In this document: positions 1-53,208 of the stretch, piece after piece
Layout: every line of letters starts with the position of its first letter
Numbering within the stretch: position 1 is the first letter of the stretch
Assembly: GCA_902607585.1 (NCBI GenBank)
Contig: CACLKP010000004.1
Span: 1-53,208, forward strand
DNA: 53,208 nt
Direction: 5' to 3'
DNA from: an uncultured Pelagibacteraceae bacterium
Lineage (GTDB): Bacteria; Pseudomonadota; Alphaproteobacteria; Pelagibacterales; Pelagibacteraceae
Made by a program: the position numbers and the translations under genes
The notes under the pieces: generated by a model
The model's input: only the letters and a program-made list of their open reading frames with translations
Told to the model about the DNA's origin: nothing
Databases searched by the model: none

Positions 1-2
1 AA

Positions 3-662
3 CTCTCAGGACATTACATTGATGTAAAACATCCAATGATCACAGAGAATCTAATGGGAATAAAGCGAATATTAGGAAGCTATCAAAAGGCAAAAAAACC
101 AATACTTATTAATGATTTAAAATCAATTGTTGATGTAATTGATAAAGACAAAAACGAAAAAAATAGATTTAAAAATAGAGCTTTAATTCTTTTGGGATTT
201 TCCGGAGGATTTAGAAGATCTGAGCTTGTGGCGATTGAACACGAAGATTTAGATTTTGTAACTGAAGGGGTAAAGATATTTGTAAAAAGATCAAAAACTG
301 ATCAATCTGGTGAAGGAATGATTAAAGCAATCCCCTACTTTTCTAATACAAAATATTGTCCTGTAACATCATTAAAAAAATGGATTGATAAATTAGAACT
401 TAAATCAGGAAAAATTTTTGACATATCAGATAAAAGTGTTGCATTAGTCATAAAGAAATATACTTTTTTAGCCGGACTAGACCCAAACAAATATTCAGGA
501 CATAGTTTACGTTCAGGTTTTGCTACGTCTACTGCTGAGTTAGGAGCTGAAGAAAGAAGTATTATGGCTATGACAGGACATAAGACTACACAAATGGTAA
601 GACGTTATATTAAAGAAGCAAATTTGTTTAAAAATAATGCCTTAAATAAAATTAAAATTTAA
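3..662 (+). CDS. Tyrosine recombinase / phage-type integrase, 5' partial
   Basis: This is the catalytic C-terminal domain of a site-specific tyrosine recombinase. Such enzymes cut and rejoin DNA through a tyrosine-DNA intermediate, usually to move an element into or out of the chromosome. Counting from the ATG at 36, the catalytic set is visible: Arg60 in GGFRRSEL, His156 and Arg159 in GHSLRSG, His182 in TGHKTT and the nucleophile Tyr191 in MVRRYI. The frame stays open upstream to the window edge (position 3 onward reads LSGHYIDVKHP), so the ATG at 36 is probably internal and the N-terminal core-binding domain lies outside. An FkbM methyltransferase gene begins 1 base after its stop. The family is certain; whether it is still mobile is unknown. 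Confidence 0.85.
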   Translation, partial: LSGHYIDVKHPMITENLMGIKRILGSYQKAKKPILINDLKSIVDVIDKDKNEKNRFKNRALILLGFSGGFRRSELVAIEHEDLDFVTEGVKIFVKRSKTDQSGEGMIKAIPYFSNTKYCPVTSLKKWIDKLELKSGKIFDISDKSVALVIKKYTFLAGLDPNKYSGHSLRSGFATSTAELGAEERSIMAMTGHKTTQMVRRYIKEANLFKNNALNKIKI

Positions 663-663
663 A

Positions 664-1356
664 ATGAATTTTATAAAAAAAATATATTACGAAAAATATT
701 CAAAAAAATCATATTCAATTAGCAATGTCGATTTGATAATAGATCGAATGTTTTCAAATTTAAATAATGGTATTTATGTTGATGTAGGCTGCAATCATCC
801 GATTAAATTTAATAATACATATTTATTGTATAAACGTGGATGGAGCGGCATAAATATAGATTTAGATTCAAAATCAATAAATGAATTTAAAAAATTTCGA
901 CCAAACGATTATAACATCAAAAAGATTGTATCTAACAATGATGAAATAAAAGAAATATATTTTTATCATGAAAGATCTGCAATCAATACATTAAGCAAAG
1001 AACTTACAAATTCTAGAAAAAATAAACCAAAAAAAATAATTAAAGAAAAATCCACAACATTAAATAAGATTATTGACGAATCTCCTTTTAAGGATAAAAA
1101 AATAAATTTAATTTCAATTGATATAGAAAATCATGAATACGAAGCGTTAGAAAATTTTAATTTTGATAAGTATAAAATTGATGCTTTTATTGTAGAATTT
1201 ACCGATATTAAGCAAAAAAAACTCGAAGTATATAATCAATCATTAGAATTTATACTTGATAGTAAAATATATAACCTTTTAGTCGAAAATAATTATAAAC
1301 TTATAAATTGGGTAAATTCAGATTTAGTATTTATAAGAAAAGATTTTAATTTATAG
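664..1356 (+). CDS. FkbM-family SAM-dependent methyltransferase
   Basis: A 230-residue FkbM-type methyltransferase, a family that O-methylates sugars or other small molecules. The SAM-binding motif I region is YVDVGCNHP, followed by NNTYLLYKRGWSGINIDL, and a later acidic strand reads LISIDIENHEYE. The gene sits 1 bp after the integrase stop and converges on a GT9 glycosyltransferase, so a role in decorating a surface polysaccharide is likely but inferred. It shares its whole motif I block with the FkbM gene at 34469-35212, so the two are paralogues. The substrate cannot be told from sequence. No clear Shine-Dalgarno sequence precedes the ATG; coupling to the integrase gene is possible. Confidence 0.85.
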   Translation: MNFIKKIYYEKYSKKSYSISNVDLIIDRMFSNLNNGIYVDVGCNHPIKFNNTYLLYKRGWSGINIDLDSKSINEFKKFRPNDYNIKKIVSNNDEIKEIYFYHERSAINTLSKELTNSRKNKPKKIIKEKSTTLNKIIDESPFKDKKINLISIDIENHEYEALENFNFDKYKIDAFIVEFTDIKQKKLEVYNQSLEFILDSKIYNLLVENNYKLINWVNSDLVFIRKDFNL

Positions 1357-1364
1357 ATCATCTT

Positions 1365-2366
1365 TTAAGGTTTTAAAACTTTTTGGTAAATCTCCCTTTT
1401 GAGAATATCAAAATTTGTTCTAAAAATAGGGTGATAATTATTTAGATAAGAACTAAATCTTTTATAAAAACCAAGTTTAGATTTTTCAAGTATATCTACT
1501 TTTATTACATTAAACGAGTTGGATGCGTGAGTAATTGCTCCATGGCATGATATTAAAATTTTTGAATTTCTTAACAATGACTCAATATCATCAAATGAAG
1601 GCTTATAAATTAGGTAAATCAGTTTGTTTAAATTTTTTTTTATGAATATTTTATCAGATATTTTTTCAAAGAATTTATTTTTTAGCCTATTTATAAGTTC
1701 TAAATCATTAATTCCAGTGGTGATTAAAATGTTATTTACTTTAGATATTTCATTTAAAAAATTGATAAATTCTTCATACTGGGGATTAATATTTGTATAA
1801 TTCTCTATATAAAATTCGTTAAACCATTTTTCATCAAGATGAATATGTATAAAGTCTTTTATCGAAATATTTTGTGAAAATCCGTTATCTTTTTTATGTT
1901 TTAAACAATCAAAATTGGTAATATCAGTGTTGATATTGCTACATTTTAATGAATCTTGATAAATTTTTATTAAATCAGTTGTTTCATCATCTTCAATAAA
2001 CTTTATATTAAAAATTTTCCAAAAAAAATTTATTCTGCTCTTTGATATAACTCCTACTTTATTTTTTGAGCTTAGAAATATTGACGATATTAATGATCTA
2101 TCTTTACCATCTAAGACGAGAACATAATCATATTTTTTTTTTGAGAGATTCATTATAAATTTAATCTTCTCTACCAAATTATTCTCCGGAAATTTTGTTA
2201 CATAATCAAAAAAATCAAGGGATTTAGCATAATCATGATTTTTTATTGAAGTAATTAATGTAATTTTAGAATTTTTTAAGTATTTTTTTATTGCGAGAAC
2301 TGCTGGGCAGGTAATAAGTAAATCACCTATACGATCGGTTCTAAATATTAGTATATTATTAACCAT
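1365..2366 (-). CDS. Glycosyltransferase family 9 (heptosyltransferase-like)
   Basis: A 333-residue protein of the GT9 family (ADP-heptose:LPS heptosyltransferase type), which transfers heptose or related sugars to lipopolysaccharide core on the cytoplasmic side of the inner membrane. The N-terminus NILIFRTDRIGDLLITCP is the hallmark GT9 start, with the GD motif near the acceptor site. Near the C-terminus, SCHGAITHASNS matches the conserved G-HGA-TH donor-binding region of the family. It runs convergently to the FkbM gene and lies 14 bp after the CgeB-like glycosyltransferase, in the same minus-strand glycan cluster. The exact sugar donor is not predictable, and the protein is divergent from WaaC/WaaF. 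Confidence 0.8.
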   Translation of the reverse strand: MVNNILIFRTDRIGDLLITCPAVLAIKKYLKNSKITLITSIKNHDYAKSLDFFDYVTKFPENNLVEKIKFIMNLSKKKYDYVLVLDGKDRSLISSIFLSSKNKVGVISKSRINFFWKIFNIKFIEDDETTDLIKIYQDSLKCSNINTDITNFDCLKHKKDNGFSQNISIKDFIHIHLDEKWFNEFYIENYTNINPQYEEFINFLNEISKVNNILITTGINDLELINRLKNKFFEKISDKIFIKKNLNKLIYLIYKPSFDDIESLLRNSKILISCHGAITHASNSFNVIKVDILEKSKLGFYKRFSSYLNNYHPIFRTNFDILKREIYQKVLKP

Positions 2367-2380
2367 TTAAAGTTTAATAA

Positions 2381-3361
2381 TTACTTATTTTCCCACATGT
2401 ACTTAGTTTTCCCATAATTTATTTCAAAAGTCTTATCAATAATATAATTAGCTACCACGGTTGAGTTAAAATATTTCATGTATTTCTTTTTTCCTTCTTT
2501 AGCAATTTTTTTTCGCGAATTATCATCCCTAGCAAATTTTTGAATTTTTTCAGAAAGGTTAGATAAATTTGAGTAAAATATTACTTCATCATTAGAAAAG
2601 AAATTATGATAAAGAGTATTCTCGTGAATAAAGGTGAGAAGTCCATTACCTATTAATTGAGTTAGTCTATCGCTACTATAATACTTTATTGGATTCCCTC
2701 TACTTAAGTTTACTCCCATTTTTGCATTAGAAATTGATTTAAAAAAAGAGTCGGCCCAAATAGGTTGGATATTATTTATTCCGTACAAATCAAATTTTAC
2801 ATTCGGAGTTATTTCAACCAGCCTATTAACAAAATCTGCTCTTTCATCATATTTACCTTTTTTTAATATACCTCTATGTACACCATGACTTAATGCGAAA
2901 AAAACATCCATGGAACAATTATTATTTTCAAAATTATTTAATACTTCAAAAGATGGGTCTGCAGGATTAGGCATAAATAAACATAACTTTTTTTTGGGTA
3001 AAAAATTTAATACATCTGGTGAAGTTGTCATAAAGTTTGCATCGGTAAATTCCATTTTATCTAATATTCTTAATTTATTTTTATTATAATCGGGACCATT
3101 TTTTATTAATGGATCAAGAAACCATTGTGCGGTTCTTAAATTCTTATAATTATCTTTCAAATATGCTAACGTTTTATCTTTGATTAAATCAGCATGTCCA
3201 AATATTAACAAGTCTGGTTTATAATTATAAACTGTGTTTATTAATTTTTCGTTTAAAGTTTTTGCTCCTGTATAGTCATTTAAGCTTTTATAATGTTTAA
3301 CGATATCTCTATCACTAAATTCTAATACACTATGACCTAATCTTATAAATCCATTATTCAA
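2381..3361 (-). CDS. CgeB-like glycosyltransferase (downstream half of a frameshifted gene)
   Basis: A 326-residue CgeB/GT1-type glycosyltransferase lacking its first residues. The C-terminal half contains the group-1 donor domain (YYSSDRLTQLIGNGLL, then a stretch ending in IAKEGKKKYMKYFNS). The only start in this frame is a TTG at 3361, and it begins abruptly at NNGFIRLGHSVLEFSDRD. The missing N-terminal strand, LRILHVTNFNERHDGRLF, is found at the end of the overlapping upstream ORF in another frame. Adding one T to the T7 run (3377-3383, minus strand) would join them as GRLF-FNTGRRLNNGFIRLGH. The intact gene was therefore probably one continuous GT4-CgeB fusion or, less likely, two overlapping genes. 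Neighbours support a role in polysaccharide assembly. Confidence 0.75.
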   Translation of the reverse strand: MNNGFIRLGHSVLEFSDRDIVKHYKSLNDYTGAKTLNEKLINTVYNYKPDLLIFGHADLIKDKTLAYLKDNYKNLRTAQWFLDPLIKNGPDYNKNKLRILDKMEFTDANFMTTSPDVLNFLPKKKLCLFMPNPADPSFEVLNNFENNNCSMDVFFALSHGVHRGILKKGKYDERADFVNRLVEITPNVKFDLYGINNIQPIWADSFFKSISNAKMGVNLSRGNPIKYYSSDRLTQLIGNGLLTFIHENTLYHNFFSNDEVIFYSNLSNLSEKIQKFARDDNSRKKIAKEGKKKYMKYFNSTVVANYIIDKTFEINYGKTKYMWENK

Positions 3362-4524
3362 TCTTCTTCCTGTATTAAAAAAAGCCTTCCATCATGCCGT
3401 TCATTAAAATTGGTGACATGCAAAATACGTAAACTTTTAGCTAAATTTAAATTAATTTTATTGGGATGAGTCGATATATTTAAAAGTTTATCTCTATAAT
3501 CATCTATATCTTTAGAGCTTACTTTATTTGTATGAAAAAAATACTTTATAGAAAGTTTTTGCATTTGAATTCTTTCTTTTTTGTTTTCAATTAAATTTTT
3601 TATTGCCCTGTAAACTGAATCAACGCTTAATTCTTTTAGAATAACACCATGAGTAACAGTTTCTGGTAAACCTCCCTTGTTACTAATAATAGTTGCGCAG
3701 CCCCTACTACTAGCTTCTAGGCTTGTTCTTCCTAAGGGTTCATCCCACCTGGAGCAAGCAACAGCTATACTTGTTTTTTCAAAAATCTTTAGTACTTTGT
3801 CGTGATTTATAAAACCAAGATTATTTAATCTTTTATGTTTGTAACTAAGTATGGCCCTAGGTTCATCACCAATAACTATAGCTTTCCAATTTTTGTATCT
3901 TTTTAAAATTTTCAGTACTGCCTGTCCAAATAAATCATAACCTTTCGCTTGATTAAGTTTACCAACAAAAGTAATCCATTTTTCTTTATTATTTAAATTC
4001 ACTTTTACCGCGTTGGTAGATTGATAAATCACAACCATTTTTTCAGAATTAATATGTATACCCTCTATGCCTTCTAAAAATCTCTTTCTTGACCAATGGC
4101 TGTTAAAGATAATTTTCGTAGCATGATTTAATAGTTTTTTTCTATCAGCAACAGATCGTGATCCAGTCATAGTAAGCGGATCGTTATGAAAATATAAGAT
4201 TATTTTTTTATTTTTAGTTTCATTAAAAATTAAATGAAAGTAGTTTGGACGATTATGTATTTCGATAATATCCGATGGCGATTCTTTTTCATATTTTAGA
4301 AACTGATACACATAAATTTTGCTTCCACTTTCGATTATATTCTTTTTTAAGAAAATATTCTTATACGAAAGTTTGTAAATATTTTTTATATTAGTATTAC
4401 CATAAACAGTTACATTTTTTCTGTACTTACTTATTTTTACTGTATCTTTTACAAATAATGAAACAGCTCCAGCATAAATTGGAGAAAAATTTTCTTTGTA
4501 AGGTAGTAAGATTGAAATTTTCAT
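3358..4524 (-). CDS. Glycosyltransferase family 4 (upstream half of an apparent GT4-CgeB fusion)
   Basis: A 388-residue protein whose first roughly 340 residues form a GT-B retaining glycosyltransferase of family 4. The N-terminal domain ends around IIFNSHWSRKRF. The donor domain starts at WITFVGKLNQAKGYDLF and carries the EX7E-like stretch EPLGRTSLEASSRGCATI. The last 25 residues (LRILHVTNFNERHDGRLF...) do not belong to GT4. They look like the first strand of the CgeB-like enzyme encoded immediately downstream, cut off by a frameshift at a T7 run. Its start ATG overlaps the stop of the GIY-YIG gene (ATGA, 4521-4524), implying translational coupling. Likely role: adding a sugar to a surface glycan; the donor is unknown. 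Confidence 0.82.
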   Translation of the reverse strand: MKISILLPYKENFSPIYAGAVSLFVKDTVKISKYRKNVTVYGNTNIKNIYKLSYKNIFLKKNIIESGSKIYVYQFLKYEKESPSDIIEIHNRPNYFHLIFNETKNKKIILYFHNDPLTMTGSRSVADRKKLLNHATKIIFNSHWSRKRFLEGIEGIHINSEKMVVIYQSTNAVKVNLNNKEKWITFVGKLNQAKGYDLFGQAVLKILKRYKNWKAIVIGDEPRAILSYKHKRLNNLGFINHDKVLKIFEKTSIAVACSRWDEPLGRTSLEASSRGCATIISNKGGLPETVTHGVILKELSVDSVYRAIKNLIENKKERIQMQKLSIKYFFHTNKVSSKDIDDYRDKLLNISTHPNKINLNLAKSLRILHVTNFNERHDGRLFLIQEED

Positions 4525-4772
4525 CTATACTTATTTTTTATTAAATTCCTCAATTTTTTATTTTTCTTTATATAACATTCTCTTAAAATAGCTTCACTTT
4601 TAGTTTGATATTTTTCATAATATATTATTTTCCAAGATCTTCCTTTAGTAAATTTTGCTCCTTTACCCGAGTTATGTAAATCAAGCCTTTTTTTGAGATT
4701 GTTTGTATATCCCACATATGTTGTTAATTTAGAAAATTTGTAATTTCCAATTAGATACACAAAATAAGTCAT
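4521..4772 (-). CDS. GIY-YIG nuclease-domain protein
   Basis: An 83-residue single-domain GIY-YIG protein of the YhbQ/UvrC-N type, about the usual length for these small proteins. The sequence shows YFVYLIGNY (the GIY strand equivalent), TYVGYTNNLKKRLDLHN (YIG equivalent plus the conserved Arg) and a later Glu in SEAILRECYIKK, as expected for the metal-binding glutamate. Such domains cut DNA, but the cellular role of the small free-standing ones is poorly known. It is the first gene of a minus-strand unit and overlaps the GT4 start by 4 bp, an unusual partner for a glycosyltransferase. The coupling may simply be chance packing in a recombination-prone region. Confidence 0.85.
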   Translation of the reverse strand: MTYFVYLIGNYKFSKLTTYVGYTNNLKKRLDLHNSGKGAKFTKGRSWKIIYYEKYQTKSEAILRECYIKKNKKLRNLIKNKYR

Positions 4773-4795
4773 TTATATGAGAATTAATATTTAAA

Positions 4796-5638
4796 CTAAT
4801 TTAAAACAACTTTCTGTTTTTGTAAGCCTAATCCGTCTATCTTAAGTAGCATCTCATCTCCTGGTTTTAAAAATACTTGAGGATTTCTGGCCATTCCTAC
4901 CCCGGGTGGTGTACCAGTGGTAATAATATCTCCTGGATTAAGTGTCATAAATTGACTTAAATAAGAAACTATATGTTTGACATTAAAAATCATTTTATTC
5001 GTGTTCCCTTTTTGCATAATTTTTCCATTTAATTTAAGTTCCAGATTAAGATTTTGAATGTTCTTAATCTCATCTACTGTTACTAAATATGGTCCTATAG
5101 GCCCAAATGTATCACAACCCTTCCCCTTATCCCATTGACCCGATCTCTCAATTTGAAATTCTCTTTCGCTTATATCGTTTACAATACAAAAACCAAATAT
5201 ATGATCGTAGGATTCTTTTTCAGATATATATTGGGCTTTTTTTCCAATTACTATTCCAAGTTCAATTTCCCAATCAGTTTTTTTAGAATTTTTTGGTATT
5301 ATAACATTATCGTATGGTCCTGAAATACAACTATTGGCTTTAAAAAAAATAATGGGTTCTTTGGGTGGATTCATTCCGGTTTCAGCTGCATGATCGGAAT
5401 AATTTAAACCAATACCAATAAATTTTTCCGGATTTGAAACACAAGCTCCAATTCTCAAATTTTTTGGAATTTCTGGGAATTCATCAATTTTGCTATTTCT
5501 AAGCAGTTGTAGTGAGGAATCGTTTAAAGTGTGTGGATTTAATTCTGGAATCTTTGCTGAAACATCTCTAATAATTCCATTTTTATCAATTATTGCAGGC
5601 TTTTCTTTGTTTAAATTTCCGACTCTTAAAAATTTCAT
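4796..5638 (-). CDS. Fumarylacetoacetate hydrolase family protein
   Basis: A 280-residue member of the FAH superfamily, which hydrolyses or decarboxylates acylpyruvates and related 2-oxo acids with a divalent metal. The catalytic domain starts near residue 75 (FIGIGLNYSDHAAETG). The metal ligands appear as the two glutamates in DWEIELGIVIG and the aspartate in CIVNDISERE, and the family signature continues with GKGCDTFGPIGPYLV and GDIITTGTPPGVG. Length and motif set resemble ureidoglycolate lyase/2-keto-3-deoxy-fuconate hydrolase-type members. Substrate is undetermined. It ends 23 bp before the GIY-YIG start and begins a few bases after the tRNA-Glu CCA end, so it may read through from the tRNA. 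Confidence 0.85.
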   Translation of the reverse strand: MKFLRVGNLNKEKPAIIDKNGIIRDVSAKIPELNPHTLNDSSLQLLRNSKIDEFPEIPKNLRIGACVSNPEKFIGIGLNYSDHAAETGMNPPKEPIIFFKANSCISGPYDNVIIPKNSKKTDWEIELGIVIGKKAQYISEKESYDHIFGFCIVNDISEREFQIERSGQWDKGKGCDTFGPIGPYLVTVDEIKNIQNLNLELKLNGKIMQKGNTNKMIFNVKHIVSYLSQFMTLNPGDIITTGTPPGVGMARNPQVFLKPGDEMLLKIDGLGLQKQKVVLN

Positions 5639-5645
5639 AAAATTG

Positions 5646-5720
5646 TGGCGGTCCCACGGGGAATCGAACCCCGATTGGGTGATTGAAAACCACCTGTCCT
5701 AACCGTTAGACGATGGGACC
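5646..5720 (-). tRNA. tRNA-Glu (UUC)
   Basis: On the minus strand a 75-nt cloverleaf folds. The acceptor GGTCCCA pairs with TGGGACC, the anticodon loop is TTTTCAA (anticodon TTC), the T-arm contains GTTCGATTC, and the discriminator G is followed by an encoded CCA. Its 3' end points at the FAH and glycosyltransferase region, as expected if it once served as an integration site. Confidence 0.97.
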
Positions 5721-5782
5721 TCTTAAAGTATCTTTGTATTTATTATATATTTAATGTTGTTGCAATGATCAAAATGTAATTA

Positions 5783-7351
5783 ATGAAAAGTTTAAAAGAA
5801 AAAATTCAATCAGTTGTAGATATTTATAAATCTGGAAATTTATTAGAAGCAGAACAAGTGTGCATAGACCTAATTAATGAAAATTCTAAAGTACCCTTTT
5901 TATATAATCTGTTAGGTCTTATACTTGTTGGGCAAAAGAAATTTGTCCAGGCAATTAAATATTATGAACTAGGTCTTAAAATAGACCCAACATTTGCTAT
6001 AATTTATAATAATTTAGGACTTTTATTTTTTGATCAACAAACTGAAGAAAGCATTAAAAAAGCAGAAAATTATTATAAGAAATCAATTTCTGTTGACAAA
6101 AAAATACCAGAACCGTACATTAATTTGGGTAGTTTATATAATTCATTATTTAGGTATGAAGAATCCATTAATTGTTATAAAGAAGCAATACATATAAATC
6201 CAAAACTTTCACCCGCGCATTATAATCTGGGAATAGTTTATATTACCCTTGGCAAATATAATGAGGCTAAATTACATTTAAAAGAAGCTATTAAATTAAA
6301 TCCTAATAACTCCCATTCCCATAGATCTCTCAGCAGAATAACAAAATATTCTTATACAGATGAAAATTTTAAAAAATTAAAAGAATCATATGAAAATACA
6401 AATATGAATAATGTTGAAGTACGATCAAATCTTGCATTTGCATTAGGAAAAGCTCATGAAGATAATAAAGATTATGAGAGATCTTTTCTTTTTTATAAGG
6501 AAGCAAATCTTTTATATAGGAAAAAAATTAATTTTTCTTTAGATAACGAAAAAAAATTTTTTAAAGAAACTAAAAAAACTTATAACAGCGATTTATTTAA
6601 TAAATTCAAGGGTACTGGATATTCAAATAGTAGCCCGATATTTGTTCTCGGTATGCCAAGATCTGGTACTACTCTCGTAGAACAAATATTGTCGAGTCAT
6701 CCAAAAGTATTCGGCGCTGATGAAGTTGAGTTTATACCAAATTTGCTTAAAGAAAATTTTGATAAAGATAATGTAGAATTATATCCTAATGATATTGAAA
6801 ATTGCAATAAAGATATCTTTAAAAAAATTGGCAAAGAATATATTTCTAAAATGAAGAAAATTTCTAACAAAGCTGAAATTAGTACAGATAAATTACCAGT
6901 CAATTTTTTATCGATAGGATTTATAAAACTAATACTGCCGGAATCTAAAATAATACACTGTCTACGAAGTCCTGAAGATAATATTTTCTCAATATTTAAA
7001 AATCATTTCCCTAGCGGAAAAATAAACTTTGCGTATAATTTAGATGAAGCTACAGAATATTATAAACTTTATGTCGATCTAATGGAACACTGGAATTCAG
7101 TTTTGCCCAATTTTATCTTTAATATTCAATATGAAAACTTGATTTATAATACTGAGATTGAAATTAGAAATTTGATAAAATTTTGCAGTTTAAATTGGTC
7201 TGATAAATGCTTAAAATTTTATGAAAATAAAAGACCAATAAAAACAGCAAGTTCAACGCAAGCACGGTCTAAAATTTATAAATCTTCGATAAATTCATGG
7301 AAAAATTATGAGAAATATCTAAAAGAATATTTTGTTAAACTTAAAAATTAA
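5783..7351 (+). CDS. TPR-repeat sulfotransferase
   Basis: A 522-residue fusion of tetratricopeptide repeats and a sulfotransferase. Residues about 5-185 hold at least four TPR units (for example YNNLGLLFF, YINLGSLYN and HYNLGIVYI, each followed by a helix ending in NP). From about 285 a PAPS-dependent sulfotransferase domain begins with the 5'-phosphosulfate loop FVLGMPRSGTTLVEQ (loop near residues 290-297), and the 3'-phosphate region is likely HCLRSPEDNIFSIF. Such proteins are frequent in SAR11-type genomes; the acceptor (protein, sugar or lipid) is unknown. The gene is divergent from tRNA-Glu and converges on recJ so tightly that the two stop codons share TTAA at 7348-7351. Confidence 0.85.
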   Translation: MKSLKEKIQSVVDIYKSGNLLEAEQVCIDLINENSKVPFLYNLLGLILVGQKKFVQAIKYYELGLKIDPTFAIIYNNLGLLFFDQQTEESIKKAENYYKKSISVDKKIPEPYINLGSLYNSLFRYEESINCYKEAIHINPKLSPAHYNLGIVYITLGKYNEAKLHLKEAIKLNPNNSHSHRSLSRITKYSYTDENFKKLKESYENTNMNNVEVRSNLAFALGKAHEDNKDYERSFLFYKEANLLYRKKINFSLDNEKKFFKETKKTYNSDLFNKFKGTGYSNSSPIFVLGMPRSGTTLVEQILSSHPKVFGADEVEFIPNLLKENFDKDNVELYPNDIENCNKDIFKKIGKEYISKMKKISNKAEISTDKLPVNFLSIGFIKLILPESKIIHCLRSPEDNIFSIFKNHFPSGKINFAYNLDEATEYYKLYVDLMEHWNSVLPNFIFNIQYENLIYNTEIEIRNLIKFCSLNWSDKCLKFYENKRPIKTASSTQARSKIYKSSINSWKNYEKYLKEYFVKLKN

Positions 7352-9096
7352 TTTAATGAAACGTCTTCTATTAGAAATTCAACTTTTTTAACACCTTTCC
7401 ATTCATTTAACCTCATTCTTCCGGCTACGTTAATTTTCTTTTTGTTTTTTACATTAAGATACGGTTCTAATGGAGTATTTTTGGCATTCCATGCAAATCC
7501 CCTAAATGTGGAACCGTCTTTACCACTTAAAGTTAATATTATGTGATTACTTCCAACGGTATTTGATGAAATTACTCGTATATTTTCTATTACAAATTTT
7601 GGTTCTCTATTTCCAGAACCAAAAGGCGCCAAACGATTTACTTGCTCAAAAAAATCTTCATTTAAAGCGCTGGGCGCAATCACAGAATCTAAATATAAGT
7701 TCAAATTAAATGTAGATTTTGAGTGGGTTTTTTCAAAATTTTTTATTAATATATCCCTAAAAATAGGAATATTCTCTTCTTTTATAGTAAAACCCCCAGC
7801 CATTTTATGACCACCGCCTTTTTCTAGAATGTTAGATTGCACAGATTTAATAATTTCACTTCCAATATCAAAACCCACTACTGATCTTGCGGATCCTTTT
7901 CCTACCTTTTTATTTAATGAAATTAATATGGTAGGTTTGTTATATTTTTCTTTAATTCTTGAAGCAACTATTCCTATTATCCCTTCATGCCAATGTTTTC
8001 CTGATATTACTAATACAGGGTGATTGTGAAATTTTGTAACTTCTGAATTTATTTGTTCTGATAATAACATCTCAATGCTTTGTCTTTGTTTATTAGATTT
8101 ATCTAAGTCAATAGCAATTTGATAAGTTTTTTGAGGATCATCAGAAATTAAAAGTTCAGCACCATGTGAAGATTTACCTACTCTGCCACCAGCGTTAATT
8201 CTTGGTCCTAATTTAAAGCCCAAATCAAATGTTGTTGGTTGAGATTCAATTTTGCATATATCATATAAAGTTTTTAAACCTAAGTTTGATCGTTTTTTTA
8301 TTATTTTAAGACCTTGTTTTACAATAGCTCGGTTTAAACCTATTAATGGTACTACATCACACACAGTTCCTAGTGAAACTAAATCCAAAAAATTTAATAT
8401 ATTTGGTTCACTTATATTATTATTTTTAAACCAATTTTCATTACGCAATTTTTTATTTAAAGCTACTAAAAAAATAAAACAAACTCCTGCTGCACAAAGA
8501 TAATTAAGTTTTGAAGTGTCGTCATAGCGATTTGGATTTACAATTGCACATGCTTTAGGGAGTTTAATATCTGATTGATGGTGGTCGAGCACTATAACAT
8601 CAACATCAAATTTCTTTGCAAAACTAATAGGTTCGAAGGATAGTGTACCGCAATCAACAGTAAAGATAACTTTTACTCCTTTATCGATTAGTTTTTTAAA
8701 ACCACTAACATTTGGTCCATAGCCCTCTGTTTGTCTATCAGGTATATATGTTTGTATCTTTTGATTTATTGATAAAAAATACCGAGCTAGTAAAGCTGTA
8801 GAGGTTGCTCCATCAACATCGTAGTCACCAAAAATACCTATTAACTCACCATTTGAAATGGTTTTATAAGTTCTTTCAATTGCATTTTTCATATCTTTTA
8901 AATTTAAAGGATTTGGTAAAAGATTTTTAATTTTTGGATCTAAAAAAATACCTATATCGTCAATATTTTTTTTTCTTATTGATAAAAGTTTTGCAACTAT
9001 TTCAGTCAAAGAAAAAACCTCTGCAAACCTAATTACATCTGATGAATTAAATTCTCTGAATTGCCAGTTTTTTCCATTAACTGATAATAAATTCAT
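7348..9096 (-). CDS. recJ: Single-stranded-DNA-specific exonuclease RecJ
   Basis: RecJ degrades single-stranded DNA 5' to 3' in recombination and repair. The 582-residue length is normal. The DHH-family motifs are present in order: GDYDVDGATS, FTVDCGT, VLDHHQSD, the GPRINAGGRVG segment, and GGGHKMAGGF in the DHHA1 domain. The C-terminal OB-fold is seen as FVIENIRVISSN onward. It is the last gene of the rplM-to-recJ minus-strand run, overlapping glpX by 4 bp (9093-9096), so translation is probably coupled. Hom-glpX-recJ is a familiar alphaproteobacterial order. Confidence 0.96.
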   Translation of the reverse strand: MNLLSVNGKNWQFREFNSSDVIRFAEVFSLTEIVAKLLSIRKKNIDDIGIFLDPKIKNLLPNPLNLKDMKNAIERTYKTISNGELIGIFGDYDVDGATSTALLARYFLSINQKIQTYIPDRQTEGYGPNVSGFKKLIDKGVKVIFTVDCGTLSFEPISFAKKFDVDVIVLDHHQSDIKLPKACAIVNPNRYDDTSKLNYLCAAGVCFIFLVALNKKLRNENWFKNNNISEPNILNFLDLVSLGTVCDVVPLIGLNRAIVKQGLKIIKKRSNLGLKTLYDICKIESQPTTFDLGFKLGPRINAGGRVGKSSHGAELLISDDPQKTYQIAIDLDKSNKQRQSIEMLLSEQINSEVTKFHNHPVLVISGKHWHEGIIGIVASRIKEKYNKPTILISLNKKVGKGSARSVVGFDIGSEIIKSVQSNILEKGGGHKMAGGFTIKEENIPIFRDILIKNFEKTHSKSTFNLNLYLDSVIAPSALNEDFFEQVNRLAPFGSGNREPKFVIENIRVISSNTVGSNHIILTLSGKDGSTFRGFAWNAKNTPLEPYLNVKNKKKINVAGRMRLNEWKGVKKVEFLIEDVSLN

Positions 9097-10037
9097 TTTT
9101 TAACTTGATTTTTAATTATTTTATTCGTTTTACTGCTTTTATGTAAAACTAGAGTTTCTGAGACAAAGCTATCACCGAGATCTTTTATACCTTTAACTAA
9201 ATCTCCATCAGTTACTCCAGTAGCGCAAAATATAACATCATCTTTAACCATATCTTTGATATTATATTTTTGGTTTAAATTTTTGATACCAAATTTTTTA
9301 ACTCTTTCTTTTTCAATTGTATTTTGAAATATTAATCTTGTTTGCATTTGACATTCCAAACAGCTTAAAGCAGCTGCAGCCAAAACACCCTCGGGTCCAC
9401 CGCCAATTCCAATGTATATATCAACATTTGATTTTGGGTGTGCTACAGAGATTACTCCCGATACATCTCCATCAGTAATAAAATTGATTTTAACTCCCAT
9501 TTCATCTAAAGTTTTTATTATTTCGTTGTGTCTTGGACGTTTAAGCACACATGCAGTAATCTTGTTTGGGTTGACTTTTTTTGCCTCACTTAATAATTCA
9601 ATATTTTTTTTGATACCAAAATCTAGATCTACTAGATTTTTAGGTAGATTCGGCCCAATTGCAATTTTTTCCATATAAATATCAGGTGCGTGAAATAAAT
9701 TACCTCTTCTAGTAACAGCCAATACTGACAATGCGTTTGGCAAATTTTTTGCAGTAAAATTAGTTCCTTCTAAAGGATCTACAGCAATATCAAGTTCTTC
9801 TCCCGTTTTGGTACCAACTTTTTCGTTGATATATAACATTGGAGCCTCATCTAATTCACCTTCTCCAATAACAATTTTTCCTTTCATATTTATTGAGTTT
9901 AATTCTTTTCTCATTTCATCAACAGCAGCCTGATCAGCCGATATTTTATCATTTTTACCTCTAAAAATAGAAGCTCCATAGGCTGCTCTCTCAGTGGTTC
10001 TAATAAAGGGGTTTATTAGAAACTTGTCGATGTTCAT
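9093..10037 (-). CDS. glpX: Class II fructose-1,6-bisphosphatase GlpX
   Basis: Converts fructose 1,6-bisphosphate to fructose 6-phosphate in gluconeogenesis. The 314-residue protein shows the class II signatures: GKIVIGEGELDEAPML (metal-binding acidic residues), ELDIAVDPLEGTNFTA with the DPLEGT lithium-sensitive phosphatase motif, and YIGIGGGPEGVLAAAAL near the substrate site. It begins directly after the hom stop (no gap) and overlaps recJ by 4 bp, so the three are co-transcribed. As is usual in alphaproteobacteria, no other GlpX-type gene appears nearby. Function is assigned with high confidence from motif conservation. Confidence 0.95.
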   Translation of the reverse strand: MNIDKFLINPFIRTTERAAYGASIFRGKNDKISADQAAVDEMRKELNSINMKGKIVIGEGELDEAPMLYINEKVGTKTGEELDIAVDPLEGTNFTAKNLPNALSVLAVTRRGNLFHAPDIYMEKIAIGPNLPKNLVDLDFGIKKNIELLSEAKKVNPNKITACVLKRPRHNEIIKTLDEMGVKINFITDGDVSGVISVAHPKSNVDIYIGIGGGPEGVLAAAALSCLECQMQTRLIFQNTIEKERVKKFGIKNLNQKYNIKDMVKDDVIFCATGVTDGDLVKGIKDLGDSFVSETLVLHKSSKTNKIIKNQVKK

Positions 10038-11330
10038 TTATATTTTTTCTATTCTTATGAAAGTTGGTTTTTTTATTACAAATTTATTTCTAATTAAATT
10101 CAAAAGTAGATTATTGTAATTTTTTTCTAAATTTTCATGAGTAATTATTATTATTGAAGCTTTTTTATTTTTTTTATAAGGATTTTGTATTAAATTTTTA
10201 ATTGAAATTTTATTGTTTGCAAAGATCTTAGTTATCGATGATAAAACTCCTGGAAGATCTTTTACCTCAATCCTTAAATAAGAAGAGCAGAAATGTTTGG
10301 ATATATCAAATTTTTCAATTTTTTTTCTTAATGATGCAGTGACACCGAATGGATATTGTATATTTCCTTTTAATACAGAACAAAGATCAGATATGAGAGC
10401 CGAGGATGTTGGCCCTGGTCCTGCTCCCTCACCTTGCAGTACTGATTTACCAACAGGTAAACCATCGATTACAATAGCATTTAAAACTCCATTAATATTA
10501 GCTAAATAGGATTTATTTGGAATCAAACACGGATGTACGCGTTCAATTAATTTTTTTTTCTTAATTTCCGAAATTGACAATAACTTTATTTTATAACCTA
10601 ATTCTTTGGCATAAAAGATATCAGTTAAATTAATATTTTGTATACCTTCGGTCAAAATTTTATTTTTAGATATCATTTTGTTAAAAGCTATAGATGATAA
10701 AATTCTTAATTTAGCAGCTGAATCATTTCCATTGAGATCAGAAACTGGATTGCTTTCAGCAAAACCTAATTTTTTTGCTTTATCAACCACGTCAGAAAAG
10801 TTTTTCCGACTATTTTCCATTGAAGATAAAATAAAGTTAGTTGTGCCATTCAGGATTCCATAAATTTTATTAATTTTATTTGCAATTAAACCATCTTTTA
10901 TTGATCTTATTATTGGAATTCCACCTGCAACTGAAGCTTCATATTCAAGATTAACTTTGTTTTTTTCTGCTACATGAGCAAGCTGATCTCCATATTTAGC
11001 CATTAGTGCTTTATTTGCTGTTATTACATGCTTTTTATTTCTTAATGCAGCAAAAACTAATTTTTTTGCTATTCCTTCAGAACCTCCAATTAATTCAAAA
11101 ATAATATCCACATCATTCATTAAAGATAATTTTAAAGGATTTTTTATCCATTTCGAATTTGGAATTTTAATCTGTCTTTTTTTATTTATATTTCTAGCTG
11201 ATATATATTTAACAAAGGGTATTTTTCCAGTTTTAGTAGATATGTTTACTTTATTTTTTTCCAAAATTTTATAAAAATAACTACCTATATTACCAAATCC
11301 AACAATTGCTATATTGATTCTTTCACGCAT
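10038..11330 (-). CDS. hom: Homoserine dehydrogenase
   Basis: Reduces aspartate semialdehyde to homoserine, the branch point to threonine and methionine. The 430-residue monofunctional form has an N-terminal NAD(P) domain (AIVGFGNIGSYFYKILE), a catalytic domain with EYEASVAGGIPIIRS and YGILNGTTNFILS, and a C-terminal ACT domain (about 350-430, starting LRIEVKDLPGVLSSI) that in the family confers feedback control by threonine. It lies directly upstream of glpX on the minus strand. Its product feeds O-acetylhomoserine, the substrate of the metY gene found 3 kb away. No riboswitch or leader peptide was seen before it, since the lipoprotein gene ends 5 bp upstream. Confidence 0.96.
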   Translation of the reverse strand: MRERINIAIVGFGNIGSYFYKILEKNKVNISTKTGKIPFVKYISARNINKKRQIKIPNSKWIKNPLKLSLMNDVDIIFELIGGSEGIAKKLVFAALRNKKHVITANKALMAKYGDQLAHVAEKNKVNLEYEASVAGGIPIIRSIKDGLIANKINKIYGILNGTTNFILSSMENSRKNFSDVVDKAKKLGFAESNPVSDLNGNDSAAKLRILSSIAFNKMISKNKILTEGIQNINLTDIFYAKELGYKIKLLSISEIKKKKLIERVHPCLIPNKSYLANINGVLNAIVIDGLPVGKSVLQGEGAGPGPTSSALISDLCSVLKGNIQYPFGVTASLRKKIEKFDISKHFCSSYLRIEVKDLPGVLSSITKIFANNKISIKNLIQNPYKKNKKASIIIITHENLEKNYNNLLLNLIRNKFVIKKPTFIRIEKI

Positions 11331-11335
11331 AATAA

Positions 11336-11992
11336 TCAGTTCGGTATATCATTAATATCAGGATAAGGTCTAAATAAATTTTTCTTAGTAATTTTTTCTA
11401 CTAATTCATTAAATTTAGTAGCTTCTATTTCAATGTTTACAATACCAGTGTCAATAAGGACTTTTTTTTTTGATCCTTCTTTATCTTTTTTAATTATCTT
11501 TTTTTTATGTTTTTCAATTTGTTTAACTAAATCTTTTTCTTGTTTAATTCTTTGTTTTTCATCTTTTTGAATTTGTTTTGATAAGTTCTTTTCTTCTTTA
11601 ATTCTTCTTTTTTCATCTAATTTCGCTTGTTTAGCTAAATCTTTTTCTTGTTTAATTCTTTGTTTTTCATCTTTTTTAATTTGTTTTGCTAAGTTCTTTT
11701 CTTCTTTAATTCTTCTTTTTTCATCTAATTTCGCTTGTTTAGCTAAATCTTTTTCTTTTTTAATTCTTTGTTTTTCATCTAGCGTAGCCTGTTGTATGAT
11801 CTTTTCTATTTCAGAATTATTATTGATGTTTGTTTTTTTTAATTCTTTCATTTCAACTATCATAGTTTTTTTAAAATATGCCTCTTTTTCCTTTTTATTA
11901 ATACAAGGATGATCTCCACACCAATAAACAAGTTTATTTGTGGAACAACCTATGATCAAAAAAAATATAATTAAGTAAAATAAGTTTTTCAT
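11336..11992 (-). CDS. Lipoprotein with 18-residue charged coiled-coil repeats
   Basis: A 218-residue predicted lipoprotein of unknown function. Residues 1-16 form a lipoprotein signal peptide with lipobox IIGC, giving lipidated Cys16. Next comes LVYWCGDHPC, followed by a short Lys/Glu-rich stretch, a motif I associate with SAR11-type hypothetical proteins. Residues 67-174 are six copies of an 18-residue unit of the form KQxKxDEKxRIKxEKxLA, strongly charged and predicted to make a long alpha-helical rod. A short C-terminal domain (178-218) ends in RPYPDINDIPN. It overlaps argC by 4 bp. A role as a periplasmic spacer or envelope linker is inference only. Confidence 0.75.
   Translation of the reverse strand: MKNLFYLIIFFLIIGCSTNKLVYWCGDHPCINKKEKEAYFKKTMIVEMKELKKTNINNNSEIEKIIQQATLDEKQRIKKEKDLAKQAKLDEKRRIKEEKNLAKQIKKDEKQRIKQEKDLAKQAKLDEKRRIKEEKNLSKQIQKDEKQRIKQEKDLVKQIEKHKKKIIKKDKEGSKKKVLIDTGIVNIEIEATKFNELVEKITKKNLFRPYPDINDIPN
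11471..11794 (-). repeat. 54-bp tandem repeat within lipoprotein gene (108-bp higher-order unit)
   Basis: Six in-frame 54-bp units code for 18 residues each. Units 2-3 and 4-5 are near copies of each other at protein and DNA level, so the array grew by duplication of a 108-bp block. Copies are conserved enough for recombination to change their number. Confidence 0.85.
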
Positions 11993-13014
11993 ATTAGACC
12001 CATAGTCTCTTTAAGTTTGAATGCAACATTCATATTTTGCACTGCTTGACCTGAAGCACCCTTAATTAGATTGTCGATTGTTGAAATAATTATAATCTTA
12101 TTCTTTTTTCTACTTTTACAAACTGAAATATTACAGTAATTTGTATTCATGACTTCACCCGTTCCTATGGGGGTATTAAATTTAGCCATCTTCACAAAAA
12201 AGTTTTTCTTATGATAATTTTTTAAATACAGATAAATTTTTTTTGCATCGTAATTACCACAAGTTTCTAAATATATAGTAGATAAAATACCTCTAAACAT
12301 TGGAATGAGATGGGGCGTAAAGAAAACTTTAATTGTCTCTCCAGATATTTTTGATAATTCTTGATCAATTTCCAACATATGTCTATGAGATCCAACACCA
12401 TATGCCGAAACAGAATCAAATAGATTTTTAAATTTAAATTTATTTCTTATCTTCTTCCCTGCTCCTGAGTAACCAGATTTAGAGTCAATAGTAATGTTTT
12501 TTATATTTATCATTTTTTTTTGCACCAATGGTATTAATGGAATTTGTATAGATGTAGGATAACAACCTGGACATGAAATAATTTTATGGTTGCTCAGGCT
12601 TCCTCTCGAGAATTCTGTAATTCCATATATGGATTTGTTTATTAAATATTTACATTTGTGATTAATTCCATACCATTTTTCATAAAGCTTAAAATTATTT
12701 AATCTAAAGTCTGCGGATAAATCGATAAGTTTTATATGTTCGGGAATAGTTTTTGCTATTTTTTGTGCTTGGCCATTTGGTAATGCTGTAAAGAGAACAT
12801 TTATTTTATCCCAGCTAATATTTCTGATTTTTGAGATTATTGGTAGATTTTTATTAATTATCTTTTTATCAAATGAATTAATTTTTTTACCAACAGATTT
12901 ATTAGCACATAAATACAAAATTTTTGCTCTTGGATGCTTTGACAAAATTTTAATTAATTCAAGTCCTACATATCCAGTGGCGCCGGCTACAGCTATATTC
13001 AATGAATCTTTCAT
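11989..13014 (-). CDS. argC: N-acetyl-gamma-glutamyl-phosphate reductase
   Basis: Third step of arginine synthesis: NADPH-dependent reduction of N-acetylglutamyl phosphate to the semialdehyde. The start at 13014 (MKDSLNIAVAGATGYVG) is chosen because the Rossmann motif follows directly, as in the family; the longer frame to 13125 would overlap rpsI. The catalytic cysteine lies in ISCPGCYPTSIQIPL and the histidine in GSHRHMLEI. The resulting 341 residues is the usual length. It follows rpsI by 49 bp and overlaps the lipoprotein start by 4 bp. rpsI-argC is a conserved alphaproteobacterial neighbourhood. Confidence 0.95.
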   Translation of the reverse strand: MKDSLNIAVAGATGYVGLELIKILSKHPRAKILYLCANKSVGKKINSFDKKIINKNLPIISKIRNISWDKINVLFTALPNGQAQKIAKTIPEHIKLIDLSADFRLNNFKLYEKWYGINHKCKYLINKSIYGITEFSRGSLSNHKIISCPGCYPTSIQIPLIPLVQKKMINIKNITIDSKSGYSGAGKKIRNKFKFKNLFDSVSAYGVGSHRHMLEIDQELSKISGETIKVFFTPHLIPMFRGILSTIYLETCGNYDAKKIYLYLKNYHKKNFFVKMAKFNTPIGTGEVMNTNYCNISVCKSRKKNKIIIISTIDNLIKGASGQAVQNMNVAFKLKETMGLI

Positions 13015-13063
13015 TTTTTTGATTATACCAATTATTAATGTTAAGAGAAATTGTAATAAAAAG

Positions 13064-13504
13064 TTATCTTTTAGAAAACTGAAAGCTTCTTCTTGCCTTT
13101 TTGTGACCGTATTTTTTACGTTCAACAGCTCTAGAGTCTCTCGTCGTAAGTTTTTCTTTTTTTAATGTAGTTTTAAGTTCAGGCTCATATAAAACAATAG
13201 CTCTTGATAAACCGTGAATTATTGCTCCTGCCTGACCAGATAATCCACCGCCTTTAACTGAACATTTGACATCAAATTCGTTTTCTCTCTTAACAAGAGT
13301 TAAAGGTCGAAATATTGAAATTTGTAAATTTGGTTTCTGAAAGTAATCGACCATTTTTTTTCCATTTACACTAATAATTCCAGAACCTTTTTTAAGCCAA
13401 ACTTTAGCAATAGATTTTTTTCTTCTGCCAGTAGCATACTTGGAATCTTTGAAATCTAATTTAATCTTTTTATTAGTTGAATCTATGTTTAATTGAGCTT
13501 CCAT
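13064..13504 (-). CDS. rpsI: 30S ribosomal protein S9
   Basis: Small-subunit protein S9, whose C-terminal tail reaches the P-site tRNA. The 146-residue sequence has YATGRRKKSIAKVWLKKGSG, GGGLSGQAGAIIHGLSRA and the C-terminal RKKYGHKKARRSFQFSKR ending in KR, as in the family. A roughly 18-residue N-terminal extension rich in Lys/Asp precedes the conserved core, common in alphaproteobacteria. It is 1 bp downstream of rplM, so the two are co-transcribed as in most bacteria. Confidence 0.98.
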   Translation of the reverse strand: MEAQLNIDSTNKKIKLDFKDSKYATGRRKKSIAKVWLKKGSGIISVNGKKMVDYFQKPNLQISIFRPLTLVKRENEFDVKCSVKGGGLSGQAGAIIHGLSRAIVLYEPELKTTLKKEKLTTRDSRAVERKKYGHKKARRSFQFSKR

Positions 13505-13505
13505 A

Positions 13506-13967
13506 TTAATTTATTGAAACGTAATTTTTTTTGTTCATTTTAGCAAAATCGATAATCTTCGGATTTTGAGATTCGTGCGGATGCGTAGTTCCTTTGTAAA
13601 TTTTCAATTTAGAGAGCTGTTTTTTTGCTAGCGGTCCTTTTGGAAGCATCCTTTTAACGGCTAACTTCAAAATTTCGTCAGGTTTTTTTTTTATCAATAT
13701 AGATGGAGTAGTGGTTTTAATTCCACCAGGATAACCTGTGTGTCTATAATATTTCTTATTTCTATTTTTTTTACCTGTAAATTTAATCTTCTCTATATTA
13801 GTAACTACAACAAAATCGCCATTATCCATGTGTGGAGTATATTGGGTTTTGTTTTTGCCTCTTAAGGCTTTCGAAATGTATGCAGCTAATCTACCAACTA
13901 TTGCGTTTTCTGCATTTATTAAAAGCCAATTATTTTTTATCTCATCTTTTTTAATAAAATCTGTCAT
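13506..13967 (-). CDS. rplM: 50S ribosomal protein L13
   Basis: Large-subunit assembly protein L13. The start at 13967 (MTDFIKKDEI) is preferred over the open frame to 14009, which would place the coding region over the promoter. The core shows WLLINAENAIVGRLAAYIS, GKNKTQYTPHMDNGDFVVV and KRMLPKGPLAKKQLSKL, all family hallmarks. Length 153 is close to the usual 140-155. It heads the minus-strand run to recJ and is divergent from metY, sharing the 13968-14222 intergenic region. Confidence 0.97.
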   Translation of the reverse strand: MTDFIKKDEIKNNWLLINAENAIVGRLAAYISKALRGKNKTQYTPHMDNGDFVVVTNIEKIKFTGKKNRNKKYYRHTGYPGGIKTTTPSILIKKKPDEILKLAVKRMLPKGPLAKKQLSKLKIYKGTTHPHESQNPKIIDFAKMNKKNYVSIN

Positions 13968-13979
13968 TGTAACTCGCGC

Positions 13980-14009
13980 ATAATTACTGAGATTAATAGT
14001 CAATGTCAA
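13980..14009 (-). promoter_or_regulatory. Possible rplM promoter
   Basis: On the minus strand a perfect -35 box TTGACA (14009-14004) is followed after 18 bases by AATTAT, a 4/6 match to the -10 consensus. It would give a very short leader before the rplM ATG at 13967. This is sequence matching only; in so AT-rich a region chance matches are common. Confidence 0.35.
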
Positions 14010-14032
14010 ACCTTTTGGGGTTTAAAAAAAGC

Positions 14033-14061
14033 TTTACATTCAATATATTTTTTAGTTAAAT
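14033..14061 (+). promoter_or_regulatory. Possible metY promoter
   Basis: TTTACA (14033-14038) and TTAAAT (14056-14061) are spaced 17 bases apart. Transcription would start near 14068, just where the first SAM aptamer begins, which supports the assignment. Matching is imperfect and AT background is high. Confidence 0.45.
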
Positions 14062-14065
14062 ATAG

Positions 14066-14110
14066 ATAGCCGATTTGTATCAGATTGCGGGCTTTAAACT
14101 GCTAAAATGA
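14066..14110 (+). promoter_or_regulatory. SAM-II/SAM-V-type riboswitch, first aptamer
   Basis: A compact H-type pseudoknot can form. P1 pairs AGCC (14068-14071) with GGCT (14090-14093) around a loop beginning GATTTG and ending ATTGCG. P2 pairs GCG (14087-14089) with TGC (14100-14102), the latter followed by TAAAA. The GATTT...ATTGC...GCTAAAA series matches the SAM-II/SAM-V consensus known upstream of methionine genes in marine alphaproteobacteria. It is directly followed by an intrinsic terminator, so SAM binding probably favours transcription termination before metY. Assigning SAM-II rather than SAM-V needs a covariance model. Confidence 0.75.
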
Positions 14111-14116
14111 ATGTTT

Positions 14117-14144
14117 AAAAACCGCCGTATGGCGGTTTTTTTTT
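14117..14144 (+). terminator. Intrinsic terminator between the two SAM aptamers
   Basis: The stem ACCGCC (14121-14126) and GGCGGT (14131-14136) closes a GTAT loop, is flanked by A residues, and leads into a run of nine T (14136-14144). It is the clearest intrinsic terminator in the window and sits about 80 bases before the metY start, so it can act only as a regulated attenuator for that gene. Confidence 0.9.
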
Positions 14145-14156
14145 ACCGAAATGATT

Positions 14157-14216
14157 GGCTAGGTATTTGACTATATTGTGCACCTTGAATTTTTCTAAAG
14201 CACTAAAAAAGGAGAC
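14157..14216 (+). promoter_or_regulatory. SAM-II/SAM-V-type riboswitch, second aptamer at the metY ribosome binding site
   Basis: P1 pairs AGGT (14161-14164) with ACCT (14082-14085 after adding 100, i.e. 14182-14185) around the loop ATTTGACTATATTGTGC. P2 is a perfect pseudoknot of GTGC (14178-14181) with GCAC (14200-14203), followed by TAAAAAAGGAG. The GGAG at 14211-14214 is the Shine-Dalgarno sequence of metY (ATG at 14223), so ligand binding would tie up the region just before the ribosome site. This is the layout of SAM-V-type translational control. It is the second of a tandem with the aptamer-terminator unit upstream. Confidence 0.75.
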
Positions 14217-14222
14217 AAAAAA

Positions 14223-15551
14223 ATGACTAAAGACATAAAGAACCCAGAAACAATAGCGTTGCATGGGGGTGATTACAGAAGTGATCCTGCTACTACTGCA
14301 GTGGCGGTGCCTATATATAGAACAACTTCTTATCAATTTAAGGATACAGATACTGCAGCAAATCTATTTGCCTTAAAAGAGTTTGGAAACATATACACAC
14401 GTATAATGAATCCTACTAACGATGCGTTAGAGAAGAGATTAGCTGCTATAGAAGGTGGTTTAGCTTGTGTTACAGTAGGTTCGGGACAAGCGGCATCTAC
14501 TTTTTCAATAACAAATGTTTGTCAATCAGGAGATAATTTTATTAGTTCAACAGATCTTTATGGTGGAACAGTAAATTTATTTACACATACTTTAAAAAAA
14601 CTTGGTATTGAAGTTAGGTATGCTGATCCTGTTGATCCAAAAAACTTTGAAAAACTTATTGATGATAAAACTAGAGCGATTTATGCCGAAACTCTTCCAA
14701 ATCCATATTTAAGAGTTTTTCCTATTAAAGAAGTATCTGATATAGGGAGAAAATATAATATACCTTTAATAATGGATAACACAGCGTCACCAATAATTTG
14801 CAAACCGATTGAACAAGGTGCTGCCGTAGTTGTTCATTCTCTGACAAAATATATTGGTGGGCATGGAACCGTTATTGGTGGATGTTTAATTGATGGAGGA
14901 AATTTTGACTGGACCACTAATCCAAAAAGACAACCATTATATAATGAACCTGACGCAAGTTACGGTGGAGCTGTTTGGGGAAAAGTTGTTCCTGAACTTA
15001 CAGGAGCAAATGTGGCCTTTGCTGTGCGTGCAAGAGTAGTACTATTAAGAGATTTAGGTTCTGCTTTAGCACCAGACAATGCCTTTGGAATTATTCAGGG
15101 TTTAGAGACAGTTGCTTTAAGAATGAAACAGCATTGTTCAAATGCTGAAAAGGCTGTTGAATTTTTGCAAAAGCATAAAAATGTTGAAAGAGTAATTTAC
15201 CCTACTCTGCATAAAGGTGAAATTGGAGCCAGAGCAAAAAAATACTTTAAAGGTGGAAATGGAGGCTTAGTTGGTATTGAAGTTAAGGGAGGTGTTGAAG
15301 CTGGTAAAAAATTTATTGAGTCTTTAAAAATGTTTTATCACGTAGCCAATATTGGTGATGCCAGAAGTTTAGCTATACATCCAGCTACTACTACACATAG
15401 TCAATTGACAGAAAAGGAACTACAAGCTGCTGGTGTTACGCCCGGTTATGTAAGATTGTCTATAGGAATTGAACATCCTGATGACATTATTGCTGATTTA
15501 AAACAAGCTTTAGAAGCTGCTGGAAGCGTAAAGCTAAAAGCAGTTAGTTAA
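14223..15551 (+). CDS. metY: O-acetylhomoserine sulfhydrylase
   Basis: A PLP enzyme that makes homocysteine from O-acetylhomoserine and sulfide (or methionine from methanethiol), in the cytoplasm. The 442-residue length is typical for MetY and longer than MetB/MetC. The start fits GGAG at 14211-14214. Family blocks seen are ALHGGDYRSDPATTAVAVP, TVGSGQAASTFSI, the PLP-lysine site VVHSLTKYIGGHGTVIGG (Schiff-base Lys in LTKY) and ATTTHSQL near the C-terminus. It is preceded by tandem SAM riboswitches and a terminator, so it is probably switched off when SAM is plentiful. It converges on ctaA with an 8-bp overlap. Confidence 0.96.
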   Translation: MTKDIKNPETIALHGGDYRSDPATTAVAVPIYRTTSYQFKDTDTAANLFALKEFGNIYTRIMNPTNDALEKRLAAIEGGLACVTVGSGQAASTFSITNVCQSGDNFISSTDLYGGTVNLFTHTLKKLGIEVRYADPVDPKNFEKLIDDKTRAIYAETLPNPYLRVFPIKEVSDIGRKYNIPLIMDNTASPIICKPIEQGAAVVVHSLTKYIGGHGTVIGGCLIDGGNFDWTTNPKRQPLYNEPDASYGGAVWGKVVPELTGANVAFAVRARVVLLRDLGSALAPDNAFGIIQGLETVALRMKQHCSNAEKAVEFLQKHKNVERVIYPTLHKGEIGARAKKYFKGGNGGLVGIEVKGGVEAGKKFIESLKMFYHVANIGDARSLAIHPATTTHSQLTEKELQAAGVTPGYVRLSIGIEHPDDIIADLKQALEAAGSVKLKAVS

Positions 15552-16584
15552 TTCTAGAATTTTTAAATACTAGAATTATAGATGTTGTGATTAAAAGTAT
15601 AGATCCTATTTGGTGCATAGATGCTAAAATTATCTGTGCACCTGAAATTACAGTTAAAATTCCCAAAAAAATTTGCAAGAATAGAAATATAAAAACTAAT
15701 AAAGTAGTGCTTCTTAAATAAATAAGATCTTCATTTTTGTATATAATTGTTGCAATAAAACCAAATAATAAAATTATAAAATAAGCTATATTTCTGTGAA
15801 TAAACTGTACAATTGAGGGTGTTTCAAAAGCTTTCATAGAAAATAAATCTTTTAAACTAGAATCATCAGGAAAATAGCTTTGATTCATCAAAGGCCATGA
15901 CTGATATATTTGGCCAGCATCTAATCCGGACACAAAAGCTCCTATGCAGATTTGAATAAGCATACAAGATATAAAAAAAATTGGTAAATATGAGGGTAAT
16001 TTTGTCCTATGAATAAGGTTTTGTTTATTTCTAAATTTAAGATAATTCCAAAGCAATAGAATAAAGATTATGAAGGCTAAAATTAAATGGAGAGCTAAGC
16101 GATAGTGGCTAACGTCAGTTCTATCAGTTAAACCGCTTTTAACCATATACCATCCAACAAAACCCTGAAAAAATATAAGAATTAAGATTAGGTATAAAGA
16201 AATTAATGTATTTCTTTTTATCGTTTTTTTAAATGTAAAGTAAAGCAATGGTATCATATAAAATAATCCAATAAAACGACCCAACAATCTGTGAGTATAT
16301 TCCCACCAGTAGATAGTTTTAAATTGATCTAAAGTCATCGTTGAGTTTACTAACTTGTATTCTGGTATTTGTTTATAAAGTATAAATGAGTTTTCCCAAT
16401 CGTTTAATGATAAAGGTGGTAATATACCAGAAATTATATCCCATTTAACAATTGATAAGCCTGAATCTGTTAATCTGGTTAATCCTCCTACTATAATCAT
16501 TAAAGCTACGAGAAAAGTTATTAACATTAACCAATAACATATATAAGTATTTTTATTTTCCCCATTCATAAAATTAATATACAT
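15544..16584 (-). CDS. ctaA: Heme A synthase (COX15/CtaA)
   Basis: An inner-membrane enzyme that oxidises the C8 methyl of heme O to make heme A for cytochrome c oxidase. The 346-residue protein has about eight hydrophobic helices. Conserved heme-ligand histidines are visible in WWEYTHRLLGRFIG, SHYRLALHLILAF, QFIHRNIAYF and ASMHQIGSI, and the family signature VGGLTRLTDSGLSIVKW lies after the first helix. The frame may start at the ATG at 16584 or at 16569 (MNGENK); the difference is five residues. It converges with metY (8-bp overlap) and is divergent from the chorismate mutase gene 40 bp away. Confidence 0.95.
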   Translation of the reverse strand: MYINFMNGENKNTYICYWLMLITFLVALMIIVGGLTRLTDSGLSIVKWDIISGILPPLSLNDWENSFILYKQIPEYKLVNSTMTLDQFKTIYWWEYTHRLLGRFIGLFYMIPLLYFTFKKTIKRNTLISLYLILILIFFQGFVGWYMVKSGLTDRTDVSHYRLALHLILAFIIFILLLWNYLKFRNKQNLIHRTKLPSYLPIFFISCMLIQICIGAFVSGLDAGQIYQSWPLMNQSYFPDDSSLKDLFSMKAFETPSIVQFIHRNIAYFIILLFGFIATIIYKNEDLIYLRSTTLLVFIFLFLQIFLGILTVISGAQIILASMHQIGSILLITTSIILVFKNSRIN

Positions 16585-16624
16585 ATCTATTAAGCAAAGT
16601 AAAAATTACTAATTTGTCACCATA

Positions 16625-16906
16625 ATGGATAAAAAAAAATTAATAATAGCAAGAAATAAAATAGATCAATTAGATAGTAGTATTTTTCATCTAATAAAAA
16701 AAAGAACTAAAATTGTTAAATACATGCTAAGCCTTAAACAATTTAAGAATCAAATTGTTGATCAAAAAAGGACCAATATAATCCTCAAAAATATAAGAAA
16801 AAGATCGATTCAACATGGTGTTGATCCAAAAATAACATCACGTATATGGAAAGCAATGATTTGGGGATTCGTTAATTTTCAAAAAAGAAACTTTAAAAAA
16901 AAATAA
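16625..16906 (+). CDS. Chorismate mutase, AroQ class
   Basis: A 93-residue all-helical chorismate mutase, which converts chorismate to prephenate for Phe/Tyr synthesis. Family residues are recognisable: ARNKIDQLDSSIFHLIKKR (N-terminal helix with the active-site Arg), Lys in VKYMLSLK, and the C-terminal helix ITSRIWKAMIWGFVNFQ. The length is that of free-standing AroQ enzymes without a fused prephenate dehydratase or DAHP synthase domain. It is a lone plus-strand gene ending exactly where the convergent rpmG begins (no gap between stops). It is divergent from many characterised members, so catalytic competence is inferred. Confidence 0.82.
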   Translation: MDKKKLIIARNKIDQLDSSIFHLIKKRTKIVKYMLSLKQFKNQIVDQKRTNIILKNIRKRSIQHGVDPKITSRIWKAMIWGFVNFQKRNFKKK

Positions 16907-17098
16907 TTATTTACTGTGAGGTGGTAATTTCTTTTCAATAAATATCTCATGTTTCCGTGTAGCTGGATTGTACTTTTTTACTTTTAACTTTACTTTAGCT
17001 TTTTCACCAGAGGACGGTTTTTTAACATAATAATTAAAAGGGCTATTTGGTTTATTTTCCGGAACAAGTCTAACTTTTATAGAAGTCTTTTTAGCCAT
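16907..17098 (-). CDS. rpmG: 50S ribosomal protein L33
   Basis: L33, a small large-subunit protein. The 63-residue sequence MAKKTSIKVRLVPENK, YYVKKPSSGEKAKVK and KKYNPATRKHEIFIEKK matches L33 with its YxPxxRKH core and lacks the zinc-binding cysteines. It is slightly longer than the usual 55 residues because of an insertion around NKPNSPFN. It overlaps the end of the MerR gene by 8 bp. Confidence 0.93.
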   Translation of the reverse strand: MAKKTSIKVRLVPENKPNSPFNYYVKKPSSGEKAKVKLKVKKYNPATRKHEIFIEKKLPPHSK

Positions 17099-17495
17099 TT
17101 GTTATCTTTTTCAATTCCTTAGCAATCTTAGAGATTTTTTTAACTTTATCTTTAATAACTTTATTTGATTTTAAATCTGACTTATATACACCCAAATTCA
17201 CCGTATCGTCAATAGAATGACTATCTTTTTCATTTAATAGTTTTTTAACACCATTAATTGTTAATCCTTTTTCTCTTAGCAAGAGTTTTATGTAATTTAT
17301 TATTTTGATATCTTTGTTAGAGTAATATCTTCTTCTGCCTGCTCTTATATTTGGTTTAATTTGTTTAAATTGAGATTCCCAATATCGGATTGTATGCGTT
17401 TGTAGTAGCCCGGTTTTTTTATCTACAAGGTCTAATTCTTTAGCTGTTTCTCCAATAGTTTTGTACGCAGTTTCATCTTTATAATTATTTTTCAT
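17091..17495 (-). CDS. MerR-family transcriptional regulator
   Basis: A 134-residue MerR-type DNA-binding protein. The winged helix covers about residues 10-85: YKTIGETAKELDLV (first helix-turn-helix), HTIRYWESQF and AGRRRYYSNKDI (the wing and RRYY motif), then INYIKLLLREKGLTINGVKKLL. The effector end is short and lysine-rich with no metal-binding cysteines, so no ligand is suggested. The form resembles the MerR gene that follows ihfA in many alphaproteobacteria. It lies 1 bp after the MBL gene start region and overlaps rpmG by 8 bp. Confidence 0.88.
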   Translation of the reverse strand: MKNNYKDETAYKTIGETAKELDLVDKKTGLLQTHTIRYWESQFKQIKPNIRAGRRRYYSNKDIKIINYIKLLLREKGLTINGVKKLLNEKDSHSIDDTVNLGVYKSDLKSNKVIKDKVKKISKIAKELKKITNG

Positions 17496-17496
17496 T

Positions 17497-18267
17497 TTAT
17501 AAATTTAAAGATAAACCATCGTGAGCTGGTACTACATTAGGTGGGAGTTTTTTCAATAAATTATTATAATCTAAATCAGAATGAAGATTGGTAAGTATTG
17601 TTTTTTTTGGATTTAAACATTGATGAACGAAAAGCGCTTCTTTCAAGTTAAAATGAGTAGGGTGTTTTTTTAGCTTTAAACAATCAATAATTAAATACTT
17701 TAAATTTTTAAGTTCTTTCACTTTAATTATGGATAAATCGTTACAGTCACTGATATAAGCAGTATTTTCAAAAATATAAATCATACTACTGGTTTTGCCA
17801 TGTTTTGTTTTAATAGTCTTAAAATAAATCTTTTCGTTAAGTTTACCTAGAGAAAATTTCGAATTAATTACATTTGCCTTAACTATTGGTGGATAATTAT
17901 CAATCCTTTTAAATAAATAATCCTGACTTTTTTTTAAATAATTTATTGTCTTTAAATTACCATAAATATTTATCCTCTTCTTATATTTCCAATAAAATGG
18001 TCGTAACTCAAACAACCCGTTTGTTTGGTCAGCATGCTCATGTGTAAAAATAACTGAAGATACTTTCTTAATTTTGTGTGTCAATAATTGTTTTCTTATA
18101 TCAGGAGAAGTATCTATTAAAATTAAATTAAAACCTTTAATAATAATAGCTGAACATCTAGTCCTAATATTTTTTTTATTACTTCTATCACATTTGCCCC
18201 AAAATCCATCGACTCGTGGAACACCGACTGAACTTCCGCAACCCAAAATAATTAATTTTGACTTCAT
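17497..18267 (-). CDS. MBL-fold metallohydrolase (PhnP/RNase Z-like)
   Basis: A 256-residue metallo-beta-lactamase-fold hydrolase. The N-terminus reads LGCGSSVGVPRVDGFWGKC, typical of the PhnP-like group, and the metal motif is FTHEHADQTNG, with Gln where classical enzymes have the final His of HxHxDH; I recall this as a normal feature of the alphaproteobacterial TatD-linked group. Further ligands appear in TKHGKTSS, YISDCND and VPAHDGL. Its ATG overlaps the tatD stop (18264-18267), and tatD-MBL is a conserved pair. The substrate is unknown; phosphodiesterase activity would be a family-based guess. Confidence 0.87.
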   Translation of the reverse strand: MKSKLIILGCGSSVGVPRVDGFWGKCDRSNKKNIRTRCSAIIIKGFNLILIDTSPDIRKQLLTHKIKKVSSVIFTHEHADQTNGLFELRPFYWKYKKRINIYGNLKTINYLKKSQDYLFKRIDNYPPIVKANVINSKFSLGKLNEKIYFKTIKTKHGKTSSMIYIFENTAYISDCNDLSIIKVKELKNLKYLIIDCLKLKKHPTHFNLKEALFVHQCLNPKKTILTNLHSDLDYNNLLKKLPPNVVPAHDGLSLNL

Positions 18268-19037
18268 GTTAACCCAAAAAGTTTCTTAAAATTATCTGTA
18301 GTATAGTTCATGATAGTTTCTTTCGAAGTTTTCTTGATTTCAGATAATTTTTCCACGGTATGTACTATATAAGAGGGTTCATTAAATTTACCTCTATGAG
18401 GCAATGGTGACAAAAAAGGCGCATCTGTTTCGACTAATAATTTTTCTATAGGAATAGAAGATACCGTGTCAGCAAGTTCTGAAGAATTTTTGAAAGTTAT
18501 AATACCACTAACAGAAATATAACAATTTAAATCAATGAGTTTATTTGCAAAATTTTTAGAACCAGTAAAACAATGCATTAAAACTTTCAAATTAGAATTC
18601 TTCATCTCACTTTTTAATATTTCATAAGTATCAATTTCTGCATTTCGTGAGTGAACAATTATTGGAATATTTAATTCGGAAGCAGCATGTATATGTTCGA
18701 TAAAACTTACTTTTTGTGTTTTTTTATCGCTATGATTATAATAGAAATCCAAACCTGTTTCACCAATTCCTATTACTTTTTTGTATTCTCTTTTCTTATT
18801 TAAGATAAATTGAAAATCTACATTTGTATATTTTTGCGACTCATGGGGATGTATACCAAATGTTCCATAAATATTTATATACCTATCAATTATTAGTTTA
18901 ATTCTTTCAAAACTTTCTAGTGTAGTGCAGATTGTAAGCAAATATTTAACTTGATTAGATTGAGCTCTTTTTACAACATCGTTTAATTGATCAAAAAGAT
19001 GTGAGTAGTCTAAATGACAATGTGAATCAGCAATCAT
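18264..19037 (-). CDS. tatD: TatD-family metal-dependent DNase
   Basis: A 257-residue TatD hydrolase, a TIM-barrel metal enzyme with exonuclease activity in characterised members. Ligand motifs are in order: ADSHCHLDYSHL (HxH), GIGETGLDFYYNHS (Glu), PIIVHSRNAEIDT (His), VLMHCFTGS (His) and LVETDAPFLSPLPHRGKFN (Asp). It overlaps metG by 4 bp and the MBL gene by 4 bp within the dacC-tmk-holB-metG-tatD-MBL run, a very stable alphaproteobacterial order. Cellular role is repair or DNA turnover by family knowledge. Confidence 0.94.
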   Translation of the reverse strand: MIADSHCHLDYSHLFDQLNDVVKRAQSNQVKYLLTICTTLESFERIKLIIDRYINIYGTFGIHPHESQKYTNVDFQFILNKKREYKKVIGIGETGLDFYYNHSDKKTQKVSFIEHIHAASELNIPIIVHSRNAEIDTYEILKSEMKNSNLKVLMHCFTGSKNFANKLIDLNCYISVSGIITFKNSSELADTVSSIPIEKLLVETDAPFLSPLPHRGKFNEPSYIVHTVEKLSEIKKTSKETIMNYTTDNFKKLFGLT

Positions 19038-20572
19038 TGTGTAATTTTTTTAAACAATATTTCTATATCGTTAATTTTAATCTCATTATTAAATATATTG
19101 TTCCCATCTAGAAAGGACAAATTTCTTATTTGAGATTTGACATTTAGAGCATCTAACACTTTTGTGGTAGCATTTGGAATAATAGGATCAAAAAATATAG
19201 AAATTTTTGCAATTTGTTCCAAAGCCAGATGTAAAATATTATTCATCTTTTTAATATCAGTATTTTTAAGTTTCCAAGGCTCTTCATCATTAATGTATTT
19301 ATTTGTTAAAAAACAAATATTTATTACAGATTTTATGTAATTATTTAGATTTTGGTTATTCATTTCATTTCTCAAATTCGACGTAAGTAATTTTGTTTTA
19401 TCAATTAATTTTTTATCAGAATTTGATATATCATTGGTTTTATTAATTTTATTTTTGCAATTATTTTTTACAAAAGAAAAGACTCTCTGACATAAATTTC
19501 CGTAATTATTGGCTAAATCACTATTAATGCAATTTTCTAGACCCTTTAACGAGATATTACCATCGCTTCCATGAGACACCTCTTTCATCAAATAATATCG
19601 AAGTTCATCAATTCCATAGGTATTAATTATTTCTAATGGATTCAAAATATTACCTTTAGATTTGGACATTTTTTCATCCCCAGATAAAATCCAGCCATGG
19701 CCAAAAACTCTGTTTGGTGGTTTTATATCTGCAGCAAGTAAAAAGGCTGGCCAATAAATTGCATGAAACCTCAGGATATCTTTTCCTATTACATGTAACG
19801 ATGCAGGCCAAAAATTTTTATATAAGCTATCATTAGTATTTGGAAAATTAAGAGCACTTAAGTAATTTGTTAATGCGTCTAGCCAAACGTAAATCACATG
19901 TTTATTATTGTTTGGAACTTTAATACCCCAAGTAAATGAAGTTCTGCTTACTGATAAGTCCTTGAGGCCACTTTTTACAAAATTAATAACTTCATTTCTT
20001 CTTGAAATAGGAAGTATAAATTTATCATTTTTATTATAAAAATCTAATAATTTTTTCTCCCATGCTGATAATTTAAAAAAAAAAGATTCTTCCTCAACCC
20101 ACTCTACTGAAGATCCAGAAAAAGTTGAAACTTTTTTCCCATTCTTTTCAATAATCTCATTTTCATTATAATAAGCTTCATCAGATACAGAGTACCAACC
20201 CTTATATTTTGATAAATAAATGTCGCCAGACTTTACTAGTCTGCTCCACAAATCATTGACCGAACGGTAATGTCTTTTTTCAGTAGTTCTAATAAAGTCA
20301 TCATTAGATAAATTTAATTTTTTTGTTAGATCATTAAATATTTTAGATATCTTGTTGCAAAAAATTAGAGGATCTAAGCCCGCTTTTTCAGCAGCTCTTT
20401 GAATTTTGAGACCATGTTCATCAGTACCCGTTAAAAAATGAACTTTATAATTATCATTTCGCATAAATCGAGCAAAGACATCAGCTAAGATGCTTGAATA
20501 GGCGTGACCCATATGTGGTTGTCCTGATGGATAATATATCGGAGTTGTAATATAAAAATTATTGTGCTTCAT
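19034..20572 (-). CDS. metG: Methionyl-tRNA synthetase
   Basis: Charges tRNA-Met. The 512-residue class I enzyme has the HIGH-equivalent HMGH (residues 20-23) in YPSGQPHMGHAYSS, the KMSKS loop in GDEKMSKSKGN, and the catalytic-domain segment HVIGKDILRFHAIYWPAF. The connective peptide (GWYSVSDEAYYNENEI) lacks zinc cysteines, and no C-terminal dimerisation domain is present, as in the short alphaproteobacterial form. It overlaps holB by 14 bp and tatD by 4 bp. Confidence 0.97.
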   Translation of the reverse strand: MKHNNFYITTPIYYPSGQPHMGHAYSSILADVFARFMRNDNYKVHFLTGTDEHGLKIQRAAEKAGLDPLIFCNKISKIFNDLTKKLNLSNDDFIRTTEKRHYRSVNDLWSRLVKSGDIYLSKYKGWYSVSDEAYYNENEIIEKNGKKVSTFSGSSVEWVEEESFFFKLSAWEKKLLDFYNKNDKFILPISRRNEVINFVKSGLKDLSVSRTSFTWGIKVPNNNKHVIYVWLDALTNYLSALNFPNTNDSLYKNFWPASLHVIGKDILRFHAIYWPAFLLAADIKPPNRVFGHGWILSGDEKMSKSKGNILNPLEIINTYGIDELRYYLMKEVSHGSDGNISLKGLENCINSDLANNYGNLCQRVFSFVKNNCKNKINKTNDISNSDKKLIDKTKLLTSNLRNEMNNQNLNNYIKSVINICFLTNKYINDEEPWKLKNTDIKKMNNILHLALEQIAKISIFFDPIIPNATTKVLDALNVKSQIRNLSFLDGNNIFNNEIKINDIEILFKKITQ

Positions 20573-21512
20573 TTTTTAATATATTATCAATAGTGATTAA
20601 CAAATTTTTTTTATCTAGATTAAATTTTTTCATATCATTGATCAAATATAGTATCTTGTTTTTATTTGTAAAATAATTGTTTATATTATTACAGTCATTC
20701 TGAGACAATTTATTATAAAAATTTTCAATTAATAAAGTAATTAAATTTAGTAAATCAGGATCTTTTTTAGTTTTATATTTATCGATTAAAAATAAAATAC
20801 ATGGTAATTTATTTTCTAAAATGTTGAAATTTGAATCTTCTAAAGCTAATAAATATTTCAGCAGGTTTCCTGGTGATTCAAAGTAGAAAAATTTATCCAA
20901 GTCATTAAAATTAAGATTCAATTGATAATCTTGTGTAATTTTCTTAAAAATGTCCTTTTTTTTATCAACATTTAAATGAAATTTAAATTGTATACATCTT
21001 GATTTAATAGTGTCTTTAATTTTAAAAGCATCATTGTGAATAATAAAAAAGAAAGTATTACTAGAAGGCTCCTCTAATGATTTTAATAATGCATTTGACG
21101 AATTTACGTTCAAGAATTCGACATTATCAATAAAAACAATCTTTAAATCTTTAGTGTAAGTTGATTTATGTAAAAATTTTAAAAGGTTCCTTACTTGATC
21201 AATTTTAATATTATCTTCAGTAAGGTCATTTTCTAATAAAAAAAAATTCGGATGTATATTATTTTGAATTAGATTATAAGATGAATTGCTTGGGTTTATT
21301 TTAAAATTCTCAACAAGATAACCCTTTTCTTCTTTGCCAGATAATAAATAATTAATAAAATGATACGCAAAAGTAGATTTTCCTAAACCTTTAGATCCGG
21401 TTAATAACATTACATTAGGCAATTTATTCTTTTTATAAAGCATGATAAATGAATTAAATAATTTATCGTATCCAAAAAGATTTAATTGTGATTTAGAAGC
21501 TAAAATTTCCAT
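20559..21512 (-). CDS. holB: DNA polymerase III delta-prime subunit
   Basis: Clamp-loader subunit of the replicative polymerase. The 317-residue protein carries a Walker A-like loop LTGSKGLGKSTFAYH, a Walker B-like region KIVFIDNVEFLNVNSSNALLKSLEEP, and the sensor/SRC-like stretch TIKSRCIQFKF. The zinc-binding cysteines of E. coli delta-prime are not evident. It sits between tmk and metG, the standard place in alphaproteobacteria, and overlaps metG by 14 bp. Divergence in the C-terminal domain is high but context makes the call firm. Confidence 0.9.
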   Translation of the reverse strand: MEILASKSQLNLFGYDKLFNSFIMLYKKNKLPNVMLLTGSKGLGKSTFAYHFINYLLSGKEEKGYLVENFKINPSNSSYNLIQNNIHPNFFLLENDLTEDNIKIDQVRNLLKFLHKSTYTKDLKIVFIDNVEFLNVNSSNALLKSLEEPSSNTFFFIIHNDAFKIKDTIKSRCIQFKFHLNVDKKKDIFKKITQDYQLNLNFNDLDKFFYFESPGNLLKYLLALEDSNFNILENKLPCILFLIDKYKTKKDPDLLNLITLLIENFYNKLSQNDCNNINNYFTNKNKILYLINDMKKFNLDKKNLLITIDNILKNEAQ

Positions 21513-21528
21513 ATAATTTTATATGCAT

Positions 21529-22179
21529 TCATTTATTTAATTTGTCGACAAATCTTTTAAATATAATTTTTTCGGTTTCTTTAGAATCACTAGAATTATC
21601 AATAATAAAATATCTTTTTTTATTTTTTTTAGCTATTTTAATGAAAGCATTTTGAGCCTTTATGTAAAAGTTTTTAGAGAATTTATCATATCTATTTTTC
21701 TTTTTCCTTTTTTTTAATCTTTGTAAGGCTTTAGATATATTGACTCTTAAAACAAAAGTCATATCGGGTTTTACACTACCTAAAATATATTTATGGACAG
21801 AATCAACCAGATTTTTATCTACTCCCTTACCATATACCTGATAAGCTAATGTAGAATCGGTGAATCGATCACATATAATATTTTTTTTTTTAGATATTTC
21901 TGGCTTTATCTTGTTTTTTACATGCTCATTTCTAGCTGCTAAATACAGCAAAGTATCTGTATATTTGTCAAATTTTTCTATGTTGTTTGGATAAAAATAA
22001 TCATCAAGTATAAGTTCCCTTATTTTTTCTGCACCTCTTGTACCACCAGGTTCTCTTGTCAAGAGAACCGGTATTTTTTCTTTTTTAAGATTATTGTATA
22101 ATTTTCGACTTTGATAAGATTTTCCAGAACCTTCTATACCTTCGAATGTAATAAAAAGTGATTTTCCTTTACGCATCAC
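21529..22179 (-). CDS. tmk: Thymidylate kinase
   Basis: Phosphorylates dTMP to dTDP. The 216-residue enzyme shows the P-loop FEGIEGSGKS, LLTREPGGTRGAEKIR (substrate-binding RxPGGT), and CDRFTDSTLAYQVYGKGVD (DRF motif). The lid region is lysine-rich (LKKRKKKNRYDKFS). It overlaps the dacC stop by 11 bp (22169-22179) and is followed by holB after 16 bp. Two adjacent ATGs make the exact start uncertain by one residue. Confidence 0.96.
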   Translation of the reverse strand: MMRKGKSLFITFEGIEGSGKSYQSRKLYNNLKKEKIPVLLTREPGGTRGAEKIRELILDDYFYPNNIEKFDKYTDTLLYLAARNEHVKNKIKPEISKKKNIICDRFTDSTLAYQVYGKGVDKNLVDSVHKYILGSVKPDMTFVLRVNISKALQRLKKRKKKNRYDKFSKNFYIKAQNAFIKIAKKNKKRYFIIDNSSDSKETEKIIFKRFVDKLNK

Positions 22180-23332
22180 CCCAAACCAGATAATTCAAAG
22201 ATTGAAATAATCTTGAAAAAATGTTTGCTTTTTTTATATCCTCTGCCGATATAATATCAATTTTCTTTATTAAATCTCCAGAAACATACACATTTAGTAA
22301 AGCAACTTTATCGCCCTTTTTTATCGGTGCTTGTAAAGGTCCTGCATACTCCAAAACAGTCTTGATTATCTTCTTTTTTCTTTTTGGGATTGTTATGTAA
22401 TAATCTTCATTTGATATCACTTCAACTTTATTTTTCTTTCCTTGCCATACACCTAGACTGGTAAAAATTTCACTTTTCTTGGTAACTTGGATAGTATCAA
22501 ATTTTTTTAATCCCCAATTTAAAATTTTTGCTGATTCTCTTGATCTACTATTTTTAGTTTTGAAACCGCTACCCACAGCAGTAAGTCTTCGTTCTTTAAC
22601 TTTAATAGAAGATGCTAAAGAATATTGTTCTACAGTTAAAAATCCTGTTTTGATTCCATCTGCCCCAATATTTTTATATAATAAAGGATTTCTATTACCT
22701 TGAGTAATTGGATCGCCACCAGTTCTATCCCATGTAAATGAAGTTTCCTTAAAGTAGGTATAATATTCTGGATAATTATTAATCATATATCTAGACATTT
22801 TTAAAATATCTCTAACTGTTGAATAATTATTTGGATCGTTTATTCCGGATGAATTATTAAAATTGGTATTTTCTAAACCAATCTCGTCAGCTTTCTCATT
22901 CATGAGAACAACAAAATCTTCCTCTGTGCCTGATAGACCTTCAGCTAACGCAACACAAGCGTCATTTCCAGATATTATAATTATTCCTTTAAGTAAATCT
23001 TCAACGCTTACTTGGTCATTCAGCATTATAAACATTGAAGAATATCCACTTTGCGACATTCTCCATGCTTTTTCTGATATTGTTATCATTTCATCTAAGG
23101 AAGTTTCTCCTTTTTTCAAAAGATCAAAAGTAACAATTGATGTCATTATTTTAGTCATTGAAGCTGGATAAATTTTAGCATCCGCATCCTTTTCAAGGAG
23201 GATTTTTCCAGAATTGTGGTCTTGGACAATCAAATGTTTAACTTCAACATTTATTTCAGAATGTAATTTTTGACAAAAGAGAGAAAAAATAAAAATAGCT
23301 ACAAAAATTTTAAAAAATTTCATATTATTCAA
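22169..23332 (-). CDS. dacC: D-alanyl-D-alanine carboxypeptidase (PBP5/6 class)
   Basis: A penicillin-binding protein that trims the terminal D-Ala of peptidoglycan stem peptides in the periplasm. The 387-residue precursor has a signal peptide (about residues 1-25, a hydrophobic FVAIFIFSLF core). The serine-peptidase S11 motifs are ASMTKIM (nucleophile Ser58, Lys61), SGNDACVAL (SxN) and DGIKTGFL (KTG). The C-terminal part is the all-beta PBP5 tail. It is part of the mltB-rlpA-(radical SAM)-dacC-tmk cluster on the minus strand. The symbol follows alphaproteobacterial usage; paralogues are not distinguishable here. Confidence 0.94.
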   Translation of the reverse strand: MNNMKFFKIFVAIFIFSLFCQKLHSEINVEVKHLIVQDHNSGKILLEKDADAKIYPASMTKIMTSIVTFDLLKKGETSLDEMITISEKAWRMSQSGYSSMFIMLNDQVSVEDLLKGIIIISGNDACVALAEGLSGTEEDFVVLMNEKADEIGLENTNFNNSSGINDPNNYSTVRDILKMSRYMINNYPEYYTYFKETSFTWDRTGGDPITQGNRNPLLYKNIGADGIKTGFLTVEQYSLASSIKVKERRLTAVGSGFKTKNSRSRESAKILNWGLKKFDTIQVTKKSEIFTSLGVWQGKKNKVEVISNEDYYITIPKRKKKIIKTVLEYAGPLQAPIKKGDKVALLNVYVSGDLIKKIDIISAEDIKKANIFSRLFQSLNYLVWGDA

Positions 23333-23349
23333 TATAACCGTTTCTTTTG

Positions 23350-24936
23350 TTATGTTTTTCTTACCAAAGTTTTGAAGTAACCAAAAAATATAGGAAGTTC
23401 TTTAATTATATTTTTAAATTTTATTGGACTTAAACGTATCTTATGACAGTACCCAAGATGCATATAAAATAATAAATGATAAAACTTTGTAAAAGGCAAC
23501 CTACATAAAAAAGGAGCGACAGGTCTTAAAAACGGAAAGTCTACAATTATACCAGCTAGTTTTTGTAAATTTTCAACCATCATTTTTTCTTTTTTTGATT
23601 TAAATGTGAGCATTGAAGAATATTTGTTTGACTCAAGATAAAGAGTATTTTTATCTTCTTTGAAATGTCCAGAAGATATAGCCATCTTAGCCACAGCAGT
23701 ACCAGGAAATGGATAAAGAAGACCAAAAGAAGCCATTGCAGGTTTCATTCTCAAATTCAAATCAAGTGTACGTAAGTCTACTTCAAATGCATTATCGACT
23801 GGCAACCCCATAATATTTAAAGAGATAATTTTTACACCATGTTTATTAAACCACTGGGTAACTTTATGTATCGTGTCATTACTTGTACCTCGTAAAAAAA
23901 TCTTATTTGCAGCTTCCTCATCTCCACATTCAACTCCCATCCAGACATGAGTTAACCCCGCCTCTTTTAAATCTATGATATCTTTTTCCTTAACTGAACT
24001 AGCGCGAGCAGTACAGTTAAATGGTAAGTTAATTCTTTTTTTATATAGTTTGGAGAATTCTTGAATCCAACCTGGTGGTCTTAAGGTAAAAACATCATCT
24101 GTGAATGTCACTGTGTCTAATGTATAATTATCTCTAACATTTTCGATTTCTTGGATTACTAGTTCGGGCGATCTTACCCTTAAAGTTGTTCCTAAACCTT
24201 TGTAATTGTCATTATATTGTTTATTGAAACAGTAGCTGCATTTGTACGGACATCCTCTTGCTGATATAAAAGATTTAGCACCAACGCTAGCCAAATTTGG
24301 GTCTGCGTCATATAAAACTTGCCGATCAGGAAATGGTAGCTTATTCAGATCTGGGACTAAGTTTTCTAATGAATTGCGATAAATTTTACTGTTATATTTA
24401 ACATGAAAACTTTTAGTTAACCAATAATCATCTTTGTGCTCAATTCTTCTAATAAATTCTGGAAAACTGCTATCACCTTCTCCTGTACAAATAGCATCGA
24501 TGCCATCTTCTTCAATCACTTGTTTATTAAATGTTGGGTGAGGTCCTCCCATTACAGATATAAAATCAAAATCTTCTTTTAAACGCCTATTAAGTTTTAA
24601 TACATCATAATGTTCCCCGGTCATCACGCTGTACCCAATTAGATCAGGTAGAAAAGTTCTAACGACTTCATAAACGTTTTCGTAAATATCAAAAACGTCA
24701 GTATTATTTTTATTTTGAGCTGAATCAGTAAATGTAAATGGTTTTCCTTCATAAGCATCTGAATGTAATAGAGATGTTGTTTTTGATGATTTTTTTTTTA
24801 TTTTTTTGCCAACAACAGCCTCCTTCATCACAGCAGCTTTAACTTCATGGCCACAACTTTTTAAATTACTAGCTAATAGCATAATAGCTGTACGTTCATA
24901 AGCTATCATTTCTTTGCAAATCAACAAAACTTTCAT
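23350..24936 (-). CDS. B12-binding-domain radical SAM protein
   Basis: A 528-residue radical SAM enzyme with an N-terminal cobalamin-binding-type Rossmann domain (about residues 1-165, including GYSVMTGEHYDVL and VMGGPHPTFNK). The [4Fe-4S] cluster motif is RGCPYKCSYC (Cys229, Cys233, Cys236), followed by VTFTDDVFTLRP and GVECGDEEA typical of the superfamily. The canonical DxHxxG cobalamin motif is not visible, so B12 use is doubtful. It lies between rlpA and dacC on the same strand, where it is not part of the usual order. Reaction unknown; methyl transfer or rearrangement on a lipid or envelope compound is speculation. Confidence 0.85.
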   Translation of the reverse strand: MKVLLICKEMIAYERTAIMLLASNLKSCGHEVKAAVMKEAVVGKKIKKKSSKTTSLLHSDAYEGKPFTFTDSAQNKNNTDVFDIYENVYEVVRTFLPDLIGYSVMTGEHYDVLKLNRRLKEDFDFISVMGGPHPTFNKQVIEEDGIDAICTGEGDSSFPEFIRRIEHKDDYWLTKSFHVKYNSKIYRNSLENLVPDLNKLPFPDRQVLYDADPNLASVGAKSFISARGCPYKCSYCFNKQYNDNYKGLGTTLRVRSPELVIQEIENVRDNYTLDTVTFTDDVFTLRPPGWIQEFSKLYKKRINLPFNCTARASSVKEKDIIDLKEAGLTHVWMGVECGDEEAANKIFLRGTSNDTIHKVTQWFNKHGVKIISLNIMGLPVDNAFEVDLRTLDLNLRMKPAMASFGLLYPFPGTAVAKMAISSGHFKEDKNTLYLESNKYSSMLTFKSKKEKMMVENLQKLAGIIVDFPFLRPVAPFLCRLPFTKFYHLLFYMHLGYCHKIRLSPIKFKNIIKELPIFFGYFKTLVRKT

Positions 24937-24970
24937 AAAAATTTCTCTTTATGTTTTAAAAATATTTATA

Positions 24971-25726
24971 TTATTCATTATAAACGTTTAGATCTTCGAA
25001 GCCTAGTTTATTTAAGCTAATATATGTCGTTTTTAAAGCATTAAAACTTTCAAAAGGACCTACTAAAAGCCTATATTTATTGTTATTAATTTTCTTTATT
25101 GAGAGATTGTTTATATTAATTTTTTTAATTAATTCATTTTTTAAATTATTTGCAGAATCCATGTAATAAAAATCTGATATAACTAATATAAAATTATTCT
25201 TTTTAGTCAACTTTTTATTAATTTTTGGTTTATTTAATGTAAGATCATTAATTTTAATCTCGTCCACAGGAACTTTATCGATAACATTTTTTTCCTCTTC
25301 AAATATATTTCCTTCTTTTGCAACGAAAGTTTTATTCTTTTTTACCTCGATAATTTCTACATAAGGATTATTAAAATCTAACTCCAGAAAAGAAGCAATT
25401 TTCCTACTAATTACCACATTAAATATTTTAGGGTAATCAGCCCTTTTATAAATTTTTGTCTCAATAAATTTTGAATTATCGGGATTTATAATCTTTATTG
25501 GTGTATTTATTTTTAACAAATTATGCATTGCAACAGAGTCATCGTTTTTAATTTTTTTATTGACCACTTTGTTTAAGTAATGATGATCCGAATATATTAA
25601 TGCAAAACCTAAAGATGAATAATACTTTTTTTCTTTTTTTTTAAGTGTTCTGTCAGTTTTGTAATCTGCACATGAGTTCAAGAAGATTGTTGATATAAGT
25701 AATAAAACTATTGTATTTAAATTCAT
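24971..25726 (-). CDS. RlpA-like lipoprotein with C-terminal SPOR domain
   Basis: A 251-residue lipoprotein (signal peptide with lipobox LNSC, Cys19) that fits RlpA by position after mltB and before dacC. Residues about 38-115 align with the double-psi barrel domain (YYSSLGFALIY, NLLKINTPIKIINPDN, VVISRKIASFLEL). The C-terminal 75 residues (FILVISDFYYMDSANNLKNEL... RLLVGPFESFNAL) form a SPOR domain, which binds denuded septal peptidoglycan. The catalytic Asp segment (DRGPF in lytic RlpA) reads RADYP here, so glycan cleavage may be lost. It overlaps mltB by 4 bp. Function: septal peptidoglycan binding, inferred. Confidence 0.78.
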   Translation of the reverse strand: MNLNTIVLLLISTIFLNSCADYKTDRTLKKKEKKYYSSLGFALIYSDHHYLNKVVNKKIKNDDSVAMHNLLKINTPIKIINPDNSKFIETKIYKRADYPKIFNVVISRKIASFLELDFNNPYVEIIEVKKNKTFVAKEGNIFEEEKNVIDKVPVDEIKINDLTLNKPKINKKLTKKNNFILVISDFYYMDSANNLKNELIKKININNLSIKKINNNKYRLLVGPFESFNALKTTYISLNKLGFEDLNVYNE

Positions 25727-26718
25727 ATCTTTATCATGTTAGCCAGAGTACAAACACTGATACCAAATCTCAATGACCTATTCCATTTTAAAATTTTTTC
25801 GTAATTTTCAAATACTAAAAAAGTTGGGGTATCGGGTTTTCCATCTGGTAAAATTAAAGCGGCTTTAAGGTTGGTTTCAAACTCTGTTCCATCAAACATC
25901 ACGACCCCTTTTTTTTTCCATTGTGAAATTCTTAGTCTGTTCGAAATTTTTCTAGCTGATGAATTTATATACTTTTTCTTAATTTTGTTTGTTAATTTTA
26001 CCTTGTAAAAACAAGGTGTTCCTTTTTTCCATCCAATTTTATTAATATAATTTGCTGCAGAAGCTAATGAATCTTCTAAAGATGATTTTAATTCAATTTT
26101 ATTATTGCCATCATAATCAATCGCATAATTTTTTATAGTAGATGGCATGAATTGAAAATTGCCATATGCTCCGGCCCATGAACCGAAGAGTATATTTGGT
26201 TCTATCAATTTATCATCAATGAGTTTTAATAAAATAAGCAGTTGCGACGAAAAAAAATCTCTTCTGCGTTTATCATAACTCAGTGTAGCCAAAGATGAAA
26301 TAATATCCATCTTCCCTACATGTTTCCCAAAATTTGTTTCTATACCCCACAGGGATAGTAATATTTCCCTTTCAACAAAGAATTGATTTTCTATATCTGT
26401 AAACAAATTTATATTCTTCTTTAATAAATTTTTAGCTTTATTAGCTCTTAATTTATTCGCTCTCTTAGTGACATATGTATTTGTATCTTCAAAAAACTCC
26501 GGTTGTTTTCTGTCGTATTTAATAACCTGATCTAAAAATTTAACATTTTTAAAAGCAATATCTATGGTTTCTTGGGATATATCATTTTTTAAAGCAAATT
26601 TTTTATATGAGGACAACCATATATCAAATGATTCTTCTGCATTTACAATAAATGCATTATTTACAAACAAAATTTTAAAAATAATAAAAAATATAAAAAT
26701 TTTATTGATTGATGACAT
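25723..26718 (-). CDS. mltB: Lytic murein transglycosylase, MltB family
   Basis: Cuts the glycan strand of peptidoglycan with formation of a 1,6-anhydro product. The 331-residue protein has an N-terminal signal peptide (about 28 residues) and the SLT_2/MltB motifs: LSLWGIETNFGKHVG with catalytic Glu127, LATLSYDKRRRDFF, and GSWAGAYGNFQFMPSTIKNY. No lipobox is evident, so it is probably periplasmic. The distal peptidoglycan-binding domain of some homologues is absent. First gene of the minus-strand run through the MBL gene. Confidence 0.93.
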   Translation of the reverse strand: MSSINKIFIFFIIFKILFVNNAFIVNAEESFDIWLSSYKKFALKNDISQETIDIAFKNVKFLDQVIKYDRKQPEFFEDTNTYVTKRANKLRANKAKNLLKKNINLFTDIENQFFVEREILLSLWGIETNFGKHVGKMDIISSLATLSYDKRRRDFFSSQLLILLKLIDDKLIEPNILFGSWAGAYGNFQFMPSTIKNYAIDYDGNNKIELKSSLEDSLASAANYINKIGWKKGTPCFYKVKLTNKIKKKYINSSARKISNRLRISQWKKKGVVMFDGTEFETNLKAALILPDGKPDTPTFLVFENYEKILKWNRSLRFGISVCTLANMIKI

Positions 26719-26746
26719 TTACTTTAATTACCACAAGAAATTAAAA

Positions 26747-27763
26747 TTAACTATGAATTCTTTCCCATGCTATTCGTCTAGAAACCAAATCTGTAGGCTG
26801 TCCGCTTTCCTTACTTTCTTCTAAAACCGATAGTAGTCGATCCCCAATCTTCTTTAATTGTTTTTCTAGCAAATTTTCAGTATTATTTATTTCGGAAGCA
26901 ATTGCTATAACCCCACCAGAATTTACTAAGTAATCAGGAGAGTATACAATTTTATTTTTAAATAACCACTCGTCTACACTTGAATTTTCTAATTGGTTAT
27001 TTGCAGCACCTACTATAGCATTACATTTAAGTAGGTTTTGATTTGTAGAGTTTATTGCTCCACCCAAAGCACAAGGTGAAATAATATCACAATCAACTTC
27101 AAACAGTTCTTCGGGTTTGACTATATTTATTTCTATTTCTTTTTTTAATTTATTTATCAAGTCAACATTAATACTTGATGCTGTAATTTTGACACCTGAT
27201 TTTGACAACAACTTTGCCAATTTACCTCCCACTTTGCCGACTCCACTTATCGCAACATGAATATTTTTTAAATCTTTTTTATTGTTAATAAAATTGTTTG
27301 TAGCATTAATTGCAAAAAATAGTCCTCTAGAAGTTGGAGATGAAGTTTCAACATTGATACCATAAACATATTTGGAAATTTTAGAACACTCAATTAAGTC
27401 TTCTTTAAAAGTATTTACGTCACCTGCGGTAATATAGTTTCCATTTAAAAAATTAACTGCTTCAGCATAGCTTTGATACAGTTCAGGAGTTTTTTTGACA
27501 TTAGTCAAATTTAAGGACGCCTTACCTCCTCCGAAGTTTATGCCACAAACACTATTTTTAAGCGTCATTGCTTCAGAAAGTCTCAGAGTATCTTTTTTTT
27601 GTTCATCAAAGTTTTTGTATTCCCAAGAACGAACGCCACCTAGAGCGGGTCCAAGTTTGATATTATGAATTGCAATAATACAATCGAGTTTTGTAGTTTC
27701 GTTTATTGCATGGATTACTCTTTCATATCCCTTAATTTTAATATCTGTAATTTTAAGTGACAT
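26747..27763 (-). CDS. Leu/Glu/Phe/Val-type amino acid dehydrogenase
   Basis: A 338-residue member of the glutamate/leucine/phenylalanine/valine dehydrogenase superfamily, which oxidatively deaminates an amino acid with NAD(P). The N-terminal substrate domain has LGPALGGVRSWEY, LSEAMTLKNSVCGINFGGGKAS (catalytic Lys in GGGK) and ITAGDVNT; the nucleotide domain starts at VAISGVGKVGGKLAKLL. Size and the short substrate domain fit leucine dehydrogenase-type enzymes rather than large GDHs. It is followed by mltB after about 28 bp and divergent from the GT-C gene. The preferred amino acid is not determinable by eye. Confidence 0.88.
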   Translation of the reverse strand: MSLKITDIKIKGYERVIHAINETTKLDCIIAIHNIKLGPALGGVRSWEYKNFDEQKKDTLRLSEAMTLKNSVCGINFGGGKASLNLTNVKKTPELYQSYAEAVNFLNGNYITAGDVNTFKEDLIECSKISKYVYGINVETSSPTSRGLFFAINATNNFINNKKDLKNIHVAISGVGKVGGKLAKLLSKSGVKITASSINVDLINKLKKEIEINIVKPEELFEVDCDIISPCALGGAINSTNQNLLKCNAIVGAANNQLENSSVDEWLFKNKIVYSPDYLVNSGGVIAIASEINNTENLLEKQLKKIGDRLLSVLEESKESGQPTDLVSRRIAWERIHS

Positions 27764-27827
27764 AGCTATATATAACTAAAGTCAAAAAAAGAACATACAC
27801 AAATTATAATGATATATAGTTAAAGAA

Positions 27828-29465
27828 ATGTCCGTAACAGATAATATGCAAAATAAGTTTTCAAAAAAATCTATAAATCTTACGAAAAAAAAATATAATT
27901 ATACATTTAATTTATTTCTGTTTTTTTACCTTATTCTTGGTTTTTATTTTTCAGTAAACACAGGTATGGCTACAGATGAACCTGTAGATCAATACATTTG
28001 GAAGCTCAACGTAGAAGCTATAAAAAATTTTTTTGGTAACAACGAAGATGGATATTTTAATTTATTAGAATATGAAGCTAGATTTCATGGTATTGGTTTT
28101 CACTACATTTCTCAGTTATATTTACAACTAATTAGTATAATAATTGATTTTGAAGAATTTTCTGAAGATACGTCCAAAATTTTATTAAATCATAGTTTGA
28201 TTTTTTTTACATACTTTTTGTCAGGAATAATTAGTAAGAAAATTGTAAATCTAATAATAAAAGATAAATCATATAGTAATCTTTTTTTAGTTTTTTATTT
28301 ATGTTACCCTTATTTACTTGGTCATGGCTTTTATAATCCAAAAGATATGCCATTTTTATTTGGATGGATTTTATCAACTTATATAAGTATACGAATTTTT
28401 CTCAAAATTTATAGGAGCGAAAATGTACCTCTTTTGAAATTCCTTTTTTTATCTCTCTCAACAGCATTTGTGTTATCTATAAGAATTCCTGGTATTTTAA
28501 TTTTATTGCAGTATTTAATAACATTTATAATTACTTCGCGTTTAATCAAAGAACCTTTTCACAAAATCATAAAAATCTATTTTTATAAAATATTTATTTT
28601 TCTTTTTTTTACATTGTTGTTAACTTTTATTTCTTATCCAATTTTTTGGAAAGATCCTATGTTAATATTTGATGCGATTAATAAAATGAAAAATTTCCCG
28701 TATGGAGTTTGCACATTAACTCTTGGCAGGTGTATGGATGCTATGAATCTTCCATCTAGTTATATTTTTACCTGGTTATTTTTTAAATTACCTTTTTTAT
28801 CATTAGTAGGTTTAATTCTATTTCCCTTTACTGAAAAAAAGATCTTTTCTCAGGGTGTTCAGCAAATAATTTTAGGTTCAATATTGCTGACTACAATCAG
28901 TATTATATTTCTATTAATTTTTTTAGAAGCAAGTTTATTTGATGAATTAAGACACATTTTATATATAGTTCCTTTAATTTTAATTATTAGTTTTTCGTCT
29001 ATTTATTTCTTTTCAAAAAAATTGATATTATACATTTCTATTCTTTCGATATTTTCTTTCACTATACAAAATATTAATATGTATCCTTATCAGTATACTT
29101 GGCTTAATCTATTCAGTAATTTTATAAATGTTAATAATAATTTTGAGCTGGATTATTGGGGAGTCAGCGGTAGAAATATTGCAAATAAAATAAATAATAA
29201 TGATCAATTATTACGTCACAATGATAAATGCATTTACGTGGCTCCAAAACATATTATAGAACCTTTTATAAGCGCCGACTATAACTGTGTAAAACCCTTT
29301 TTTTCTATATATCCTAAAAGTACAGAAAAATATATTTTAGTTAAGTATACAAGAAATATTAGAAGAGAAAATCCATCCAATTGTGATTTGATCATTGAAG
29401 AAAGCTATAATCTAAATTTATTTAAAGATAAGTTGATAATGGGTAAGGTTTTTATATGCAACTAA
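27828..29465 (+). CDS. GT-C-type membrane glycosyltransferase
   Basis: A 545-residue integral membrane protein with about ten or more hydrophobic helices and a C-terminal soluble tail. The first periplasmic loop contains the acidic motif ATDEPVDQY, where GT-C enzymes have their catalytic Asp/Glu, and the second has HGFYNPKD. The tail holds NNFELDYWGVSGRNIANKI. These FYNxKD and NFExDYWGxSxR motifs recur in the protein at 47310-48965, so the two are paralogues. GT-C enzymes use polyprenyl-phosphate sugars; donor and acceptor are unknown. It runs tail to tail (2 bp) into the 89-residue membrane protein gene. Confidence 0.75.
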   Translation: MSVTDNMQNKFSKKSINLTKKKYNYTFNLFLFFYLILGFYFSVNTGMATDEPVDQYIWKLNVEAIKNFFGNNEDGYFNLLEYEARFHGIGFHYISQLYLQLISIIIDFEEFSEDTSKILLNHSLIFFTYFLSGIISKKIVNLIIKDKSYSNLFLVFYLCYPYLLGHGFYNPKDMPFLFGWILSTYISIRIFLKIYRSENVPLLKFLFLSLSTAFVLSIRIPGILILLQYLITFIITSRLIKEPFHKIIKIYFYKIFIFLFFTLLLTFISYPIFWKDPMLIFDAINKMKNFPYGVCTLTLGRCMDAMNLPSSYIFTWLFFKLPFLSLVGLILFPFTEKKIFSQGVQQIILGSILLTTISIIFLLIFLEASLFDELRHILYIVPLILIISFSSIYFFSKKLILYISILSIFSFTIQNINMYPYQYTWLNLFSNFINVNNNFELDYWGVSGRNIANKINNNDQLLRHNDKCIYVAPKHIIEPFISADYNCVKPFFSIYPKSTEKYILVKYTRNIRRENPSNCDLIIEESYNLNLFKDKLIMGKVFICN

Positions 29466-29467
29466 AA

Positions 29468-29737
29468 TTAATTCTTTTCTACACTGTTAATTTCTGACAT
29501 TAGTTTATTAAAAAAGTTATAGACTAATATTCTATCATCCTCTTTCAACATAAACTCTTTTTCTAAGCCTTTGTTCATTTCTTTTCTTAATTTATTAATT
29601 AATTCTTTTCTTCCTTGTTCATCAGTAAATTTATTTAGATTCTCAACTATTGGGTCAATTCTTTTTCCAATTGTAAATTCAAAACCAATTATAAATAAAA
29701 AGGCTATAATAACTGTTTTATAAATAAATCCTCTCAT
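29468..29737 (-). CDS. 89-residue single-span membrane protein with FEFTIG motif (copy A)
   Basis: A small protein with one hydrophobic segment (residues about 4-20), then FEFTIG at 19-24 and a charged, predicted helical domain in the rest. Its topology is probably N-in with the charged domain in the periplasm. Exactly the same length, the same FEFTIG position, and further matching spots (EM at residues 53-54) are found in the protein at 47044-47313. Each copy is next to a GT-C gene with shared motifs, but here the two genes converge. I know no function; a partner subunit or regulator of the GT-C enzyme is inference. Confidence 0.75.
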   Translation of the reverse strand: MRGFIYKTVIIAFLFIIGFEFTIGKRIDPIVENLNKFTDEQGRKELINKLRKEMNKGLEKEFMLKEDDRILVYNFFNKLMSEINSVEKN

Positions 29738-29882
29738 TAAAAATCAGTATAATGAATCTTTTTTTTTATTAAAGGATTTTGTGCTAAAGAGCAGCTCAAT
29801 CTGAACAATAAGAAGATAAATAAAATTGTGGTTGTGTAAAATTATAAAAAAATATATTAAGATCCGTATATAACACTACTTT

Positions 29883-29972
29883 GGAGAGGTGGCTGAGCGG
29901 TTTAAAGCACTGGTCTTGAAAACCAGCGAAGGGGCAACTCTTTCGTGGGTTCGAATCCCACCCTCTCCGCCA
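29883..29972 (+). tRNA. tRNA-Ser (UGA)
   Basis: A 90-nt class II tRNA. The acceptor GGAGAGG pairs with CCTCTCC, the anticodon loop CTTGAAA gives anticodon TGA, a long variable arm is present, the T-arm contains GGTTCGAATCC, and CCA is encoded (29970-29972). It is transcribed toward sdhE. Confidence 0.97.
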
Positions 29973-29977
29973 TAAAA

Positions 29978-30232
29978 TTATAATTTAAAATTTTTCAACA
30001 TTAATGATACTTTTGTATTCGAGATATTATCGTTAAAACTGTTCTTAAAATACCAACCATATATTATTTCATCTTCAATAAATAATAGCTTTTCTAAGTC
30101 TTGAAGCTCATTGTCATTGAATTCCTCTATATATTTTTTAACAAAATTACCTAATAACATATCCATCTCCTTGGTTCCTCTATGCGTAGCCCTGTAGATA
30201 ATCTGTTTTTTTAGAATTTCTTTATTTTTCAT
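29978..30232 (-). CDS. sdhE: FAD assembly factor SdhE
   Basis: Promotes covalent attachment of FAD to succinate dehydrogenase SdhA. The 84-residue protein has the family motif RGTKEMD (RGxxE) with upstream IIYRATHRG, then LGNFVKKYIEEF and IEDEIIYGWY. Length is as expected. It is divergent from recG, a conserved alphaproteobacterial arrangement, with 33 bp between the two starts. Its stop lies 5 bp from the tRNA-Ser CCA end. Confidence 0.92.
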   Translation of the reverse strand: MKNKEILKKQIIYRATHRGTKEMDMLLGNFVKKYIEEFNDNELQDLEKLLFIEDEIIYGWYFKNSFNDNISNTKVSLMLKNFKL

Positions 30233-30265
30233 TCTTCAATAAAATTTATTATATATTATAAATTA

Positions 30266-32344
30266 ATGAATCATCTAAATATACAAGACTTCCTAACACA
30301 AAACGTCACTAAATTGAGCGGAGTAGGTATTAAAACTAAAAATTTATTAAAAAGAAAAAAAATTGAAAAAATATCAGATTTACTATGGAACTTTCCTCAT
30401 GGATATACAGATCGATCAAATTTTAAAACCTTAAATAAACTCGAAATTGGGAGGGTTACTACCATTAAGGTTAAAGTTATAAAATACAATTTTCCCAGAA
30501 TCAGAAACCTTCCCAATAGAGTGTTATGTGAAGACGAAGAAGGGAAAATTGATATTATTTTTTTTAATAGTAGAGAGGGATATATTAGAAAAATTCTTCC
30601 CTTAAACTCTTTTGTTATAATAAGTGGTAAAATTAATTACTTTAAAAAAAAATACCAAATTGTTAATCCAGCTTATGTAGTTCCTGTTGCAAAAGAAAAA
30701 TATGTTAATAAAGTAATTCCTAAATATCCCTTAACTGAAGGGTTAACAGAAAAAATATATAGAAAATTAATAGAGCAAGTTTTAAAAAAAATTGTTGACC
30801 TAGAGGAATGGCATAATAAAGAAATACTTGAGAAAATTGGAAATGTAAGTTGGAAAAAGTCTATTTTTTATTTACATGGAGAAAATAAAAATGATCTTAA
30901 TTCACAATATTACAGAAGACTTGCCTATGATGAAATCTTGTCAAACTTAATCGTTTTATCACAAGTCAGACAGAGAGTAAGAAAATTTAAAAAATTACAG
31001 AAAATTTTTGATAACAATTTATCTAACAAACTAATAAAAAACTTTAATTTCTCTCTTACTCCAGATCAGAGAAGAGCCATCCAAGATATTAACTATGATT
31101 TACAATCTGATTATAAAATGTTTAGAATTTTACAGGGAGATGTTGGAACAGGTAAAACAATTGTTTCCCTCATAGGTGCTGCTAATGTTATCAAATCAAA
31201 TTACCAGGTTGTTATGATGGCCCCTACGGAAATACTTGCAAGACAACATTTTGAGTTATCAAAGAAAATATTTAAATCTACAAACGTTACTATTGATTTC
31301 TTAATTGGCAAAACCAAACCTAAGGACAAAAAGATAATTCAAGAAAATCTATTAACTGGAAAAATTAATTTTTTAATAGGAACTCATGCTTTGTTTCAAA
31401 AAAATATATTATTTAAAAATTTAGGTCTTGTTATTATTGATGAACAGCACAAATTTGGAGTTAAACAAAGAATTGAACTTTCAAATAAAGGAGGTAAAGA
31501 TTGCGATATTCTATTAATGTCTGCAACTCCCATACCACGTACATTGGTCATGGCCGTATATGGAGATATGGATGTTTCACGGATTGTTGAAAAGCCAATA
31601 AATAGAGAAAACATAATTACTTTAAGTAAACCTGAAAAAAAAATTGATGAAGTGATACTATTTGTAAAAAAGCAGATCAAAAAAGGAAACCAAATTTTTT
31701 GGGTATGTCCTTTAATTGAAGAGTCTAAAAAATTTGATTATTCAGCAGCAATAAAAAAATATAATTTTTTATCAAAAAAGTTTTTTAATAAAGTTGGATT
31801 AATTCATGGTAGTTTAGAAAAAGATCAAAAAAATGAGGTATTAAATAATTTTCTAGAAAAAAAAATAGATATATTAGTCTCAACAACTCTAATAGAAGTA
31901 GGTATAGATTTTCCAAACGCAAACGTGATAGTGATTGAAAATTCTAATAGATTTGGATTATCGCAACTACATCAATTACGAGGAAGAGTAGGTCGAGGCA
32001 CTCAACAAGGGACTTGTATATTGCTATATAAAGAAAATTTAAATGCCAATGCTAAAAAAAGAATAAAAATATTAAAATCATCCAATAATGGTTTTTTGAT
32101 AGCTGAAAAAGATATGAGACTTAGAGGCTTTGGTGATGTCTTGGGGTTTCAACAAAGTGGGATTAAAAACTTTAAAATAGCCGATCCAATCCATCATGAA
32201 GATCTTTTCAAAATAGCTGATCAAAATATTAGAGATATTGAAGCTAATAAAAATAATTTTAAAAAATATAATCTTCTGTTAAAATTGTTTGACAGAGCCG
32301 ATATTGTAAACGAAATTAATTTGCTAAATACTAGTCGGGATTAG
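30266..32344 (+). CDS. recG: ATP-dependent DNA helicase RecG
   Basis: A branch-migrating helicase that remodels stalled forks and Holliday junctions. The 692-residue length is normal. The wedge OB-fold occupies about residues 60-150 (KIDIIFFNSREGYIRK). Helicase motifs follow in order: QGDVGTGKT (Walker A), APTEILARQHFE (Ia), IIDEQHKFG (DExH box), MSATPIPRT (III), STTLIEVGIDFPNA (V) and QLHQLRGRVGRG (VI). It is convergent with the DUF502 gene with a 14-bp overlap. Confidence 0.97.
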   Translation: MNHLNIQDFLTQNVTKLSGVGIKTKNLLKRKKIEKISDLLWNFPHGYTDRSNFKTLNKLEIGRVTTIKVKVIKYNFPRIRNLPNRVLCEDEEGKIDIIFFNSREGYIRKILPLNSFVIISGKINYFKKKYQIVNPAYVVPVAKEKYVNKVIPKYPLTEGLTEKIYRKLIEQVLKKIVDLEEWHNKEILEKIGNVSWKKSIFYLHGENKNDLNSQYYRRLAYDEILSNLIVLSQVRQRVRKFKKLQKIFDNNLSNKLIKNFNFSLTPDQRRAIQDINYDLQSDYKMFRILQGDVGTGKTIVSLIGAANVIKSNYQVVMMAPTEILARQHFELSKKIFKSTNVTIDFLIGKTKPKDKKIIQENLLTGKINFLIGTHALFQKNILFKNLGLVIIDEQHKFGVKQRIELSNKGGKDCDILLMSATPIPRTLVMAVYGDMDVSRIVEKPINRENIITLSKPEKKIDEVILFVKKQIKKGNQIFWVCPLIEESKKFDYSAAIKKYNFLSKKFFNKVGLIHGSLEKDQKNEVLNNFLEKKIDILVSTTLIEVGIDFPNANVIVIENSNRFGLSQLHQLRGRVGRGTQQGTCILLYKENLNANAKKRIKILKSSNNGFLIAEKDMRLRGFGDVLGFQQSGIKNFKIADPIHHEDLFKIADQNIRDIEANKNNFKKYNLLLKLFDRADIVNEINLLNTSRD

Positions 32345-32945
32345 AAGTTCCAGCTGAGACAATAAATTTTGATGCTTCTTCAAAAGATAAATCTAGATAA
32401 ATTACCTCATCTTTTGGAAACATAAGCAAAAAGCCGCTGGTAGGATTGGGTGTTGTAGGAACAAAAACATTAATTAATTTCTGTTTTGCTTTATTGCTAA
32501 TTTCACCAGTGTTCTCCTTTGTTGCAAATCCAACGGCCCAAGAACCTTTTCTTGGATATTCAACTAAAACTACAGTATTTTTTTTATTATCACTTTTTGT
32601 AAAAGTTTCTGTCATTTGTACGATTGCAGAATAAATAGTTCGTAAAATAGGTATTTTTTTTAAAATATTATTAAATACATCTAATAATCTTTTTCCAATA
32701 AATGATAATGACAAAAAACCAATTAAGGTAATTAAAATTACTGACATGAGTATTTCCACTCCAGGTATGTTATAAGGTAAATAATGATTAGGATTAATTT
32801 CTTTAGGCAAAATTTTAGATGATATGGATACTAAAAATATAGTTAGGTATATAGTAATACCTATTGGAATTAAAACAACTACACCAGCAATAAAATAGTT
32901 TCTTATTCTTGCTAAAATACTTCTTTTTTTTTGCTTATTAACCAT
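32331..32945 (-). CDS. DUF502-family membrane protein
   Basis: A 204-residue integral membrane protein of the uncharacterised DUF502 family. It has two hydrophobic stretches: IRNYFIAGVVVLIPIGI with the following helix near residue 20-45, and GVEILMSVILITLIGFLSL near 65-85. The family block IPILRTIYSAIVQM and a soluble C-terminal domain (VLVEYPRKGSWAVGFAT, VPTTPNPTSGFLLMFP) follow. The gene is convergent with recG and divergent from the M48 gene (19 bp between starts). recG-DUF502 is a recurrent alphaproteobacterial pair, but its function is not known. Confidence 0.88.
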   Translation of the reverse strand: MVNKQKKRSILARIRNYFIAGVVVLIPIGITIYLTIFLVSISSKILPKEINPNHYLPYNIPGVEILMSVILITLIGFLSLSFIGKRLLDVFNNILKKIPILRTIYSAIVQMTETFTKSDNKKNTVVLVEYPRKGSWAVGFATKENTGEISNKAKQKLINVFVPTTPNPTSGFLLMFPKDEVIYLDLSFEEASKFIVSAGTSNPD

Positions 32946-32964
32946 TTAAAATACTAATTTTATT

Positions 32965-33813
32965 ATGAGCAAAATTAATAACATAAATAGAAGAAAATTT
33001 CTTGAAATTTTTGGTGGTTGTGGTTGCGGTTTATTAATTGCTTCCTGCACTACTGCTCCAATAACTGAAAGAAAACAATTAAAATTGTTGCCAGAAAGCA
33101 CATTAAATAGACAAGCAGCACAAATATACGAAAATGTTAAAAAAAAAACTAAATTAAGTGACGATAAAAATCAACTAGAAGAAATTATAGAAATTGGATC
33201 TAAAATAGAAAATGCTGTTAGTGCCTATTTTGATTCGATAAACAAAAAAGATCCAACTTACAATTTTCAGTGGGAATATATTCTTGTCGATAATGATAAA
33301 ATAAAAAATGCTTGGTGCATGCCTGGAGGCAAAATAGCAGTTTATACTGGTATACTTGAAATTACCAAAAATAAACATGGTTTAGCTGCTGTAATGGGTC
33401 ATGAAATTGCACATGCTGTGGCCAAACATTCTATTGAAAGAGCTAGTAGAGCTTTGATCCTGAATGTTGGAACTGCAGCTATCGATATTTTTTCTGGTGG
33501 CGCTATATCAAGAACACAGAGAACTACCGGTGTAGATGTTGCTGGAATGTTAAGAACTTTTGGTATTGATAACCCTTTCGGAAGAAAACAAGAAACGGAA
33601 GCTGATTACTTAGGTTTAATATTTTCCTCTCTTGCTGGATATGATATTAGGGAGTCAGTAAAAATTTGGGAGAGAATGAAGGAAGCAAATAAAGGTCAGG
33701 AACCTCCTGAATGGATGAGCACACATCCATCAAGCTTAAGAAGAATCGAATCTTTAAAAAAATGGATACCTGAAATCATAGTAAAATACCCACCAATAAA
33801 GATGGTCTCTTAG
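32965..33813 (+). CDS. M48-family metalloprotease, probable lipoprotein
   Basis: A 282-residue zinc protease of the BepA/LoiP-like M48 family. The N-terminus NINRRKFLEIF resembles a twin-Arg-like signal, and is followed by a lipobox-like LIASC (Cys28). The zinc site is GHEIAHAVAKHS (His146, His150) with the third ligand in QETEADYLGL (Glu210, ExxxD type). PPEWMSTHPSSLRRIESL is the conserved C-terminal motif. Family members guard outer-membrane protein quality or clear misfolded proteins in the periplasm. It is divergent from the DUF502 gene. Whether it is Tat-exported or Sec-lipidated is not settled by sequence. Confidence 0.9.
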   Translation: MSKINNINRRKFLEIFGGCGCGLLIASCTTAPITERKQLKLLPESTLNRQAAQIYENVKKKTKLSDDKNQLEEIIEIGSKIENAVSAYFDSINKKDPTYNFQWEYILVDNDKIKNAWCMPGGKIAVYTGILEITKNKHGLAAVMGHEIAHAVAKHSIERASRALILNVGTAAIDIFSGGAISRTQRTTGVDVAGMLRTFGIDNPFGRKQETEADYLGLIFSSLAGYDIRESVKIWERMKEANKGQEPPEWMSTHPSSLRRIESLKKWIPEIIVKYPPIKMVS

Positions 33814-33843
33814 TCTAGTAAACTTGGAGTCGTGATTAATAAA

Positions 33844-34485
33844 TTATTTTAAATATTTTGTTATTTCAGCAAATCTTGAATTTAAGATTTTAAGATTAAA
33901 ATTATTATCTAATACATATTCATCAATAGCTTTCTTGACTCCTGGTGCATATGAAAGATCATAATCATCACAAAGAATTGTGCCATTGTTATTAACTACT
34001 TGCATCAAATTTTTTAAATCATTTTTTACTGTTTCGTATTTATGTCCCCCATCCAAGAAAATATAATCGAATACTTCAGTTTTGATTTCTTTTAAAACGT
34101 CATTTGAGTTACCTTTAATTATATTAACATTTTCTTTAAATTTTTTTAATAATCCTAAAACTGATTGGTAGCTATAAGGATCTCGTCTAACTATATATCG
34201 ATAGTAAATGTTTTTTAAAGGATTTGAAAAATGGATATTTGGAGCAATTTCTTCATCCAACTTTCCTGTATCATTTTCAAATAAATCTATTCCCGTAAAT
34301 TTAAATTTGTTACCATGCAATTCATGCAATAACTCACATACATTTCTTGAAGTAACTCCATGAAATACACCAATTTCTAGAAAATTTCTTGGTCTAATTT
34401 TTTTAATATGGTTTAAAAGAAAAATACCATCTTCTTTTTTTTTTAGGCTAGTTTTGCGCCAATAATTTTTAAATCTTATTTTCAT
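33844..34485 (-). CDS. Class I SAM methyltransferase (Methyltransf_24-like)
   Basis: A 213-residue SAM-dependent methyltransferase fold of the CmcI/Methyltransf_24 kind. Motif I is FLEIGVFHGVTSRN, with the acidic residue of motif II in FKFTGIDLFENDTG, and a post-motif stretch YIFLDGGHKYETVKNDL followed by GTILCDDYD. It overlaps the FkbM gene by 17 bp on the same strand and lies opposite the M48 gene end. Context suggests methylation of a surface sugar. The acceptor is unknown, and the DGGHKYE motif is more typical of small-molecule O-methyltransferases than protein ones. Confidence 0.82.
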   Translation of the reverse strand: MKIRFKNYWRKTSLKKKEDGIFLLNHIKKIRPRNFLEIGVFHGVTSRNVCELLHELHGNKFKFTGIDLFENDTGKLDEEIAPNIHFSNPLKNIYYRYIVRRDPYSYQSVLGLLKKFKENVNIIKGNSNDVLKEIKTEVFDYIFLDGGHKYETVKNDLKNLMQVVNNNGTILCDDYDLSYAPGVKKAIDEYVLDNNFNLKILNSRFAEITKYLK

Positions 34486-35212
34486 TTTTTACAAAAATAT
34501 AATTAACAACTGACTTGAATTTTAAATTGTAATTATTTTTTCTTAAAATTTTAAATATTTGATTCTTGTTAATTTTAATGCTTCTAGAATAAAAATCATA
34601 ATTTACAATTTCTATGCATATAACTTTAATATCGAAATGTTTGAGATTTAATGTTTTTAAAACTTCTAACTCATGACCTTCTATATCTATATTCATAAAG
34701 TCAATTTTTTTTATCCCCCTTTTTTTTAATAAATCATCCAGAGTTGTTGTTCTAATTCTCCTTTTTTTTAAATTTTTAATGTTAAAAGCCTTTTCAATGA
34801 ACAATGTATGATTTTTACTAATCGTGTTTATTGAACTCAATTGGTGATCAAAAAAAAAATTCTTTACTCCTTTTTTACTTGAAACAGCAGCACATATATT
34901 TATATCGTAAGGTCTAGCTATTCTAAATAATTCAATCGTTAAAGGATTTAGGTCAATATTAATACCACTCCAACCTAATTTATACATTAAATAAGTATTA
35001 TTTTGCCTAATTGGGTGAAAACACCCTACGTCCAGATATGTGCCTTTTTTGCTTTTGTCGAATAGTTTTATAATTTTTTTATCCTCACCAAATTGAGAGC
35101 TTTTAAAAAAAAATTTAAAATTTCTTATATAAATATTATAATATAGAAATACTTTTTTTAATGCAGGGTACTGTTTTGACCATTGTAAAATTATAGGAGT
35201 GGTAGACGACAT
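34469..35212 (-). CDS. FkbM-family methyltransferase (second copy)
   Basis: A 247-residue FkbM-type methyltransferase. It shares the motif I block YLDVGCFHPIRQNNTYL and YKLGWSGINIDL with the copy at 664-1356. The acidic motif is DFMNIDIEGHELEVLK. An N-terminal extension of about 40 residues (TPIILQWSKQYPALKKVF) is not part of the fold. It overlaps the following methyltransferase by 17 bp, giving a probable two-gene unit, and is divergent from the GT-C gene at 35289. Likely role is methyl capping of a surface glycan; the substrate is unknown. Confidence 0.85.
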   Translation of the reverse strand: MSSTTPIILQWSKQYPALKKVFLYYNIYIRNFKFFFKSSQFGEDKKIIKLFDKSKKGTYLDVGCFHPIRQNNTYLMYKLGWSGINIDLNPLTIELFRIARPYDINICAAVSSKKGVKNFFFDHQLSSINTISKNHTLFIEKAFNIKNLKKRRIRTTTLDDLLKKRGIKKIDFMNIDIEGHELEVLKTLNLKHFDIKVICIEIVNYDFYSRSIKINKNQIFKILRKNNYNLKFKSVVNYIFVKNENKI

Positions 35213-35288
35213 TTTATATTCCTAGACATGTACTATAACATTTAATTAATATAATCTATCTATATAAGATCATAAGTTTATTTAAAAA

Positions 35289-36893
35289 ATGGAAACTATA
35301 AAATCAATCTTTGATAAACAAAAGAAAATACTTTATTTTATAATAATATTTTTATTTTCAACTTCATTTAATCAGTACTATGGAAATTTGGGTGTTTGTC
35401 CCATTGATAGTTTTTGGTTTTTTAATTCAGGATATGATGTTTTAAATGGTTACTATCCATTCAAAGATTATTGGACAATAGCGGGACCTTTTATTTCTTT
35501 TACTCAAGCATTCTTTTTTAAAATCTTGGGTGTTTCTTGGTTTAGTTATGTTTTGCACGCATCTATTTTTAATTTCCTTATCTCAATTAGTACTTTTTAT
35601 ACGCTGTACAAGCTTAAATTAAATATACATTACTCTTTTTTATACGCTTTATTAGTAGCGGTTCTAGCATATCCCTCGGCAGGAACACCTTATGTCGATC
35701 ATCACTCATCGATTCTATCTATGATGGCGATATTATGTTTTATACTAGCTTTAAATACTAATTTAAAAATTTATTGGTTTCTTTTACCTATAATTTTACT
35801 ACTGTCATTTTTAACAAAACAAACACCAACAGGATACATTTTTTTAATAATTATTTTATTATCCTTTATATATTTTATTTTCAATTTTAATATTAATAAA
35901 ATTGTTTGTGGATTGTTTGGATCCATCGTAATTATTTCTATTTTCTTAATAATACTATTTATTGGAAAAATTTCTCTCGTATCTTTTTTTGAACAATATA
36001 TTTTATTTCCTTTATCTATTGGGAAAATTCGATATGAATACTTTCTTTTTCCATTAGAGTTTTCCAGAATATTTTTAAGGTTTAAATTAATTCACCTATC
36101 ATCATTAATTCTTATAATAATAAGCATAAAGTGTATAAAAAATGATTTTAAATATTTAAAAGATAATGAGTTTTTAATTTCATTGTCTTTAATAGGTTCT
36201 TCTTATGCCTTAATAGCGCACCAACTAATGACAATTAATGGAATGTTTATATTTTTTATCATTCCTATTTTAACTGGTTTTTCACATATATATTATCTAA
36301 AACATTATAAGAATAAAAAATATATTTTACATTTATTAGTATTTTTAGCTATTTCATCAACTTTATATTATGGAAACAAATATATAGATAAGAGAGATTT
36401 TATGGATTTACGAAATGCTAATATGGAAAAAGCCGTTGATGCAAGTATATTTGATAGTAAATTACGTGGATTAAAATGGATATCATGTTTGAATCCAAAT
36501 GAACCAAAAAAAGAAATATCACAATTATTAGAGGTAATTAATATTATTAAAAAAGACCAAAGAAATAAAAGTATAATTACTGATTATCAACATATATCGG
36601 TAATTTTATCATCATACGATTTTTCACCAAGTCATGTTTGGTTTATTAACCATGTTGCAAAACAAGATAAAAAATCAAAATATTTTAAAATGTATAAAAG
36701 ATTATTTATTAATCAATTAAATCAGAATAAAATTGAAGTGGCATATGTAATTAAGCCTTTGTGGGGCAATGATGATGTATTTGAAAAAAGTTTAAGTCCA
36801 AATTGTTTTAAAAAAATAAAAGTTACAGAAATATTAGACAGTTACATATTACAAGAATGTGAAGAGTTAAAAATAGCTTCTTCAATAAATTGA
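35289..36893 (+). CDS. GT-C-like polytopic membrane protein
   Basis: A 534-residue membrane protein with about ten hydrophobic helices, resembling GT-C/dolichol-phosphate mannose-type transferases or DUF2029/PMT_2 proteins. The first external loop has acidic residues around CPIDSFWFF and GYYPFKDYW, as expected for the GT-C catalytic site, followed by an external PYVDHHSS. The C-terminal third is soluble and charged. It lacks the FYNxKD and NFExDYWG motifs of the two other GT-C proteins in the window, so it is a separate subfamily. Flanked by FkbM (divergent) and rfbG (convergent). Function in sugar transfer is inferred. Confidence 0.65.
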   Translation: METIKSIFDKQKKILYFIIIFLFSTSFNQYYGNLGVCPIDSFWFFNSGYDVLNGYYPFKDYWTIAGPFISFTQAFFFKILGVSWFSYVLHASIFNFLISISTFYTLYKLKLNIHYSFLYALLVAVLAYPSAGTPYVDHHSSILSMMAILCFILALNTNLKIYWFLLPIILLLSFLTKQTPTGYIFLIIILLSFIYFIFNFNINKIVCGLFGSIVIISIFLIILFIGKISLVSFFEQYILFPLSIGKIRYEYFLFPLEFSRIFLRFKLIHLSSLILIIISIKCIKNDFKYLKDNEFLISLSLIGSSYALIAHQLMTINGMFIFFIIPILTGFSHIYYLKHYKNKKYILHLLVFLAISSTLYYGNKYIDKRDFMDLRNANMEKAVDASIFDSKLRGLKWISCLNPNEPKKEISQLLEVINIIKKDQRNKSIITDYQHISVILSSYDFSPSHVWFINHVAKQDKKSKYFKMYKRLFINQLNQNKIEVAYVIKPLWGNDDVFEKSLSPNCFKKIKVTEILDSYILQECEELKIASSIN

Positions 36894-36959
36894 CCTTTGC
36901 TGTAATTTGGCATTATAAAATTCACTGAAGGATCTTTTTTCACTTTAAAATATAAAACA

Positions 36960-38030
36960 TTAATAGTTATCACTGATGTATTGATCAATTTGATCATTCG
37001 TAACATCTATTGAGTTTTCTTTGTTTTTAAAAACTTTGTGATACCAATCTATGGTTACATGAACACTTTTTTCTACATCATATACAGGTTTCCATTTTAA
37101 ATACTTTTTTGCTTTTTCTATATCTAATTGAAGGTAATGATCCTCATGAAATTTTTTACTTTTCTGGATCTTCATTGAACCAAAACCCCAATAATTTATA
37201 ATAAATTTTACTATCTCTAGAACGCTTTTTTTAGATTTATATTCAGGACCAAAATTCCATGAACTCGAATAACGTTTCGGATTTTTATATTGCTTTTTAG
37301 CCAATATTAAATATCCCTTTAATGGTTCAAGAACAAACTGCCAAGGTCTATTAGAATTTGGATTTCTTATCTTAATTTTTGATTTATTCATAATGGATTT
37401 TATACAATCAGGTATAAGTCTATTTGGCGACCAATCTCCCCCACCTATGACATTCCCTGCTCTTGCGCTGGAAATTCCACAATTTTTTCTATTTTTTAAA
37501 ATGCTATCTCTGTATGAATTAATAATTAATTCTGCTGATGCTTTTGAAGCGCTGTAAGGATCTAAGCCTCCTAATATATCTTTTTCAGAATATTTTTTTT
37601 TATAATCTCCTATATTTTTATAACACTTATCAGATGTAATTAGAACAATTGACCTTACATAATTTAAACTTTTTGAAGCTTCTAAAATATTTAATGTGCC
37701 TCGGGCGTTAACATCAAAAGTAAATAGAGGTTTTTTATAAGACTCTATAACAAGAGGTTGCGCGGCTAAATGAAAAATAATAGATGGTTTAGAAAATTTT
37801 ATAAATTTATATAATTTATCAAGATTTCTTATATCAAATAACTTAAGCTTAATTTTCTTATTAAGTGAAAGACTATAAAAAAGATGTTTATTTTTATTGG
37901 GAGTAAATCCTGCGCCATACACCTTTGCTCCCATTTTCAATAACAAGCTACAAAGCCAAGCACCTTTAAATCCAGTAGCTCCAGTAACTAAAATTTTTTT
38001 ATTTTTATAAAATTTTATTATATCTCTCAT
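36960..38030 (-). CDS. rfbG: CDP-glucose 4,6-dehydratase
   Basis: Converts CDP-glucose to CDP-4-keto-6-deoxyglucose, the entry to 3,6-dideoxy and other deoxy sugars. The start at 38030 (MRDIIKFYKNKKILVTGATG) is chosen over the frame to 38096, which runs into tRNA-Lys. Short-chain dehydrogenase motifs are TGATGFKGAWL, FHLAAQPLV and DPYSASKASAE (YxxxK). RAGNVIGGGDWSPNRLIPD is diagnostic for this subfamily. The 356-residue length is normal. No glucose-1-phosphate cytidylyltransferase or downstream ketosugar enzyme lies beside it. Confidence 0.9.
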   Translation of the reverse strand: MRDIIKFYKNKKILVTGATGFKGAWLCSLLLKMGAKVYGAGFTPNKNKHLFYSLSLNKKIKLKLFDIRNLDKLYKFIKFSKPSIIFHLAAQPLVIESYKKPLFTFDVNARGTLNILEASKSLNYVRSIVLITSDKCYKNIGDYKKKYSEKDILGGLDPYSASKASAELIINSYRDSILKNRKNCGISSARAGNVIGGGDWSPNRLIPDCIKSIMNKSKIKIRNPNSNRPWQFVLEPLKGYLILAKKQYKNPKRYSSSWNFGPEYKSKKSVLEIVKFIINYWGFGSMKIQKSKKFHEDHYLQLDIEKAKKYLKWKPVYDVEKSVHVTIDWYHKVFKNKENSIDVTNDQIDQYISDNY

Positions 38031-38035
38031 GTTTT

Positions 38036-38111
38036 TGGTGAGCCGTATTGGATTCGAACCAATGACACCTTCCTTAAAAGGGAAGTGCTCTACCAACTGA
38101 GCTAACGGCCC
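38036..38111 (-). tRNA. tRNA-Lys (UUU)
   Basis: A 76-nt cloverleaf on the minus strand. The acceptor GGGCCGT pairs with ACGGCTC, the anticodon loop is CTTTTAA (TTT), the T-arm holds GGTTCGAATCC, and the discriminator A is followed by encoded CCA. It lies immediately upstream of rfbG and marks the junction between a glycan island and the pdxJ block. Confidence 0.97.
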
Positions 38112-38150
38112 AAAAGATGTATTACTATATTCTTTTGAATTTTTTTCAAG

Positions 38151-38876
38151 TTATTTATTAATAATTTTTTTAAATTTCACAATTGCTTTTCTTAAACTAA
38201 TAAACATAGACTCAGCAATGATAAAATGTCCAATGTTAAATTCAGAAATGTTATTAATCTTAGAAATTTGATAAGCCGTTTTATATGTTAAACCATGACC
38301 CGCATGTACCTCCAAAAAAACCTTTTCTGCATAAAAAGCTGACTTTTTAATTCTAGAAAATTCATTCTTTATTTTCTTTTTCTTATTGAACAAATTACAA
38401 TATTTTCCTGTATGTAATTCTACACAATCAGCACCTAATTTTTTTGACAGCGCTATATCAGAAATTTTTGGTTCAATAAATAACGATACTCTTATTTTTT
38501 TAGCTTTAATTTTACCAATCATTTTTTTTAAAAATGTCTTATGTCTATTTAAATTTAATCCACCTTCTGTTGTAAGTTCTTTTCTTTTTTCTGGAACTAT
38601 GCAAACGTAGTTTGGTTTATGTTTTAGAACAATTTTTAACATCTCTTTCGTGGGTGCAATTTCTAAATTAAGAGGGATATGTAATTTATTTTTAATATTC
38701 TTTAGGTCGCTATCCCTTATATGCCTTCTATCTTCCCTCAAATGTATAGTAATTGAATCGGCTCCACTATTTTCAGCAATTATTGCCGCTCTTAACGGAC
38801 TTGGATAATTTTCTCCTCTAGCATTTCTTAATGTAGCTACATGATCAATATTGACACCTAATCTTTTAATTTTCAT
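38151..38876 (-). CDS. pdxJ: Pyridoxine 5'-phosphate synthase
   Basis: Condenses aminoacetone phosphate with deoxyxylulose 5-phosphate to make PNP in vitamin B6 synthesis. The 241-residue TIM barrel shows LGVNIDHVATLRNARGENYP at the N-terminus, SITIHLREDRRHI, VCIVPEKRKELTTEGGLN, and LEVHAGHGLTYKTA with the catalytic His/Glu. It follows pyrE with no gap, matching the relA-pyrE-pdxJ alphaproteobacterial order. Confidence 0.97.
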   Translation of the reverse strand: MKIKRLGVNIDHVATLRNARGENYPSPLRAAIIAENSGADSITIHLREDRRHIRDSDLKNIKNKLHIPLNLEIAPTKEMLKIVLKHKPNYVCIVPEKRKELTTEGGLNLNRHKTFLKKMIGKIKAKKIRVSLFIEPKISDIALSKKLGADCVELHTGKYCNLFNKKKKIKNEFSRIKKSAFYAEKVFLEVHAGHGLTYKTAYQISKINNISEFNIGHFIIAESMFISLRKAIVKFKKIINK

Positions 38877-39458
38877 TTATAAGTTTCTGCTACCGGGCTT
38901 AGTAGGAAGGATTTTTTTGAGGTCGTTGGGTAATTCTTTATTATTATAAGTGTCTATTTTTAATTTAATTTGTGAAACAATTTTATCTTTAATCGCTGAG
39001 TTATTATTAGATCTATCTATGATGCATGCATAACCAATCAAATTAGATTTATTAACTTTTATTAATTCAGAGCATTCTAACGCTGACTTACCGGTTGTAA
39101 TTACGTCTTCAACTATAAGTACGTTTGAATTTTCTAAAATTTTAAAGCCTCTTCTCAATTTTAATTGTTGATTTGATCTTTCAGCAAAAATAGTCTCTAT
39201 ATCTAATTGTCTGCCCACTTCATAACCAACAACAATTCCACCAATGGCTGGTGATAAGATAATGTCAATTTTATTAAATTCTTCTTTAATTTTTTCACAC
39301 AGAGATGAGCAAATTGCTTCCGCTTTTTTTGGATAGCTTAATAACTTGGCGCATTGTACGTACTGTTTGCTATGTAATCCTGATGAAAGAATGAAATGGC
39401 CCTCTAATAAAGCATTAGTTTCTTTTAAAATTTTTAAAGATTCTTTGTAAGAGAGCAT
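38877..39458 (-). CDS. pyrE: Orotate phosphoribosyltransferase
   Basis: Joins orotate and PRPP to give OMP in pyrimidine synthesis. The 193-residue type I PRTase has FILSSGLHSKQYVQCAKLL, SPAIGGIVVGYEVGRQL, the FAERSNQQLKLRRGF loop and the PRPP motif VLIVEDVITTGKSALE. Its ATG at 39458 lies 44 bp inside spoT in a different frame; no shorter start keeps the conserved N-terminus. It abuts pdxJ. The overlap suggests tight translational coupling with spoT. Confidence 0.95.
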   Translation of the reverse strand: MLSYKESLKILKETNALLEGHFILSSGLHSKQYVQCAKLLSYPKKAEAICSSLCEKIKEEFNKIDIILSPAIGGIVVGYEVGRQLDIETIFAERSNQQLKLRRGFKILENSNVLIVEDVITTGKSALECSELIKVNKSNLIGYACIIDRSNNNSAIKDKIVSQIKLKIDTYNNKELPNDLKKILPTKPGSRNL

Positions 39459-41157
39459 CTTTTTTCCTATGTCTTATTATTGAAAACTTATATTCTTTTA
39501 GTTTTAATTCACCGATTAAATTTTTATAATTTTTTAAATCATTAATCTGTATATCAAAAATAAATTCTATGTAATCTTTCTTTTTATCTACAATTTCCAT
39601 ATTTATTATATTGTTAAGATGAAAACCAATTAAACTACTGACTTCACCTAACTTTCCAGGAGCATTAGGTATTTTAATTTGCAAACTGCTCAAATGCTTT
39701 TTTTCAGATTTGTGATTAATGATAGTTTTATTTTGCCAATATTTTCTTATGGCGGCTCGAGCTTTTCCTGTTCTTGCATAAGACAGCCATTGAAGTGATG
39801 GTGAGCTATTTTTTGAACTGATAATATTCACTAAGTCTCCATTTTTTAACGAGCTTTGAAGTGGAGAGCCTCTTCCATTAATTTCACAAGAAATTATATT
39901 GTCACCCACTTTCGTGTGTACAGCATAAGCAAAATCTATTGGCGTCGCTCCTCTCGGTAATTTAATTATTTCACCCTTAGGAGTAAAACAAAATACATAA
40001 TCTTGGAACATTTGTAATTTCGTGTATTCCAAAGACTGTTCGGTATCAGTTTCTTTTTCCATAATTTCTACAAGATCTCTTAACCAGTCATACTCTTTAA
40101 GAGCTAAATGAGTTATTTTTTCTGAAGATTTATATACCCAATGAGAAGCTATTCCTCTTTCAGCAAAATCATGCATTTGTTTTGTCCTAATTTGAATTTC
40201 TATTCTTTCTTTATTAGGACCTATTACTGCAGTATGTATAGATTTATAACTATTGATTTTTGGTGTTGATATATAGTCTTTAAACTTTCCTGGAATTGTA
40301 GACCAATTACTATGAAATATACCAAGAGCTTTGTAACAAGTTTCTATATCATTAACTATTATACGAAAACCAATTATATCAGTTAATTGTTCGAGAGAAA
40401 CTCTTCTCGTTTGCATTTTTCTCCATATAGAAAAAGGTGTTTTTTCTCTACCAATTATTCTTGTTATTACTCCTTTATCTTTAAGTTTTTTTTCAAAATT
40501 TTTAGAAATAGTAATAAAATTTTTATCCCTAGAAGTTTTGTTTAATGAAAGTCTATCAACTATAAGTTTACGAGGTTCTGGATTTAATTCTGCGAAAGAT
40601 AAATCTTCCAATTCATCTCGAATTCGATTCATTCCCATGCGGTCAGCCAGAGGAGCGTATATTTCCATTGTTTCTTTTGCTATTCTTGATCTTTTTCTTG
40701 AATCTGGAACGGAATTTAACGTTCTCATATTATGTAATCTGTCAGCCAATTTAACAAGTAATACTCTTATATCTTTAGACGTAGCTAATATTAATTTTCT
40801 AAAATTTTCTGCCTTAGAATTTAAGATTGCTTTACCTTCTAATTGAGAAATTTTTGTAACACCGTCAACTAGATCTGCTACTTCTTTTCCAAATTCTTTT
40901 TCAACTGTTTTGTATGTAGCATGGGTATCTTCAATAGTATCATGCAACAGACCCGTAGTTATAGTAGCACTGTCGAGTTTTAGATCTGTTAAGATAGATG
41001 CCACTGCAACAGGATGTATAATGAATGGTTCGCCTGCATCTCTTTTTTGATTTTTATGAGCATTTAATGCAAATAAATATGCCTTGGATAAAGTTTCAGG
41101 ATTAAAAAAACGATTATAAGTTTTTACTTTTTTAATTAAATCTTCTTGATTTAGCAT
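39415..41157 (-). CDS. spoT: RelA/SpoT-type (p)ppGpp synthetase/hydrolase, short form
   Basis: The stringent-response enzyme. The 580-residue protein has the HD hydrolase domain (FIIHPVAVAS, GLLHDTIEDTHA with His72/Asp73, VKLADRLHNMRT), then the synthetase domain (TDIIGFRIIVND, FKDYISTPKINSYKSIHT, EIQIRTKQMHDFAERG), TGS (about 395-455, VFCFTPKGEIIKLPRGATPIDFAY) and a C-terminal ACT domain. It is shorter than the usual about 720 residues: the helical and zinc-finger (ZFD/RIS) region between TGS and ACT is much reduced. Both active sites look intact. It follows folK by 12 bp. Confidence 0.94.
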   Translation of the reverse strand: MLNQEDLIKKVKTYNRFFNPETLSKAYLFALNAHKNQKRDAGEPFIIHPVAVASILTDLKLDSATITTGLLHDTIEDTHATYKTVEKEFGKEVADLVDGVTKISQLEGKAILNSKAENFRKLILATSKDIRVLLVKLADRLHNMRTLNSVPDSRKRSRIAKETMEIYAPLADRMGMNRIRDELEDLSFAELNPEPRKLIVDRLSLNKTSRDKNFITISKNFEKKLKDKGVITRIIGREKTPFSIWRKMQTRRVSLEQLTDIIGFRIIVNDIETCYKALGIFHSNWSTIPGKFKDYISTPKINSYKSIHTAVIGPNKERIEIQIRTKQMHDFAERGIASHWVYKSSEKITHLALKEYDWLRDLVEIMEKETDTEQSLEYTKLQMFQDYVFCFTPKGEIIKLPRGATPIDFAYAVHTKVGDNIISCEINGRGSPLQSSLKNGDLVNIISSKNSSPSLQWLSYARTGKARAAIRKYWQNKTIINHKSEKKHLSSLQIKIPNAPGKLGEVSSLIGFHLNNIINMEIVDKKKDYIEFIFDIQINDLKNYKNLIGELKLKEYKFSIIRHRKKDALLQRIFKNFKRN

Positions 41158-41169
41158 ATGAATATTATA

Positions 41170-41682
41170 TCAAGATTTATTTATTTTTAATATAGAGTTC
41201 TTATCATCTTTAGGAAGCTTATTTATCAAACTGTTAATTGACTCCTTAGTTTTAGGATGTTTCCATTCAGGTGCTATTTCCCTTAGTGGATATAAAACAA
41301 AGTTTCTATAAATCAGTTCTTTATGAGGAACTATAAAATTAAGATTTTTGTATTTAAATTCAATAATTTTATTATTGTAATCAATAATATCAATATCACA
41401 TGTTCTTGGATCGTTTTTTTTGTTTCTTCTTCTTTCTAATTTTTCTTCAATAAAAATTAAAACTGATGCTAAATCTGTCAATGGTAGATATGTTGATACT
41501 TCAATCATTATATTAATAAACTTGGGATCTGTTTTATTAGGATAAGATAAAGTTTCATAAAAACTAGATTTTTTTATTAACTTGATTTTATATAATTCCA
41601 GATATGAAATTGCCAAATCAATATTGCTAAATCTATCTCCAAAACTAGAAGATAGGTTTGATCCTAAACCTAATAAGAGCAT
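41170..41682 (-). CDS. folK: 2-amino-4-hydroxy-6-hydroxymethyldihydropteridine pyrophosphokinase
   Basis: HPPK of folate synthesis, transferring pyrophosphate from ATP to the pterin. The 170-residue protein begins LLLGLGSNLSSSFGDRFSNI and shows PKFINIMIEVST, then the diagnostic RTCDIDIIDYNN (DIDI catalytic region) and FIVPHKELIYRNFVLYPL. It is placed between smpB and spoT, where many alphaproteobacteria have rpoZ. Confidence 0.93.
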   Translation of the reverse strand: MLLLGLGSNLSSSFGDRFSNIDLAISYLELYKIKLIKKSSFYETLSYPNKTDPKFINIMIEVSTYLPLTDLASVLIFIEEKLERRRNKKNDPRTCDIDIIDYNNKIIEFKYKNLNFIVPHKELIYRNFVLYPLREIAPEWKHPKTKESINSLINKLPKDDKNSILKINKS

Positions 41683-41688
41683 TCTAAA

Positions 41689-42159
41689 TTAGCTGGATTT
41701 TCTAAAAAACCTAGCTCTTTCTCTATCCCAGTCCTTTTTCTTTTTGGTATGTCTTTTATCATAATGTTTTTTTCCTTTAGCCACAGCAATTTCAACTTTA
41801 GCCTTTCCTTTTTTAAAGTACAATTTTGTCGGGATTAAAGTAAGACCTTCTCTGTTAATTTTTCCTATGAGTTTACCTATTTCTCTTTTATTCAAAAGCA
41901 GCTTTCTATTTCTTGTAGGATTATGATTGTTGTAACTTGACTCTTTGTATGAAGGAATATGAGAATTAACTAGAAATATTTCACCATTTTCATCAAAAGC
42001 ATAAGATTCCGAAATATTCGCTTTTCCTTCTCTTAATGATTTAACTTCAGAACCTTTTAAAACAATACCTGCTTCAAAAAAATCTTGAAAAAAATAATTA
42101 AATCTAGCTTTTCTGTTTTTAGAGATAATTTTTAAACCACTTTTGGTTTTCTGGCCCAT
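41689..42159 (-). CDS. smpB: SsrA-binding protein SmpB
   Basis: Delivers tmRNA to stalled ribosomes for trans-translation. The 156-residue protein shows [36 protein letters not shown], the [17 protein letters not shown] region and a C-terminal lysine-rich tail [19 protein letters not shown]. It follows dapA by 2 bp. No tmRNA gene is visible near it. Confidence 0.97.
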
Positions 42160-42161
42160 TT

Positions 42162-43046
42162 TTAAATCAAATTGGCATGCGTCAATGCTGATCTTATAGT
42201 TTTTTTTGTTTCTTCGGTAACTTTAACTAATGGTAATCTGACTTCATCAGCGCATAATTTTAGCAAACTTGCAGCGTACTTTACCGGACTCGGACTGCTT
42301 TCAATAAATAATGATTTGTGAAGAGGTGTTAATTTATCGTTAATTTGTTTTGCTTTAGAAATTAAATTACTATTATTTTTGCTTATAGAAGCTTCTTGAA
42401 ATTCAGAACACATTTTTGCAGCAACATTTGCTGTAACAGAGATACAGCCAACTCCTCCGCGCATATTAAATTCTAAAGCAGTAACATCTTCACCAGATAA
42501 TTGAATAAAATCAGGACCCATTTTCTTTTTTTGTTGATTTACTCTATTTAGATCTCCCGTAGCATCTTTGACTCCAATAATATTTTTCAATTCAAAGAGC
42601 CTGGCCATTGTGTCAACATTCATATCAACAACAGAACGAGGTGGAATGTTATAAATTATTATTGGAATCGAGCAATTATCATTTACAGCTTTAAAATGCT
42701 GATACAAACCTTCTTGAGTTGGTTTATTATAATAAGGTGTTACAATCAAAGCTGCATCGGCACCAATTTTTTCAGCATACTTAGTTAACGATATAGCTTC
42801 ATCAGTAGAATTTGATCCTGTTCCGGCAATAACTGGAATTTTACCTTTAGACTCCTTAACACACAATTCAATAACTCTTTCATGTTCTTTATGATTTAAA
42901 GTCGGTGATTCGCCTGTGGTACCAGCAGGAACAAGGCCCGACGTACCATTATTTAAATGATGATGTATTAGAGAAATATAACAGTCTTCATCAAGCTCAT
43001 TATTCTTAAATGGAGTAATCAAAGCTACAATTGATCCTTTAAACAT
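42162..43046 (-). CDS. dapA: 4-hydroxy-tetrahydrodipicolinate synthase
   Basis: First committed step of lysine/diaminopimelate synthesis, condensing pyruvate with aspartate semialdehyde. The 294-residue aldolase has [30 protein letters not shown] (catalytic Tyr), [13 protein letters not shown] (Schiff-base Lys) and [11 protein letters not shown]. Its substrate comes from the same aspartate branch as the hom gene. Divergent from slt with 44 bp between starts. Confidence 0.97.
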
Positions 43047-43090
43047 AAATCTTTATAACATAGTTTGAAAAAGTAAATCATCATAAATTT

Positions 43091-45316
43091 ATGAAGAATT
43101 TGATTAAACTTAATATAATTTTGTTAGCGTCTTTTATCATTTTTTCATCAAAATCTGTTGCTGCTGAACGTATTTTACCATTACCTAAGCCTAAAGTTGA
43201 CCAAGAAACAAAAATTAAGACTGCAGAAAAAAAGTTTATCTATCCTGAAAAAAAACCAACAGTAAAAAAAGAAAAAATTAAAATTACAGAAAGTCAAGAA
43301 GTTTCTATAATAAATGAAAAATTAGAAGAAGATGTTTTTATTTATCCTGAAAAAAAACCAATCGTATTTCATAAAAAAGTTGATAAAGCAGTTGCTAAGT
43401 CAGCAATTCTATCGAGTAGCGATTTCAAAATAGCCAAGGCTTCTTTTAAAGCAGTTAAAAAAAAGAAATGGCAAACCGCCATAAAACTTTCAAAAAAAGC
43501 CAAAGATAAAATGGTATTTAAAACGGTGAATTGGCTTTATTTAATACGACCAAATAATTCAGCCTCTTTCTACGATTATTTAACTTTTATTAATAACAAT
43601 CCTAATTATCCAAGAATAAATAGACTTAGATACCTTGCTGAACACAAAATGTATCTAAAAACTGTATCGCCTAAAGTTATAAAGAAATGGTTTAATGGTA
43701 AAGAACCTCTAAGTGAATATGGAAAAATTAAACTTGGAGAAATTTATATTATGGACGGTAACGTTGAAGAAGGTTCAAGATTAATAAAAGAAGGATGGAT
43801 AAAAGCTAAACTTTCAAAAAATGATTTGAAATATTTAAGAAAAAAATACAAAAAAATAATTACCGTATCGGATAACATTAAAAGGGCTGATTGGCATGCC
43901 TGGGAAGGTAAACATTGGGATGTACAGAGAATGTTAAGATATTTACCAAAAGATGAAACAGCTTTATATACGGCAAGACAATTGCTAATGAGTAGGTCTT
44001 ATGGTGTTGATAGTGCTATAGCAAAAGTTCCGGCAAAATATAAAAATGATATTGGTTTAAAATATGACAGGCTTAAATGGCGAAGAAAAAGAGGAAGATT
44101 AGATCCATCCCTTGAAATTTTATTTACTGTACCAAGAGATCCGGTAAAATTAGTTAGACCTGATCTTTGGTGGAAAGAGAGAGGTATATTAACAAGATCA
44201 TTAATTTATAAAAAAAAGTATGCTAAAGCATATAAGGTTTCAAGTAATCACTCTATGACAACAGGATCAGAATACGCTGAAGCTGAATGGCTTTCGGGGT
44301 GGATAGCTCTTACTTTTTTAGATGATGCAAATATGGCCTTACAACATTTTAAAAATTTTTATGGCAATGTTGGTTATCCCATAAGTTTGTCTCGTGGAGC
44401 TTACTGGATAGGACGTACTTACAAAGAAATAAAAAATAAACAAAAATCTGAAGAATGGCTTAATGAAGCCGCAAAATACTTAAATACTTATTATGGACAA
44501 CTTGCTTTTGTCGAAATTAACGGAGGAGAAAAATTTGCGCTGCAAGAACAACAAAAAGTTGATGAAAAATATAAAAAAGAATTTAAAAAAAATCCTCTAG
44601 TAAAAAATATAAAATTGCTTAAAGAATTGGACAAAGCTGAATATTCTAAACATTTTCTTAAGCACTTGGCTTCTTTAAATATAGAAAAAGGAAGTGAAAT
44701 ACTTGCTGGTGAACTTGCCATTAATATAGGTAGATATGATTTTGCGATTCAAATAGCCAAACAAGCATCATATGAAAAAAGATTTCATAATGAAATAAAC
44801 TATCCAGTTATCCAAACTCCTAAAATAGTAAACCAAAAAACAATGCCAAGTATGGAACTTGTTTTATCTGTAATAAGACAAGAAAGTGAATTTGATGCAG
44901 ATGCTACTAGTTATGTTGGAGCAAGAGGTTTAATGCAGTTGATGACTTACACAGCTAAGCTTGTTGCTAAACAAGCAAAACTTGCATATTCAAAAAATAA
45001 ACTCAAAAATCCTGATTATAATATTAAATTAGGTTCTTACTATTTAGCAGGATTATTAGAAGATTATGAAGGATCCTATCCTTTTGCATTAGCTGCATAT
45101 AATGCTGGACCTAAAAGAGTAAAATATTGGAAAAAAATTAACGGAAACCCTCAAAAAGGAGATATTAATTATGTAGATTGGGTTGAGCTAATTAAGTTTA
45201 AAGAGACAAGAAATTATGTTCAACGTGTTTTAGAAAACGTAAATGTTTATAAATATCTGCTAACTGGTAAACCTATTAACATTCATAATTTCTTTGAGGA
45301 TAAACCTCACTTTTGA
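43091..45316 (+). CDS. slt: Soluble lytic murein transglycosylase
   Basis: Periplasmic enzyme that cleaves peptidoglycan from strand ends. The 741-residue precursor has a signal peptide (about residues 1-25), then a proline/lysine-rich linker with the sequence FIYPEKKP repeated twice (near residues 50 and 85), a superhelical U/L domain, and the C-terminal SLT domain VIRQESEFDADATSYVGARGLMQ with catalytic Glu598 and ALAAYNAGPKRVKYW. Divergent dapA-slt is a conserved alphaproteobacterial pair. It ends 2 bp before tRNA-Ser(GCU). Confidence 0.94.
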   Translation: MKNLIKLNIILLASFIIFSSKSVAAERILPLPKPKVDQETKIKTAEKKFIYPEKKPTVKKEKIKITESQEVSIINEKLEEDVFIYPEKKPIVFHKKVDKAVAKSAILSSSDFKIAKASFKAVKKKKWQTAIKLSKKAKDKMVFKTVNWLYLIRPNNSASFYDYLTFINNNPNYPRINRLRYLAEHKMYLKTVSPKVIKKWFNGKEPLSEYGKIKLGEIYIMDGNVEEGSRLIKEGWIKAKLSKNDLKYLRKKYKKIITVSDNIKRADWHAWEGKHWDVQRMLRYLPKDETALYTARQLLMSRSYGVDSAIAKVPAKYKNDIGLKYDRLKWRRKRGRLDPSLEILFTVPRDPVKLVRPDLWWKERGILTRSLIYKKKYAKAYKVSSNHSMTTGSEYAEAEWLSGWIALTFLDDANMALQHFKNFYGNVGYPISLSRGAYWIGRTYKEIKNKQKSEEWLNEAAKYLNTYYGQLAFVEINGGEKFALQEQQKVDEKYKKEFKKNPLVKNIKLLKELDKAEYSKHFLKHLASLNIEKGSEILAGELAINIGRYDFAIQIAKQASYEKRFHNEINYPVIQTPKIVNQKTMPSMELVLSVIRQESEFDADATSYVGARGLMQLMTYTAKLVAKQAKLAYSKNKLKNPDYNIKLGSYYLAGLLEDYEGSYPFALAAYNAGPKRVKYWKKINGNPQKGDINYVDWVELIKFKETRNYVQRVLENVNVYKYLLTGKPINIHNFFEDKPHF

Positions 45317-45318
45317 AA

Positions 45319-45410
45319 TGGCGGAGAGAGAGAGATTCGAACTCTCGGTACATGTTTCCACGTACGGTCATTTAGCAAACGACTGGTTTAAACCACTCAC
45401 CCACCTCTCC
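45319..45410 (-). tRNA. tRNA-Ser (GCU)
   Basis: A 92-nt class II tRNA on the minus strand. The acceptor GGAGAGG pairs with TCTCTCC, the anticodon loop TTGCTAA gives GCT, a long variable arm is present, the T-arm holds GAGTTCGAATCTC, and CCA is encoded (45319-45321). The short (AG)n run at 45324-45333 belongs to its acceptor and T-arm. Confidence 0.95.
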
Positions 45411-45481
45411 TAGACACATATTTACATTTATTTTAATTGGTTTTCAATAACTTGAGCAGCTACACAACCACTACATTATTA

Positions 45482-46966
45482 TTATTTAGTAGTTTTTCGT
45501 GAGACTGGATTAATAAATTTAAAATTTAGTGCTTTTTTATTGATAAAACGATTGTATAAATTTGTGCTAAAAACAATTCTTAATATTCTTTTTAAAAAAG
45601 TAATTAGTTGATGTGTCCGTAAAGAGAATAAAAGTTTTAAAAATCTAAATTTTGTAAGATAAAATTTTATGAAACCCCATGTTTGTAATCTAGCAATATC
45701 TTTTGCAGAACATTCCGCCCAATCTGCTGAAAATTGTTCCATAGAAAAACTTTTCCAATCAATATTTTTATCTTTCCCATATAAGCTAATCCACATATCA
45801 TACAATTCAGTTCCCGGAAGTGGTGTTGCTTTAGTAAAATTTGCTCTATCTAAATTTAAAGAACAAGCAAAATCAATTGTTTCTTTAATTTCTTTTTTTG
45901 TTTCTGTGGGAAACCCTACAATAAAAAAACCAACGGCTTGGATACCTGCCTTTTTAACTTCATTTACAACATTTCTGACTAAATCTTTATTCAATCTTTT
46001 TTTAATCATATCTAATATTCTTTGATTTGCTGATTCAATACCTAAAGACATTTGATAACATCCAGATTTTTTCATCAATCTAAGCATTTCAGGATCCAAT
46101 TTGTCAATTCTTACTCCATTTGGTAGACACCAATCTATTTTAATTTTTCTTTTAATTATTTCCTCACATACTGCAATCACATGTTTTCTTTTTAGCGTAA
46201 AATTATCATCTTCTATTTGAATTTCTTTTACACCATATTTTTTAATTAACATTTCTATTCCATCAACAACTTTAATAGGATCTCTATATCTCATTCTTTT
46301 TCCAGCCGTTATTGGAGCGCTGCAATAAATACAGCTATAGGGACAACCGCGTGTAGTAATTATTGGTGCTAAAGGTAAAGATTTATATATCATGCCATGT
46401 GGCATTTTTTTAGGATAAGAAGCTGGATCAATACTATCCCAGTCTGGCTCTCCGAAGTCATCAATATCGATTTGAAAATCTCTTGCTTGATCTCCAATTT
46501 TTGTTGTGTACATTTTTTTTGTCTCGATTAAATTCTTTACATTTGCATTTGATCTTTTAGGTTTTCCATCTTTCCAATAAACCAAACCCTCTACTGAACT
46601 TGGATCTAAACCTGAAGCAAGTTGACTCATAGTTCTTTCCCCTTCGCCAATGGCAGCATAGTCTGCTTGTGAATCTATCAAACTCTGCTCAGGGTCGCAT
46701 ATGATGTGAGCTCCACCTATAATAGTTTTTAAACCATATGATTTAGCTCTCTCTATATCTTTGCAAGCTTCGGGAAAATAAGTTGACATGGCAGTTACAC
46801 CAACCAATTCCCAATCCTCTGGATTGTATTTTATCTCCTCGCGTGTACCATCCAATATTTTAACCTTATGACCCTGTTTTTTTAAGCTTGAGGACAAATA
46901 TCCCAAGCCTAAATGTGGAGCCACTATTGTTGCATCGTACTTTGGGCTTATAAGTAATATGTTCAT
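45482..46966 (-). CDS. B12-binding-domain radical SAM protein (second)
   Basis: A 494-residue radical SAM enzyme with a cobalamin-type N-terminal domain (about residues 1-130: ILLISPKYDATIVAPHLGLGYL and TIIGGAHIICDP). The cluster motif is RGCPYSCIYC (Cys208, Cys212, Cys215), then KEIQIEDDNFTLKRK and MSLGIESANQRIL. The N-terminal HLGLGYLSSSLKK resembles BchE-like and hopanoid-type members. No DxHxxG motif is visible. It is the last gene of the glycan operon, 77 bp after the 89-residue membrane protein, and 71 bp from tRNA-Ser(GCU). The reaction cannot be predicted. Confidence 0.85.
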   Translation of the reverse strand: MNILLISPKYDATIVAPHLGLGYLSSSLKKQGHKVKILDGTREEIKYNPEDWELVGVTAMSTYFPEACKDIERAKSYGLKTIIGGAHIICDPEQSLIDSQADYAAIGEGERTMSQLASGLDPSSVEGLVYWKDGKPKRSNANVKNLIETKKMYTTKIGDQARDFQIDIDDFGEPDWDSIDPASYPKKMPHGMIYKSLPLAPIITTRGCPYSCIYCSAPITAGKRMRYRDPIKVVDGIEMLIKKYGVKEIQIEDDNFTLKRKHVIAVCEEIIKRKIKIDWCLPNGVRIDKLDPEMLRLMKKSGCYQMSLGIESANQRILDMIKKRLNKDLVRNVVNEVKKAGIQAVGFFIVGFPTETKKEIKETIDFACSLNLDRANFTKATPLPGTELYDMWISLYGKDKNIDWKSFSMEQFSADWAECSAKDIARLQTWGFIKFYLTKFRFLKLLFSLRTHQLITFLKRILRIVFSTNLYNRFINKKALNFKFINPVSRKTTK

Positions 46967-47043
46967 TTTTTATCTAAAAAAATATATATAGTTTAAAGAA
47001 TTATTATAACAAAAAAAACCTGTATTAACCATAATAATAAGAA

Positions 47044-47313
47044 TTATTCATTTTCGCTATCTTTAAGTTCTTTTTGAATTTTTTTTATAAATTCATTTAA
47101 AAGTTTTGCATCTTTTGGGTCTAGATAAACATCTTTATTGATAGCAATTCTCATTTCATCTTTTGCTTTCTGTTTAATAGACTCTATATTTTGTTTGGAC
47201 AATATATTTATTAAATTTCTTTCATAAAGTTTCAATTTGGAGCCAATTGTAAATTCAAATAGTAAAAATACACCAACCAAAATTATTGCAAACTTATATA
47301 AAAAGATTTTCAT
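47044..47313 (-). CDS. 89-residue single-span membrane protein with FEFTIG motif (copy B)
   Basis: A small membrane protein (hydrophobic segment about residues 4-20, FEFTIG at 19-24, then a charged helical domain to residue 89). It is ungapped-alignable with the protein at 29468-29737 and identical in length, while most of the charged domain has diverged. Its ATG overlaps the GT-C stop in the usual ATGA pattern (47310-47313), so it is translationally coupled to the GT-C gene just upstream. Not a known family to me. Coupling suggests it works with the GT-C enzyme at the inner membrane. Confidence 0.78.
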   Translation of the reverse strand: MKIFLYKFAIILVGVFLLFEFTIGSKLKLYERNLINILSKQNIESIKQKAKDEMRIAINKDVYLDPKDAKLLNEFIKKIQKELKDSENE

Positions 47314-48965
47314 ATCTTACTACTGCTTTTATAGATTGTTGTAACCAAAATATCATCAATAAATAATTCGTAATATACCTCAAAATTTCCAGGAATTTTT
47401 TTTAATTTGTTTTTATCTCCCCATAAAAATATGTTGTTATTTATGATGTAATCACTGCTTTTTAAATCTTTAGAATATCTTATTCGCTTTTTTTGCTTCT
47501 CAGTCAATATATTAAAATTATGCGCTAAAGAAGTAACACTAATTGCAGAAACAGCTATAATTTGTTTATCATCATCATTAAGTATTTTTTCTAAAACAAA
47601 TCTATTACTCAATCCCCAATAATCAACTTCGAAATTATTATGTGGTTTGTCCCCAGCAAAAAAATTGAAGTAATTATTTTGAAAAGGATGATTTTTATAT
47701 ATCCAAAAAAAATTGGAAATTATAAAAATTGATATAATAAGATTGAGAATCCTTTTAATATTTTGTGCCTTTATTAAATGCAACCTAAGATAAATAATTC
47801 TTAAAGCATTTAACCCTATTAATACAATAAAAGGATAAATAAAATATAAATGTCTCCATCCAGTATAAAGAGTTGATTTAAAAACTATTGTTAAAAAAAT
47901 AGGAGCAAAAACCAATATTACAAATATTAAATCTTGAAATTCAGAGAATCCTCTCCATAAATCATTTAAGTCAACCTTACTTTCTATTTTAATCAATCTA
48001 CAAAATATTCTACGAATTGATAATAAAAAGCCATAAACAAAAAGAATGATGATTAATAAGGGTGTAGTAATACAAATCCAGAGTGGAATATAATGCCAGT
48101 GGTTGACCTGTGCGGGAACAAAACTGCCGAGGTAAAAATTAAACTGGTCATGGTCATAATTCCAAAAAATTGTCATTGAGTTAGTAAAATTGTTAATGGG
48201 ATTTTCCCATAATGAAGGCCAAAAAAGTATAGTAAAAAAAATTAAAGATAAAAATAGTGTTATGACTGAATTTGTAATTTTAAAATTATAGTCTTTTCTC
48301 AAAGATTTTATCCACAAAAAGTATAAAACTAAAATGGTTAAGATAATGCCCCGAACACTTACACCAATGCAAAGAGCCGAAACAAAAGACAGCATAATCG
48401 AATTAAATTTATTGGGTTTTTCTAAAAAAATTATTGCAAAAAAAGTATTTATTATAAAAAAATACATAAAAATTATATCTTTACTGTTATAAAAACTCTC
48501 AGCAAAAATTCTTGGTGAAGAAACAAGAAATAGAGTGCCTAATAATGCTAATTTCCAGGAATTGAATCTCTTTAATGCAATAGAGTAAAAAAAAATACTA
48601 CCAATAAAAGATGCTATAAAAATTAAGTAATGTTTGAAAAAAGATTGTGATCTAGTATCTGAAAGACCGACAACTTTTTCTAACCATAAGGCTGGCAATT
48701 CAAATACAACACCATATTGAGGCCACATAATTTCAACCTCATTTTTTAAAGCATCACTGGACTGTAAAAAAATATTAGAAAGAAAATTTGCGATATAATC
48801 TAATCTATTTTGTGCAATAATCCTTTGATAGTCTTCATCAAAAGGTATTCCATAATCATTAACAACTACATTACCTATAATAAAATAAATTACAAAAAAA
48901 AATAGTATTATAACTTTTTTATCCAATAAATTTCTATTAATAATATTTTTGTTTGAAAGCATCAC
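47310..48965 (-). CDS. GT-C-type membrane glycosyltransferase (paralogue)
   Basis: A 551-residue polytopic membrane protein, paralogous to the one at 27828-29465. The first loop has the acidic GIPFDEDYQRI, the second the shared SFYNSKDIIF motif (FYNxKD), and the tail NNFEVDYWGLSNRFVLEKI. About ten hydrophobic helices are visible. It overlaps the methyltransferase gene by 4 bp (48962-48965) and the small FEFTIG gene by 4 bp. In the GT-C family the sugar comes from a polyprenyl-phosphate carrier; the ALG5-like GT2 gene in the same operon could make that carrier sugar. The target is unknown. Confidence 0.78.
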   Translation of the reverse strand: MMLSNKNIINRNLLDKKVIILFFFVIYFIIGNVVVNDYGIPFDEDYQRIIAQNRLDYIANFLSNIFLQSSDALKNEVEIMWPQYGVVFELPALWLEKVVGLSDTRSQSFFKHYLIFIASFIGSIFFYSIALKRFNSWKLALLGTLFLVSSPRIFAESFYNSKDIIFMYFFIINTFFAIIFLEKPNKFNSIMLSFVSALCIGVSVRGIILTILVLYFLWIKSLRKDYNFKITNSVITLFLSLIFFTILFWPSLWENPINNFTNSMTIFWNYDHDQFNFYLGSFVPAQVNHWHYIPLWICITTPLLIIILFVYGFLLSIRRIFCRLIKIESKVDLNDLWRGFSEFQDLIFVILVFAPIFLTIVFKSTLYTGWRHLYFIYPFIVLIGLNALRIIYLRLHLIKAQNIKRILNLIISIFIISNFFWIYKNHPFQNNYFNFFAGDKPHNNFEVDYWGLSNRFVLEKILNDDDKQIIAVSAISVTSLAHNFNILTEKQKKRIRYSKDLKSSDYIINNNIFLWGDKNKLKKIPGNFEVYYELFIDDILVTTIYKSSSKI

Positions 48966-49645
48966 TTCGTTATGTGAACGTTATAAAAAAGATTCAAATC
49001 AATTAATTTAATTCTAAAGGGTAAAAAACTCTCTGTAATTTTTTTTTTATAATTATATCTAATAATATTAACTAAATTAAAAATTGAATTAATATGCTCT
49101 ATTGCATTAGAGTAATCATATTCAATAGCGGAAATTTTTAATTTTTTGTTAAATGAAAATATTTTATTCATCATTCTGCTAATTCGATAAACTAATCCTG
49201 GGTCAGCTGGCAAAGAAATTGATAAAACCCCATCCTTTTTAAGTATTTTCATAACATTTTTTATAAAAGGTTCGGGATCTAGTATGTGTTCAAGAGTATG
49301 AGATAATATTATTCGATCAAATGAATTTTGTTTAAATGGTATTTTTTTACCGTCATAATATTTATAAAAAATATTTTCTGACTTGATTTTTTTAATTGAT
49401 GATCTTTGTTTCGTTTTCTCCAAAATAAAATAAGTAAAATCTTTGTTTTTAATGTATGAAAAATGTGGCTCAGAACCAGCTCCAATCTCCAAAATTTTTT
49501 TAAATTTTTTATCAGGCAATTTAGACTCTAATTGCCTATGACAGTATCTCATAAGCATGCCGTGAAAACCTGTATAAAGATATTGTGAATATATTTTATT
49601 TATTTTTTGTGTTGTATATTTTCTATTTTTTAAATAATTAAACAT
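48962..49645 (-). CDS. Class I SAM methyltransferase (Methyltransf_11 type)
   Basis: A 227-residue SAM methyltransferase. Motif I is KKILEIGAGSEPHFSYI, followed by FDRIILSHTLEHILDPEPFI and KKDGVLSISLPADPG. The C-terminal part is lysine-rich and hydrophobic. It overlaps both neighbours (GT-C gene by 4 bp, next methyltransferase by 8 bp), so it is translated as part of the glycan operon. The acceptor could be a sugar or lipid carrier; undetermined. Confidence 0.82.
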   Translation of the reverse strand: MFNYLKNRKYTTQKINKIYSQYLYTGFHGMLMRYCHRQLESKLPDKKFKKILEIGAGSEPHFSYIKNKDFTYFILEKTKQRSSIKKIKSENIFYKYYDGKKIPFKQNSFDRIILSHTLEHILDPEPFIKNVMKILKKDGVLSISLPADPGLVYRISRMMNKIFSFNKKLKISAIEYDYSNAIEHINSIFNLVNIIRYNYKKKITESFLPFRIKLIDLNLFYNVHITK

Positions 49646-50285
49646 ATTTATTTAGAACAAAAGAACAAAATGCATGACCTGTATATTTAAAGAATCTTAA
49701 TCTTTCAATTTTAAAATCTTTAAAAAAAATTTTATATTCCTCAGGGTTTCTAATGTATTTACCCCTATCTAATTTACATAAAATTGTACTTACAAAGCTA
49801 TTGTGATCAATAAATGGTTCTGTTATTAAAACTTTTCCATCATTTTTTAAAACTCTATATGCCTCTTTCAAGCAATTTTTTCCTATATTATCATCTATAT
49901 GATGTAAAACACTATTAATCATAACTATATCAAATAATTCGTTTTTAAATTCTAGTTTACCAGCATCCATTTGCATAAATTTTCCTTTAGGTGAATTTTT
50001 TTTTGCTCTTTCAATATACTTTTCACTAATATCTATACCATAATAGTTATTATTGCTCATATCTATAATTGCTCTTGCAACATTTCCTGTTGAACAACCA
50101 ATATCTAAAATATTTTTGTTTTTATTATATAGGTACATTTGAAATTCATTTGTAAGAACATCATAATTATTCATTTTTTGTTGAACTTGAGTAAGGTATG
50201 AATTTTTAAGCAATAAGTGAATTATTAACTTTAACGGAAATATAAATATTTGAGTAGTAAAAAATTTTATTAGTATTTTTTTCAT
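49638..50285 (-). CDS. Class I SAM methyltransferase (second in operon)
   Basis: A 215-residue SAM methyltransferase. Motif I is NILDIGCSTGNVARAI, the acidic residue follows in YYGIDISEKYIERA, with DIVMINSVLHHIDD and LKNDGKVLITEPF downstream. The first about 35 residues contain a hydrophobic helix (FFTTQIFIFPLKLIIHLLL), which may anchor it to the membrane. It overlaps the next gene by 8 bp and follows the GT2 gene by 25 bp. The target is unknown; context implies a membrane-linked sugar. Confidence 0.82.
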   Translation of the reverse strand: MKKILIKFFTTQIFIFPLKLIIHLLLKNSYLTQVQQKMNNYDVLTNEFQMYLYNKNKNILDIGCSTGNVARAIIDMSNNNYYGIDISEKYIERAKKNSPKGKFMQMDAGKLEFKNELFDIVMINSVLHHIDDNIGKNCLKEAYRVLKNDGKVLITEPFIDHNSFVSTILCKLDRGKYIRNPEEYKIFFKDFKIERLRFFKYTGHAFCSFVLNKYV

Positions 50286-50310
50286 TTAAAATTTATTAAC
50301 GTAATTTATT

Positions 50311-51036
50311 TTAATATCTTAATTTAATAAAAATTAATTTAATTATCATTATTAATCCATCAAAAAATATATTAAGTCTACTTTGATCTCTATGAACCCA
50401 TTTAATGGGTAACTCAATAATTTTAATTAAATTTTTTTTTAGCAAAATTGCAATTTCAACATCATGAGAATATCCATTCTCCTTAAGCTTAGAAAATATT
50501 TTTTTAGCATAATTCTTATGATAAAGTTTAAAGCCACACTGGGTGTCTAAATTCAGATCAAACATTATGGATACAAAGTGTTTAAATACATTCCCTATGT
50601 AATATCTATGATTGCTATACTTTACATTAGATGACTTTAAAGTTCTGGAACCAAAATAACAATTCATATCATTTCTTATATAATTTAATTTTACCCATCT
50701 TTTAATCTCGCTAGGATTAGCAGAAAAATCAATATCACATGTAAGATTCCATTTTTTTCTAGCTTTTTGTATTCCTTTTTTTAGAGCATACCCTTTTCCC
50801 CTATTTCTTTCATAATGAATATATATAATTTTCTTTTTGTTAGCATTATTGACTGATTTAATAAATGTATTGATTAGTTCATGAGTTCTGTCTGTGCTTC
50901 CATCATTAACCAAAATGATTTCGATTTTAATTAATTTAAAGGTCTTGAATAATTTTTTTAATTTAATTAAGCTTTTTTTAAGTCTAGCTTCTTCATTATA
51001 AATTGGAAATATTATTGAAAGTTCTTTAATTATCAT
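50311..51036 (-). CDS. Family 2 glycosyltransferase, ALG5/polyprenyl-phosphate glucosyltransferase-like
   Basis: A 241-residue GT2 enzyme resembling dolichyl-phosphate beta-glucosyltransferase (ALG5). The Rossmann-like fold starts LSIIFPIYNEEARLKKSL, with IILVNDGSTDRTHEL, RNRGKGYALKKGIQKA and a DxD-type metal site in CDIDFSANPSEI. ALG5-like enzymes load glucose or mannose on polyprenyl phosphate. No multi-span C-terminal domain follows, only a terminal hydrophobic stretch. It is the first gene of the operon running to 45482. As maker of the donor for the GT-C enzyme downstream, it gives a coherent two-step pathway, by inference. Confidence 0.87.
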   Translation of the reverse strand: MIIKELSIIFPIYNEEARLKKSLIKLKKLFKTFKLIKIEIILVNDGSTDRTHELINTFIKSVNNANKKKIIYIHYERNRGKGYALKKGIQKARKKWNLTCDIDFSANPSEIKRWVKLNYIRNDMNCYFGSRTLKSSNVKYSNHRYYIGNVFKHFVSIMFDLNLDTQCGFKLYHKNYAKKIFSKLKENGYSHDVEIAILLKKNLIKIIELPIKWVHRDQSRLNIFFDGLIMIIKLIFIKLRY

Positions 51037-51103
51037 AATTAGTAGAATACAACTCTCTTTTATACTATTTCACTAAATATAAATAAAAAAGAAAAGATTA
51101 AAA

Positions 51104-51994
51104 ATGAAAAAAAATATTTTAAAGGGCTGTATATACACTGCGGCCGGATCATTTTGGTGGGGAGTAATAGGTGTATTTTACTTTAAATCAGTATCTTTTG
51201 CCGGTCCAATAGAGCTAGTTATTCATAGAACCATTTGGACTGCTTTTTTGCTTCTGATAACTACAGCACTTTACTCAAAATGGAACGCAGTAGTTTTTAT
51301 TTTAAGAGATTTAAAAAAAACTTTTCGTTTGCTAATTACTGGAATTTTAATTTTTGTTAATTGGTCAACATGGATATATGCAGTTGTAACAAACAAACTT
51401 ATTGATGCTAGTTTTGGCTATTATATAATGCCCATATTAAGTGTCCTTTTTGGAATTCTATTTTTAAAAGAACCATATAATAAACAAAAAATATTTTCTG
51501 TTTCATTAGTAATAATTTCAGTTGTGTATTTACTTATAAATTTTAATTCAGTGCCTTGGACTGGCCTAATAGTAGCATTTACTTGGAGCACATACTCCCT
51601 TTTAAGAAAAAAAATAAATGTTTCTCCTGACCTAGGTTTATTAATAGAAAGTTTATTTATGACTCCTATTGCGTTATTTGTTTTTTATTTAATTACATTG
51701 GATGGAAATAACTTTTTCTCACCCAACGACCTGCTTATTTCTTTCTGGTTATTTCTCGCTGGAGCCATGACTGTAATTCCATTATTTCTGTTTTTAAAAG
51801 GAGTTGAATTAGCTGGATTAGGAACTTCAGGTATGATCTTTTTTATCACTCCCACTTGCCAGTTTTTATTGGGTATTTTCTATTATGATGAATATTTTGA
51901 TTTTAATAAATTAATTGGATTTATAATTATTTGGATTGCTGTAGCAATTTATTTACATGATTTAACCAACGATAGCAGAGCAAAATTAGTATAA
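51104..51994 (+). CDS. rarD: EamA-family transporter RarD
   Basis: A 296-residue drug/metabolite transporter with about ten hydrophobic helices, of the RarD type (chloramphenicol-sensitive RarD). The N-terminus KGCIYTAAGSFWWGVIGVFY, followed by GPIELVIHRTIWTAFL, is characteristic, and ASFGYYIMPILSVLFGILFL starts the central helices. C-terminal GTSGMIFFITPTCQFLLG also matches. Substrate is unknown in most members. It lies between the divergent glycan operon and the sarcosine oxidase gene. Confidence 0.9.
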   Translation: MKKNILKGCIYTAAGSFWWGVIGVFYFKSVSFAGPIELVIHRTIWTAFLLLITTALYSKWNAVVFILRDLKKTFRLLITGILIFVNWSTWIYAVVTNKLIDASFGYYIMPILSVLFGILFLKEPYNKQKIFSVSLVIISVVYLLINFNSVPWTGLIVAFTWSTYSLLRKKINVSPDLGLLIESLFMTPIALFVFYLITLDGNNFFSPNDLLISFWLFLAGAMTVIPLFLFLKGVELAGLGTSGMIFFITPTCQFLLGIFYYDEYFDFNKLIGFIIIWIAVAIYLHDLTNDSRAKLV

Positions 51995-52037
51995 TTTATG
52001 ACTTTTTTTATAATAAATACTAATTTAATTTATAGTA

Positions 52038-53208
52038 ATGAAAAAATAAGTATTCAATATTTTCACTAATTAAGAACTCTTTAAGTTATCATGAAAATTG
52101 GCAAAGAGCTTGGAGGGACCCCGAGCCTAAATCTAGTTACGATGTAATAATAGTTGGTGGTGGAGGTCATGGATTAGCAACTGCTTACTATCTAGCTAAA
52201 AATCATAATTTAAAAAATATTGCTGTATTAGAAAAGGGATGGATTGGTGGTGGTAACACTGGAAGAAATACTACTATTATAAGATCCAACTATTTATGGG
52301 ATGCAAGTGCAGGTCTTTATGATCATGCTTTAAAAATTTGGGAAAACTTATCACAAGAATTAAATTACAATGTCATGTTTAGTCAAAGAGGAGTTATGAA
52401 TTTAGCTCATAATCAACATGACGTGAGAGAATTAAAACGAAGAACACATGCTAATAGATTAAACGGGATAGATTGTGAATGGCTAAATACAGAACAGGTT
52501 AAAGAATTCTGTCCTATTATTAATTGTTCTCCTCACATTCGTTATCCAGTTATGGGTAGCACTCTACAAAGAAGAGCTGGTACAGCAAGACATGATGCTG
52601 TTGCGTGGGGTTACGCAAGAGGAGCTGACGCAATGGGAGTTGATATTATTCAAAATTGTGAAGTAAAAGGAATAAGAAGAAAAGGTGATTCTGTTGAAGG
52701 AATTGAAACAACAAAAGGTTTTATTAAAACTAAAAAAGTTGGAGTAGTTGCCGCTGGTCATTCAAGTGTAATTGCTAACATGGCTGGATTAAGACTTCCT
52801 CTAGAAAGTAAACCTTTGCAAGCTTTAGTTTCTGAGCCCATAAAACCAATAATTAATACTGTTGTTATGTCTAATGCTGTTCACGCCTATGTTAGTCAAT
52901 CAGATAAAGGGGAGCTTGTTATAGGAGCAGGAACAGATTCTTACATATCATATACTCAAAAAGGTACTCATGAAATTATTGAAGGTACTTTAAAAGCTAT
53001 TTTAGAACTTTATCCAATTTTTAGTAGGCTTAGAATGTTGAGACAATGGGGAGGAGTTGTTGACATATGCCCAGATGCTAGTCCATTAATTAGCAAAACT
53101 TCAATTAAAGGACTTTATTTTAACTGCGGATGGGGAACAGGTGGTTTTAAAGCTACTCCTGGGTCAGGACATTTATTTGCACATACAATAGCAAAAGACG
53201 AACCGCAT
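52038..53208 (+). CDS. soxB: Sarcosine oxidase subunit beta, 3' partial, start disrupted by one base
   Basis: The beta subunit of heterotetrameric sarcosine oxidase, which oxidatively demethylates sarcosine to glycine. The frame runs off the window end (about 389 of the usual about 415 residues). An FAD-binding motif is in [19 protein letters not shown], then [14 protein letters not shown], and the [15 protein letters not shown] region carries the histidine matched to flavinylation in known enzymes. The family N-terminus [18 protein letters not shown] is encoded, but the ATG at 52038 is followed by A6 (52041-52046), which creates ATG-AAA-AAA-TAA. With one A removed it reads M-K-N-K-Y-S-I-F. 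No other plausible start precedes the conserved region. Confidence 0.88.

Follow-up and report, generated by a model that had tools for sequence, protein, structure and literature searches.

The retaining GT-B enzymes of family GT4 with solved structures, among them MshA (3c48/3c4q), BshA, and HepE, are single GT-B enzymes. In Pelagibacteraceae, fused enzymes combining a GT4 domain with a PF13524 domain are encoded; L107 (AG-464-B15) and L112 (AG-464-P07) are two examples. As for genes broken at homopolymers, single-lesion frameshift pseudogenes at A/T runs are described in Buchnera and Blochmannia, where, according to the available parts of the reports (PMC5574713, PMC5009743), a one-base homopolymer change is found in an otherwise conserved frame. 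The gene considered here carries a lesion of the same kind. It is a predicted glycosyltransferase that has the fold of one GT-B unit in common with MshA, BshA, and HepE, at 14-19% identity to them. With the Pelagibacteraceae fusions it shares the domains, their order, the junction motif GRLFFNTGRRxNNG, and, for the two whose surroundings were inspected (L003 and L011), the GIY-YIG neighbour; unlike the fusions, it is out of frame at a T tract. Unlike the Buchnera and Blochmannia cases in the available parts of those reports (PMC5574713, PMC5009743), it concerns one gene of a free-living streamlined SAR11 bacterium and a short run. A literature search by title and abstract start (SAR11 frameshift, Pelagibacter phase variation, pseudogenes, CgeB) found neither this gene nor its break, and no work on homopolymer indels in single amplified genomes was found.

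The window, i.e., the whole stretch of DNA analysed (53,208 nucleotides), is the fourth contig of an assembly of 723,634 bases in 43 contigs that is 55% complete. The window's genome is SAR11, Pelagibacteraceae-like; the named relatives of the gene belong to Pelagibacteraceae (SAR11), and many come from single-cell or metagenome assemblies. The following features make up the locus:

4521..4772, minus strand: GIY-YIG gene, just upstream of the GT4 frame, with a 4-base ATGA overlap
3358..4524, minus strand: GT4 half, a 388-aa frame with the full GT-B-type domain, followed by the initial strand and loop of the second one
3377..3383, minus strand: T7 tract (A7 on the plus strand), the point where the frame breaks
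2381..3361, minus strand: second half, PF13524 glycosyltransferase-like, a 326-aa frame without strand 1 of its domain
1365..2366, minus strand: GT9-like gene, downstream of the second frame (TIGR02201, 4.5e-05, below the curated cut-off)

The first-pass annotation had noticed two frames split at the A7 run, which was confirmed on the sequence. The GT4 frame ends in GRLFLIQEED (read as ...RILHVTNFNERHDGRLFLIQEED), and is closed prematurely by a TGA at 3358-3360, the sixth codon counted from the tract. The second frame opens with TTG, followed by NNGFIRLGHSVLEFSDRD; this TTG, which aligns with an ordinary Leu codon of helix 1, overlaps the TGA and is preceded by a purine-rich, AGGAAG-like sequence. 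Membership of the GT4 frame in this family is indicated by matches above the curated cut-offs to Pfam Glycos_transf_1 (PF00534; 5e-23, 81.9 bits against 26.4) and Glyco_trans_1_4 (PF13692; 63.5 bits against 27). The second frame belongs to Glyco_trans_1_2 (PF13524; 2e-15, 57.4 bits against a cut-off of 25), which scores 68.5 bits in the intact relative L003. A complete N-terminal Rossmann half with strand 1 in one frame is not found in the window, where strand 1 lies in the other frame. The second domain had been called CgeB-like; the presence of PF13524 agrees with this in part, while the name itself, which we take to refer to Bacillus CgeB, is that of the first-pass annotation.

Comparison with relatives strongly supports the interpretation, proposed earlier, of a conserved SAR11 fused glycosyltransferase (GT4 plus PF13524, about 710 aa) apparently broken by the loss of one base. 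A scan of genome contigs revealed 360 stretches encoding a relative, and the best 80 were kept. All these best 80 of 360 have one open frame across the tract point, 704-719 aa in length from the match start, so the observed split is not due to chance, and the exact T8 is found in 35 of them. Seven of the nearest eight distinct copies have T8, reading CTTTTTTTTAAY, and one has TTATTTTTT, reading TTATTTTTTAAT. The window has one T fewer than the CTTTTTTTTAAY of the nearest relatives, in which the in-frame junction is GRLFFNTGRRLNNGFIRLGH or close variants. The joint GRLF-FNTGRRLNNGFIRLGH, predicted previously by adding one T, is exactly what the intact relatives encode, and the predicted size of about 710 residues is close to the 714 aa of the nearest intact relatives.

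Taking the best 80 of 360 stretches could favour intact copies; a family search with the GT4 half is less biased in this respect. It matched 232 of 397 genomes, and 150 copies among the matches listed were counted by hand. The intact fusion, a comparison suggested in the first-pass annotation, is represented by 144 of the 150 copies listed, each with 701 aa or more in one frame. In five more of these 150 (G032:C73, G279, G282, G366, and G312), the contig stops short of the end of the gene, beyond the tract, and one frame is kept past the tract; the cut was read directly for four, and for G032:C73 it was taken from a match starting at contig base 3. Thus, among the 150 copies listed, only the window's copy is broken at the tract point. 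A second broken copy, L189 (G279:C10:42047-43186), has a TAA within the GT4 half, and its contig ends in the gene.

When the GT4 half was compared with 60 related genomes, copies with 37-79% identity were found in frames of about 600-725 aa, the exceptions being the 388-aa frame of the window and the 351-aa GT4-only gene of G030; weaker matches were other GT4 genes. A search of these 60 genomes with the second half recovers, within the same family, the long frames matched by the GT4 half, and the order's other family has stand-alone second-domain frames of 351-409 aa with 36-39% identity. Elsewhere in SAR11, the domains are encoded apart, as the GT4-only gene of G030 (L191, C1:774575-775600, minus strand) and as stand-alone second-domain genes in G036-G058; since they occur separately in these lineages, the fusion may be specific to one family. 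Viral contigs were also scanned for a relative, with 215 pattern matches, none of which was confirmed.

The position of the break was determined on a fold model of the intact L107 protein (37-sequence alignment, mean pLDDT 81.5, pTM 0.61). In the model, residues 366-371 form strand 1 of the second domain and residues 385-395 form helix 1; the loop that joins them is of low confidence and contains the tract, which corresponds to residues 381-383. The interdomain linker at 350-360 is also of low confidence, and the TTG of the second frame falls within helix 1. The best structural matches of the model are the solved GT4 enzymes MshA, BshA, and HepE (Foldseek E from 1.9e-14; query ranges were not printed), which indicates a GT-B fold like that of solved GT4 enzymes at the pTM of 0.61, and a profile match of residues 177-321 to 3c4q/3c48 was obtained. 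Separate genes with a normal start of the second domain were also sought. All five stand-alone relatives inspected start approximately 24 residues upstream of the fragment's TTG; near the N-terminus they carry the strand-1 motif (LHVSNF or LHISNF) followed by GRLFWN or GRLYWN, both located before the TTG point. Given these starts and the location of the TTG within helix 1, the second frame by itself does not make up a whole domain, and the second fragment is not a natural gene.

Relative to an intact ancestor, the gene carries an inactivating lesion, as a pseudogene does. Further decay or relaxed constraint was not detected in the columns and rates compared. Of the columns invariant in the other 80 copies, 100 in the first half and 99 in the second, none is altered in the window, the leave-one-out means for the other copies being 0.18 and 0.26. 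At codon positions 1+2, the terminal branch of the window has rates of 0.102 (first half) and 0.038 (second half), like those of ten intact relatives (0.028-0.122 and 0.005-0.106), third positions being saturated and rate ratios therefore rough. Since none of the 199 invariant columns has changed and the branch is not faster, the lesion appears to be young. Such lack of decay would equally fit a young lesion, an artefact, or a lesion made harmless by recoding.

The best explanation, to which we give about an even chance, is a real, recent one-base replication slip in this cell or its lineage, leading to loss of function. By the simplest route, replication slippage would shorten T8 to T7 at the start of the second domain. 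The ribosome would then read the GT4 domain and strand 1 of the second domain and meet the TGA at the sixth codon past the tract. Folding of the GT4 domain is probably preserved, whereas the second domain would be lost or, if ribosomes restart at the overlapping TTG, made as an N-terminally truncated piece. The likely effect would be a surface glycan without the step performed by the second domain. If the T7 allele is real, one cell or one lineage has lost a domain of a surface-glycan enzyme, and we infer that such a loss could alter phage recognition; SAR11 hypervariable surface genes and phage are discussed in the available part of PMC4053759. The split annotation does not reflect two genes and is neither a new enzyme pair nor proof of SAR11 phase variation. 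Apart from one unexplained codon bias, the finding is ordinary.

A real recent slip is only a little more likely than an artefact, i.e., a full-length gene in the cell from which one T was lost in amplification, sequencing, or consensus calling, an explanation that we rate as quite possible, if short of an even chance. A one-base homopolymer difference in a partial assembly of 43 contigs is what such an error would produce, and it would also agree with the lack of decay in both halves and with no other copy among the 150 listed being broken at the tract. However, a screen for frame breaks in the window and ten 20-kb stretches (253,208 bases, 35% of the assembly), with reference frames from G024, matched 236 reference frames and found one break in 253 kb, that of the window gene. 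The 179,650 matched bases contain 640 A/T runs of at least 7, and in a control with 100 one-base losses introduced by simulation, the detector picked up 50. One break among 640 runs makes a systematic homopolymer error unlikely; a single error could still have occurred. Homopolymer breaks are thus rare in the sampled 35% of the assembly, as seen by a detector that is half sensitive.

Recoding, by which −1 ribosomal slippage on U UUU UUA or transcriptional slippage would still yield some full-length protein, was among the earlier suggestions and now appears improbable. The T7 tract and the next A do form an in-frame CTT TTT TTA (U UUU UUA), from which a −1 shift enters the right frame; the slippery heptamer and the frame overlap of a programmed −1 frameshift are therefore present, and both halves look constrained. 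The same heptamer is given as the HIV-1 slippery sequence in the available part of PMC4373837. However, any loss of one T from a T8 that precedes AAY creates it automatically. Compared with shuffled sequences, the downstream RNA shows no better folding (z −0.36 for 110 nt and 0.14 for 55 nt), so that no stimulatory structure was evident in folding without pseudoknots, and synonymous variation round the site is normal. The split arrangement is conserved in no relative, all of the best 80 of 360 being in one frame. In addition, the available part of PMC5009743 reports that, in E. coli, A_AAA_AAG is far more prone to shifting than U_UUU_UUA, and that of PMC5574713 reports that frame-restoring transcription errors were not found in E. 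coli or Buchnera. According to the same portion of PMC5574713, transcriptional insertions rise with run length; selection against transcriptional slippage is evident from runs of nine in many genomes, as stated in the accessible text of PMC1088944.

It is very improbable that the poly-T is a contingency switch and that the genome is in the OFF phase, another reading offered in the first-pass annotation. The gene is of the surface-glycan type, T8 is found in 35 of the best 80 of 360 relatives, and A/T tracts are argued to be a general switch in the part of PMC2831843 available. However, an off-phase copy at the tract was not found among the 149 others listed; off-phase alleles do not recur there, the window's being the only one in the 150 copies listed. 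Nor is the tract preserved: T8 shows 18 state changes on the tree, and the middle Phe of the junction, next after Leu, is TTC in 15 of 74 copies, the second highest TTC share of 26 Phe columns. It also lies mid-gene, whereas such tracts are found nearer the 5' end according to the available text of PMC2831843. Runs of 8 or longer occur 469 times in the 80 intact copies, and the junction is only the fourth commonest place for them in the gene (35 copies vs 47, 42, and 36).

The codon usage of the junction is uneven in another respect. Of 80 relatives, 49 have CTT as the codon of the junction Leu, vs approximately 18% of Leu codons generally, with 17 changes on the tree; this is the highest CTT share of 29 conserved Leu columns (the next is 0.44), and the window too has CTT before the tract. 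Codon context as the cause was not found in G024, where CTT makes up 16-19% in the contexts following Arg or AGA and preceding Phe. Selection for poly-T was also considered; against it stand the TTC share of the adjacent Phe, among the highest of the Phe columns, and the normal synonymous diversity in 12-codon windows over the junction (0.94-1.07 of expected; family mean 0.93). The CTT excess is a real oddity left without explanation. Lower synonymous diversity was observed in two other stretches, in 12-codon windows whose first column is 57-61 or 401-402.

The CTT choice is the single hint of a further reading, one with a very slim chance, in which slippage would occur naturally at the Leu-Phe-Phe-Asn junction of this SAR11 family and the proportion of one-domain to two-domain enzyme would depend on the length of the tract. 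In copies with T8, slipping by −1 on U UUU UUU would lead straight to UAA and give a GT4-only product, whereas in the T7 copy the same slip would give the fusion. A −1 slip yielding a shorter product has a parallel in dnaX. Gene fission into two working proteins, the second restarted at the TTG overlapping the TGA behind the AGGAAG-like, purine-rich stretch, is extremely improbable, as this TTG lies inside helix 1 of the intact-protein model and the five stand-alone relatives inspected start at or before the strand-1 motif, upstream of it.

As for the gene neighbourhood, the GIY-YIG gene and its overlap arrangement are also present in the relatives L003 and L011, both of which were inspected. 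The product of 1365..2366 weakly resembles LPS heptosyltransferases and may be GT9-like; with this gene, the surroundings can be read as a glycan-gene setting. A heptosyltransferase-like gene is located downstream of the fusion in the window, and a similar-looking one upstream in L008 (2649-3671, minus strand); given these opposite sides, the cluster may be rearranged. A tyrosine recombinase (PF00589) is encoded at 36-662 of the window (plus strand) and is 67% identical over 210 columns to the one that sits beside the GT4-only gene of G030 (L191, 658-1578, plus strand). The window recombinase aligns from residue 97 of the L191 copy only, where the window begins. A tRNA beside a recombinase is a common integration setting, and a tRNA-Glu is located at 5646-5720 of the window (minus strand), near the glycan genes and the recombinase.

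Follow-up and report, generated by a model that had tools for sequence, protein, structure and literature searches.

A predicted bi-mechanism tandem of SAM-II and SAM-V riboswitches upstream of metY in a Pelagibacteraceae genome

Results and Discussion

The leader of the metY gene in a Pelagibacteraceae (SAR11) genome, assembled as 43 contigs totalling 724 kb, very probably constitutes a bi-mechanism tandem SAM riboswitch, for which we infer SAM binding and switching from the sequence. Members of SAR11 are among the most abundant bacteria in the ocean. The window is the entire 53,208-nucleotide stretch of DNA analysed, and within it 190 bases hold the promoter, a SAM-II aptamer, a terminator, a SAM-V aptamer, the ribosome site and the start codon (Table 1). 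The core of this finding is not new, as bi-mechanism tandems have been described in 149 cases, with SAM-II terminating transcription and SAM-V blocking translation (PMC9481103), and metY tandems are widespread in the Pelagibacteraceae; a claim that tandems at metY are novel was dropped, given how often they occur in genera g2 and g4. The metY leader additionally contains a predicted antiterminator and a complementarity between the two aptamers (PX), both of which are undescribed as far as we found, in a body of literature that excludes the founding SAM-V paper.

Table 1. Positions of features in and around the metY leader of the window.
Feature	Coordinates	Strand	Evidence
Divergent gene in rplM position	13506..14009	-	ORF; HTCC1062 neighbours from PMC2704228
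Probable sigma-70 promoter, TTTACA 14033-14038, 17 nt, TTAAAT 14056-14061	14033..14061	+	direct reading
SAM-II aptamer (by homology)	14067..14112	+	model R1 match 14067-14108, 36 bits; P1 register
Predicted antiterminator hairpin	14087..14125	+	folding, arm permutation
Intrinsic terminator, AAAACCGCC-GUAU-GGCGGUUUU + U run	14118..14144	+	terminator scan, folding, relatives
SAM-V aptamer, ribosome site within 3' part	14152..14217	+	RF01826 58.7 bits
Putative PX 3' strand GAUUGGCU, complement of SAM-II 5' arm AGCCGAUU (14068-14075)	14153..14160	+	complementarity across leaders
GGAG ribosome-binding site of metY	14211..14214	+	sequence; 8 nt 5' of ATG (14223)
metY, O-acetylhomoserine sulfhydrylase, 442 aa	14223..15551	+	TIGR01326 573 bits, cut-off 495

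The divergent gene to the left of the leader is one that we take to be rplM, from its position and our own reading of its sequence. The order rplM-metY at this locus is the same as that published for HTCC1062 (PMC2704228).

The SAM-V and SAM-II aptamers

An earlier note on this DNA had proposed two SAM aptamers in series with a terminator between them, and this is borne out, the coordinates given there being right to within a few bases. The classes that it suggested also hold, with a SAM-II predicted to act on transcription and a SAM-V on translation, as does the placing of the second aptamer next to the metY GGAG. The Rfam search that the note called for gave a divided answer, in that SAM-V was found and SAM-II fell below its threshold. 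The promoter, the antiterminator and the SAM-II/SAM-V complementarity were absent from the note.

The second element is assigned by its sequence as a SAM-V riboswitch lying over the metY ribosome site. A search of the whole window with Rfam matched RF01826 well above its gathering threshold of 41 bits (E 4.8e-7), and the perfect four-base P1 and P2 that had been noted earlier are present as AGGU 14161-14164 with ACCU 14182-14185 and GUGC 14178-14181 with GCAC 14200-14203. The element forms an H-type pseudoknot with the Shine-Dalgarno GGAG in its 3' end and a bulged U14204 in P2, which matches the bulged U of the crystallised SAM-V, in which U47 touches the SAM adenine (PMC6061858). SAM-V has been verified biochemically in the bhmT, mmuM and metY leaders of HTCC1062 (PMC5069961).

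The first element is assigned as a SAM-II on homology and pseudoknot structure. RF01726 scores it at 18.9 bits, under the cut-off of 44; the same cut-off is reached by none of 60 relatives' genomes, nor does Rfam list the bhmT-leader SAM-II of HTCC1062, even at E 0.5. Because these positive controls fail as well, the Rfam SAM-II score is a poor test in this clade, and the assignment therefore draws on other evidence. (The genome used as HTCC1062, G069, was recognised by coordinates, its SAM-V and SAM-II matches lying inside the published metY, mmuM and bhmT intergenic regions.) Other weak Rfam matches in the leader (Phe_leader, RefA1, isrK and others) were attributed to chance, the sequence being A+T-rich. 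A model, R1, was built on 32 SAM-IIs, all of them from bhmT or metX leaders, with all metY leaders excluded, and searched against the window's own genome, where the metY element is the third-best match (E 6e-7), behind the bhmT leader and a metX-type leader at 71 bits each and ahead of a candidate at 19 bits. It shares the core GAUUU/UUGC/GC-U-AA with the bhmT and metX SAM-IIs.

The element folds as a pseudoknot of P1, P2 and P2a, with GAUUU as L1. P1 (14068-14071/14090-14093) is of the AGCC/GGCU type and has only four pairs; P2 (14085-14088/14101-14105) has four pairs and a bulged U14103, and P2a (14080-14082/14108-14110) has three. The P1 register is 88% paired, versus 29-56% when it is slid. 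GAUUU, UUGC, GCUAAA and the P1 3' arm are conserved across 41 distinct leaders with variable flanks, and in some leaders P1 is altered on both strands, to ACC/GGU in the HTCC1062 mmuM leader (L163) and to GUC/GAC in L176. L176 and L177 (genomes G030 and G033) both carry the GUC/GAC version of this SAM-II-like element before metY, and a SAM-V match is absent from both genomes.

The promoter in Table 1 is probable, and TTTACA-N17-T(C/T)(T/A)AAT is also present in the leaders of four relatives (L003, L007, L004 and L138/L165); 14033-14061 is absent from the output of a generic promoter scan. Transcription would probably start near 14067-14068, about the first base of SAM-II P1, which would place SAM-II at the 5' end of the RNA. 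A longer helix between 14053-14063 and SAM-V was dropped, since 14053-14063 coincides with the probable -10 region and would thus lie outside the transcript, and the leader was refolded from 14067.

Terminator and antiterminator

The terminator is the one found by the terminator scan, with 0.2 expected, and is kept in all window-type relatives; 14060-14146 folds with an energy of -22.3 kcal/mol (z -2.8). The predicted antiterminator pairs GCGG 14087-14090 with CCGC 14122-14125 and UUUAAAC 14093-14099 with GUUUAAA 14113-14119, its strands reading GCGG[GC]UUUAAAC (14087-14099) and GUUUAAA[AA]CCGC (14113-14125). It consumes the P2 5' strand and the P1 3' strand of SAM-II as well as the terminator 5' arm, and would thus exclude both SAM-II and the terminator. 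By energy folding, which leaves out pseudoknots, the antiterminator is the lowest-energy fold of RNA prefixes ending at 14124-14130, and the terminator replaces it once its 3' arm has been made.

Seven distinct window-type leaders likewise have the antiterminator as the minimum-energy structure of this segment, L138 only weakly, since shuffled sequences do as well there (z -1.0). The 5' arm comes in three forms (UUUAAAC, CAUUAAAC and UAUAAC), each matching its own partner, and across the seven leaders the arms pair better with their own partners than when swapped, only 36 of 5040 permutations being equally good. These compensatory changes in related leaders argue that the metY leader has an antiterminator of its own, mutually exclusive with SAM-II and the terminator.

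Complementarity between SAM-II and SAM-V

The PX 3' strand lies flush against SAM-V P1 and is complementary to the SAM-II 5' arm, a putative inter-aptamer helix linking the two sensors. Across leaders, the SAM-V-adjacent bases (up to 17) were compared with the SAM-II 5' arm against shuffles. At p<=0.05, the PX complementarity is present in 32 of 35 rows with a GCC-type P1 and no terminator, in four of six GCC-type rows with a terminator, and in none of 40 GCGC-type (bhmT-type) leaders with a terminator; the rows are related to one another, so that the p-values are descriptive, and the named rows were checked by eye. Leaders L132 and L135 fall below significance through parsing only, and a separate test gives p 0.005 and 0.045. 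In that separate test the automatic typing put metX leaders among those without a terminator and the window among the bhmT-type ones. The partner pairs are G-U in the window group, A-U in L138 and G-C in Pelagibacter, and the HTCC1062 mmuM leader has ACC, GGU and GGU on the three strands.

Related leaders and their distribution

The HTCC1062 bhmT tandem also has SAM-II, a terminator and SAM-V over the ribosome site of a SAR11 methionine gene, and differs from the window in its gene and in its GCGC-type P1. In bhmT-type leaders a different antiterminator is possible, between GCUAAAGCG and the terminator-loop sequence CGCUUUAG, whereas that of the window would pair the P1 3' arm and L3 with the terminator 5' arm; PX is also absent from leaders of the bhmT type. 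The window genome carries both kinds, the bhmT-type one at C1:33082-33253. Many g2 and g4 genomes have tandems of the bhmT type upstream of metY, with two aptamers and a terminator as in the window but a GCGC-type SAM-II and its own antiterminator.

Among 397 genomes of the family, only seven have window-type leaders (R2 above 89 bits), all of them in genera g1 and g6, with a diverged form in two more named single cells (L054 and L055). Five leaders in genus g1 have the tandem (in G000, G018, G019 and G007, and of the bhmT type in G008), and both aptamers are absent in many close relatives. In one genome (G072; L133/L164) MetY is 96% identical to that of the window and the leader is without both aptamers. 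Leaders of metY are labile, and gain or loss of riboswitches at this gene is fast in the group of the window and G072. Genome G008 has near-identical bhmT-type tandem leaders before metY (L030, C33) and bhmT (L008, C29), suggesting leader duplication or gene-to-gene swapping, or else assembly mixing, G008 having 5% contamination. In four bhmT leaders (L008, L009, L162 and L178) a short ATG-started frame lies between the SAM-V ribosome site and the bhmT start, and as it directly follows that site, the first target of SAM-V may be a leader peptide.

In genus g3, which includes HTCC1062, the metY and mmuM leaders have a SAM-II-like element about 25 bases upstream of SAM-V and no terminator. With R1 these elements score 15 to 31 bits, which is weak singly, and the core is kept in all that were read. 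The HTCC1062 elements are at 161-203 (+) in the metY leader (L161) and 266-308 (-) in the mmuM leader (L163), leaders that have been published with SAM-V only (PMC2704228); a review places the SAM-II of a tandem always upstream of a terminator (PMC9481103). The HTCC1062 metY leader thus shares with the window the rplM-metY locus, SAM-V, the PX complement and an upstream SAM-II-like element, and differs in having no terminator and a SAM-II of only 18 bits with R1.

Proposed mechanism and alternatives

The layout of SAM-II, terminator and SAM-V over the ribosome site of one gene is that of the tandems predicted elsewhere to work by termination and translation block (PMC9481103). With transcription starting at about the first base pair of SAM-II, the nascent RNA at low SAM would form the antiterminator, the P2 5' strand, P1 3' strand and L3 pairing with the terminator 5' arm, and transcription would read through. 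With SAM bound, the SAM-II pseudoknot would keep these strands, the terminator would form and transcription would end at about 14144. On read-through mRNA, SAM-V would bind SAM and hide the metY GGAG. The earlier note had called this an AND-type off switch, which does not fit, as either bound aptamer is expected to suffice; the logic would be OR for OFF and NOR for ON, expression needing both aptamers to be empty.

Alternatively, SAM-V could be the sole SAM sensor, with SAM-II a decayed relic and the hairpin acting simply as an attenuator or terminator. The sub-cut-off Rfam score and the short four-pair P1 point this way, as does a leader lost or never present in many close relatives, and together with the score and P1 the L138 fold also counts against the tandem mechanism. 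We regard a relic as decidedly improbable given a SAM-II core and P1 3' arm kept in 41 distinct leaders despite variable flanks, the two-sided P1 changes, and antiterminator arms that change together. It is also unlikely, if somewhat less so, that the antiterminator and PX are chance pairings of an A+T-rich leader; the leaders are related and non-independent and SAM-II already constrains the PX 5' strand, yet PX separates GCC-type from GCGC-type leaders and its partners change in matching fashion, including in HTCC1062 mmuM.

The two aptamers might also act fully independently and unlinked, as in the published tandem model and as seen for bhmT in vitro, where there was no synergy (PMC11508383). 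This is a serious possibility, somewhat short of even, against which stands PX, which would join the SAM-II 5' arm to the SAM-V edge in the window leader class. Under the preferred tandem mechanism, a free SAM-II 5' arm and the SAM-V-adjacent bases could form PX, which may link the sensors. A tentative extension, which we consider rather doubtful, is that the SAM-II 5' arm serves as a three-way switch strand and that the hidden SAM-II in HTCC1062 metY and mmuM acts through PX alone. In the SAM-bound state the arm would pair with the P1 3' arm of its own aptamer, and in the unbound state with the SAM-V-flush sequence, the first aptamer reporting its state to the second, and in these HTCC1062 leaders two SAM aptamers would sense in a coupled manner without a terminator.

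When the bhmT tandem is probed as full-length RNA, its SAM-II no longer responds to SAM (PMC11508383). This counts against the proposed mechanism, since termination control by SAM-II is only putative even there; competition from a conserved antiterminator would account for this silence. Methionine genes of HTCC1062 are under SAM riboswitch control. In this strain metY mRNA and MetY protein are up on sulfur limitation (PMC5069961). The SAM-V of HTCC1062 metY is the one that was crystallised; should a SAM-II lie upstream and base-pair with the SAM-V flank, work on this switch will have left out half of the sensor. If true, this would also bear on the silencing of SAM-II by the linker in the bhmT tandem, because conserved antiterminators compete with SAM-II strands.
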